From positions 1-32,356 of the IMG/VR virus record IMGVR_UViG_3300046524_000304: a DNA stretch of 32,356 nucleotides. The stretch is one strand, 5' to 3'. Below the pieces are notes generated by a model. It saw only the letters and a list, made by a program, of their open reading frames with translations. It did no database searches and was not told the origin of the DNA. The position numbers and the translations under genes are program-made. Positions 1 through 32,356 of this stretch are shown piece after piece (position 1 is the stretch's first letter; every line of letters begins with the position of its first letter). This DNA is from a virus.

Positions 1-269
1 CCCTTCATGCGGTAGGTTGCGTTCGACGTTGCAATCACGATCCCGTCGTTGCGGTCGCCATTTTTGAATCCAACAATCGCCTGCGTGCCCAACGGCGGAT
101 TCGAAGTAAATCCGTACTCCGTGAAGCGCGGGATGTCAGAGATCAACTCCAGTCCGTTGATGCGCAACTGAAGGGCCTGCACGGGCTTCGTGTCGTCGAC
201 CAGCGTGATAGATCCGCGCGCCATGATCAGCAGAATGCGCCGCGCCAGTCGGTTCAATTGATCGAGCAT
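1..269 (-). CDS. Mu gp45-like baseplate/spike protein, partial (continues past window start)
   Basis: The reading frame opens with ATG at 269 and stays open to base 1, so only the N-terminal 89 or so residues are present. The start overlaps the stop of the preceding baseplate gene as TAATG. Residues around the motifs FTSNPP, GTQAIVGF and GDRNDGIVIAT match the pattern of the Mu gp45 family, the baseplate assembly/spike protein that sits at the central tip of contractile tails. Its place directly after the gp44-like hub gene is the same as in Mu. The C-terminal spike part lies outside the window. Family assignment is from motif recognition and synteny, and is fairly secure. Confidence 0.75.
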   Translation of the reverse strand, partial: MLDQLNRLARRILLIMARGSITLVDDTKPVQALQLRINGLELISDIPRFTEYGFTSNPPLGTQAIVGFKNGDRNDGIVIATSNATYRMK

Positions 270-1411
270 TATTGCTGCGCCTCTGTTTGGGTCGATTCAT
301 CCATTGGCAAAACATCCAGCGCGATGGGCTCGGGCAGGAAGCCTTGCCGCGGCCCAAACACCAGCTCCGCATGAGTTCCCAGCTTGTCGAGGATGAATGT
401 CACCTCAGCAAGCAGCAGAATCGTGTTTTCGGGTATGCCCACCGTGTCGGCAGACACCGGATAGTTGGTGTTCGGAATCCACGGCGAGCCGCTCGCGTCG
501 CGCCAGCTATCGACCAGCGCGCGTACGCGCCGCGACCTGCCATAGGCCCGCGAAGCCATCCAGTTCACCCGCTTCTCGACGAACCTGCGATCCGTCGCGC
601 TCTGTTCGGAAACAAAGTACGTTGGCCGCAATCTGCCAGTATTGTTCTTCGCCACCACCGTGACGACCGGGAGATTTGTGACGCCCTCGTCGTCCGCGCC
701 GGCGCTGTAGGCGCTCAGCACTGCATTGAATGTGCTGAATGTGCCCAGCGTGGTTTTTGTGCAAACGATCGCTTCGACGTTCTGCCCGAGCGCTATCCCC
801 GATCCACCCAGTTCCGTGCCTGCCGTCGAGATCGTCAGTTCGCCCTCTTCGCTCTCGAACACCAGCATGCCGCAGTAGCGCGCGTAGCGCTCGATCACTT
901 CCCATGCTGTCTCGGTGATGCTCACGATCTGCCGAGGCAGCACCGGAAGCTTGTCGAGAATCGCCTGCGTTCCGTTGGGCGGCACGAACACATCCACCGA
1001 ATACGGCGTCGCGATTGCAGTGCACAGCGCCTCCAGAGACGTGTTCGCATTCACCTTGTCGATCCGGCAGGAGCAATCCACAAGATCGGCGAGCTTGCCG
1101 CGACCCGAAAGGGTTATCAGGTGCGTGCGAGGCGCAAGCGTATGCTCGATAGTCTCGATGAAGCCCGACAGCACGACGTCATCGCCAATCGAAATTTTGA
1201 CTGGCGCCCCCTCCTTTGAAATCAGCTTCAGAGTGTTCGCGTCTGCCGAACACGACAGCTCAAACGAAGATGTCGCCACCTCGATGGATCTGGAGATCCT
1301 CGCGGCCTTCCAGCCGGTCAGCATCAAGCCGTCATCCGTCAGCAGGACTCGAACCTCGTCGACACCCGGCTTGGCCCCGAGGCTGTCGACGATGCGGTCT
1401 GCGCTCGGCAT
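269..1411 (-). CDS. Mu gp44/gpP-like baseplate hub protein
   Basis: A 380-residue protein. Its N-terminus contains VLLTDDGLMLTGWKAARI and a SFELSCS segment typical of the Mu gpP/gp44 family (T4 gp27-like baseplate hub fold). The family forms the central hub ring that connects the tail tube with the spike and contains beta-rich tube-like domains. Start and stop overlap both neighbours as TAATG, which indicates translational coupling. The order tape measure, hub, spike is kept from Mu. The length is normal for the family and no defects are visible. Confidence 0.85.
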   Translation of the reverse strand: MPSADRIVDSLGAKPGVDEVRVLLTDDGLMLTGWKAARISRSIEVATSSFELSCSADANTLKLISKEGAPVKISIGDDVVLSGFIETIEHTLAPRTHLITLSGRGKLADLVDCSCRIDKVNANTSLEALCTAIATPYSVDVFVPPNGTQAILDKLPVLPRQIVSITETAWEVIERYARYCGMLVFESEEGELTISTAGTELGGSGIALGQNVEAIVCTKTTLGTFSTFNAVLSAYSAGADDEGVTNLPVVTVVAKNNTGRLRPTYFVSEQSATDRRFVEKRVNWMASRAYGRSRRVRALVDSWRDASGSPWIPNTNYPVSADTVGIPENTILLLAEVTFILDKLGTHAELVFGPRQGFLPEPIALDVLPMDESTQTEAQQ

Positions 1412-2973
1412 TAGAAGTTTCCTGGTGAATAGGCATACTGATCGCCCAGCGGCGCCTGTTGTCGATCGGTCGTGAGACTGGTATCGACGTTCGGCGATGC
1501 CTCGACATTGACGCTCGTTCCTGCCGGCGCATTCTTGTGCACGATCTCGATGCGCATCTTCCCGGGCGTTCCTGTTGCCTCTCCGAGCTGGCTGTCGAGT
1601 TCGCGCGCGATGCCTGACCTGATCGCGGCCTCACCAGCTTTATCTGTGGGGCGCTCATACAGCGAGGACACGCGCTCCGCTGCCTGTGCCGCGTCGTTCG
1701 ACTGCAACAGTGCATCGCCGGCCTGCTTCTCGGTGTGCTGCAATTCCCAGATCGAGAAGCCCATCTGCTCTTCCGGACGGGCGAGCTCAAGCGGCCTGCC
1801 GGCCCATTGCTCGTATTGCTTCCGGCGCTCCGGTCCCCACTGGTACAAACCGACAAACTTGCCGCTTTTGTCCACGGCCCGCTCGTCGAAGCTGCTCTCG
1901 CGAAAGGCGTTGGCTGTCATGCCGATAGCCTGCTCACGCGACAGACCGTGATTCAGATACCACTCGACCATCGAGCGCGCACTCTCCTGCTTCCCGCCAT
2001 TGCCGCCCACGCCATCTTGTTGATACTGCGCCATCGTTTGATCGCCACGGCCGCGCAGACGGTTTCCGAATCGCTCGAATCCGTCCCACAGGCGCTGCTG
2101 CACGTTCTGCTCATCACCGGGCGCCGCTGCCGGCCTGTGGCGACCGCTCACGGCATCCAATCCGAACTGGATGCCGTTGAGCAGCCCATTAAGGGCTGGC
2201 TCAAGATCACTGAGAATGGTCGTTTTCAGCTTGTCATAAGTGATGCTCAGCCGGGCAGACTCATCCGCATACTCTTTCGCCCGGCGAATATCGTCATCCG
2301 TCGGTATGTAATTCTTCGCTGCGAGCAGATCGGCCGCCACCTGCGCCGGTCCGCGATCGAGAAAGTCAACGAGCTGCCCTGCGCCAGCCGCTCCAAGGAA
2401 ATTCTGCGCTCCCCCATACTTGCCTTGCGAGCGCAGTACCGACGCATATGCGGCCAGCTTGGTCAGCACGGATTCAATATCTTCCATCCGCGCCGGGTTC
2501 ATCGAGATCCCCGCTTCCTGGAATCGCTTCAGCGCCTCAGGATTCCGGTTGTTGATGGCGTCGCTGTAGGCTTGACGCACCTGCTCCACCCCGCCATTCA
2601 CCTGTTCGGGCGAGAGGCCCGCCAGCCGCCCCGCATACTGCACCCCATACGCCGTACGAGTCGAAAGGCCGGTCCGCGTTCCGAGGTTGCCCATGGAGCG
2701 CACGGAGGAGGCCCACTCCGACTCGATCTGCGCCATTTTCCCGACCAGAGCCGCCACTGCGCCGGTGATCAGGCCCGACCCGCCAACGAACCGCGTGACG
2801 GCTGAGATCGCCCCGCCGCTCGAACTGAGACCCATACTGATCGAGTCGCCGAGTTTGTCGATCTTGCTGCTGCGGATCTGCTTTCCGAGTCCCTCGATGC
2901 TCGACCGCACCTTGCCGATTGGGCCCGATGCAGCGTCCTTCGCCGTGATCGAGATCGCAATCTTGTTTGCCAT
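1411..2973 (-). CDS. Tail tape measure protein with C-terminal phage tail lysozyme domain
   Basis: A 520-residue protein. The N-terminal part (about 1-120) is Ala/Gly/Ser-rich and predicted helical, opening with ISITAKDAASGPIGKV as in short Mu-type tape measure proteins. Residues about 335-445 form a phage tail lysozyme-like domain: AIGMTANAFRESSFDERA supplies the probable catalytic Glu, followed by GLYQWGPERRKQYEQWAG. The family sets tail length, and the lysozyme part would cut peptidoglycan locally during DNA entry. The gene follows the circularisation-N gene, whereas in Mu the tape measure precedes it. The short length suggests either a short tail or a tape measure role shared with another protein. 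Confidence 0.72.
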   Translation of the reverse strand: MANKIAISITAKDAASGPIGKVRSSIEGLGKQIRSSKIDKLGDSISMGLSSSGGAISAVTRFVGGSGLITGAVAALVGKMAQIESEWASSVRSMGNLGTRTGLSTRTAYGVQYAGRLAGLSPEQVNGGVEQVRQAYSDAINNRNPEALKRFQEAGISMNPARMEDIESVLTKLAAYASVLRSQGKYGGAQNFLGAAGAGQLVDFLDRGPAQVAADLLAAKNYIPTDDDIRRAKEYADESARLSITYDKLKTTILSDLEPALNGLLNGIQFGLDAVSGRHRPAAAPGDEQNVQQRLWDGFERFGNRLRGRGDQTMAQYQQDGVGGNGGKQESARSMVEWYLNHGLSREQAIGMTANAFRESSFDERAVDKSGKFVGLYQWGPERRKQYEQWAGRPLELARPEEQMGFSIWELQHTEKQAGDALLQSNDAAQAAERVSSLYERPTDKAGEAAIRSGIARELDSQLGEATGTPGKMRIEIVHKNAPAGTSVNVEASPNVDTSLTTDRQQAPLGDQYAYSPGNF

Positions 2974-2983
2974 GAGTCATCGC

Positions 2984-4411
2984 CTAATTCGCGAGTGCCT
3001 TGAAGGAACCGGGGCAAAACGCTGGGTGTATCGGGTCAATCTGCGTGGTGAGGTCATCCGCGCGAGTGGGGTCGCGATAAATCCGATTCGCGAGCACCAG
3101 TACCGGCATCGAGCCGGCGAAGCTGAATGTCCGGATCGTCGATAGCGCCGCACCACGCTTGTTCAAATCAGCAACCACCGCCGCGCGCAGCGTGCGCAAC
3201 GCCTCATACGTGTCGTCTTCGCCTTGGTCGCCTGCAATGTCGATCTCCGCGTCGAGGAGCGCAGATACCTGATCGCGCATGCTCGCCGCGTCGTCGCACG
3301 ACGTCGGCTGATACGTTGAGGATGCAAGCGCAACGGATGCGATTGCACACCGGCGGAACAGGTCGCCGCATGCCGTCTGCATCTGACCCATTGCCACGCC
3401 GATCGCCGATGCTGTAGTCGAACCGGTCGGCACATAGCCGGCCAGCGAGGACAGCAGGCGAACACCGTCGGCGGGGTCAGTCGTGGCCGCAAGGACGGCA
3501 GATGTCATTCCCTGCGCTGCGGTAGAGAAGTCCCCTACCGTCGATGCGTCAAGAGCGCGCGCGGCCGCATCGAGCGTCTCAGCCGCCGTCGTTACCGCCG
3601 CGCGCGCCGCGGTTGCCTCCTCGATCAGGCTCTGCGTTGTCGCTCCCGACTGCCCTACCGACGAACTCGGGTACTTGCTGAAGGTCGGCAACGTCGCACT
3701 GCCCGTGAAGCGCCCGAAGTCGCCCGGCAGGTTCGTCAACAGCTTGAAGAGGTTCCGCGCATCGCCCACAAGATTCTTGGCATACGTGTACCAGCCAACG
3801 GCTGTATCCACTGCCTCGCCGAGCACTGCCGCGCCCTGCAAAATTGCAGTGCTGGCCGTCTTCGCAAAGTCCGCGGCCGCAGCCAGATTCAATCCGCCGA
3901 ACGCATTCAAGACACCGAGCGTGGTCGCTGTCTCGCTCGTGGGGTACGTCCGCGGACCGCCTTCGATGAATTCGAACTGGAATTCGAAATAGCGGCCCTT
4001 CTCCCAACGCTCGATGGACCTGAAGTCCATCAGGCTGACGGTGCGCCGGCCGAGCGTCGGGTGCACGAGCGATCCATCACCCGACGTTTCGCACGCCGCG
4101 ATCAGAACGTCGCGCTGTGCGATGACGTCATCGCCGACCACAAACCCGTAGATCCGGATGCGGCGGCCACGACGGCCGAGATCTTCAACCCAGACCGTGT
4201 CGCGCTGCGGGTATTCGTGCAGTTCGTTGCGGCGGCCAAACGCGCTCTCGCTGCCCAGGGAAACGAACGGCACACCGCGGAAGGATGCCGGGCGAAGCTG
4301 CTCGAAATACGACGCTGCCGAGCCACCGAGTCGCGCGGCAAGCGAACTGGCCAGATTCGTGATGCCGGACGCCGTGCCGAGCACCGCTCCGGCGCCGCCG
4401 GCGATATTCAT
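2984..4411 (-). CDS. Mu gp43-like protein with DNA circularisation N-terminal domain
   Basis: A 475-residue protein. Residues about 35-130 (YFEQLRPASFRGVPF, RRNELHEYPQRDTVWVEDLG, RRIRIYGFVVGDD, SLMDFRSIERWEKGRYFEF) are a clear DNA_circ_N domain as found in Mu gp43 and relatives. Despite the family name, in Mu-like phages this is a tail/baseplate component (T4 gp53/gp48-like role is suggested in the literature of the family). The long Ala/Thr-rich C-terminal part is helical. The start codon lies directly after the end of the frameshifted chaperone extension (4413). It sits upstream of the tape measure gene rather than downstream as in Mu. Confidence 0.82.
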   Translation of the reverse strand: MNIAGGAGAVLGTASGITNLASSLAARLGGSAASYFEQLRPASFRGVPFVSLGSESAFGRRNELHEYPQRDTVWVEDLGRRGRRIRIYGFVVGDDVIAQRDVLIAACETSGDGSLVHPTLGRRTVSLMDFRSIERWEKGRYFEFQFEFIEGGPRTYPTSETATTLGVLNAFGGLNLAAAADFAKTASTAILQGAAVLGEAVDTAVGWYTYAKNLVGDARNLFKLLTNLPGDFGRFTGSATLPTFSKYPSSSVGQSGATTQSLIEEATAARAAVTTAAETLDAAARALDASTVGDFSTAAQGMTSAVLAATTDPADGVRLLSSLAGYVPTGSTTASAIGVAMGQMQTACGDLFRRCAIASVALASSTYQPTSCDDAASMRDQVSALLDAEIDIAGDQGEDDTYEALRTLRAAVVADLNKRGAALSTIRTFSFAGSMPVLVLANRIYRDPTRADDLTTQIDPIHPAFCPGSFKALAN

Positions 4412-4412
4412 G

Positions 4413-4612
4413 TCAGGCTCCCATCTGCTTTTTCATTCGCCTGGCTCGCTCGAGCCGACGCAATGACTCGGTAAAAGTCATGCCTTCAACGACGTCCGGC
4501 CCCCAGCGCATGAAGTGGGTCAACTCGTCGAGGCGGTCGTCCCACCCTTCAGGCATGTCGGTGCACTGGGCGATCAGTCGTCCGAGCCCGGTGATCGCCG
4601 AACCTGAAAACC
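4413..4612 (-). other. Minus-one frameshift extension of the tail assembly chaperone (Mu gp41'-type)
   Basis: No independent start is needed here. The frame is open from the region of the chaperone stop to TGA at 4413-4415 and encodes a coherent tail with LTHFMRWGPDVVEGMTFTE and LRRLERARRMKK, typical of the frameshifted second product in Mu-like and other tailed phages. The zero frame reads GGT TTT CAG at about 4607-4612. A minus-one slip on the four-T run (GGTTTTC) would join the first product to this frame, 30-some bases before the zero-frame stop. The extended protein would run from 5134 to 4413. The slip site is inferred. Confidence 0.7.
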
Positions 4613-5134
4613 GCTGAAATAGCCCACGGCCGCCATGAAGTCACGAGCGCAGAGCGTGCGCACGGCGTTTTTCGGATAGCCACCCACCAGACTGATGCGC
4701 GCGATCGCTGCGGCGAAGGGACCACCAGCGGCGGCCGCCTTCCTGTTCTGCTGATTCGTCGGCTCACAGAGGCTGAGAGAGGCAAGATTCAGCGGGCTGT
4801 CTTCTTTCGTGATGCAAACTGGCTTTACCAACTGGATCACGATTTCCTCGGCGCTTGCCGCCGGGAAATTGGCTGCCTCATGCCCGAACGAAGCAATGAA
4901 GTCTTCCGCTTCGTTGATCTGGCTGCCGTACATCTGGTCGATCACGTCGACCGGCTCACCGCTGAGCAGTGCGATCAGCGCGATCGACGTGCCGAACTGG
5001 CCAGCCGCCTTCTCAGCGGCTTCGTACTCGCCCGCCGTCGCTTCGCGCACGGTGATCTCGGTCACCGTCTTCGCCGAATCGCCCTTGCCGTACGTCAGCG
5101 GCTTGCGCAGGACGATGGTCTTGGTTTCCTGCAT
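4574..5134 (-). CDS. Tail assembly chaperone, Mu gp41-like (zero-frame product)
   Basis: A 186-residue protein beginning QETKTIVLRKPLTYGKGD and continuing with VTEITVREATAGEYEAAEK, the usual N-terminal pattern of the Mu gp41/phage tail assembly chaperone family. The family binds the tape measure protein and helps tail tube polymerisation, and is made as a short and a frameshifted long form. The gene lies between the tail tube and the circularisation-N/tape measure genes, as expected. The zero frame ends in a short basic stretch (VRRSPGSDD) that looks like out-of-frame sequence, which fits a slip just upstream. Confidence 0.8.
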   Translation of the reverse strand: MQETKTIVLRKPLTYGKGDSAKTVTEITVREATAGEYEAAEKAAGQFGTSIALIALLSGEPVDVIDQMYGSQINEAEDFIASFGHEAANFPAASAEEIVIQLVKPVCITKEDSPLNLASLSLCEPTNQQNRKAAAAGGPFAAAIARISLVGGYPKNAVRTLCARDFMAAVGYFSGFQVRRSPGSDD

Positions 5135-5137
5135 CGA

Positions 5138-5512
5138 TCAATTCTCCGTGATCGCGCCTTGGAAGCCTTCCCAATGCGCGGTGAACTTCGCTTCGGTCGT
5201 GTCGACTTCCTGCGCCTCGACGGTCCACATGTTGCGGCCGATCACCGTCTTTCCGTTGGCGAGTTCCAGCACGATGGTCTGGCTGCGCATCGCGTTGAAC
5301 GCGGCGAGACTCAGACCGCCAGAATCACGGATCGATGCCGAGATCGACGGAGGCTTCGGTTTTTCGCTGAAGCCATGCACGGTGTCCTGACCGCTCAGCG
5401 ATTCCCGCGTCACAGTGCCGACGTCATACTTCAACTCACCTTCGAGTTGATAGTTCACCCCGTCTACCGTCAGGTATGCGGTGCCGGCGATGAACGGCGT
5501 GTTGTTAGCCAT
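5138..5512 (-). CDS. Tail tube protein (Mu gpM-like)
   Basis: A 124-residue protein with the family features of contractile-tail tube subunits in Mu-like phages: GTAYLTVDGVNYQLEGEL near the N-terminus, then RESLSGQDTVHGFSEKPKPP and GKTVIGRNMWTVEAQEVDT. It would polymerise into the inner tail tube within the sheath. The start ATG at 5512 is preceded by a purine-rich stretch, and the gene is separated from the sheath gene by a factor-independent terminator, which may set the sheath to tube expression ratio. Length and position are typical. Confidence 0.85.
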   Translation of the reverse strand: MANNTPFIAGTAYLTVDGVNYQLEGELKYDVGTVTRESLSGQDTVHGFSEKPKPPSISASIRDSGGLSLAAFNAMRSQTIVLELANGKTVIGRNMWTVEAQEVDTTEAKFTAHWEGFQGAITEN

Positions 5513-5531
5513 CGTTGGCTCTCCACAAATG

Positions 5532-5555
5532 AAAACGCCGCCCTTTCAGGCGGCG
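5532..5555 (-). terminator. Terminator between sheath and tube genes
   Basis: On the minus strand CGCCGCC and GGCGGCG form a 7-bp GC-only stem with a 6-base loop, followed by TTTT. It lies between the end of the sheath gene (5576) and the start of the tube gene (5512). It would be partial read-through or antiterminated, because the tail genes continue downstream without another obvious promoter. Confidence 0.75.
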
Positions 5556-5575
5556 CACTGCGTTGACGGGAACGA

Positions 5576-7069
5576 CTACGACTGGGTGGTCGAGAGGCGG
5601 AACTGCGCCAGAAGCGCGAAGATGCGCAACTGATTGATCAGCGTGCCCGGCCAGAGGACGTCGACGCGGTTGGGGTTCGAACTGTTCTGCTCGACCACAA
5701 TGGCCTGGGCGAAGATGTCGCTTCCCTGCACGTAGCCTTCGTACTCCATCGCCTGGTACTCGGCGATCTGATCGGCCTTGATGATGTTCGGCGTCACGAT
5801 CCCCGAGCCGGGCGCGAAGCGCGTGCCATTCGCAGCAAGTTTCACGCGCGCGTACTTCGTCGTGACCATCGTCCGCAGCCGACGCAACACGTATGTGAGC
5901 AGGAACATGGTCTCGATTTCGAGGTAGCTGTTGTCAGGCTGCCCGAACGCGTTGAGCTGGTAAGTCGTGATCAGGTTTTCGATCGCCACCGTCCCGTCGC
6001 TCGCCACCGTGAACGTCGAGATGCCGTCGTAGAGCAGCGTGTTGCGCTGGCTCAAGTTGAAACGCGACTGCAGCGGCGGTGCCAGCACGCCGGCGAGCGC
6101 CACCGTCTGCATCGGAATGCCCGGGTCAGCGCGCACGCTCACCGCCGTCACCGCGGCCAGCGCCGCGGCCCACTGCCATGCCGGCGTCGGCGAGTCGTTG
6201 AAGCCCATCACCGATTCGTGCTGGTTATTCCGCGCCGTGCCGAACGTCGTCAGGCCGCCCCAGGTGCTGCGATACGCGCAGAACACGTGGCCGAATACCT
6301 GTTGCTGCCAGCTCCAGCGCCCGGTCTGGTCGTTCAGGAACGCCTTGAGCGCATCGAGCGAGGTCGCATCGGTGAATGCGCACGCGATGAAGTCGAACGG
6401 CATGTCGAGCAGATTGCCGAGCGCCGTCGTCAACGTCGGGTTCGTGGCGCCGCCCGTCATCGCCGTGATCGTCGCAGCAAGCCCGGTCGGCAACACCTCG
6501 CCGGCCTGCGCACCCTGATAGTTGAACCGAATGTCGATGTCGTTGCCGACGAGACCCTTGTTGTCAGCCGTGAGCGTAACCGTGCTCGTCGCCACCGACG
6601 CCGTGACCGGCATTGCGGGAATCAGGTTGATCGCCGCAGCAACAGCGGTCGCCACCTGCGCAGTCGTCATGCCTGCGGTCACCGCAACCGTCACGAGTTG
6701 ACCGGCGATGTACAGCGAGATCGTCCCGTTCGCGGTCGGCGCCGACGTGAAGGCGACCGAGCCAGTCGCTGCCGTTGCGCCAGCCGCGTCCTGTACCGGC
6801 AAGTACCAGAGTTCGCCGAACTGGTCGTTCTGGCGATACGCGGCGGTCATCAGCGCGAGGACTGAGTTCGCGCCGGCCTGCTGGTTGGCATCGCCCGTGC
6901 CTGCCGAGATCAGCGGGACATTCGGCGTCGCGATGCCGGTCGATGTCATCGGGCCGATCAGCAGCGCGCGCTGGTTCGCGACCGACGTATTCGCATGGGA
7001 ATTGTCGATCTCAGCGAAGAACAGCGGCGTGCGGATGTTCTGCGGGATCTGCTTGAATGGAATGGTCAT
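5576..7069 (-). CDS. Contractile tail sheath protein (Mu gpL-like)
   Basis: A 497-residue protein. The N-terminus IPFKQIPQNIRTPLFFAEIDNSHAN is characteristic of the Mu gpL sheath family. Later landmarks are NTLLYDGISTFTVASDGTVAIENLITTYQ and the C-terminal GTLINQLRIFALLAQFRLS. Sheath subunits surround the tail tube and contract to drive it through the cell envelope, so the phage is a myovirus. Its start ATG overlaps the stop of the DUF2635 gene (ATGA). The length is close to Mu gpL. An Ala/Thr-rich central insertion (about residues 110-200) is a variable surface domain in this family. Confidence 0.9.
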   Translation of the reverse strand: MTIPFKQIPQNIRTPLFFAEIDNSHANTSVANQRALLIGPMTSTGIATPNVPLISAGTGDANQQAGANSVLALMTAAYRQNDQFGELWYLPVQDAAGATAATGSVAFTSAPTANGTISLYIAGQLVTVAVTAGMTTAQVATAVAAAINLIPAMPVTASVATSTVTLTADNKGLVGNDIDIRFNYQGAQAGEVLPTGLAATITAMTGGATNPTLTTALGNLLDMPFDFIACAFTDATSLDALKAFLNDQTGRWSWQQQVFGHVFCAYRSTWGGLTTFGTARNNQHESVMGFNDSPTPAWQWAAALAAVTAVSVRADPGIPMQTVALAGVLAPPLQSRFNLSQRNTLLYDGISTFTVASDGTVAIENLITTYQLNAFGQPDNSYLEIETMFLLTYVLRRLRTMVTTKYARVKLAANGTRFAPGSGIVTPNIIKADQIAEYQAMEYEGYVQGSDIFAQAIVVEQNSSNPNRVDVLWPGTLINQLRIFALLAQFRLSTTQS

Positions 7070-7242
7070 TGCGAGTTGCTCCCAGACTTCGCGGCGGTGT
7101 TGTCAGCGCGCACGACATCGCCATCGTTCAGCACACGCGTCCAGAAAATGTCGTCTTCCGGCACTTCGATGCCTTCCGGCGGCAGCAATTGCTTCGTGAC
7201 CGGATGCCGCACTTTCAGGCCCGGCGCAGGTTTGACGATCAT
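7066..7242 (-). CDS. DUF2635 family protein
   Basis: A 58-residue protein with VKPAPGLKVRHPVTKQLLPP then EGIEVPEDDIFWTRVLNDGD, the pattern of DUF2635, a small protein nearly always found directly upstream of a Mu-type sheath gene. Its function is not known. The ATG at 7242 is close to the end of the previous gene (7252), and its stop overlaps the sheath ATG, giving tight coupling. It is assigned by family pattern and synteny. Confidence 0.85.
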   Translation of the reverse strand: MIVKPAPGLKVRHPVTKQLLPPEGIEVPEDDIFWTRVLNDGDVVRADNTAAKSGSNSQ

Positions 7243-7251
7243 TCGTCACTC

Positions 7252-7857
7252 CTATTGAGAAAAATTGACTTTGACGAAGCCTTCGGCTCGTCCGTCGGGG
7301 CCAGCCGTCCGCGGAGCGGGCGTCACAGCATCCGGGAACGGAGGATCGGGGTACGTGCCATTCAGGTCGGCGACGTTCGTGAGATCCGCCGTCAGATCGA
7401 CCTCGAGCAACTGGGTGTTGATGTCCGGATAGAACATCTCCGGGTACCGCACGCCGAGCAAGATCGAGAGGCCTGCAACGTGCGTTTCACCTTCCGAGTT
7501 CACCTCGGTCTCCGTGTCGCAAAACGGAAAATCTTGCGCCAGCGCACGAAGTTGAATGCTCTTGAAGATTGCTTCCTCGATCTGCGCACCGAGCGTCTCA
7601 GCGCCAAGCAAAGCGGCTGGACCCGATGCGGCCGACAATTCCGCCTTGATCTCGAATCCGGTGGTCGTCGTAAATGACGTCGAGCCGCTGTTGCCGTTCG
7701 ACTCCTTCCGATCCTTTCCCTGCCTGAGCTTGATGGCCGGGAGCTTCGCCGCAGTAACGTTCCAGTCGCCAGGCGAATAGACCGTCACTCCAGGTATGGT
7801 TTTCAGGATCGCCAGAAGCGCAGCGCGAAACTGCGCACGCCCTGTCTGATCAGTCAT
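7252..7857 (-). CDS. Probable tail terminator / tail completion protein
   Basis: A 201-residue protein with no strong catalytic motif. The N-terminal part (FRAALLAILKTIPGVTVYSP, then AAKLPAIKLRQGKDRKES) and a beta-rich middle resemble minor tail proteins that cap the tail tube in lambda gpU-like or Mu gp37-like positions. It lies between the gpFII-like head-tail joiner and the DUF2635/sheath genes, the usual place for a tail terminator. The C-terminus is Pro/Gly-rich. The start ATG at 7857 overlaps the stop of the previous gene by 8 bases. The role is inferred mostly from position. Confidence 0.55.
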   Translation of the reverse strand: MTDQTGRAQFRAALLAILKTIPGVTVYSPGDWNVTAAKLPAIKLRQGKDRKESNGNSGSTSFTTTTGFEIKAELSAASGPAALLGAETLGAQIEEAIFKSIQLRALAQDFPFCDTETEVNSEGETHVAGLSILLGVRYPEMFYPDINTQLLEVDLTADLTNVADLNGTYPDPPFPDAVTPAPRTAGPDGRAEGFVKVNFSQ

Positions 7858-8194
7858 CGGTCTGCCCCGGTACGTTGAGCATCAGCCGGCCACCACCATG
7901 ACCGTCGAGATGGACCTCGCGCACTTCCCATTGCTCGCCAGTCTTCACGATCACCAACTGATCGCCCTGCAACGGCTCCTCGCGCCCATCGAACTGGGAC
8001 ATCTGGATACCCACCGTCGGCTGATTGGTCACGACAACGGATCCCGTTGCGGGATCCAGTCCGAAGAACGCCTTGTCGTAGATGCCTTGAATCTGGAACG
8101 ACGCGCCGTCGGCCGGCAGGTACGTGATCAAGGTGCCGAACGTTTTCACGAGCGGCCCAAGAATTTTGCCGTCGACGGCGTCGTCCCAATCCAT
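7850..8194 (-). CDS. Head-tail joining protein (lambda gpFII-like)
   Basis: A 114-residue protein starting MDWDDAVDGKILGPLVKTFG and including GIYDKAFFGLDPATG and QWEVREVHLDGHGGGRLML. This pattern matches the gpFII head-tail attachment family, which binds under the head connector and receives the tail. It lies next to the capsid gene cluster and directly before the tail genes, as in lambda. The start is 3 bases from the stop of the previous gene. No anomalies are seen. Confidence 0.7.
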   Translation of the reverse strand: MDWDDAVDGKILGPLVKTFGTLITYLPADGASFQIQGIYDKAFFGLDPATGSVVVTNQPTVGIQMSQFDGREEPLQGDQLVIVKTGEQWEVREVHLDGHGGGRLMLNVPGQTDD

Positions 8195-8196
8195 GC

Positions 8197-8433
8197 TTAC
8201 TCCGAGTGCGTCACGGACACCTGGCCGCCACTTACCTGCGCGCCTTCCAGAGCGACTTCTTCGACCTTCTCGGGCACGAGGAACCCGAGCTCGCGCAGGC
8301 GTTTCACTTCCGACTCCGGAAGCTTCACGGTCTCGCCGGCGCGCTTGAGAACCGGCGCTTCGTCCGGCTTCAGTTGGTCGTGGATGGTGCGCCCGCGGGC
8401 GACGACTGCTTCGATGAGTTTTTCGCTAGCCAT
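8197..8433 (-). CDS. Small phage head protein, possibly a head-tail connector helper
   Basis: A 78-residue protein. The ATG at 8433 follows GAGGTGACC and is preferred over an upstream in-frame codon that lies inside the capsid gene. The C-terminal half (LPESEVKRLRELGFLVPEK) reads like the short peptide-like domain of phage proteins that occur between capsid and gpFII genes. The position equals lambda FI, whose product assists packaging and capsid assembly, but no sequence similarity to FI can be claimed. The function is unassigned. Confidence 0.65.
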   Translation of the reverse strand: MASEKLIEAVVARGRTIHDQLKPDEAPVLKRAGETVKLPESEVKRLRELGFLVPEKVEEVALEGAQVSGGQVSVTHSE

Positions 8434-8440
8434 GGTCACC

Positions 8441-9487
8441 TCAAGCGACGGTTGCGGCCAGCGCAGCATTCACGCGGCTCGGGATGACGACGGGCGCCGA
8501 CTGCATCATGATGAAACGCTGCGCCGGGTCTTCTTTCAGCCACGTCTTCGGCGCAAACGGCAGTGCTGCGTAGTTGAACTGCGGGTCGATGATCTGGCCG
8601 AACGCGCGCGTGCCCTGCAGATCCGGGCCCGACATGATCATCGAGCCGTCCGGCAGCATGGGCTGCTCGACGTTGTTGTCGTCGACATACCAGTCGTTGT
8701 AGAGCCACAGGTCATACTGACCCCAGCGCCCCTTGTAGACCGCGCCGCGCTGAATCTGCGCGCCGACGTTCACGACGTTGCCGTTTTCGCCGAGAGCCGG
8801 ATACAGGATCGCGCCCTTCAGCGCCGGATCCAGCTTGAAGCCGTTCCATGCCTTCGGCGTGAAGACGATGTCGGTCGCGATAGCGCCCGACGATTTGAGA
8901 ACCTGCTGTTGCCAGGTCTCGATGTTTCCGGTCGGGTTCGCGGTGCCGGCCGTGATATTGGCGGCCGTCCACTGAGCGCCGCCCGTCAGAGCGATGGTCA
9001 GGGAACCGTCGCGACCGAAGTCGATCACGGTGGTCGGGAAGCCTTCGCCCGTCACCGTCAGCGTGCCCGTCAGGAGCACCTGTGCGGCCATCCACTCCAT
9101 ACGGCGGGTCAACATGTCGATCTGGTCGTTGAGCTCGAACTCGAGGTTCATCTGTTCACGCACTTCCGGCGGGAAATCGCCACCGATGCGTTCGCCGATC
9201 ATGCGCCGGACGGGCTTGCGCAGATCCGGCGCGCGCTTGTCCTTGATGTACGGCGGCTTGAACGTGTTCGTCTGGAAACGACGGCTTTCCACGAGCTTGC
9301 CTTCGACCAACGGCGAGCAGAACGGCGACATGCGGCGCTTACCGACGTCAACGTCGATGGACACGAATTCCGAGTCCTCCGCGATCATGTTCGTGAAGAA
9401 CTTGTCGAGCAGCCAGCTCTGCGCCAGCTTCAGGTTCTGAACGACCTGGATCAGGGTGTTGGTGTCATAAATCAGATTTCCGGGCAT
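8441..9487 (-). CDS. Major capsid protein, lambda gpE-like
   Basis: A 348-residue protein of the Phage_cap_E family. The signature runs FTNMIAEDSEFVSIDVDVGK, then RRMSPFCSPLVEGK near residues 30-65, and the C-terminal part ends in PVVIPSRVNAALAATV. It would form the HK97-fold icosahedral shell. It has a good ribosome binding site upstream (GAGAG) and is separated by a terminator from the decoration protein gene upstream. Length (lambda gpE is 341 residues) and neighbours agree. Confidence 0.9.
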   Translation of the reverse strand: MPGNLIYDTNTLIQVVQNLKLAQSWLLDKFFTNMIAEDSEFVSIDVDVGKRRMSPFCSPLVEGKLVESRRFQTNTFKPPYIKDKRAPDLRKPVRRMIGERIGGDFPPEVREQMNLEFELNDQIDMLTRRMEWMAAQVLLTGTLTVTGEGFPTTVIDFGRDGSLTIALTGGAQWTAANITAGTANPTGNIETWQQQVLKSSGAIATDIVFTPKAWNGFKLDPALKGAILYPALGENGNVVNVGAQIQRGAVYKGRWGQYDLWLYNDWYVDDNNVEQPMLPDGSMIMSGPDLQGTRAFGQIIDPQFNYAALPFAPKTWLKEDPAQRFIMMQSAPVVIPSRVNAALAATVA

Positions 9488-9515
9488 TGCTCTCTCCGAG
9501 TTGTTAGCCCAAATG

Positions 9516-9540
9516 AAAAAGCCCCGCTCAGTGGCGGGGC
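9516..9540 (-). terminator. Terminator between decoration and capsid genes
   Basis: On the minus strand GCCCCGC and GCGGGGC form a 7-bp stem with a 6-base loop followed by TTTTT. It sits between the decoration gene (ending 9565) and the capsid gene (starting 9487). It could act as a 3' end stabiliser or a partial terminator within the late operon. Confidence 0.8.
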
Positions 9541-9564
9541 TTCAACATCCGTTCAGGTTGCGAG

Positions 9565-9978
9565 TTAGCTCGGGTCAGCAGCCGAGACCGAGGATTTGAG
9601 GTGGATACCGAGCGGGCGAAGCGCGTCCTGCGCAGCAGTCAGCGTGATGCCCGTGCCGAGCGTCACAGCGTTGCTGTTGAATTCGCCCTCGAGGAAGACG
9701 CCAGCGATCACGTCGGCAGCGCTACCGTCGGCGTTGTCGGCGAGGATCGCCGTCGGCGTCTGGCTACCGTCGGACGAAGCCGACAGAGCGACGGTGTATT
9801 TACCGCTCGCGGTGATCTTGCCGAGCACGGCGCCGCGTACGAACGGGCCGCCGGTGATCGTGACGTTGCGCGTGACGATCTGCTTCGGACCGGCGATCAG
9901 CTGATCCGGTACGAAGGTTTGTGCCGTTACGGACGGCACTTGGGGGTTCTCCCCAACCGTGGTGACAGTCAAAGTCAT
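9565..9978 (-). CDS. Head decoration protein, lambda gpD-like
   Basis: A 137-residue protein. It contains TQTFVPDQLIAG-type early sequence (here TFVPDQLIAGPKQIVT), then GAVLGKITASGKY and AGVFLEGEFNSNAVTLG, all characteristic of the gpD head decoration/stabilisation family. gpD trimers bind the expanded shell at three-fold axes. It lies directly upstream of the capsid gene as in lambda (D then E). The C-terminus reads LRPLGIHLKSSVSAAD. The assignment is secure. Confidence 0.85.
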   Translation of the reverse strand: MTLTVTTVGENPQVPSVTAQTFVPDQLIAGPKQIVTRNVTITGGPFVRGAVLGKITASGKYTVALSASSDGSQTPTAILADNADGSAADVIAGVFLEGEFNSNAVTLGTGITLTAAQDALRPLGIHLKSSVSAADPS

Positions 9979-10005
9979 CTGTGAATCTCCGTGATTGGGG
10001 AGGGG

Positions 10006-10635
10006 TTAAGCTTCGCCGCGGCGCAACTTGCCAGCCGCGAGGATTTGTTCAGCGAGCGATGGGGCCGCAGCAGCGGGCGCCGATGCACCGGGATTCGGCG
10101 TCACGACCTTCGCCATGCGTTCGTCGATCGACGGGCCGCGACGCGGCGACGGCGCAGCAGCCGCTGCCGAGCCCGCGCCGTCAACACGATCCGCCGCTGC
10201 AGCAGACAGAACACCGACCGCTTGAGCAGCGGTCATGTTCGTGTCGAAGGCGAGCGAGCATGCCTGCTTTACGCTGCCAAGCTTGATGCCTTCGGCGACG
10301 ATGGCAGCGCAACGAACGCGCTCGCGCTGGCGAGCGGCACCGGCGCGGCCCGCGCGCTTGCCCTCTTCCTTGTCGTCCTTGTCGTCGGCTTCAGCGTCGG
10401 CATCGTCGTCGCCCTCTTCGGCGCGGCGCGCGTTTTCCTTTTCCTTCTCTTCCTCGGCCTTGCGGGCGGCCTCTTCGTCCTTGTCCTTCTCTTCCATGCG
10501 CTTGGCGTAGTCATCATCCGACTCGCCATCACGCTGCTTGCGGTCGTCGTCTTCTTCCGCACGTGCCGCGGCCGCACTGGGCATACCGAGGAAATGGGCG
10601 AACGGCATCGCGCTCGCGAGCTTCGAGAGCTTCAT
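10006..10635 (-). CDS. Highly charged, coiled-coil protein; possible head scaffold
   Basis: A 209-residue protein. Residues about 25-95 are an extreme run of Asp, Glu, Lys and Arg (for example DDYAKRMEEKDKDEEAARKA) that would form a long charged helix. The C-terminal half (about 105-205) is Ala-rich with a conserved-looking helical patch (AAIVAEGIKLGSVKQACSLA) and an ending LAEQILAAGKLRRG. In related lambda-headed Burkholderia phages a gene of this kind lies between the S49 protease and the decoration gene. Lambda Nu3 scaffold is nested inside the protease gene, so a separate scaffold gene is plausible. That role is inference from composition and position. Confidence 0.6.
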   Translation of the reverse strand: MKLSKLASAMPFAHFLGMPSAAAARAEEDDDRKQRDGESDDDYAKRMEEKDKDEEAARKAEEEKEKENARRAEEGDDDADAEADDKDDKEEGKRAGRAGAARQRERVRCAAIVAEGIKLGSVKQACSLAFDTNMTAAQAVGVLSAAAADRVDGAGSAAAAAPSPRRGPSIDERMAKVVTPNPGASAPAAAAPSLAEQILAAGKLRRGEA

Positions 10636-10658
10636 GTGTAACGTCCTTTGGAGGTGGT

Positions 10659-11543
10659 TTAGGCGGAGATCTGCTGGATCAACGCCCGAAACGCGGCATC
10701 TGGCGCCGCCACTTCGTCCGCAAGCCCAAGCGCGACACCCTTGTCGCCCATGAACGTCGCGGCCTGCGTATCCCGAACCGTGGCGGCTGAGATATTCCTG
10801 TTGCGGGCAACTGTTTCGACGAACAGTTCGCCCATCGTGTCGATGTCTGCCTGAAACCGCTTTTTAGCGTCGTCCGACAGGGGGATTTCGGAGTGCCCGT
10901 CAGCTTTCGTTTCGCCGTAGGTAATGAACGTCACCTTGATGCCGGCGCTCGTGAGAGCCTGCGACATATCGACATGCGCACAGATAACTCCGATGCTTCC
11001 GACGCCACCGGTGCGAGGCACATAAATCTTGTCCGCCGCGCTGGCGATCGCGTAACCGGCGCTGTACGCCGAATCGTTGAGAATCGCCCAGATCGGTTTC
11101 TTGCCGCGCAGACTGTAGATCGTATCGACGAGATCGAAGCATCCAGAGACTTCGCCTCCCGGCGTGTCCACGTCGAGCGCAATCGCGCTGACAGCGGGGT
11201 CGTCAAGTGCCATGAACAGGTTTTGACGAATGCCGTCATACCCGGTCATGCCAGAGTAAGGGCGCAGCGAGCCAAGCTTGTTGACGAGCGTGCCCTGCAC
11301 TCCGATAACCCCTACAGGGCCGACCATGTCGTATCCCGTGCGCGGGTTGTTGCCCGGATCGGCGAATCCATAGTCATCGTCTTCCATTGCCATCGGCACG
11401 ACAACCGACCCATCGAGCCGGCCGATCATCCCGATGCCGAGGCGCTCAGACAGTGCAGCAAGAACAATTTCCGCCTTTCGCGGGTGCAGCATCAGCGGCG
11501 TGTTGAAAACACGCTGCGCCAGCCGCGGTAGGAGATGGTTCAT
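10659..11543 (-). CDS. S49 (SppA-like) head maturation protease, lambda gpC-like
   Basis: A 294-residue protein. ATG at 11543 overlaps the portal stop (ATGA) and is chosen over the upstream frame, which lies in the portal gene. Motifs of the S49 family are visible: DDPAVSAIALDVDTPGG (oxyanion strand region), then NDSAYSAGYAIASAAD with the likely nucleophilic Ser, and TGGVGSIGVICAHVD. The C-terminus contains QAATFMGDKGVALGLADEV, the family's typical tail. It would cleave scaffold and portal or capsid precursors during prohead maturation. The gene follows the portal gene, as B-C in lambda. Confidence 0.85.
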   Translation of the reverse strand: MNHLLPRLAQRVFNTPLMLHPRKAEIVLAALSERLGIGMIGRLDGSVVVPMAMEDDDYGFADPGNNPRTGYDMVGPVGVIGVQGTLVNKLGSLRPYSGMTGYDGIRQNLFMALDDPAVSAIALDVDTPGGEVSGCFDLVDTIYSLRGKKPIWAILNDSAYSAGYAIASAADKIYVPRTGGVGSIGVICAHVDMSQALTSAGIKVTFITYGETKADGHSEIPLSDDAKKRFQADIDTMGELFVETVARNRNISAATVRDTQAATFMGDKGVALGLADEVAAPDAAFRALIQQISA

Positions 11544-13192
11544 TGCGCTTGCGGTTCCTCTGTGACTTGCTGAGCCGGCGTGCCGGCCAGCGTCGACGGC
11601 AACGGCACGCCGCGGCTTTTGTAGTACTCGACCTCGATCGCACGCTGATCCGCGTTGTCGCGCCAATCGGTACCGGTCGCCTGGGCTGTTTCTTCCTCGA
11701 GACTGGAAATACCAGTCTCGATACCCAGCGCCTGCCCTTGCCGCTCTTTGAGCGGATCGACGTAACCGCGGCCCGGGCCAATCCACCATGCCCGCGTGTA
11801 CGCCGCGCGGCCCGACATGAAGTCTGGGGCGCCGGCGGGCAGCGGCAACGCGTCAACATCGAACGCCTCTTCGATGAACGCCGCATAGATCGGCATTCCG
11901 AAGCCGCGCCCGAAGTCACTGCGGCGACGATCGAACGTTTTCCACGCCTCGAGCGCCGCCGCGCGGTACGAGCTGTAATTCACGTCAGACCAGTTCTGGC
12001 TGATCTGTTGAGCAGACATGCCGGTGCCAGCCGCGACGTTGCGCAACATGGCGTTCTCGAACTCGGCGAAGTTGCCTGCCGGCCGTGACGCCGCTACGGT
12101 GTTGATCGTCTCGCCAGGGAACAGGATCGGCAGCCGGGCACCGCCGAGTCGCAGCTCGTTCTTGTCGTGGAATTCAGCGCGCGCGTCCTGATAGCCATTG
12201 AGCGCCTCTTCCTCGCCGTCGCCGAGTGCCTCGCCGACAAGTTGCTTGTCAAACGGGCTCGTGACGTAGGCGCCGAAGATCGCATTGATGATCGCGGCGT
12301 CAAGCTCTGTGCCGTCGTACTTGATCAGCATCTTCAGGCGCTGCAGTACCGGCGTGAGAATGCCGGCACCGCCGCGGTGTTGCGACGCGCGGTCGAAGTC
12401 GTAGTCATGGACGATGATCGGGCGCCCCCAATCCGTCTCAGCCGGGATGCGTTCCCACGACACCTGCTTATTACCGCTGAACCAGTCGCCCTGGTGGGCC
12501 TTGCGTATGTGATACGCAACCGGAGCGCCGTCTTCGTCGATCTCGACGCCGCCGCGCATGATCTGCTTGTCGAAATTCTGCTGCGGGTTCGACAGTCGAT
12601 CGGGGTCGATCAGTTGCAAAACTGTCGCATACCGCGCGCCTTTCTTCAGCCGCTGCGGCATCCACCGCAACATGCCGAGCGCGTCGCCATCGACGATCTT
12701 GTGCCGAAACGCGAGGCGCATCATCTGCGGAATCGTCAGCTTGCGCTGTGCATCGCAAAAGCGGCCGGGATCTTCTGACCACGTGCGCCAGCCTGCCTCG
12801 ATGGCACGGCCAAATTCGTCGGCCCAGCGGTGATCGAACGTCTTGAGTCCGGTCTGAGCCTGCAACGCGCGATAGTCGGGCTTCGAGATGGGGCGGAAGT
12901 CCGCACCGATCACATTGTCGAGCGTGCGTGTGACTGCGGCCGAGGCCCAGCCATCGTTGCGCACGAGATCGCGCACGCGCGACACAATGCGGTCGCGATA
13001 CGGATTCAGCTCACCGTCAGGCGACCAGAGAAACGGCTGCCAGTCGCGCATGTGCTGGCCACCCATGTCGGCCGCGTCATAGGCAACCTGGCTGCCGAAG
13101 CTGCCGGAACTGTTCAGCGCGAGCGCACGTCCCCCACGCGCAGGTAACGGCTGGCCGTCCGCGCCAAGGATCTGTACGGTCTGTTCGCTCAT
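11540..13192 (-). CDS. Portal protein, lambda gpB-like
   Basis: A 550-residue protein of the lambda portal family. Landmarks are RVRDLVRNDGWASAAVTRTL near residue 70, GVEIDEDGAPVAYHIRKAHQ in the middle, and AGTGMSAQQISQNWSDVNYSSYR in the C-terminal half. Twelve copies form the ring at the packaging vertex. The start ATG overlaps the gpW-like stop and the stop overlaps the protease start, so three structural genes are coupled. Length is close to lambda gpB (533 residues). Confidence 0.9.
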   Translation of the reverse strand: MSEQTVQILGADGQPLPARGGRALALNSSGSFGSQVAYDAADMGGQHMRDWQPFLWSPDGELNPYRDRIVSRVRDLVRNDGWASAAVTRTLDNVIGADFRPISKPDYRALQAQTGLKTFDHRWADEFGRAIEAGWRTWSEDPGRFCDAQRKLTIPQMMRLAFRHKIVDGDALGMLRWMPQRLKKGARYATVLQLIDPDRLSNPQQNFDKQIMRGGVEIDEDGAPVAYHIRKAHQGDWFSGNKQVSWERIPAETDWGRPIIVHDYDFDRASQHRGGAGILTPVLQRLKMLIKYDGTELDAAIINAIFGAYVTSPFDKQLVGEALGDGEEEALNGYQDARAEFHDKNELRLGGARLPILFPGETINTVAASRPAGNFAEFENAMLRNVAAGTGMSAQQISQNWSDVNYSSYRAAALEAWKTFDRRRSDFGRGFGMPIYAAFIEEAFDVDALPLPAGAPDFMSGRAAYTRAWWIGPGRGYVDPLKERQGQALGIETGISSLEEETAQATGTDWRDNADQRAIEVEYYKSRGVPLPSTLAGTPAQQVTEEPQAQ

Positions 13193-13464
13193 CGTCTTGA
13201 GAATGTCAGTCGAAGTGCTTTGCGGGGCGCTCTGACGATGCCGAGCTGCGCCTGCATAAGTTGGATTGCCGCGGCGAGTTGCGCAAGGTTCGCGCGCGTG
13301 TACGTCACGGACCGTGTCCCGTCACCCTGCGTGTACGAGAGCGATTCAGCCTGAGCGCCGGTGCTCAACTGGATATAGATCTGCTGCGCCTCCGCGAGAG
13401 AGGCACGCAGCGCGGTCTGATCCATTCCGGCCAGCAAACTGCTGTTCGGGTCAAAGCATGGCAA
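13189..13464 (-). CDS. Head-tail connector gpW-like protein
   Basis: A 91-residue protein whose start is TTG at 13464, preceded by GGAG seven bases upstream. An alternative ATG at 13425 would give 78 residues. The sequence TALRASLAEAQQIYIQLSTG, then RSVTYTRANLAQLAAAIQLM, has the pattern of lambda gpW, which joins the packaged head below the portal. As in lambda, it lies between the large terminase (A) and the portal (B). The stop overlaps the portal ATG. Confidence 0.8.
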   Translation of the reverse strand: MPCFDPNSSLLAGMDQTALRASLAEAQQIYIQLSTGAQAESLSYTQGDGTRSVTYTRANLAQLAAAIQLMQAQLGIVRAPRKALRLTFSRR

Positions 13465-13481
13465 AGTAAATCTCCAATTCG

Positions 13482-15497
13482 TCAGCCGGCGAGCCGGCGA
13501 ATCCGCGATTTCTTCGCGACAGCTTCCTGCTTGATGACGGGGCCGTCGGGCCGCGCCGGACGCGTGACACTGATCTCGTGCACCGTCGGCTCGACAGGTG
13601 CAGGCTCGATCAACTGACTCGGGTCAGCTTGCACCTGGTCAACGCGACGATTCAGCTTCAGGCCCATGTGCATCAGCCCGCACAGCGCCGCATATCCATA
13701 CACCCGGATGTCGAGCGCTTCGTTCGCGCGTCCCGGCGGCAATTCCCAGACCCGGAACTTCTGTCCGTTAGCGATCTTCGTGACTGACCGTTCGGCGATG
13801 AGCTGCGCGAAGTAGTTGATGTCACGATCACTGGGGAAGTGCATGTACCCGGCTGGGTATGACACAACCCCGTTGTCTTCTTCCGGCTCACGGCGCAGAC
13901 GGTCGCGTATTACGTCCTTCGCTGCATTGACGCCGATGATGACCGGGCGAAAGGTGGCTTTCGTTCGCGACGATGGCCGCTTCGTCGGCCAAACCGGCGA
14001 GCGCGCACCGCCGCGCGCCGACTCGCCCTTGATTGCCCACACGCGCCGACCGAGCCGCGCCTTCGCAAACTCGTAGACTTTCTGTGTGTGGTGACCGCCA
14101 GAATCGATGCAGGCAGCCATGACTTCAAAGCCACGGCCGTCGGCACGGCGCCAGACCCGCTTCAGATATGCATCAACGCGCGCCCACAGTTCAACGCTCT
14201 CGGGATCGCCCTCGAAAACAGCGTGGTCGACCGACCAACTCTCTTCGTTGCGGCCCCACGCTATGGTTTCCGCTTCGACGCGATCGTCCTGCACGTCAAG
14301 GCCGGCAGTGAGAACGCCAGCACCGTCGGGCACCTCTGCCGACCAGACTTCTGTTCGAGCAGCAAGACGCGCCTCGCTCAGCGCGCGATCGCCGCGGTCC
14401 TCGTATGGCTCGCCGAGCACCAGGTTGATGAACGTCTGGCGCGCGAGCGGGTCATCCTTGACGCGCAACCACTCTGCGACGAGGTTTGACCAGCACGCAT
14501 TGGGGAACAGGCTATAGCCGGCCCAGATGTGAAAACCGGCGTGCCCGCTGAACGGCTTGGTCGCACGCCATTCGCCGCCCGCGACCATGTCGGGCTTGTC
14601 GACCTCATTGATGATGCAGCCGTTGTGACGGCAGACGTAGTAGACGGTCTCCGGCAATCCATTGCCGTGCTCGTCCTTGTCCCACTTCATGCCGTGCGGC
14701 GTATCCGGACCGCCCCACTCGAGCACCTGGCGCTCGCCGCAGTGCGGGCACCTCACGAAGAAGTAGCGCTGATCGCTCTCCGCGAAGCTCTTTTCGATCC
14801 GGCTGTAGCCCTTGACCGTCGGCGTCGAGCCGAGAACGATCTTGCGGTTCCAGAAGGTCTCTGACCGCTTCGTGCCGAGCGCGATCTGATCGCCTTCGTT
14901 ACCGGCGCCGTCGACCGGGTAGGCGTCCACCTCGTCGAACATGACGACGCGCGACGTGATCCGGCGGAAGCCAGCCGGGCTGTTCGCGCCGACCAGTGTC
15001 AGGCTGGAGCCGTTCTTGAAGGTCTTCGCCAGGATCGTCTGATCGCTGTTCTTGGCCTTCTGATCGCCAGCGATCGACGCGAGCACCGGCGTGTCGCGCA
15101 GCATCGGCGCGATTTCCGTCTTCGAGTAGCTTTCCGCATCCTCGACGCGGGGCTGGACCACTAGGATCGGCGACGGATCCTGATGGATGAAGTAGCCGAC
15201 GGCATGGTCCATCAGCTTCGTGTAGCCGACGCGTGCCGACTTCATGACGCTGATTTTCTCGACCGATGGATCGGTCACGGCATCCAGCATCCCTCGCTGG
15301 TAGCCAAAAGCTCGAAAGCGGCCCGTCTGTGCGCTAGTCTCGCGCGACAGCACAGCATACCGTTCCGCCCATTCGCTCAGGGTGAGCTTCGGAGGCGGTA
15401 GCAGGTTCTCCCGGCGAGCGGTGAGCAGCCCCGCATACAACGCGTCATGCCCTCGGGCGTAGCGCCGCGCGTTATGTTGGGTTGCCAGCTCCGTCAC
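13482..15497 (-). CDS. Terminase large subunit, GpA family
   Basis: A 671-residue protein. The ATPase part has a variant Walker A (SVMKSARVGYTK, about residues 83-94) and Walker B (RVVMFDEVDAYP, about 183-193). A zinc-binding region includes CPHCGERQV and CRHNGC. The nuclease part contains AGLDVQDDRVEAETIAWG and ACIDSGGHHT with the acidic metal ligands. These identify the GpA-type terminase, which cuts concatemers and pumps DNA into the prohead. The start overlaps the small subunit stop by 26 bases. The gene appears intact. Confidence 0.93.
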   Translation of the reverse strand: MTELATQHNARRYARGHDALYAGLLTARRENLLPPPKLTLSEWAERYAVLSRETSAQTGRFRAFGYQRGMLDAVTDPSVEKISVMKSARVGYTKLMDHAVGYFIHQDPSPILVVQPRVEDAESYSKTEIAPMLRDTPVLASIAGDQKAKNSDQTILAKTFKNGSSLTLVGANSPAGFRRITSRVVMFDEVDAYPVDGAGNEGDQIALGTKRSETFWNRKIVLGSTPTVKGYSRIEKSFAESDQRYFFVRCPHCGERQVLEWGGPDTPHGMKWDKDEHGNGLPETVYYVCRHNGCIINEVDKPDMVAGGEWRATKPFSGHAGFHIWAGYSLFPNACWSNLVAEWLRVKDDPLARQTFINLVLGEPYEDRGDRALSEARLAARTEVWSAEVPDGAGVLTAGLDVQDDRVEAETIAWGRNEESWSVDHAVFEGDPESVELWARVDAYLKRVWRRADGRGFEVMAACIDSGGHHTQKVYEFAKARLGRRVWAIKGESARGGARSPVWPTKRPSSRTKATFRPVIIGVNAAKDVIRDRLRREPEEDNGVVSYPAGYMHFPSDRDINYFAQLIAERSVTKIANGQKFRVWELPPGRANEALDIRVYGYAALCGLMHMGLKLNRRVDQVQADPSQLIEPAPVEPTVHEISVTRPARPDGPVIKQEAVAKKSRIRRLAG

Positions 15498-16050
15498 GGG
15501 TTAGCTCTTCGAGTGCTTCTGTGATGATCTCCTGCAACGTGTCCTGCAATTCGGCAGGTGTCTTACACCGGTGTAGGCGCGGGGCCTGTTCTGCGGGAAT
15601 CGACAGCAGGCGTGTTCTGACCTTGGCATACTCGGCACCGACCGCCTTCGCCACCTCGGTGACGTCGACGACCAGACCGGAATCTCGGTCGTACTCGAGC
15701 TGAGCCATCAGCCCGAGATAGTTCTCTTTGAAGCAGCGCGCTTCGTCGAAGTCGAGCAGCTCGACAGCGCCGGTGAGAATCCGGCCGGCAGCATCGTCAG
15801 CGCTCTCGCCGGGCGCGAGTGTTACCTCGCTCGCCACCTGGGTAACAGTTTTGCGTTTGTTACCCTGGGGCGCGTGGGTAACACTTTGGGTAACAGCCGG
15901 CGCGCCGTCGCGGCGGTATCTTTTCAGGTTCGCGTTGGACGCATCGACGTCGATGTCATCGCCCGCAAACACAAGCCAGCCGCGCTCTTTCCACTTTGTG
16001 ACGGTCTTTCGACTGACGTCGTGAAGTGCCGCGAACTCGCTCTGATTCAT
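15472..16050 (-). CDS. Terminase small subunit, lambda Nu1-like
   Basis: A 192-residue protein. The N-terminal winged helix-turn-helix (NQSEFAALHDVSRKTVTKWK, then GWLV) is typical of the Nu1/MerR-type DNA-binding domain that recognises cos. The C-terminal half has LLDFDEARCFKENYLGLMAQ and a helical part for contacting the large subunit. The coding sequence contains several copies of GGTAAC, which also occur directly upstream of the start, suggesting that the protein's binding sites lie in and next to its own gene. It is positioned directly before the large subunit, as in lambda. Confidence 0.85.
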   Translation of the reverse strand: MNQSEFAALHDVSRKTVTKWKERGWLVFAGDDIDVDASNANLKRYRRDGAPAVTQSVTHAPQGNKRKTVTQVASEVTLAPGESADDAAGRILTGAVELLDFDEARCFKENYLGLMAQLEYDRDSGLVVDVTEVAKAVGAEYAKVRTRLLSIPAEQAPRLHRCKTPAELQDTLQEIITEALEELTRDGAGNPT

Positions 16051-16075
16051 CGCTCGGGTTTGTTACCTGTTACCC
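15821..16075. repeat. Cluster of GGTAAC/GTTACC repeats, candidate terminase recognition (cosB-like) sites
   Basis: Seven copies of the 6-mer GGTAAC or its complement occur within 255 bases: at 15821, 15841, 15859, 15877, 15889, 16062 and 16069. Five of these carry the longer form GGGTAAC. Both orientations occur, and the two upstream copies are in tandem 7 bases apart. They lie in the 5' part and upstream of the small terminase gene, where lambda-type phages keep their cos region (lambda gpNu1 binds R repeats in cosB). Function is inferred. Confidence 0.45.
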
Positions 16076-16223
16076 AAATTTCAAAAGTTTGGAGCTAGAG
16101 AAAGATCGCGCGAGCGCAGTGCCCCCGGAGCGGAAAGGGCGAGGGGGACCCGCCACATAGTGGGACACCCACCCGTCCCCAAGAGCCCCACCCCCATCCT
16201 AAGCGCCGCGCGGCCGAAGATGG
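16051..16223. other. Intergenic region, probable cos/packaging region
   Basis: This non-coding stretch between the minor tail protein gene and the small terminase gene holds two GTTACC repeats at its left end and then a G/C-rich stretch with GAGGGGGACCCGCC and runs of CCCC to about 16200. No promoter or hairpin terminator is evident. Its place immediately before the terminase genes makes it the best candidate for the cohesive end site, but no nick sites can be defined from the sequence alone. Confidence 0.35.
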
Positions 16224-16913
16224 TCACCCCAGCTTCGCCGTCGCGATCGCCCGCGCCATTGCCGCTTCGAACTCGACCGCGAAGACCTCATCAACGGTCT
16301 CGAACGCTCGCTCACCAAACTCCAAGTGCTGCCTGACCGGGCGGGCGTCGCCGAATCGGACAAGCAACTTTAGATGCCCTGTCTTATTGATGCCGCGCAG
16401 TGCGACGCCGCGCTTGCCGCGCGTCTTCACCGCTTGAACGGCAGCGGGCCGTTGCCACACACCACCGATTGATTCGCCGCTCTTCGTCTTGACAGACCCG
16501 ATGAACACATCTGGCCGACCTTGAAAGCGCTTGAGCGCTGCCCTACTGAAGTTGCCGTACTGGTTCAGCAACGTCATGTCCTTCGGATTCAGCCAGGTCT
16601 TACCCGAACCGATGAGCTTGTGATTGCCGCCGAACTCGTAAGGCGCGAGGTATGCCGCCGCGATGTCCTTGATGAACACCACCGCCTCAAGATTGGTCTT
16701 GCGAGCGCCCTTCACTGCCACTGAATTGACCGTGAACGGCGTAGGCCGGTCGAATACCTCCGGCATCGCCTTCTTCTCAGCGTCCTGCACGCGTCGGGCT
16801 ATGGCGGTAAGCGCCTGCGCCGTCGCGAATGGCAGTTGCTGCTTCTCAAGCTGGCTAAGCGATCGCGTCAACTTCTGCAGGTCAGCGGAGACGCTGATCG
16901 CGAACGAAGACAT
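16224..16913 (-). CDS. Minor tail protein, gpZ-like
   Basis: A 229-residue protein. The ATG at 16913 with a GAGG site seven bases upstream is used, because the longer frame begins with GTG inside a terminator. Features are a helical N-terminus (SVSADLQKLTRSLSQLEKQQ, then LPFATAQALTAIARRVQDAEK), PTPFTVNSVAVKGARK, and a C-terminal conserved-looking domain. This resembles the prophage minor tail protein Z family, which acts in tail completion. It is unusual for such a gene to lie upstream of terminase. It may be carried as a separate unit, since it has its own terminator upstream. Confidence 0.55.
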   Translation of the reverse strand: MSSFAISVSADLQKLTRSLSQLEKQQLPFATAQALTAIARRVQDAEKKAMPEVFDRPTPFTVNSVAVKGARKTNLEAVVFIKDIAAAYLAPYEFGGNHKLIGSGKTWLNPKDMTLLNQYGNFSRAALKRFQGRPDVFIGSVKTKSGESIGGVWQRPAAVQAVKTRGKRGVALRGINKTGHLKLLVRFGDARPVRQHLEFGERAFETVDEVFAVEFEAAMARAIATAKLG

Positions 16914-16920
16914 GAACGCC

Positions 16921-16950
16921 TCAAATAAAAAAGCCCGCACTTGAGCGGGC
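16921..16950 (-). terminator. Terminator upstream of the gpZ-like gene
   Basis: On the minus strand GCCCGC and GCGGGC pair around a 6-base loop (TCAAGT) and are followed by TTTTTT. It lies directly upstream of the gpZ-like gene (start 16913), so transcription from the tRNA-like region and upstream genes would end here unless antiterminated, consistent with a boundary between middle and late genes. Confidence 0.8.
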
Positions 16951-17062
16951 GAATCCGACGACTCTCATCGCGGAGGAGACGGGTTGAAGGCTAATGCTCG
17001 CAGCCCGCATGGCGCAGTGGCCGTCTATCGACGCGCGCGGCTGGTTGCTTCACCCTCATGTT

Positions 17063-17172
17063 TGGCGGCTTGCTGCAGGATTCAAACTCTGCAATACGCT
17101 AGTCCTCCGGCCTCCCGGCCGTCTAGCTTTGCCTTTCGACTTTCAGCGTCTATCAATTCCGCCAAGCAAGCC
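17063..17172 (-). tRNA. Degenerate tRNA-Leu-like (class II) gene or tRNA-like element
   Basis: Read on the minus strand, 17172 to 17063 starts with GGCTTGCT, which pairs perfectly with AGCAAGCC near the end to make an 8-bp acceptor stem, followed by G and then CCA. The next bases, TGGCGGAATTGATAGACGC, are almost the canonical D-arm of bacterial tRNA-Leu. A T-arm (GCAG, A bulge, GTTTGAATC, CTGC) is present. The middle is abnormal: 18 unpaired bases follow the D-arm, then GCTAG and CTAGC enclose a GGCC/GGCC hairpin. No proper anticodon arm can be drawn. At 110 bases it is too long for tRNA-Leu. It may be a decayed phage tRNA or a tRNA mimic. Confidence 0.45.
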
Positions 17173-17186
17173 GCCAAAGATCAGGG

Positions 17187-17384
17187 TCAATGGTGAACGC
17201 CGAATGCCGCCTGCGCCGCTTCAGAAGGCGTCAGGCCGGAAATGTAGTAGCCGTGGAGCATTTCGTGTTGGCCGGCAGTCGGCCGCCATGGCGGAACGAT
17301 CAGGCCTGCAACAACCGCTTCGTCGACAGTGGTTCGTGTCCATTCGAACAGCATTGCCTGCTCAGCTTCGCTCATGTCTTCCAT
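17187..17384 (-). CDS. Small hypothetical phage protein
   Basis: A 65-residue protein with a good start: GGAGATCGAC precedes ATG at 17384. It is acidic at the N-terminus (EDMSEAEQAMLFEWTR) and ends with HGYYISGLTPSEAAQAAFGV, which resembles a short helix-turn-helix. I do not recognise a family. It stands between a bidirectional terminator (17406-17438) and the tRNA-like element, so it may be transcribed separately. The coding look is good (no rare codons, sensible composition). Confidence 0.55.
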   Translation of the reverse strand: MEDMSEAEQAMLFEWTRTTVDEAVVAGLIVPPWRPTAGQHEMLHGYYISGLTPSEAAQAAFGVHH

Positions 17385-17405
17385 GTCGATCTCCGAGCAG
17401 AATTG

Positions 17406-17438
17406 AAAAAACCCGCTGTCTTTCGACTAGCGGGTTTT
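17406..17438. terminator. Bidirectional terminator
   Basis: AACCCGCT (17410-17417) and AGCGGGTT (17429-17436) form an 8-bp stem with an 11-base loop. On the plus strand it is followed by TT, on the minus strand by TTTTTC. It lies just downstream of the membrane protein gene ending at 17463 on the minus strand. Confidence 0.75.
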
Positions 17439-17462
17439 GGGCGCATCTTTCCACCGACAATC

Positions 17463-17978
17463 TTAGTTCATTCGAAAAAGGTGCGCAAGCGATTTCAATT
17501 CAAACGGCAACATCTCCGATACTCCTGTGACAAACGCCACAGCCGAAATCAGCGCCACTACAATGATTGCGCGCTTGTATCCGACCGGCTCCAGGTTGCT
17601 CATATCCGCCGTCGTGCCGCTTCCGTCAAAGAACGAATCAAGGCGCTTCCGAAAGCGCCTCATACCTCTTTCGTTCATGTCGAAACCCATGTACAAGCAA
17701 ACGAATGCCAGAAACAACCCTATTAGAAACCACTTCGCCGCGGTCATCGGATCGGCGCCTATCAACGTTGTCCCCAATCCCGCTAACGTAGCGGCACCCG
17801 CAAGGCCGGCTCCATTGATGATCGCCAAGTGTTTGATGCACTCGATAGCCCACTCATTGGTTGTTTCCGCTGCGAGGTGCATCAAGTTCATGTAGGCATC
17901 GCGTATCCACGCTTGGCCCTCTGGCGGCATAGCCGCAAATGCGACTCCCGGTTTCACTTGTTCTTTTTTCTTAAACAT
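17463..17978 (-). CDS. Membrane protein, unknown function
   Basis: A 171-residue protein. ATG at 17978 (MFKKKEQVKPG) is chosen because GGAGG lies directly before it and the upstream frame overlaps the lipoprotein gene. The chain has a soluble N-terminal part (PPEGQAWIRDAYMNLMHLAAE), then hydrophobic segments at about residues 55-70 and 78-98 (WFLIGLFLAFVCLYMGFD), a basic loop, and another at about 140-155 (AIIVVALISAVAFVTGV). Placement beyond the antiterminator and next to a lipoprotein gene would fit a lysis cassette, but no holin family is recognisable. Confidence 0.65.
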   Translation of the reverse strand: MFKKKEQVKPGVAFAAMPPEGQAWIRDAYMNLMHLAAETTNEWAIECIKHLAIINGAGLAGAATLAGLGTTLIGADPMTAAKWFLIGLFLAFVCLYMGFDMNERGMRRFRKRLDSFFDGSGTTADMSNLEPVGYKRAIIVVALISAVAFVTGVSEMLPFELKSLAHLFRMN

Positions 17979-17998
17979 CCTCCAGCCCCATTTTTGCC

Positions 17999-18319
17999 TT
18001 AATAGCCGCCCGGTCGCGATTCCGCCGAGCGAGCGCCACAACGTGATCCGTCGGCAGCGACCTGCCAATCGTATTGGCAATTTCCTGGGTATGGTCGACC
18101 GTAGTTGGTGGGCTGGCTCTCATCGTCAGCACCACCACCGCCTCCTCCGCTCTTCTTCGCGACGAGCACGACAGCGGTTACGACTAGCGCCGCCGCGGTA
18201 ACCGCTTGGGCTGCATGTACGCGATTGATGCATTTCTGGTAGTCGGAGCTGTTGTTGCACCAGCTCGCGCAGCCGGTCAGAGACGTCACCAGCATCCAGA
18301 CCGGAATATGTCGTTTCAT
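17999..18319 (-). CDS. Small lipoprotein
   Basis: A 106-residue protein. It has a basic start (KRHIP), a hydrophobic stretch and a lipobox LTGC (Cys at residue 17), so it should be exported and lipidated. Residues about 40-55 are hydrophobic (AVTAAALVVTAVVLVA), followed by a Gly/Asp/Gln linker. The C-terminus (GNCQYDWQVAADGSRCGARSA, ESRPGGY) is a cysteine-pair motif seen in various small exported proteins. It ends 20 bases before the next membrane protein gene. It could be an outer-membrane spanin partner, but it lacks the Pro-rich character, so I leave the function open. Confidence 0.6.
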   Translation of the reverse strand: MKRHIPVWMLVTSLTGCASWCNNSSDYQKCINRVHAAQAVTAAALVVTAVVLVAKKSGGGGGGADDESQPTNYGRPYPGNCQYDWQVAADGSRCGARSAESRPGGY

Positions 18320-18378
18320 AACCGGCTTTACGGCAAATCTTTCAATTTCTTTAGTCTATCTGTGCTACGCCGCGCGCC

Positions 18379-18547
18379 TCACACCGGTCCTACTTTGCCC
18401 CGGTATGCCTCATCGGCTTTCGAGACGATAAGGTGCGCGGGTACGCAGTAGAACAGAACGACGACTGCGAGAAGAAACTGGCCGTAACCGATCAGAAGCG
18501 CGAGGCCGGCGATGGTCGAAGCACCTGCAAAGAATTGCGAGAATCAC
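18379..18547 (-). pseudogene. Small membrane protein gene with a probable one-base frameshift
   Basis: GTG at 18547 overlaps the TGA of the preceding gene (GTGA), as at other junctions here, and reads VILAIL. Then the frame turns to nonsense, while the frame one base off reads GASTIAGLALLIGYGQFLLA and VVVLFYCVPAHLIVSKADEA to TGA at 18379. Removing one T in the CTTTGC run (about 18529) would give a continuous two-segment membrane protein of 55 residues with the same coupling. The zone is 169 bases, which is 56 codons plus one. It is either a broken gene, a recoding site or a sequencing error. Confidence 0.5.
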
Positions 18548-18735
18548 GAGCGCTTTCGCGGCGTAACCTTGACGTCGAGCAATACCGACAACCACAGCAA
18601 TACCCCGATTGCGCCGTTGAACCAGATGAGGAACACGGCGAAATTGTGCGCCGTTTGATCGCCAGAGACGAGCCAGCGTACGAGGATTACGACGAACAGA
18701 ATGCTTGCGAGAATTCCGAACAGACGTTTGATCAT
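18544..18735 (-). CDS. Small two-segment membrane protein (possible holin-like)
   Basis: A 63-residue protein. ATG at 18735 overlaps the stop of the preceding gene (ATGA). Two hydrophobic segments, LFGILASILFVVILVRWLV and FAVFLIWFNGAIGVLLWLSV, are separated by a short polar loop (SGDQTAHN), and the C-terminus is basic (KVTPRKRS). Size and topology are holin-like (class II), and the place after a Q-like gene would suit lysis, but no family is recognised. It is followed by a frameshifted small membrane gene. Confidence 0.55.
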   Translation of the reverse strand: MIKRLFGILASILFVVILVRWLVSGDQTAHNFAVFLIWFNGAIGVLLWLSVLLDVKVTPRKRS

Positions 18736-19349
18736 GCCGACTCCATAATTTTTACGAGGTTGCGAAGGACAAGCATCGGCAGAAGCACCTGCTTCGCCGA
18801 CTGGTAGACGTGGTGTTGGCCAAGTACACGGGTGCTGCCCCAGACTTTGTGGCCGCACTCCTTGTTGCGCATGCTGGTGCTGATCGCCGCGCGCATCTCG
18901 GCTGTCAGTTCGCGACGGTGCGAAAGGTCATCCATGACGGTGTCGACCTGAGCTGCAAGCTGGTCGTCGACCCAGTCATAGGCCTCTTCGGCAAGGTCGT
19001 CGGCACTCGACGGTGCATCGTAGTTGCGGCACGTGTGGTCTTCTGGGCGATAGAAATGTGCGAGCACTTCCGCATGCGACTGGCGGATTTGCCAGCGATA
19101 CCAGTTCGAGAGCAGTTCTTCGATTTGTTGGCTTTGATCCAGCGTCATGGTCACCCCGTCAGAATATTTCTTGCACCGCTGCATTTCGTAGATGTCCGTC
19201 GAAGCCTTCTGGACACCGATGCTGCACACGTATTTCCGTGTCCCTGACCAGCGACTGCATTCCAGTTGCTCGCAGCCTAGGCAGGTCGCTTCCTGCCTCT
19301 CTTCCAGCACGATCGCCGGATCGCGCGCGTCGCGCCAACACGCCCTCAT
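18732..19349 (-). CDS. Putative Q-like antiterminator with an N-terminal Cys-rich domain
   Basis: The ORF from ATG 19349 (overlapping the preceding stop as ATGA) encodes 205 residues. Residues 1-65 are Cys-rich (TCLGCEQLEC, then KYVCSIGVQKASTD and MQRCKKY), a likely zinc knuckle that occurs as a free-standing protein in other phages. An internal ATG at 19148 with GGGGTGACC before it would give 138 residues: QIEELLSNWYRWQIRQSHAE, then a helical acidic part, resembling the start of Q-type antiterminators. Position directly ahead of the lysis and late region fits an antitermination role. That role is inference. The fusion could also be two genes in one frame. Confidence 0.5.
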   Translation of the reverse strand: MRACWRDARDPAIVLEERQEATCLGCEQLECSRWSGTRKYVCSIGVQKASTDIYEMQRCKKYSDGVTMTLDQSQQIEELLSNWYRWQIRQSHAEVLAHFYRPEDHTCRNYDAPSSADDLAEEAYDWVDDQLAAQVDTVMDDLSHRRELTAEMRAAISTSMRNKECGHKVWGSTRVLGQHHVYQSAKQVLLPMLVLRNLVKIMESA

Positions 19350-19609
19350 ACACATCCCACCGATGCGCGGTACTTCGCGTAGGGCTTGCGGATGTGCTGA
19401 TCGAACTTGGCGCGGGCTGCGGCGTCGTGATCGAGCAGCGCTCGGCTGCTGACACCGCATACGGCACGGATGAAGCCGGCAGCGTCCCGAGCGCCATGGC
19501 AGGGGTTTTCCTGGATCAGTGCGACCCAATCCCAGAACGCCTGTTCGTTCGACCACATGCCGGCCAGCTTGGCGAGTTCGCCGCCTTTGAGTCGTATCGT
19601 CGTGCTCAC
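19346..19609 (-). CDS. Hypothetical middle protein
   Basis: An 87-residue protein starting at GTG 19609, which overlaps the stop of the previous gene (ATGTGA). Motifs visible are RLKGGELAKLAGMWSNEQAF and WDWVALIQENPC, followed by RDAAGFIRAVCGVSSRALLD. The ending (IRKPYAKYRASVG) suggests a helical DNA- or protein-binding protein of the type found in Burkholderia phages before the antiterminator, but I cannot name a family. The gene is within a chain of coupled small genes. Confidence 0.6.
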   Translation of the reverse strand: MSTTIRLKGGELAKLAGMWSNEQAFWDWVALIQENPCHGARDAAGFIRAVCGVSSRALLDHDAAARAKFDQHIRKPYAKYRASVGCV

Positions 19610-19857
19610 ATGACCACCGTGAAGTGAATGCCCCAGTGCATAAGCCAATCCACCAGTGCGGTGCGCAGTTCGGCACCGCGCGGGAATGGAAATTCGACCT
19701 GGATGCGGCTGTCGCTCAGAACATCGATCTGTCCGCACAATGGGCAGCCGTCGAAGGCAATGACCTTTGCTTTCGTGACGCTGTCGACGTGCTGGCTGCT
19801 CGACGCGGTCAAGACGTCAGGGACGTCGGCGTATTGGATGTATGCGTGTGCGCTCAT
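19606..19857 (-). CDS. Hypothetical middle protein with CxxC
   Basis: An 83-residue protein. ATG at 19857 overlaps the preceding stop (ATGA), so this start is used rather than one upstream. It contains FDGCPLCGQIDVLSDSRIQV, with a single CPLC pair that may bind metal with other residues or act as a redox pair. The C-terminal half is hydrophobic (TALVDWLMHWGIHFTVV). No family is recognised. It belongs to the translationally coupled middle operon. Confidence 0.55.
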   Translation of the reverse strand: MSAHAYIQYADVPDVLTASSSQHVDSVTKAKVIAFDGCPLCGQIDVLSDSRIQVEFPFPRGAELRTALVDWLMHWGIHFTVVM

Positions 19858-20063
19858 CGGGTTGCCTCGCGCATCGTCATGAAACACCCGAGCCTCCCCG
19901 CGTATCCGGACATGTCGACGATGATCTTGATCGGCGCATGCCGGTTAGCGGCATACCAATCGGCCGTGATGTTCTCTTTGGCCCAGCAGTTGAGCGCAAA
20001 GGCTTCGAGCTCGGATTCGGGGGAGACACTGAGCGTCCCGTCCGCGAGAATTGTTGTCTTCAC
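19854..20063 (-). CDS. Hypothetical small protein
   Basis: A 69-residue protein that starts with GTG at 20063, overlapping the preceding TGA. The N-terminus KTTILADGTLSVSPESELEA is followed by FALNCWAKENITADWYAANR and HAPIKIIVDMSGYAGRLGCF. This pattern is recurrent in small phage proteins, but I do not know its function. It is coupled at both ends (GTGA and ATGA overlaps). Confidence 0.6.
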   Translation of the reverse strand: MKTTILADGTLSVSPESELEAFALNCWAKENITADWYAANRHAPIKIIVDMSGYAGRLGCFMTMREATR

Positions 20064-20380
20064 GATTCCATCCCCCTAACGTCCCACTCCGAATCACCAC
20101 TGGCGAGAAACGCCGCCAGCGTCTTTCGATGCGTGTTCGCCCATACCTGCACGCGAATCGTTCCGTCCTCGTTGAATCCCCCGACCGACACATGAGGCCT
20201 CAGCTCATCGGGGATCTCGATGTCCGCCCAGATATACCCACGGCCCACCCCACGGTAATAGTCCGTGCGCTCCGGTCCATACAGCTTGGTGGCCGTGAAC
20301 CACGCGCCGTGATATTGCGATGCCCGGTTTCCACGCAAGCTGCGCGTCGTCTTCAACGGCAGATTCACAAACAACTGCAT
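20060..20380 (-). CDS. Hypothetical protein, 106 residues
   Basis: The ATG at 20380 overlaps the stop of the preceding gene (TAATG) and is preferred over an upstream frame that runs inside that gene. The product (QLFVNLPLKTTRSLRGNRAS, then YHGAWFTATKLYGPERTDYY and GYIWADIEIPDELRPHVSVG) is beta-rich, with no clear domain. It resembles small cytosolic phage proteins of the middle operon. Function is unassigned. Confidence 0.6.
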   Translation of the reverse strand: MQLFVNLPLKTTRSLRGNRASQYHGAWFTATKLYGPERTDYYRGVGRGYIWADIEIPDELRPHVSVGGFNEDGTIRVQVWANTHRKTLAAFLASGDSEWDVRGMES

Positions 20381-20820
20381 TACGCTGCCTCCTGCATTTC
20401 CAATCCCATCTTTCTCGCGCGACGCGGCTCCCAGCGCGCAAACCCTGCATCGAATCGAGCGAACTTTTCTTCGCGCGGCGCCGGACCCTGATCGAGCCAC
20501 TGATGACACAACATGCAGCCCGGCAACGTCCGCTTGTGATTTGCTTTCAGTCCCATGCCCTTCCCCGCGCTCAGCCGGTTGTCGTGGCATGGCACAACCG
20601 TCGGATCTGCCCAGTCGCACCGCGCACACTTCACATTCAGGTAGCAGGGCTCGCCTCGACATGCCGCCAGATACTTCGAGCCCTCGGCGACCGTGACACG
20701 CTTCTTCTTCGTCTTGATCGCCGCCTGGCGCATCAGCGTCTGGGTGTGAAACGTCGTCTTTAAGGCGTCCGTCTGCTTGCGCTTGAAGCCGGTCCGCTTA
20801 ATCGGTGCCGAGCGCTTCAT
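20380..20820 (-). CDS. DUF1364 / YbcO-like putative nuclease
   Basis: A 146-residue protein. The start ATG 20820 overlaps the stop of the DUF4406 gene (ATGA). After a basic N-terminus (KRSAPIKRTGFKRKQ) it contains CRGEPCYL, VKCARC, VPCHDN, GKGMGLKA and GCMLCHQWLDQG. These Cys/His pairs match the DUF1364 family, whose member E. coli YbcO has an HNH-like treble-clef nuclease fold. The family is common in lambdoid middle operons, near ninX/rus genes. It is a likely DNA nuclease acting in recombination or replication. Confidence 0.8.
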   Translation of the reverse strand: MKRSAPIKRTGFKRKQTDALKTTFHTQTLMRQAAIKTKKKRVTVAEGSKYLAACRGEPCYLNVKCARCDWADPTVVPCHDNRLSAGKGMGLKANHKRTLPGCMLCHQWLDQGPAPREEKFARFDAGFARWEPRRARKMGLEMQEAA

Positions 20821-21185
20821 GCAGCTACCCAATCCTCGCCAACACAGACCACCGCCTCACGGGACAGAACCGGGAATTCGCCGGTAAGCCCAACCAGATG
20901 CGCGGCCTGATAGACGCGCAGCCCAAGATCGCGCATGAGGTTGTGCTCGATGGGCGCGCCGCGCGACTGCTCCCAGCCCGGGAGGAGCGCGATACCATCG
21001 CAATCGATCGCATGCTTGATGTCGACACGCATGCATGCGAGCCAGTCACCATCGTTTCCCTCGTTGAGTTCAGCCGGATTGACGATCTTGAACCCAAGCG
21101 CACGCAGGCGCGCCGACTCAGCGGCAAATGCCGGCTTGTTGAATTCCGGATAGCCCGTCATCGGGCCAGCGAGATATAGCTTCAT
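20817..21185 (-). CDS. DUF4406, nucleoside 2-deoxyribosyltransferase-like protein
   Basis: A 122-residue protein beginning KLYLAGPMTGYPEFNKPAFA, then LRALGFKIVNPAELNE and HAIDCDGIALLPGWEQSRGA, PIEHNLMRDLGLRVY. This is the DUF4406 pattern, a Rossmann-like fold related to nucleoside 2-deoxyribosyltransferases. The GPMTG loop and the Glu in the ASxGA-like segment (RGAPIEH) form the presumed nucleotide site. Phages use such proteins in nucleotide metabolism, but a substrate is not known. The gene overlaps both neighbours by ATGA. Confidence 0.85.
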   Translation of the reverse strand: MKLYLAGPMTGYPEFNKPAFAAESARLRALGFKIVNPAELNEGNDGDWLACMRVDIKHAIDCDGIALLPGWEQSRGAPIEHNLMRDLGLRVYQAAHLVGLTGEFPVLSREAVVCVGEDWVAA

Positions 21186-21841
21186 GCGGCCACCTGCATC
21201 ACGAGGGTTGCGAATGGGTTAAAGCGACCATGGCGCACGCGCATACGCGCAGCAGACTCTTTCTGCGAGACATGAGCGGGCTTCGGGTTGGGCCGCGGCG
21301 CATCCGGTGCGTTGCCCAACGCCCAGCAGGCTGCCGGATCGCCAAACGTTGCCTTGCGGAACCAGCCATCAATCCGGAATACCGTTGAATGCCCGGCGCG
21401 CAGCACCTTGTGCACCTGGCGAATCGTTGCGCCAGTCGCGGCGGCCAACTGATCCGCGCGTTGCGGTGAATCTTTCTTGAGCGCCGCTTCAATAGCCGGC
21501 TTGACGTAGGCATACCCAATGCGGCCGGCTCTCCCGCGCTTCCCAGAGATCCCCAATCGCTGAGCCTCTGAACGTGCGTCGTCGTATCCATGGCGCGGCA
21601 GATGCTTCATACCGACCTTGATTGACGTATCGCTTGCCCAGATTTCACGAAGGATCGCGCGCTCTTCGTCGGACCACTCGACGTGGTTCGAGAGCGCCAG
21701 CCCCAACTTCGAAGCCCGGCACTTCGCCGCATTCCATTCGCGACCCGGCAGGCGATGCATCTGCGAGATCAACGTCACGTCGCTCTCAGCGACATCACGA
21801 AGCACTGCGTCTTCCTCTTCTGCCCATTTGCGACCGCCCAT
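21182..21841 (-). CDS. DNA-binding protein with two SANT/Myb-like repeats and a C-terminal helix-turn-helix
   Basis: A 219-residue protein. Two similar segments, KWAEEEDAVLRDVAESD (about 5-50) and EWSDEERAILREIWASD (about 54-100), each end in a RAS.LG or AQRLG element and resemble tandem Myb/SANT-like helices. Residues about 110-150 (VKPAIEAALKKDSPQRADQL, AAATGATIRQVHKVLRAG) look like a winged helix domain. The C-terminus is basic (ESAARMRVRHGRFNPF). It is probably a phage regulator or recombination accessory protein. Its stop overlaps the DUF4406 start. Function is inferred. Confidence 0.55.
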   Translation of the reverse strand: MGGRKWAEEEDAVLRDVAESDVTLISQMHRLPGREWNAAKCRASKLGLALSNHVEWSDEERAILREIWASDTSIKVGMKHLPRHGYDDARSEAQRLGISGKRGRAGRIGYAYVKPAIEAALKKDSPQRADQLAAATGATIRQVHKVLRAGHSTVFRIDGWFRKATFGDPAACWALGNAPDAPRPNPKPAHVSQKESAARMRVRHGRFNPFATLVMQVAA

Positions 21842-22390
21842 TTACTTCACCTCCTTGATCGTGATGCCGCGCGCGGCCATCAAATGCCTCGAAGACGTTC
21901 CGCGCGGGCGTCGGTTCCTAGCCTGCTCAGTAGGCGTTGCCCATCGACAATTTCCTGACTCGTAGTTGCCGTTGTTGTCAACGCGATCGATCGTCTTTCC
22001 ATCTGGCCGCTCGCCCATGTCTTCGAGAAAATTCGGAAATGAAAACCATCTGTCGCAAACCGAGATGCCGCGACCGCCGTAGTCGATAAACTCGTGATGC
22101 GATTCATTCGTGCAGCGCTGGATCATGTTTGCCCATGACGCGTAGGTAGGGCTTACCTTCCCTGTCGCATGTCCATGCTTGGTGGCACGATCAACCGCCA
22201 GTTCGCGCTGAAGGCACCCGCACGATTGCGTGTCACCACTCCGTAACGAGACCGACCGAACCGCTACCGCCGCGCCACAGAGGCATTTGCAAGCCCACAT
22301 GGAGTTGCCCTTCCCTACGGAGCCAGCACGGTGATCTACCGTCAAGCGGCCAAATGTCTTCCCACTGAGATTGATCAGGGCGCCCATCAC
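21842..22390 (-). CDS. HNH homing endonuclease with a host-gene-like C-terminus
   Basis: A 182-residue protein. Start is GTG 22390 (GTGATG, overlapping the preceding TGA) or ATG 22387. The sequence GKTFGRLTVDHRAG, CKCLCGAAVAV, SGDTQSCGCLQRE, YASWANMIQRC and YGGRGISVCDRW, then DNNGNYESGNCRWATPTEQ, is the pattern of free-standing phage HNH homing endonucleases. The last 15 residues (RHLMAARGITIKEVK) match the C-terminus of the adjacent upstream DUF1064 protein (RHLLAARGIFIKEVR) in 12 of 15 positions, suggesting insertion at the 3' end of that gene. The HNH protein would nick or cut an intronless allele and spread itself. Confidence 0.85.
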   Translation of the reverse strand: MMGALINLSGKTFGRLTVDHRAGSVGKGNSMWACKCLCGAAVAVRSVSLRSGDTQSCGCLQRELAVDRATKHGHATGKVSPTYASWANMIQRCTNESHHEFIDYGGRGISVCDRWFSFPNFLEDMGERPDGKTIDRVDNNGNYESGNCRWATPTEQARNRRPRGTSSRHLMAARGITIKEVK

Positions 22391-22926
22391 CGAACTTCCT
22401 TGATAAAGATTCCGCGAGCAGCGAGGAGATGGCGTTTTATGCGATAGCCCTCTGTGATCTTTCCCTTCACATCCTCAATTACCGTCTTGCCGTCCTGCTC
22501 GTAGACGAAGTCAGCGACGTAGCGCAGGGCCGGGCGCTTCCGTCCGGCGATCACCACCGGCTCAGCCAGAACGAACGGCACCTGGAGTTCGAGTTCACTG
22601 ATCTCGCCGCGCGCCTGCATCTGCACCAGGTCGTGCCAGCGCATCATTTCTCGCTTGCTGTCGAACTTGATCCCGCCGCTTTCGCATTTCTGGTTGCGGT
22701 ATTTCGACGGCTTCTTCGAGTTCGAGGCGCGGATCAGTGCCGGATTGAACGGATTGAACGGATCGAGCGGGTCATCGAGCGCGGCAGTCTGCGGCGGGTT
22801 GCCTGTCTTTTCGTAGATGCGGCGTTGCGCCGTCGTCATCGCCGGTACCGCACCTTCGCGTACGCGCGCAGTGCCCACTGTCGTCGTGCCTTCCGGGTAG
22901 CGGAGAGCGTTCGTGCGGCTTGTCAT
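22387..22926 (-). CDS. DUF1064 phage nuclease
   Basis: A 179-residue protein. ATG at 22926 overlaps the stop of the replication initiator gene (ATGA). After a non-conserved N-terminus, residues about 75-179 (SKYRNQKCESGGIKFDSKRE, RWHDLVQMQARGEISELELQ, RYVADFVYEQDGKTVIEDVKG) are the DUF1064 domain. It has the PD-(D/E)XK-like elements E (in SKRE), D (YVADF) and ExK-like (IEDVKG). It probably cleaves DNA in replication or recombination. Its 3' end is the junction with the HNH gene. The first 70 residues may be a phage-specific extension. Confidence 0.85.
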   Translation of the reverse strand: MTSRTNALRYPEGTTTVGTARVREGAVPAMTTAQRRIYEKTGNPPQTAALDDPLDPFNPFNPALIRASNSKKPSKYRNQKCESGGIKFDSKREMMRWHDLVQMQARGEISELELQVPFVLAEPVVIAGRKRPALRYVADFVYEQDGKTVIEDVKGKITEGYRIKRHLLAARGIFIKEVR

Positions 22927-23930
22927 GCGGCCTCCGCGTGCGCAACCTTGTCGCGCGGGATGTCATTGAAGTAGCCGTACAGGGCGTCGTACTGCTCGTC
23001 GCCGAAGCGCGCCGCGTCGCGCAGCATGTCTTCCATCCATTCGCCCGGGCCCGCCGCCTTCACCACGCGCGCCTTGAAGCGCATGAAGACCTCGCCGTCT
23101 TTCTGGGTCACCCCGAGCTGCTTAGCGCGCTCAGCGACACCAGCATTCGACTTGTGCCAGTCGCCGGCTATCGCCGCGCCCGTGCCACCGACTGCAGCCA
23201 ACGACTGGGGCTTCACCGGGAACAGTCCGGTCCAGCCGCGCAGCACCGCTTCTTCGACGCTGACCTCGGGGCTTTGGCCTGCAGCGGCGAGCATTTCCAG
23301 CTTCTTGATCGACACGCGGGCCGCCGGTCGCGTCCAGGGCGCATCCTTCGATTTCGCCTCGCGGTGCTCGCACCACATGTCCCACACGGCGAACGGAATT
23401 GCGGCAGGCAGTTCGATGTTCAGAAGTTCTGCATGCAACGCAACTCGCGGCGCACGCCGCGCAGGTTGGTGGTTCCCTGATGGTTCCTCTGGTGGTTCAT
23501 GGTGAATCGGGTGCAACCCATTGCGCCCTTTAGCGAAACCCGTTGCACCCTTTGTGTCGCCCGTTGCACCCTTTTCTGTCGTTCGTTGCACCCTTTTTTT
23601 GGGTGCAAGCGTTGCACCCTTTGAGCCAGACGAAAAGGGTGCAATTTCTGCACCGTTTATCCAGTCAGGGTTGATGCGGTATTCGCATGCGCGACCACGG
23701 CCACCGCCAGCATTTGCGACCTTGATCAGCCAGCCGCTCTTCACCATGCCTTGGATCTGGTACTGAACCGCGCGCGGCGAACGACGTACCTTCTCGGCCA
23801 TCGTGTCGATGCTCGGGAAGATGTGTTCGCCGTTGTCGTCGCAGAAGTCGGCCAGCTTCAATGCCAGCAGTAGCTCGTGATCCTCGCCGGGATAGCGGTC
23901 CCACACCATGGTCTGGATCTTGATGCTCAC
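22923..23930 (-). CDS. Phage replication initiator, winged helix (O-like), with internal origin iterons
   Basis: A 335-residue protein starting at GTG 23930, which overlaps the preceding stop. The N-terminal domain (ELLLALKLADFCDDNGEHIF, then PSIDTMAEKVRRSPRAVQYQ and IQGMVKSGWLIKVANAGGGR) is a replication-initiator-type winged helix of the HTH_36 kind. A low-complexity middle (about 105-145: KGAT repeats) coincides with the DNA iteron array. The C-terminal part includes WDMWCEHREAKSKDAPWTRP and RGWTGLFPV, seen in phage replication proteins. By analogy to lambda O it would bind the iterons and recruit host helicase machinery. The iterons are a sign that the origin is in the gene. Confidence 0.75.
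   Translation of the reverse strand: MSIKIQTMVWDRYPGEDHELLLALKLADFCDDNGEHIFPSIDTMAEKVRRSPRAVQYQIQGMVKSGWLIKVANAGGGRGRACEYRINPDWINGAEIAPFSSGSKGATLAPKKRVQRTTEKGATGDTKGATGFAKGRNGLHPIHHEPPEEPSGNHQPARRAPRVALHAELLNIELPAAIPFAVWDMWCEHREAKSKDAPWTRPAARVSIKKLEMLAAAGQSPEVSVEEAVLRGWTGLFPVKPQSLAAVGGTGAAIAGDWHKSNAGVAERAKQLGVTQKDGEVFMRFKARVVKAAGPGEWMEDMLRDAARFGDEQYDALYGYFNDIPRDKVAHAEAA
23509..23645. repeat. Iteron array, candidate origin of replication inside the initiator gene
   Basis: The 13-mer CGTTGCACCCTTT occurs in exact form at 23541, 23562, 23584 and 23610, and with two changes at 23519 (CATTGCGCCCTTT). Spacing is 22, 21, 22 and 26 bases, near two helical turns. In the opposite direction, cores GGGTGCAA lie at about 23509, 23601 and 23637. 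A T-run follows at 23593-23600. As in lambda and relatives the repeats lie within the gene of the initiator. They code for the repeated KGAT/KGR peptide, which explains the protein's low complexity. Confidence 0.7.
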
Positions 23931-24187
23931 GCTGCGGCCCCCAGCTTCACGCAATACACGAGAGCGCCGCCACGCACTTCGGACGACAGTAGACCGTCCT
24001 TCTCGAGTGCCTTGATCTGCGTGCGAACGGCCGATGCCGACAGGCCGCACTTAGCCGACAGCACTCGCACCGACGGCCAGCATTCACCTGTGGACTGCGT
24101 TGCAAAGTCGGCGAGTGCCAGAAGGACGATCTTCTTCGCCGCACGCATGTCGCGTTGCCAGGCCAGATTGACGAGATGAAAGCTCAC
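23927..24187 (-). CDS. Small winged helix DNA-binding protein (HTH_36-like)
   Basis: An 86-residue protein from GTG 24187, overlapping the preceding TGA. Most of the chain is one winged helix domain: RAAKKIVLLALADFATQSTG, ECWPSVRVLSAKCGLSASAV, RTQIKALEKDGLLSSEV. It is similar in kind to the N-terminal domain of the next gene, so the two could be paralogous or interact at the origin. Its stop overlaps the initiator GTG (GTGA). It is likely a replication or regulatory protein. Confidence 0.7.
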   Translation of the reverse strand: MSFHLVNLAWQRDMRAAKKIVLLALADFATQSTGECWPSVRVLSAKCGLSASAVRTQIKALEKDGLLSSEVRGGALVYCVKLGAAA

Positions 24188-24495
24188 GCGGCCGCCTTTG
24201 CCACGACGGCTAGAAGCTGCTGGCTCGTCTGCGTGGCCAGATCCTTGCGCGCACCGATGACCTTCAGGCGACCGGCGTCGAGCAGCTCGCGCACGCGCCC
24301 GCAGACGCTGCACAGCTTCATGTTGGTGATTGCGGCGATGTCTTCGCGCGTCAGCGGAGGACGGCCGTGTTCGAACGCGTCGAGCACCATCCGCTGCTTG
24401 GCGGAAAGCTCCTTGACGGTGAGCGCGTGATAGGCGTCGCTTTGGGTCTCAGCGACGCGGCGCCCCGAGCGCCCGCTATAGATTTCCGTCTGCAT
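24184..24495 (-). CDS. Winged helix-like regulatory protein
   Basis: A 103-residue protein from ATG 24495. Residues about 25-75 (ALTVKELSAKQRMVLDAFEH, GRPPLTREDIAAITNMKLCS, VCGRVRELLDAGRLKVIGAR) have the pattern of a winged helix domain that controls phage replication regions. It ends with an Ala-rich helix. The two next genes in the operon also encode winged helix domains. It is an early gene, probably expressed from P_R. Confidence 0.65.
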   Translation of the reverse strand: MQTEIYSGRSGRRVAETQSDAYHALTVKELSAKQRMVLDAFEHGRPPLTREDIAAITNMKLCSVCGRVRELLDAGRLKVIGARKDLATQTSQQLLAVVAKAAA

Positions 24496-24511
24496 GGCGG
24501 ATCTCCGGGAG

Positions 24512-24859
24512 TTAGGCGGCTTGCTTCTGAGCTTGGAGCGCGGCGTACTGGCGCTTGCTCATCTGATGCATTACCGGCGCACTGCGGAGATTCGGGCTGT
24601 ACGAGTCCTGATCGCCGTGGAAACTCTGCATCCAGCTGCGCTTCTCCCGCTCCTGTTCCTTCGTGCCGGTGTGCGGCATGTACTTGCTACGCATCGAACC
24701 GCCCAGCCACTTCGAACCGCGACCACCACGGCCCTTGCCGCGCGAGCGGTACGGGCCGATCTCGGCCATAGCGGCATTGCGCTGACCGACGTTAGCGAGG
24801 CTCATAGCTGCGGCGATTGCAGCCATCATCATTTGTGCACGTGCGAACGGACTTGCCAT
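24512..24859 (-). CDS. Hypothetical early protein, 115 residues
   Basis: The ATG at 24859 has a GGAGATCGAA site. The sequence starts with a Met/Ala-rich helix (ASPFARAQMMMAAIAAAMSL) followed by a basic, Gly-rich stretch (YRSRGKGRGGRGSKWLGGSM, then RSKYMPHTGTKEQEREKRSW) and a helical Gln-rich end. The basic stretch suggests nucleic acid binding. Short proteins with this layout are common in Burkholderia phages near the replication genes, but no function is known to me. Confidence 0.6.
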   Translation of the reverse strand: MASPFARAQMMMAAIAAAMSLANVGQRNAAMAEIGPYRSRGKGRGGRGSKWLGGSMRSKYMPHTGTKEQEREKRSWMQSFHGDQDSYSPNLRSAPVMHQMSKRQYAALQAQKQAA

Positions 24860-24995
24860 TTCGATCTCCAATGGGTCTGACCGCTATGCGATCAGTAGTA
24901 CTAAATCGGGACATAAGACGCCTGGCTCGCAAGAGGCTTATGTGTCGATTCAACCCATGGATGCCCGGCCGGTCCTGCCGGGTTGCTGCACTGCC
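24860..24995. other. Non-coding gap with an imperfect inverted repeat
   Basis: This 136-base gap between two early genes holds an inverted repeat: ACATAA (24911-24916) and GCCT (24920-24923) pair with AGGC (24934-24937) and TTATGT (24938-24943), with a 3-base bulge on one side. There is no T-run after the stem in either direction, so it is not a standard terminator. It may be an mRNA processing or regulator site. Confidence 0.3.
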
Positions 24996-25196
24996 CTACT
25001 TTGTCCCCTCGTGTCCCTTCTTGGGACGCGCTTCAAACGCGACGACTATTGCGCTCTGATACCCATACGCGCTTTTCAGAACGTGATAACCGAGAAATTC
25101 CGAGGTAGAAACTCCAGCCATTGCTGCGCGAACCGCGAGATCGGTTGCTTCGGGAGCGGGAAGCTCAACAATCAAACTGGTCTTGCACTGCGTCAT
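24996..25196 (-). CDS. Small hypothetical early protein, possible ribbon-helix-helix type
   Basis: A 66-residue protein. ATG at 25196 overlaps the stop of the upstream gene (ATGA), which supports the start. The chain (TQCKTSLIVELPAPEATDLA, VRAAMAGVSTSEFLGYHVLK) has a short beta-like start and two helices, as in small ribbon-helix-helix proteins, and ends in a basic tail (RPKKGHEGTK). It has no certain family. It and the preceding gene form a coupled pair early in the leftward operon. Confidence 0.55.
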   Translation of the reverse strand: MTQCKTSLIVELPAPEATDLAVRAAMAGVSTSEFLGYHVLKSAYGYQSAIVVAFEARPKKGHEGTK

Positions 25197-25417
25197 GCGT
25201 TCACCTGCGTCCCACCTTGGGCCATGTCAGCACTGAAGGTGATCAGGTTTGCTGGCAAATTACCTACTGCGCCAAACAAGTGGAGTCTGACAATGCGAGC
25301 CAACCCGGCAGAATCACCATCAATACCGTGCAAAGCCTTGAAGGCCTGCAAAGCGACGAACTCCTTATCCGAAAGCCGTGTCTTCACTTCGTTTCGAAAC
25401 TCGGTGCGGCGTGACAT
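25193..25417 (-). CDS. Small early protein, possible ribbon-helix-helix regulator
   Basis: A 74-residue protein. ATG at 25417 has an excellent GAGGAAGAA site. The sequence SRRTEFRNEVKTRLSDKEFV, then ALQAFKALHGIDGDSAGLAR and IVRLHLFG, resembles the Arc/CopG-like pattern: a strand with alternating residues, then two helices. It would be a DNA-binding regulator of early transcription. The long in-frame extension upstream is not needed. Function is inferred. Confidence 0.6.
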   Translation of the reverse strand: MSRRTEFRNEVKTRLSDKEFVALQAFKALHGIDGDSAGLARIVRLHLFGAVGNLPANLITFSADMAQGGTQVNA

Positions 25418-25521
25418 TTCTTCCTCCTTTTCAAAACAACTACCCATGAAACTGGTGAGCACCTGCGACCGTGTCAGAATTGCGCTTCCACACGACCAAC
25501 CCCTCAACAATCGAGGCGCTC

Positions 25522-25737
25522 ATGACCTTCAGCATGGACAACCATTCACTCGACATTCCCTGCGGGAAATGTGGCAAGAAATTCAAGGAGACGATCGGAC
25601 GGTTGAAGCGCAATCCGAAACTCACCTGCGGATCCTGCGGGGCCGTTACCAACGTCGAGACAGACGAGCTCAGAAGGGTCGAGCAGTCCATCAAGAAAGC
25701 GTTGGACGGAATCGGGAAAGGCTTTGGAAAGCGTTGA
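25522..25737 (+). CDS. Zinc-ribbon protein on the opposite strand to its neighbours
   Basis: A 71-residue protein from ATG 25522 (GAGGCGCTC precedes it). It has IPCGKCGKKFKETIGRLKRN, then PKLTCGSCGAV, so two CxxC pairs form a zinc ribbon, followed by a helical C-terminus (ELRRVEQSIKKALDGIGKGF). Stand-alone proteins of this type are seen in Burkholderia genomes and phages, probably as nucleic acid or protein binders. It is the only plus-strand gene within the leftward early region, so it may be a lysogeny-time (moron-like) gene. It overlaps a doubtful minus-strand ORF. Confidence 0.65.
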   Translation: MTFSMDNHSLDIPCGKCGKKFKETIGRLKRNPKLTCGSCGAVTNVETDELRRVEQSIKKALDGIGKGFGKR

Positions 25738-25803
25738 CAGATTGGCAAGCGCGTCAAGAATCGGCGCGCTTTCCGGGATCAGCCGTATGGAAAGATCAGG
25801 CAT
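25546..25803 (-). CDS. Doubtful early ORF, antisense to the zinc-ribbon gene
   Basis: An 85-residue ORF. The ATG at 25803 overlaps the end of the preceding gene (ATGCCTGA), which is the usual coupling style here, and the start PDLSIRLIPESAPILDALAN looks protein-like. From about residue 25 onwards it runs antisense to the zinc-ribbon gene, and its composition there looks like a shadow. Either only one of the pair is expressed at a time or this ORF is not real. Confidence 0.3.
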   Translation of the reverse strand: MPDLSIRLIPESAPILDALANLSTLSKAFPDSVQRFLDGLLDPSELVCLDVGNGPAGSAGEFRIALQPSDRLLEFLATFPAGNVE

Positions 25804-25957
25804 TACGAACCTCTTGTTCAAGCGTTTCGAGCCCGGCATTGATCACTACGGCATATCCATTGCGCTCAGCGCTCACACGCTTCAGCGACTCGTCGCACGA
25901 AAGCAGGATCGCAGGCCGGATCAGCCGCAGTACAAATCGCGCATACAGTTGTTTCAT
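25796..25957 (-). CDS. Small hypothetical early protein
   Basis: A 53-residue protein from ATG 25957. It reads KQLYARFVLRLIRPAILLSC, then DESLKRVSAERNGYAVVINA and GLETLEQEVRNA. It starts immediately after the stop of the YdaS-like gene (25959), so it is the second gene of the leftward operon. The N-terminal half is hydrophobic and basic. No family is recognised. Confidence 0.5.
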   Translation of the reverse strand: MKQLYARFVLRLIRPAILLSCDESLKRVSAERNGYAVVINAGLETLEQEVRNA

Positions 25958-25958
25958 C

Positions 25959-26288
25959 TCAGATCACCATCCGCGCAGACTTGCTGTTCTTGTTGCTGCC
26001 ACCAACTGGTGGCTGAACGTCATCGCTTGCGGCCGCCCGGTCGGTGGTAGAGCCACCATTTTTGGCGGCCAACTCCGGCCAGATAGACTCCCAATCGTCC
26101 GGCCGCAGCATCTGGCGAGTCACCACACCAGAAGTGGCCTGTTCGATCGGCGTACAGTGCTCGATGGGGACCTGACGATCGGGAGACATCCATTGATGAA
26201 CCGCGCCCTTCGTGACGCCAAGGATGTCGGCCAGTGCCTTGTAACCACCGACAGTAGCCGCGGCAATCGCGATGGGGTGTTTGGTCAT
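25959..26288 (-). CDS. YdaS/Cro-like DNA-binding protein
   Basis: A 109-residue protein from ATG 26288 (a TTG at 26303 in the same frame is an alternative). Residues about 3-55 (KHPIAIAAATVGGYKALADI, LGVTKGAVHQWM, then RQVPIEHCTPIEQATSGVVT) are the YdaS-type Cro-like helix-turn-helix, in which the second helix pair binds operators. It faces the CI-type repressor gene and is the first gene of the leftward lytic operon, as cro is in lambda. It would repress the CI promoter or tune P_R. The C-terminal tail is Ser/Asn-rich. Confidence 0.8.
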   Translation of the reverse strand: MTKHPIAIAAATVGGYKALADILGVTKGAVHQWMSPDRQVPIEHCTPIEQATSGVVTRQMLRPDDWESIWPELAAKNGGSTTDRAAASDDVQPPVGGSNKNSKSARMVI

Positions 26289-26321
26289 TTGGAGGTCGGG
26301 CAATGAGTGAGCTTCCGACCA

Positions 26322-26350
26322 AGTATAGATTTACTAGACTTGAAAGTAAA
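26322..26350 (-). promoter_or_regulatory. Leftward lytic promoter (P_R equivalent)
   Basis: On the minus strand TTTACT (26350-26345) is followed 17 bases later by TATACT (26327-26322). The -10 box overlaps operator O1. Transcription would start near 26315 and read the YdaS-like gene and the early operon. A 40-base segment including this promoter is repeated with its operator at 27614-27654, where the -35 box is the better TTGACT. Confidence 0.65.
26323..26339. promoter_or_regulatory. CI operator O1
   Basis: The 17-mer GTATAGATTTACTAGAC is an imperfect palindrome with half-sites GTATAG and CTAGAC (the latter being GTCTAG read in reverse) around five bases. It overlaps the -10 box of the leftward promoter, so binding would block it. 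The layout (17 bp) resembles lambda operators. Confidence 0.6.
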
Positions 26351-26369
26351 GAAAAACGAGACCTTGAGC

Positions 26370-26386
26370 GTTTAGACTTCCTATAC
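26370..26386. promoter_or_regulatory. CI operator O2 and likely -10 region of the repressor promoter
   Basis: The 17-mer GTTTAGACTTCCTATAC has the same half-site pattern (GTTTAG, CTATAC). The segment TATACC (26382-26387) lies about 9 bases before the ATG at 26396, so if it is a -10 box the repressor mRNA would be nearly leaderless, as lambda cI is from P_RM. No good -35 is visible, which also fits an activated promoter. Confidence 0.5.
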
Positions 26387-26395
26387 CCTGCCGCC

Positions 26396-27271
26396 ATGGA
26401 AATGAGAAACTGGATCAGGTCTGCCCGGAAAAAGGCCGACCTAACACAAGAGCAGCTCGGCGAAAGGCTCGGTGTAACCAAAGGAAACGTGTCTGCTTGG
26501 GAAAATGGCAGGCACGAGCCGAGCTATGCTCAAGTCCAAGAGATTTCGGTCATCACGAAGTGCCCGATGCCGGATTCTCAGCCAGGCACCTCCCCTACGA
26601 CAGCACTCGACAGCAAAGACGTCTCAGTGCGCGTTCAGGAAATGCTTACGGAAACTGGAATGGATAGCGTGGCGTTTGCTGAAAAGGCCCAGATTCCTCA
26701 TGAGAGAGTGGAGTCTTGGCTGAAGAACGCCGCCATAAGCGTCGAAGACGCAGTCGCAATTCAAACGGTTTTTGGCTACAACAGCGCCTGGGTGCTGGCC
26801 CGCGTGGGTCAAAAGAAGGCCGCTATCTTATATAACGATGAATTCCGCCCCAGGAGCATCGGGAAACGGAAGAGATTAGCGGTGGTGGGCATGGCGCAAT
26901 TGGGGGATGGTGGATTCTGGGCGGATATTGAATATCCGGTAGGCCACGGGGATGGTTACATTGACTGGCCGACGTCTGACCCAGACGCATATGCACTCGA
27001 GTGCTCAGGTGACTCTATGAAACCTCGAATCAAGCACGGGGAATTCGTAATCGTCGAGCCGAACACTCCCCTGCAGCCAGGCGAAGAGGTTTTGGTCAAG
27101 TCAAAGGACGGGCGAGTGATGGTCAAGGAGATGGCGTACAAGATCGCCGGCCGCTATACATTGCTCTCGGTCAATGAAGACCACGCGAAAATTACCATCC
27201 ACGAAGACGAGATCGAAAAGATCCACTTTGTCGCCGGCATCGCTAAAAAGACAATGTTTCACCGCTTCTGA
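26396..27271 (+). CDS. CI-type repressor with S24 LexA-like peptidase domain
   Basis: A 291-residue protein from ATG 26396. A longer frame from 26303 (SD GGAGG) is possible but would leave no space for the divergent promoters. Residues about 3-55 (NWIRSARKKADLTQEQLGER, LGVTKGNVSAWENGRHEPS) are an XRE helix-turn-helix. Residues about 80-140 look like a second, weaker helix-turn-helix (VAFAEKAQIPHERVESWLKN). The C-terminal half is a S24 domain: ALECSGDSMKPRIKHGEFVI carries the Ser, and GRVMVKEM the Lys of the dyad. It keeps lysogeny and is autocleaved on SOS. The classical Ala-Gly cleavage pair is not obvious. Confidence 0.88.
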   Translation: MEMRNWIRSARKKADLTQEQLGERLGVTKGNVSAWENGRHEPSYAQVQEISVITKCPMPDSQPGTSPTTALDSKDVSVRVQEMLTETGMDSVAFAEKAQIPHERVESWLKNAAISVEDAVAIQTVFGYNSAWVLARVGQKKAAILYNDEFRPRSIGKRKRLAVVGMAQLGDGGFWADIEYPVGHGDGYIDWPTSDPDAYALECSGDSMKPRIKHGEFVIVEPNTPLQPGEEVLVKSKDGRVMVKEMAYKIAGRYTLLSVNEDHAKITIHEDEIEKIHFVAGIAKKTMFHRF

Positions 27272-27291
27272 GATCGCAGTCCCGAAACTTC

Positions 27292-27534
27292 TCACCTAGG
27301 CTCGATACGTCCTAGCGTCGTCCGCCGCGGGAATTCTAGAACTGCGCTGTCGCCATCTTTGCCGGCGCGGCTGTTAAGTTCGCGCAGCTCATCGCGGATT
27401 TCCTGCAGCAACTCAATCCCCTCATCCACGCGCCAGTACCACAGCGTCACGGCGCGAAGCCACTTGGCAATAGCGACTAGGATCGCTACGCCGACGACAA
27501 GTATCACCAGCAAAAGCATCCACGAATTCAGCAT
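27292..27534 (-). CDS. Small membrane protein, convergent with the repressor gene
   Basis: An 80-residue protein from ATG 27534 (GGGTG before it). It has a hydrophobic N-terminus (NSWMLLLVILVVGVAILVAI) that would be a single membrane anchor, then KWLRAVTLWYWRVDEGIELL and a coiled-coil-like helix (QEIRDELRELNSRAG), and a basic tail. It could be a lysogeny gene (superinfection exclusion or moron), as it sits alone next to cI and reads against it. No family is recognised. Confidence 0.6.
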   Translation of the reverse strand: MLNSWMLLLVILVVGVAILVAIAKWLRAVTLWYWRVDEGIELLQEIRDELRELNSRAGKDGDSAVLEFPRRTTLGRIEPR

Positions 27535-27613
27535 CACCCACCCCCGTCGGTCTGACTGTAATAAGGCGCCGCACGCGCTTTCTCGGATGTTCGCAAAAAA
27601 ATCACACATGCGA

Positions 27614-27655
27614 GTCTCGTTTTTCTTGACTTTTGTTGTATAGGTTTTCTATACT
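27614..27655 (+). promoter_or_regulatory. Rightward promoter of the accessory/DGR operon with a perfect CI operator
   Basis: TTGACT (27626-27631), an 18-base spacer and TATACT (27650-27655) form a strong sigma70-type promoter. The perfect palindrome GTATAGGTTTTCTATAC (27638-27654) fills the spacer and the -10 box. The 41 bases 27614-27654, read in reverse, match 26323-26362: the 13-mer AGAAAAACGAGAC is identical and the operator lies at the same distance. It is a duplicated P_R-type unit, so CI should repress this operon in the lysogen. Confidence 0.75.
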
Positions 27656-27661
27656 TCATCT

Positions 27662-27773
27662 CAAGCGCTGGATGACAGCGCCAGCGTGACAAGTGCCCTA
27701 AGTTGAGCGGATTCTCGCGAGTCCTCTGTTCTTAGGGCGCATCTCACCACCTTCCAGATTCTTGGAGTGAGAG
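27662..27773 (+). other. Structured 5' leader of the accessory operon
   Basis: Three stems can be drawn in the leader: GCGCTG (27665) with CAGCGC (27676); GCCCTAAG (27695) with CTTAGGGC (27731); and TCTCAC (27742) with GTGAGA (27767). The third encloses the GGAG ribosome binding site of the first gene (27764-27767), so it could hide the site. The role is speculative. Confidence 0.4.
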
Positions 27774-27950
27774 ATGAACGTCAGAAAAGCCATGCATCGC
27801 GCTGCAACCAAAAGCCTCGACGGCCATTGCCGTTTCGTCGCGCAGCTCGGCCGCACCGTCGTAGTTCTCTCCCTTTCTGATCTGGCCCATTGTCCGAAGG
27901 CGCGTATTCAGGTGGCTTTTGCTGCCGGCAAACTAGTCGCGCCTCGGTAA
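27774..27950 (+). CDS. Small basic protein, first gene of the accessory operon
   Basis: A 58-residue protein with GGAGTGAGAG before ATG 27774. The sequence NVRKAMHRAATKSLDGHCRF, VAQLGRTVVVLSLSDLAHCP, then KARIQVAFAAGKLVA is basic and predicted alpha/beta. It is not recognised. It is the first gene downstream of the CI-controlled promoter and is followed by a chain of similar short genes. Confidence 0.55.
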   Translation: MNVRKAMHRAATKSLDGHCRFVAQLGRTVVVLSLSDLAHCPKARIQVAFAAGKLVAPR

Positions 27951-27968
27951 TCGAAAGAGAGATCGAGC

Positions 27969-28154
27969 ATGTCATTCAAATTTGAACTCCGCGCCCACGT
28001 AATTATCGACGCAAGCGGCGAAAACGGCGAGGTCATCGCCCGTGCGGAATACGCCACCAGCGAAGACGCGTATCTCCTCCGATACAAGTCGGCGGACGGC
28101 CGCGCAGTGGAATCCTGGTGGGGCGAAAGCGCTATCAGCCGTTTCAGCATCTGA
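27969..28154 (+). CDS. Small hypothetical protein
   Basis: A 61-residue protein from ATG 27969 with GAGAGATCGAGC upstream. It reads SFKFELRAHVIIDASGENGE, VIARAEYATSEDAYLLRYKS, ADGRAVESWWGESAIS. The alternating pattern suggests a small beta-barrel or SH3-like fold. No family is recognised. It is the second gene of the accessory operon. Confidence 0.6.
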   Translation: MSFKFELRAHVIIDASGENGEVIARAEYATSEDAYLLRYKSADGRAVESWWGESAISRFSI

Positions 28155-28173
28155 CTTTGACGCGGGGCGCGAA

Positions 28174-28254
28174 ATGGCATCTACCCAACCGAAACATACC
28201 GCCAAGACGCGCCCGCGCGACGAAGCGGATTTCTTTACGCGGAACGAAAAATGA
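28174..28254 (+). CDS. Very short hydrophilic peptide
   Basis: A 26-residue ORF from ATG 28174 (ASTQPKHTAKTRPRDEADFF plus six residues). Its stop overlaps the next ATG as ATGA, in the same coupling style as the rest of the genome, which is the main support that it is translated. The peptide is strongly polar. Confidence 0.4.
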   Translation: MASTQPKHTAKTRPRDEADFFTRNEK

Positions 28255-28415
28255 ACCGCGCCGCTTGCGATAACGCCCTGCTCCACGCCTGCGAGCGCAC
28301 ACACGGCCGGATGGCTCGCGCGTGCGGCATGGCCCTCGCCTACGGAGTTGCAATTGGCGGGGTCTGGTTCCTCTGCGCAGCCTACCGTGCCGGGGTGCTT
28401 TCGTGGCCGATCTGA
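28251..28415 (+). CDS. Small membrane peptide
   Basis: A 54-residue protein from ATG 28251, overlapping the preceding stop. The first 25 residues are polar with two Cys (NRAACDNALLHACERTHGRM), followed by a hydrophobic segment (ACGMALAYGVAIGGVWFLCA) and a short tail. It is probably a single-pass inner membrane peptide. No family is recognised. Its 3' end overlaps the next gene by 13 bases. Confidence 0.5.
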   Translation: MNRAACDNALLHACERTHGRMARACGMALAYGVAIGGVWFLCAAYRAGVLSWPI

Positions 28416-28531
28416 AATTCTGCCTTCGTATGTGCGCTGCCTTCGTTGCGATCGTCGTGATTCTGGGCATCGCTCAGAAATGGGATGACGCCCAAACCGA
28501 ACACGTTCGCGTGTCGATGCGTAACACCTGA
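28403..28531 (+). CDS. Small single-pass membrane peptide
   Basis: A 42-residue ORF starting at GTG 28403, overlapping the preceding gene. It has a hydrophobic core (MCAAFVAIVVILGIAQ) flanked by a basic N-terminus (ADLKFCLR) and a polar C-terminus (KWDDAQTEHVRVS). Topology resembles other tiny phage membrane peptides. Function is unknown. Confidence 0.45.
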   Translation: MADLKFCLRMCAAFVAIVVILGIAQKWDDAQTEHVRVSMRNT

Positions 28532-28549
28532 TCCCGGAAAAGCTCACCA

Positions 28550-28720
28550 ATGGTCTCGAACATCATCCTGTGGTTAGCAGTCCTGTGCGTTCTTCTGGCC
28601 TTTACGGCGATCCGCATGGTGCAGGTAGCAAAGCAGGCAGACCAGCGCGATCCGCGCCTGCCGCGCGAGTTTGAGTTCGAACACGAATGCGATGCGCACT
28701 ATCCGCGCGTCCGTGATTAA
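28550..28720 (+). CDS. Small single-pass membrane protein
   Basis: A 56-residue protein from ATG 28550 with GGAAAAGC upstream. The N-terminal hydrophobic helix (VSNIILWLAVLCVLLAFTAI) is followed by a polar part (RMVQVAKQADQRDPRLPREF, then EFEHECDAHYPRVRD). It lies directly before the first DGR target gene. It is not recognised. Confidence 0.55.
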   Translation: MVSNIILWLAVLCVLLAFTAIRMVQVAKQADQRDPRLPREFEFEHECDAHYPRVRD

Positions 28721-28749
28721 CCCGCAGTCCCCTACTTTCAGGAGTTGAA

Positions 28750-29115
28750 ATGCAACAGGTTCAGATTCCCCCGCTCGCTGAAGGCGAAATCTACCTCGGT
28801 GGATTCGTCAACACAACCGGTGACGTCACGCACACCATCCTTCTGCCCGGCGATAGCGACGAGGCGTCTTGGCAGGCTCAGATGGATTGGGCAAAAAGCA
28901 TTGGCGGCGATCTGCCGACGCGCGCCGAACTCGTGATCGCCTACGAGCAGCACCGCGACCAGTTCCAGAAGGACGCCTACTGGTCGAACACGCCCGACTC
29001 CGATCCCGGCTATTCCGGCTGGGCCTGGTTTCAGAACTTCCTCTACGGCTATCAGGGCTACTACCCCCAGGGCTACGAGTTCCGCGCCCGCGCCGTCCGC
29101 AGATTGTCCATTTAA
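28750..29115 (+). CDS. DGR target protein 1 (DUF1566/C-type lectin-like), carries VR1
   Basis: A 121-residue protein; AGGAG precedes ATG 28750. The sequence includes EIYLGGFVNTTGDVTHTILL, then PGDSDEASWQAQMDWAKSIG, GDLPTRAELVIAY and AYWSNT, followed by the variable C-terminus SGWAWFQNFLYGYQGYYPQG and YEFRARAVRRLSI. This is the DUF1566-like, C-type-lectin-type fold of many DGR targets: the LPTRAE helix and the WS...WF framework are constant while seven AAY-derived positions and one His position vary. There is no signal peptide or fibre domain, so it may be a cytoplasmic binding protein or a small virion part. Confidence 0.88.
   Translation: MQQVQIPPLAEGEIYLGGFVNTTGDVTHTILLPGDSDEASWQAQMDWAKSIGGDLPTRAELVIAYEQHRDQFQKDAYWSNTPDSDPGYSGWAWFQNFLYGYQGYYPQGYEFRARAVRRLSI
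29013..29104 (+). repeat. DGR variable repeat VR1
   Basis: The 92 bases match TR (30140-30231) except at 11 positions, and each of the 11 is A in TR. Seven AAY codons of TR are changed: to CTC, TAC, TAT, GGC, TAC, GGC and TAC, and one CAC to CCC. The flanks (TTCCGGCTGGGCCTGG at the left, GAGTTCCGCGCCCGCG at the right) are identical. The 3' part is a long G/C stretch like the initiation-of-mutagenic-homing region of known DGRs. Confidence 0.93.
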
Positions 29116-29145
29116 CCCTTTGCCCATTTACAACGGAGCAGCGCA

Positions 29146-29610
29146 ATGACCATCACGCTCGAAGCCATCGAAGCCCAGCATGCCCGCGTCGCCGAAATGA
29201 TAGCGGCGTTCAGGGCTCAACCGCTCGCGACCGAGTATCGCGTCGACGCCGTCACGATCCCGCTCGCTCCGGGTGAGCGCTACGCCGGCATCGTGCTTGA
29301 CGAAGACGGCACGCCGTCGCACCACCTGATCCTGCTGCCCGGCGATGTCGACGATGTCTCGTGGTCGGCTGCGAAGGACTGGGCGGCCGAACAAGGCGGC
29401 GGACTGCCGAATCGACGCGAGCAATCGCTGCTCTTCGCGAACCTGAAAGGCGAGTTCGAAGAGCGCGCGTACTGGTCGGCTGAGTCGCATGAATCGGAGT
29501 CCGGCTGGGCCTGGTATCAGAACTTCGACCTCGGCGATCAGTACTACATCCACCAGTACTACGAGTTCCGCGCCCGCGCTGTCCGCAGATTTATTCCTTC
29601 GGTAATTTGA
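29146..29610 (+). CDS. DGR target protein 2 (DUF1566/C-type lectin-like), carries VR2
   Basis: A 154-residue protein from ATG 29146; GGAGCAGCGCA is upstream. The first 40 residues (TITLEAIEAQHARVAEMIAA, then FRAQPLATEYRVDAVTI) are a helical addition not in target 1. Then it is parallel to target 1: PGERYAGIVLDEDGTPSHHL, ILLPGDVDDVSWSAAKDWAA, GLPNRREQSLLFANL and AYWSAE, then SGWAWYQNFDLGDQYYIHQY and YEFRARAVRRF. The two genes are tandem paralogues that share a single template. VR-derived residues differ from target 1 (D, L, D, Y, I, Y, Y). Confidence 0.88.
   Translation: MTITLEAIEAQHARVAEMIAAFRAQPLATEYRVDAVTIPLAPGERYAGIVLDEDGTPSHHLILLPGDVDDVSWSAAKDWAAEQGGGLPNRREQSLLFANLKGEFEERAYWSAESHESESGWAWYQNFDLGDQYYIHQYYEFRARAVRRFIPSVI
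29500..29590 (+). repeat. DGR variable repeat VR2
   Basis: Ninety-one bases align with TR. Eight differences are at TR adenines (AAC to GAC, CTC, TAC, ATC, TAC, TAC and AAT to GAT). Two others are not at adenines: T to A at 29516 in the left flank, and C to T at 29580 in the right flank. So it is a second substrate of the same TR, diverged a little more at its ends than VR1. Confidence 0.9.
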
Positions 29611-29624
29611 TCTTTTAATACACC

Positions 29625-29999
29625 GTGGCCCTGCACACCCAACTCCCCATTTATCGAGCGGCCTATGCGCTGCTCGATAGCGTCACCGACATGGTCAAGA
29701 ACATGCCGCGCGACTTCAAACGCTCCATCGGCGAGAAGATCAGCGCGGAATGCATCGAGATCATGGTTCTGGTGTTTCGCGCGAATGTCGCCCTCGACAA
29801 GGCGTCGCACCTGACCGAGTTGCTCGAACGCCTTCAGGTGATCGAACTGCTCTTGCGGCTCGGTATGGACAAGCGCCTTATCTCGCGCGCTGCGTATGCC
29901 GTGTCCGTCGAGCAAACGACCAGCATCGGGAAGCAGGCCAACGGGTGGAAGAACGCCACACATCGCCCGCTTCGTGGAGGTCAAGGCCGCCATGACTGA
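29625..29999 (+). CDS. avd: DGR accessory variability determinant (Avd-like)
   Basis: A 124-residue protein from GTG 29625. It is all-helical: LPIYRAAYALLDSVTDMVKN, PRDFKRSIGEKISAECIEIM, VLVFRANVALDKASHLTELL, ERLQVIELLLRLGMDKRLIS, then TTSIGKQANGWKN. This is the four-helix-bundle pattern of Avd (related to the S23 intervening protein family). The Bordetella phage Avd forms a pentamer that binds the reverse transcriptase and template RNA and is needed for homing. Gene order VR, avd, TR, RT equals that of phage BPP-1. Its stop overlaps the possible RT start (ATGACTGA). Confidence 0.88.
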   Translation: MALHTQLPIYRAAYALLDSVTDMVKNMPRDFKRSIGEKISAECIEIMVLVFRANVALDKASHLTELLERLQVIELLLRLGMDKRLISRAAYAVSVEQTTSIGKQANGWKNATHRPLRGGQGRHD

Positions 30000-31329
30000 G
30001 CGATCAATCAATCTGGTCGTGCCGCTGGCTCACGAGGCCACCGCCATGCGCATCGCAGATACCGACCGCCAGCGTGCGGCACGGTCTGGCGCAGTTTCCC
30101 AACTGAGCAATCGGTCGGGCGACGTAGATAGCACGATATTTCCGGCTGGGCCTGGTTTCAGAACTTCAACAACGGCAATCAGAACTACAACCACCAGAAC
30201 AACGAGTTCCGCGCCCGCGCCGTCCGCAGATCGAGAAGCGCTTTCGTTCGCCGAACTGGTCGAGGCCTATCTCGACTGCCGGTGTACGAAGCGAAACAGC
30301 AACGCCGCGCTCGCGTTCGAGCTTCGGCTCGAGCGCAACCTGCGCCGACTTTACGACGAGTTGGTCTCCGGAAGCTATTCGCCGGGCCGATCAAAGTGCT
30401 TTGTTATCACGCGACCGAAGCACCGCGAGGTCTGGGCGGCAGCGTTTCGCGACCGCATCGTGCACCACCTGCTTTACAACCGAATCGGCCCGCGCTTCGA
30501 GAAGTCGTTCATCGCGGACTCGTGTGCCTGCATCCCAGGCCGCGGCACGCTGTACGCAGCGCAACGCCTCGAGGCGAAGATCCGCAGCGTTACGCAGAAC
30601 TGGTCGCGACCCGCGTATTACCTGAAGTGCGATCTGGCGAATTTCTTCGTGAGCATCGACAAGCAGATCGTGCTGGACCTTTTGCTCGCGAAGATCCGCG
30701 AGCCGTTCTGGGCCGAGTTGACCGCGCTCGTGCTGATGCACGATCCACGCACCGACTTCGAATTCCGGGGTGATCGCGCCTCACTCGAACGCGTGCCGCG
30801 GCACAAACGCCTGATGGAGCAAACGGCGGATCGCGGTTTGCCGATCGGCAACCTGTCGAGCCAGTTCTTCGCCAACGTCTATCTGGATGTGCTCGATCAG
30901 CGGGCGAAGCACCGCCTCGGCGCTCGGCACTACATCCGGTACGTGGATGACTTCATTTTTCTGCACGCGTCACCAGCATGGCTGAATGCGGCACTGGCCG
31001 ACGTTGCCGCGTTCCTGCCGTCGCGCCTAGGCGTCCAGCTCAATACGAAGAAGACGATTCTGCAGCCTATCGCGCGCGGCGTCGACTTCGTCGGGCACGT
31101 CATCAAGCCGTGGAGCCGCACGACGCGGCGGCGCACGGTCAACGAGGCCGTCCGCCGCGTCGCCAAGGTCGATCCGGAGAATTTTCTCTCGGTATCGAAC
31201 AGCTATTTCGGCCTGCTGGGTCAAGCACCGAGCAGCCACCACGACCGCGCGACGCTGGCGAATGCAGTGCGCCGTCGAGGCCACGCAGTCAATAGATCAC
31301 TGACCAAGACATACCGAGGTTCGTCATGA
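29992..31329 (+). CDS. DGR reverse transcriptase
   Basis: The RT core (about 30241-31320) is clear: LVEAYLDCRCTKRNSNA, PKHREVWAAAFRDRIVHHLL, FIADSCACIPGRGT, YYLKCDLANFFVSID (first catalytic Asp), GLPIGNLSSQFFANVYL, and HYIRYVDDFIFLH (YVDD with the two catalytic Asp), then FVGHVIKP. These are DGR/group II-like motifs. No in-frame ATG, GTG or TTG occurs between TR and the core. The first good in-frame start is ATG 29992 with GGAGG upstream, which gives 445 residues and places the TR inside the ORF in another frame. The actual start is uncertain. It makes mutagenised cDNA at TR adenines. Confidence 0.93.
   Translation: MTERSINLVVPLAHEATAMRIADTDRQRAARSGAVSQLSNRSGDVDSTIFPAGPGFRTSTTAIRTTTTRTTSSAPAPSADREALSFAELVEAYLDCRCTKRNSNAALAFELRLERNLRRLYDELVSGSYSPGRSKCFVITRPKHREVWAAAFRDRIVHHLLYNRIGPRFEKSFIADSCACIPGRGTLYAAQRLEAKIRSVTQNWSRPAYYLKCDLANFFVSIDKQIVLDLLLAKIREPFWAELTALVLMHDPRTDFEFRGDRASLERVPRHKRLMEQTADRGLPIGNLSSQFFANVYLDVLDQRAKHRLGARHYIRYVDDFIFLHASPAWLNAALADVAAFLPSRLGVQLNTKKTILQPIARGVDFVGHVIKPWSRTTRRRTVNEAVRRVAKVDPENFLSVSNSYFGLLGQAPSSHHDRATLANAVRRRGHAVNRSLTKTYRGSS
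30140..30231 (+). repeat. DGR template repeat (TR)
   Basis: Ninety-two bases match VR1 and VR2 and contain a run of eight AAY codons when read in the VR frame (NFNNGNQNYNHQNNEF). AAY codons can vary widely at A positions without giving stops, a hallmark of DGR templates. TR lies between avd and the RT core. In the frame of the RT ORF the same bases give a Thr-rich stretch (RTSTTAIRTTTTRTTSS). The left flank starts at TTCCGGCTGG, the right ends at CCGTCCGCAGAT. Confidence 0.95.
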
Positions 31330-31421
31330 GCGGCCTCGAATGGTTCGCTCTCTCCGTATTGGGAGCGATAGCAGTGGGTGTGGGGTTGGCGCTTCTCTTC
31401 GAACGGACCCGGCGAAAGTAG
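31326..31421 (+). CDS. Tiny membrane peptide after the RT gene
   Basis: A 31-residue ORF from ATG 31326, which overlaps the RT stop (ATGA). It consists of SGLEWFALSVLGAIAVGVGL followed by ALLFERTRRK: one membrane helix with a basic cytoplasmic tail. The coupling with the RT gene supports translation. Its relation to the retroelement is unknown, and it may just belong to the class of small membrane peptides in this operon. Confidence 0.5.
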   Translation: MSGLEWFALSVLGAIAVGVGLALLFERTRRK

Positions 31422-31494
31422 GCGCGGCCATATCTGCCAAACGAATAAACGGCGTTTATGCGCCACACGAATAAACCCTTCTATTGAGGCGAGC

Positions 31495-32247
31495 ATGAGC
31501 AACCCAACAGTGATCGGCGATGCGACGCTGTACTTAGGCGACTGCCGCGAGATCCTGCCGACGCTGCCACGCGTTGATGCAATCTGCTCCGATCCGCCTT
31601 ACGGCCAAGACTACAAGGTCAACACGTTTTATGCGGGCGGAACGCGCGAGAGCGCTGTCGTACAGCGGAATGGAAAGACGTTGACCGTGCGCCCGAATAC
31701 CTACGAGCCAATCGTCGGCGACAAAGAGCCGTTCGATCCATCACCGTGGATAGATGCTGCTCCGGAAGTCCTGCTCTGGGGCGCTCACAAGTTCGCAGAT
31801 CGGTTACCTCCGGGCGGCTGGCTGGTTTGGGACAAGGTTCCCACTGGCAAGGTACGCGATCAGGGCGACGGCGAGGCCGCATGGATCAACCGAGATCAGC
31901 CGATGCGCATCTTCCGCCTGCTTTGGGATGGCTTGTGTGTTGGCGAAGGTGCACGACACGAAGTGACCGCGGGCCAGAAACGCTATCACCCATCGCAGAA
32001 GCCAGAAATCCTGATGGCTTGGTGCCTGACGTTCCTCAAGGGTCAGACGATTCTCGATCCGTACATGGGTGCGGGCGCAACAGGCGTAGCCGCTGTACGT
32101 GCCGGCAAGCATTTTATTGGGATCGAAGTTGTGCCCCGCTACTTCGACATCGCTTGCGAGCGGATCGCAAACGCCCAGCGTCAGGAATCACTTTTCGAGC
32201 CGGTTGTTCCTGTAGCCGAACAATCGTCGCTTGACCTGACCGCCTAA
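31495..32247 (+). CDS. DNA adenine/cytosine-N4 methyltransferase (beta-class)
   Basis: A 250-residue protein from ATG 31495 (TGAGGCGAGC upstream). The catalytic motif IV, DPPY, is near residue 34 (VDAICSDPPYGQDY), and the SAM-binding motif I lies near the C-terminus (ILDPYMGAGATGVAAVRAGK), followed by FIGIEV. This order (IV before I) is the beta class of amino-methyltransferases. WGAHKFADRLPPGGWLVWDK is typical of stand-alone phage enzymes. It has no restriction partner in view, so it probably protects phage DNA or has a regulatory role. It follows the DGR, in the same direction, after a short gap with a direct repeat (ACGAATAAAC at 31441 and 31467). Confidence 0.9.
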   Translation: MSNPTVIGDATLYLGDCREILPTLPRVDAICSDPPYGQDYKVNTFYAGGTRESAVVQRNGKTLTVRPNTYEPIVGDKEPFDPSPWIDAAPEVLLWGAHKFADRLPPGGWLVWDKVPTGKVRDQGDGEAAWINRDQPMRIFRLLWDGLCVGEGARHEVTAGQKRYHPSQKPEILMAWCLTFLKGQTILDPYMGAGATGVAAVRAGKHFIGIEVVPRYFDIACERIANAQRQESLFEPVVPVAEQSSLDLTA

Positions 32248-32294
32248 CCCCATCCGCGCAGCGCGCGAAGCAATCGAACAATGAGTGATGCCCC

Positions 32295-32356
32295 ATGCCA
32301 ATCAAACCGGAAAACAAGGCCCGCTATCCGTCGAACTGGAAAGAGATTCGCACGCG
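32295..32356 (+). CDS. HNH nuclease, N-terminal fragment (continues past window end)
   Basis: An ATG at 32295 opens a frame that runs to the window end: PIKPENKARYPSNWKEIRTR. This is the usual beginning of a family of phage HNH endonucleases of about 120 residues, in which a Cys-rich HNH motif follows. The active site itself is outside the window. A different frame from ATG 32281 is less likely. Confidence 0.6.
   Translation, partial: MPIKPENKARYPSNWKEIRT

Follow-up and report, generated by a model that had tools for sequence, protein, structure and literature searches.

Rfam RT-15 RNA on the 5' side of the template repeat in a two-target diversity-generating retroelement of a temperate myophage

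Detailed knowledge of how diversity-generating retroelements (DGRs) prime and bound their mutagenic cDNA comes from one RNA layout. The window analysed here is the whole 32,356-base IMG/VR contig of a temperate myophage (IMGVR_UViG_3300046524_000304). The element is an intact DGR, complete within the window and with all coding parts open, in which target A, target B, avd, the RT-15 RNA, the single template repeat (TR) and a gene for a DGR-type reverse transcriptase (RT) follow one another on the plus strand. Its assignment as a DGR is based on an RT of the DGR group, an adenine-biased pair of TR and variable repeat (VR), Avd, and a VR inside a target of C-type lectin fold. Two other identities were rejected: the sole retron RT model listed scored 43.3 bits against a curated cut-off of 235, and the Phage_DGR RNA (RF03022) of the BPP-1 type gave no match around the TR (29900-30420, E up to 10).

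The cassette and its targets

A repeat search places the TR at 30141..30231 (91 nt, 24 of them A), VR1 at 29014..29104 and VR2 at 29500..29590, both VRs also being 91 nt long; no additional copy was found in the whole record. VR1 is identical to the TR at 80 of 91 positions and VR2 at 81. All 11 mismatches of VR1 fall at TR adenines (hypergeometric P 5e-8), as do 8 of the 10 in VR2 (P 3e-4), the other two being T>A and C>T. The same bias is seen across 316 VR-TR pairs from 143 loci, where TR adenines differ in 3732 of 8491 cells and the other bases far more rarely (T 51/3500, C 44/8590, G 62/6279); these are fixed-length counts, which are preferred over the totals of the score-biased finder (4233 A, 54 non-A). 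Control runs of the finder with C, G or T allowed gave 192-193 pairs with a mean score of 54, against 316 with a mean of 80. Near the 3' end, counted back from the end of the terminal CAG, TR adenines at a distance of 7-18 nt show no change in any of 45 cells, and those at 1-6 nt show none in 316 of 328. The 3' limit of mutagenesis is not absolute, since 57 of 308 cells have a difference at the final TR adenine or at the base that follows it, a place where TR/VR identity often ends.

VR differences in relatives that miss the TR adenines had been named beforehand as evidence against the element. VRs of related phages differ from one another at 284 of 556 TR adenines and at 1 of 1361 other positions, in 21 comparisons between pairs of the wider family that do not include the window and whose segments come from the score-biased finder, so that some bias remains; a column for the 150-nt flank was set aside from this comparison, being misaligned wherever the segments start at different points. 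This result and the open state of every coding part make it very unlikely that the element is decaying and its VRs are fossils, a reading to which the two non-adenine differences of VR2 and a DGR remnant elsewhere (L169) would lend themselves. The original prediction, a full DGR whose one TR goes with two neighbouring target genes, is borne out in its parts and in VRs that depart from the TR almost only at adenines, and the coordinates hold for both targets, Avd and the end of the RT frame.

The avd gene (29625..29999, with a putative GTG start as listed) matches Pfam PF22296 above its cut-off (E 2.9e-13), phrog_3206, 'Avd protein of DGR' (E 1.2e-29), and NCBIfam DivGenRetAVD below that model's own cut-off (E 2.3e-14). 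A PDB sequence search with Avd returned mostly short matches to designed ankyrin-repeat proteins, which were taken as noise. The RT gene (29992..31329) has a conserved core from about 30235, contains YVDD, and matches PF00078 (E 1.2e-14) and phrog_1423, 'Reverse transcriptase' (E 6e-115); no curated model specific to DGR RTs was among the models listed for it. It shares 30% identity with the BPP-1 RT across 307 columns (E 6e-41) and matches the solved RT chain 8ub7 (E 1e-34), which we take to be that same BPP-1 RT.

Three candidate RT starts, ATG 29992 (overlapping the avd stop and preceded by GGAGG), GTG 30019 and ATG 30046, all lie upstream of the TR, and no in-frame ATG, GTG or TTG occurs within the TR or between it and the RT core. 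The predicted Avd, TR and YVDD RT are all present, but the TR does not stand apart from the RT gene: the RT reading frame runs through it. The frame is open 5' of and through the TR in 68 of 71 loci, which are related to each other, while 25 of 156 loci have an RT-frame stop at or inside the TR and no start upstream; in the Pseudomonas loci with such a stop the next ATG is inside the TR. Coding constraint was considered as proof of a start upstream of the TR and found unsupported, the three codon positions 5' of the TR varying by 0.128, 0.149 and 0.133. Variation in the TR falls mostly at third codon positions of the target gene. Translation of the RT through RT-15 and the TR would compete with folding of the RNA.

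Target A (28750..29115; 121 aa) carries its VR at the 3' end, and target B (29146..29610; 154 aa) is a paralogue of A with an extra N-terminal helix. Both match Lcl_C (DUF1566; PF07603) below the Pfam cut-off (E 1.6e-5 for A, 3.6e-4 for B). The AlphaFold model of A (pLDDT 90.7; family alignment of 44 members) has a C-type lectin fold, with Legionella Lcl (8q4e) as its best PDB match (Z 13.0, rmsd 3.7, 112 aligned), and B is 50% identical to A over 112 aa by blastp, which confirms the predicted pair of C-type-lectin-like, DUF1566-like paralogues. The model of B has a helix at residues 5-23 and a mean pLDDT of 83.1, with parts of the VR region below 50; a PDB sequence search with B gave no matches.

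The fold suggests that the targets bind a variable partner. Whether they are virion receptor-binding tips like Mtd is a finely balanced matter, with an intracellular or lysogeny role as the alternative. The lectin fold is that of other DGR targets, and in the available text of Roux et al. (PMC8144416) most viral targets of DGR clades 1, 4 and 6 carry a tail-protein annotation, which would bear on the window if its RT belongs to one of these clades. On the other side, the targets of the window and of Burkholderia phage Magia are small, stand-alone proteins encoded between repressor and integrase, apart from tail genes, a distance to be read with the window contig being incomplete on the tail side, and the point is not decisive. 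No tail gene was found among 10 neighbouring ORFs scanned of 22 in locus L085, or among 10 of 23 in L036. The comparison with tail-tip targets such as that of BPP-1 is not simply transferable, given this location.

Of 148 loci that have a TR/VR pair and extend far enough upstream, 131 contain both tandem targets. The number of targets, counted over 143 non-redundant loci that have such a pair, is two in 94, three in 38, one in 10 and four in 1, all lower bounds because the loci are fragments. The rarity of two targets per template that the original prediction implied does not hold, and with two being more frequent in the family than any other number, a two-target DGR was rejected as the novelty of this locus. 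The notable part is one which that prediction overlooked, a structured RNA 5' of the TR.

RT-15 and its helix with the TR end

The gap between avd and the TR is the Rfam RNA RT-15 (RF03018; 29961..30143), matched over the full model at 168.9 bits (E 3.6e-42; gathering score 82). It shares its first 39 nt with the end of avd, and the match stops at the start of the TR. Neither the Rfam name nor the description assigns a function to it. Stem P1 is formed by 30017..30022 and 30131..30136 and is supported by covariation; a motif that ends in the first letters of its 3' strand precedes the TR by 5-12 nt (mode 8) in 138 of 143 loci, so that this last stem of RT-15 is directly 5' of the TR. A different motif, UGGUC-R, has its last part at 30016..30019. 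At its position R, 131 of 141 loci have G, 9 have A and 1 has T, and the motif was compared with GUGGUCAGC of RF03022. In the window family the RNAalifold score 5' of the TR is -40.6 (shuffled -0.6 sd 0.9), with compensatory change in 28 of 44 predicted pairs, whereas 3' of the TR it is -1.0 (shuffled -0.6 sd 0.9), and no extra constraint on third codon positions was found there. In the relatives of BPP-1 the sides are reversed, with -28.0 3' of the TR (shuffled -0.7 sd 1.0) and -0.1 5' of it (shuffled 0.0).

A long-range helix, for which the sequences show covariation, ties RT-15 to the 3' end of the TR. Its 5' strand (30009..30015, pairs 7 to 1) pairs with 30227..30233, the last 5 nt of the TR and 2 nt of its flank, outside the Rfam model. 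RNAalifold proposed this helix unprompted from 45 sequences and did not propose it from 55 more distant ones. The strongest signal is at pair 7, which is standard in 136 of 141 loci with five pair types (leaf shuffles mean 65.8, maximum 81) and for which one reconstruction along the RT tree infers 9 compensatory double changes. Pairs 6 and 10 are barely above their shuffles (82, maximum 79; 74, maximum 72), and pairs 8 and 9 are inside the range (124, mean 123.9; 94, mean 87.8, maximum 96). At pair 6, 48 of 141 loci have an A.C mismatch, the window among them (A30010 and C30232). An analogy with BPP-1 would call for its relatives to have a spacer complementary to the TR end, and the signal for this is weak (5.03, against 4.74 sd 0.12 and a maximum of 5.10); in BPP-1 itself a single 7-nt match could be due to chance.

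An RT-15-first scan of 597 genomes gave 41 matches above the cut-off, 40 of them with an RT and an adenine-biased TR/VR pair directly 3', the last being the remnant L169; three further matches were all DGRs, so that of the 44 matches above the cut-off whose surroundings were inspected, 43 are followed immediately by a TR with adenine-biased VRs. VRs are present at L183, and L151 and L152 have an RT with no TR/VR pair found. A scan with RF03018 in 369 genomes of the class returned only the centre genome itself. Among 40 loci scanned for both RNAs, 19 have RT-15 only, 20 Phage_DGR only, and one, cut off at the RT, neither. RF03022 reached its gathering score in 20 of 20 BPP-1 relatives and in 0 of 20 further relatives of the window.

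A literature search, judged by its listings, found no link between RF03018 and DGRs; the one paper that contains 'RF03018' is on a Comamonas genome (PMC6307125). An earlier notice is possible in the study that described the RT motifs or in recent structural work on the BPP-1 RNA.

A template RNA with its folded domain 5' of the TR

We consider it quite probable that the window holds an intact DGR in which RT-15 and the TR form the template RNA, with the 5' domain doing the work of the 3' spacer of BPP-1 in a permuted-like layout. The template would be a single RNA that starts at the end of avd, spans the TR and continues into the RT gene, and the long-range helix would hold the TR as a loop. 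RT-15 would recruit RT and Avd, as the 3' spacer does in BPP-1, and provide the primer, possibly the 2'-OH of G30019, beside the paired end of the TR. RT and Avd would copy the TR, misincorporating opposite adenines, and the cDNA would replace VR1 or VR2 independently in the two lectin-fold paralogues. If RT-15 does the work of the spacer, the RNA would correspond to the BPP-1 type in a rearranged, circularly permuted-like order.

The locus could also be of the ordinary BPP-1 type, with a priming spacer 3' of the TR hidden in the RT coding sequence and RT-15 merely stopping reverse transcription or stabilising the RNA. RT-15 does sit on the 5' side, and in BPP-1, according to the accessible part of PMC12875486, the primer lies within the 3' spacer while reverse transcription stops at a motif in the last part of avd. 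The lack of structure, third-position constraint and RF03022 match 3' of the TR makes this arrangement improbable, as does the covariation of the TR 3' end with RT-15 instead. A cis-regulatory switch of RT translation or transcription, formed by RT-15 and the helix outside the template RNA, would fit an RT frame that passes through RT-15 and the TR and candidate start codons inside RT-15. It is unlikely too, if slightly less so, given the nearly fixed distance between RT-15 and the TR across genera, the position of nearly all RT-15 matches directly before such a TR, a helix that pairs the TR end where BPP-1 is primed, and a side of the RNA that mirrors RF03022.

Beyond the window, we suggest tentatively, and with less than even confidence, that DGR template RNAs have two topologies, with the priming domain 3' of the TR (BPP-1) or 5' of it (RT-15), permuted from one ancestor that shared the UGGUC-R core. 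In the RT-15 family a purine of the 5' domain might prime the cDNA via the long-range helix, as in retrons, and RT-15 might be the unrecognised half of the template RNA family-wide.

A second layout, with the folded domain across the TR and a covarying helix that can be tested, would separate the needs of the enzyme from the history of BPP-1. It also proposes a function for an Rfam family that is named without one, supplies an RNA by which DGRs of this kind can be located in the absence of VRs, and indicates a compact template that needs no spacer between TR and RT. The location of the targets away from tail genes in the window and Magia raises the question whether some phage DGRs serve something other than tail adhesion.

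Relation to known systems

DGRs with several targets, in Burkholderia included, are already published. The text available of the DiGReF study (PMC3521204) describes DGRs with one TR and at least two targets, as in the window, among them two-VR DGRs of Burkholderia thailandensis and B. glumae, as well as a class in which the TR overlaps the RT ORF; that text mentions no RNA element. Two-target phage DGRs are also treated in the accessible portion of PMC10743442, where the two targets are unrelated in sequence, unlike the paralogues of the window. A close relative is the DGR of Magia (NC_070954), which is 79% identical over 94% of the cassette and shares the order target A, target B, avd, RT-15, TR and RT, but has a third target (gp57) 6 kb upstream. 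As far as the text of PMC7883833 is available, its authors name gp47 and gp57 as targets and not gp46, and mention no structured RNA; gp46 also carries a VR.

The Bordetella phage BPP-1 (NC_005357) shares with the window the order avd-TR-RT on one strand and the UGGUC-R motif in its RNA. It differs in having one target, which adjoins a tail gene, a TR that abuts avd and the RF03022 RNA between the TR and brt, and it gave no match to RT-15 (E up to 10). Retrons have a structured RNA 5' of the part that is copied, and the window resembles them in this order only, the copied part in the window being a TR with adenine-biased VR copies.

The retroelement, its relatives and its targets

The original prediction was accurate as to the parts of the element: translation and family searches recovered target A (28750-29115), target B (29146-29610), Avd (29625-29999) and a reverse transcriptase (RT) with YVDD, whose frame runs to 31329, all on the plus strand. 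Three repeat copies were located by script, namely the variable repeats VR1 in target A (29014-29104) and VR2 in target B (29500-29590) and the template repeat (TR, 30141-30231) between avd and the RT core; a pattern search over the whole record gave no further copies. VR1 differs from the TR at 11 of 91 positions, all 11 at TR adenines, and VR2 shows 10 differences, 8 of them at TR adenines. The diversity-generating retroelement (DGR) of the window is sound. The record is a virus contig from IMG/VR, 32,356 bases long. The minus strand up to ~17 kb carries tail sheath, baseplate, head and terminase genes, with replication and repressor genes beyond ~17 kb.

RT-core searches supplied relatives (the best 80 of 143 matching stretches in genomes and the best 80 of 531 in virus contigs), which together with the named phages Magia and QDWS and the window make a set of 163 loci. 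At least one TR/VR pair was found in 156 of them. Among the seven pairless loci, five begin at the RT core or within 740 nt upstream of it, and the other two (L151 and L152) gave no pair despite ample sequence and are true misses. Removal of identical RT regions left 143 loci, in which, at a fixed length of 85 nt, TR adenines differ in 44% of cells and other bases in 0.5-1.5%. A control finder tolerating C, G or T in place of A returned 192-193 matches with a mean score of 54, against 316 with a mean of 80. Between VRs of related phages (21 comparisons), 284/556 TR adenines differ versus 1/1361 other positions. The adenine bias, the finder control and these VR differences therefore establish, at the level of sequence, that the family is real and that its members diversified recently.

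A TR/VR pair together with over 1.7 kb of sequence ahead of the RT core is present in 148 loci (not de-replicated). In 131 of them VRs fill the two tandem positions, at roughly -1225 to -1500 and -740 to -820 from the core, and one or two further VRs lie farther upstream in 28 of the 131. The rarity that had been implied for one template with two targets is thus not borne out; two is the rule, and the layout is ordinary for this family. DGRs with several VRs, and TRs that overlap the RT ORF, were already described in 2012 (accessible text of PMC3521204), and phage DGRs with two targets in 2023 (PMC10743442, in the part available). For Burkholderia phage Magia (NC_070954), the available portion of PMC7883833 reports a DGR with targets gp47 and gp57; the repeat finder adds gp46 (12163-12627 of the Magia locus L164), which carries a VR and is not annotated as a target. 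Remote targets 3-5 kb upstream replace or supplement the tandem pair in L019, L029, L038, L047 and L064, and one TR serves four VRs in L038. The QDWS record OK094664.1 has an unannotated target-A-like place at 44730-45074, far from its DGR. Phage record OP650936.1 and this one are of equal length (47,902 bases) and give nearly the same match, yet their assigned hosts are very different (a Tenericutes bacterium and Shewanella baltica), and one of the labels may be wrong.

The two target proteins share 50% identity over 112 residues, and target B has an additional N-terminal helix. The model of target A (44 sequences; pLDDT 90.7, pTM 0.83) predicts a C-type lectin fold. Its nearest structure is the C-terminal domain of Legionella Lcl (Foldseek E 6.7e-4, TM 0.71; Z 13.0, rmsd 3.7, 112 residues), and phage DUF1566 proteins rank high among the viral models matched. 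The DGR neighbours are early or lysogeny genes, the detail varying by locus: a repressor and a DNA methyltransferase in the window; a repressor precedes the DGR in L085 (10/22 ORFs scanned), with a methyltransferase, a restriction-alleviation-like gene and an integrase after it; L036, a Pseudomonas locus (10/23 ORFs scanned), has an exonuclease, a methyltransferase and an integrase; and in Magia the DGR is preceded by exonuclease, RecT and regulator genes and followed by HNH, excisionase and integrase genes, with the tail fibre gene farther away.

A structured RNA on the 5' side of the template repeat

RT-15, the structured RNA of Rfam RF03018, matches the window over its full model at 29961-30143 on the plus strand (168.9 bits). 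In 138/143 loci, 5-12 nt separate its last stem from the TR that follows; the stem's motif went undetected in the other five. The reverse test, begun from RT-15, scanned 597 genomes of two families and partly overlaps the RT-based one, with at least seven genomes common to both. It gave 41 matches above cut-off, 40 of which (L183 included) have an RT and an adenine-biased TR/VR directly 3'. The remaining one, L169, is a DGR remnant in which RT-15 and an apparent TR start persist, followed by what looks like an inserted HNH-like reading frame and then a C-terminal RT fragment. Three more above-cut-off matches outside the 41 are all DGRs, and four matches below cut-off lack an RT. Both a stop in the RT frame and the ATG that follows it fall within the TR in Pseudomonas loci such as L036, L042 and L054, so the TR may include the start codon of the RT. 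A C4 antisense RNA (RF01695) lies near the DGR of L032 (779-866).

In 98 window-type sequences, the fold 5' of the TR reached -40.6 against -0.6 (sd 0.9) for column shuffles, with compensatory changes at 28/44 pairs; no fold beyond shuffles was seen in the 204 nt on the 3' side (-1.0 vs -0.6). Codon statistics over 71 loci agree with the folding in placing the structure 5', not 3', of the TR: third-position variation marks the RT core from its first codons onward, and variation before the TR is about equal at all codon positions.

A long-range helix and a proposed priming step

For 45 Burkholderia-type sequences, RNAalifold joined a strand just 5' of the RT-15 stem P1 (30017-30022/30131-30136) to the 3' end of the TR, pairing 30008-30009 and 30011-30015 with 30227-30231 and 30233-30234; on 55 more distant sequences, this helix was not proposed. 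With both strands anchored beyond the helix, the pairs were readable in all but two of the 143 loci (L061 and L144 dropped, 141 kept). Counting from 30015 (pair 1) back to 30009 (pair 7), pairs 1-5 are standard in 135-140 of the 141 loci, pair 6 in 82 (A.C in 48) and pair 7 in 136 (C-G 62, G-C 35, U-A 26, U-G 7, A-U 6). When one strand is shifted by 1, 2 or 3, the fraction paired across ten pairs falls from 0.85 to 0.36, 0.28 and 0.28. Pair 7, whose 3' base is outside the TR and in the window forms the second position of an RT-frame codon, needs at least 18 changes on the RT tree; one reconstruction has 9 double-sided changes between standard pairs, 4 one-sided and 5 to non-standard pairs. Leaf shuffles of this pair gave a mean of 66 and a maximum of 81 paired of 141. 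Pairs 6 and 10 are slightly above leaf shuffles, and pairs 8 and 9 show no excess over them.

Reverse transcription proceeds toward the RNA 5' end and hence needs its primer at the 3' end of the TR. In Bordetella phage BPP-1, the priming adenine, A56, comes after UGGUC, and a match of 7 nt, which could be chance, links the strand preceding it to the TR end. This adenine belongs to the 3' spacer (accessible text of PMC12875486). The UGGUC-R of RT-15 overlaps the TR-pairing strand at its end, R being G in 131/141 loci and A in 9/141. From this placement relative to BPP-1, RT-15 is proposed as a 5'-side priming domain: it would bring that domain from the 5' side of the TR, and the branch point would be G30019 or a neighbour. 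Because the parallel between spacer and TR end is weak among BPP-1 relatives, priming from RT-15 is put forward as a hypothesis. Measured back from the end of the terminal CAG, TR adenines at 7-18 nt changed in 0/45 cells and those at 1-6 nt in 12/328; the adenine immediately past the CAG differs in up to 57/308, and TR/VR identity often stops there. This pattern fits a cDNA start upstream of the TR end, and also ordinary limits of homing.

Comparison with the BPP-1 type

The control in the other direction started from 67 relatives of the BPP-1 RT, of which 52 passed filters and 38 were non-redundant. In these, the spacer 3' of the TR folds at -28.0, with shuffles at -0.7 (sd 1.0); no fold beyond shuffles was seen over 200 nt on the 5' side of the TR (-0.1 vs 0.0). 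Rfam scans found RT-15 in 19/20 window-type loci (the exception, L087, starts at the RT) and RF03022, the BPP-1-type Phage_DGR RNA, in 0/20; BPP-1-type loci gave RF03022 in 20/20 and RT-15 in 0/20. A literature search that did not reach the likely source paper of RT-15 found no description of a 5'-side domain with a TR-end helix. Judged from sequence comparison, the template RNA of the window-type DGR is a new variant relative to BPP-1, its structured domain lying on the opposite side of the template and linked to the end of the TR through a helix that covaries.
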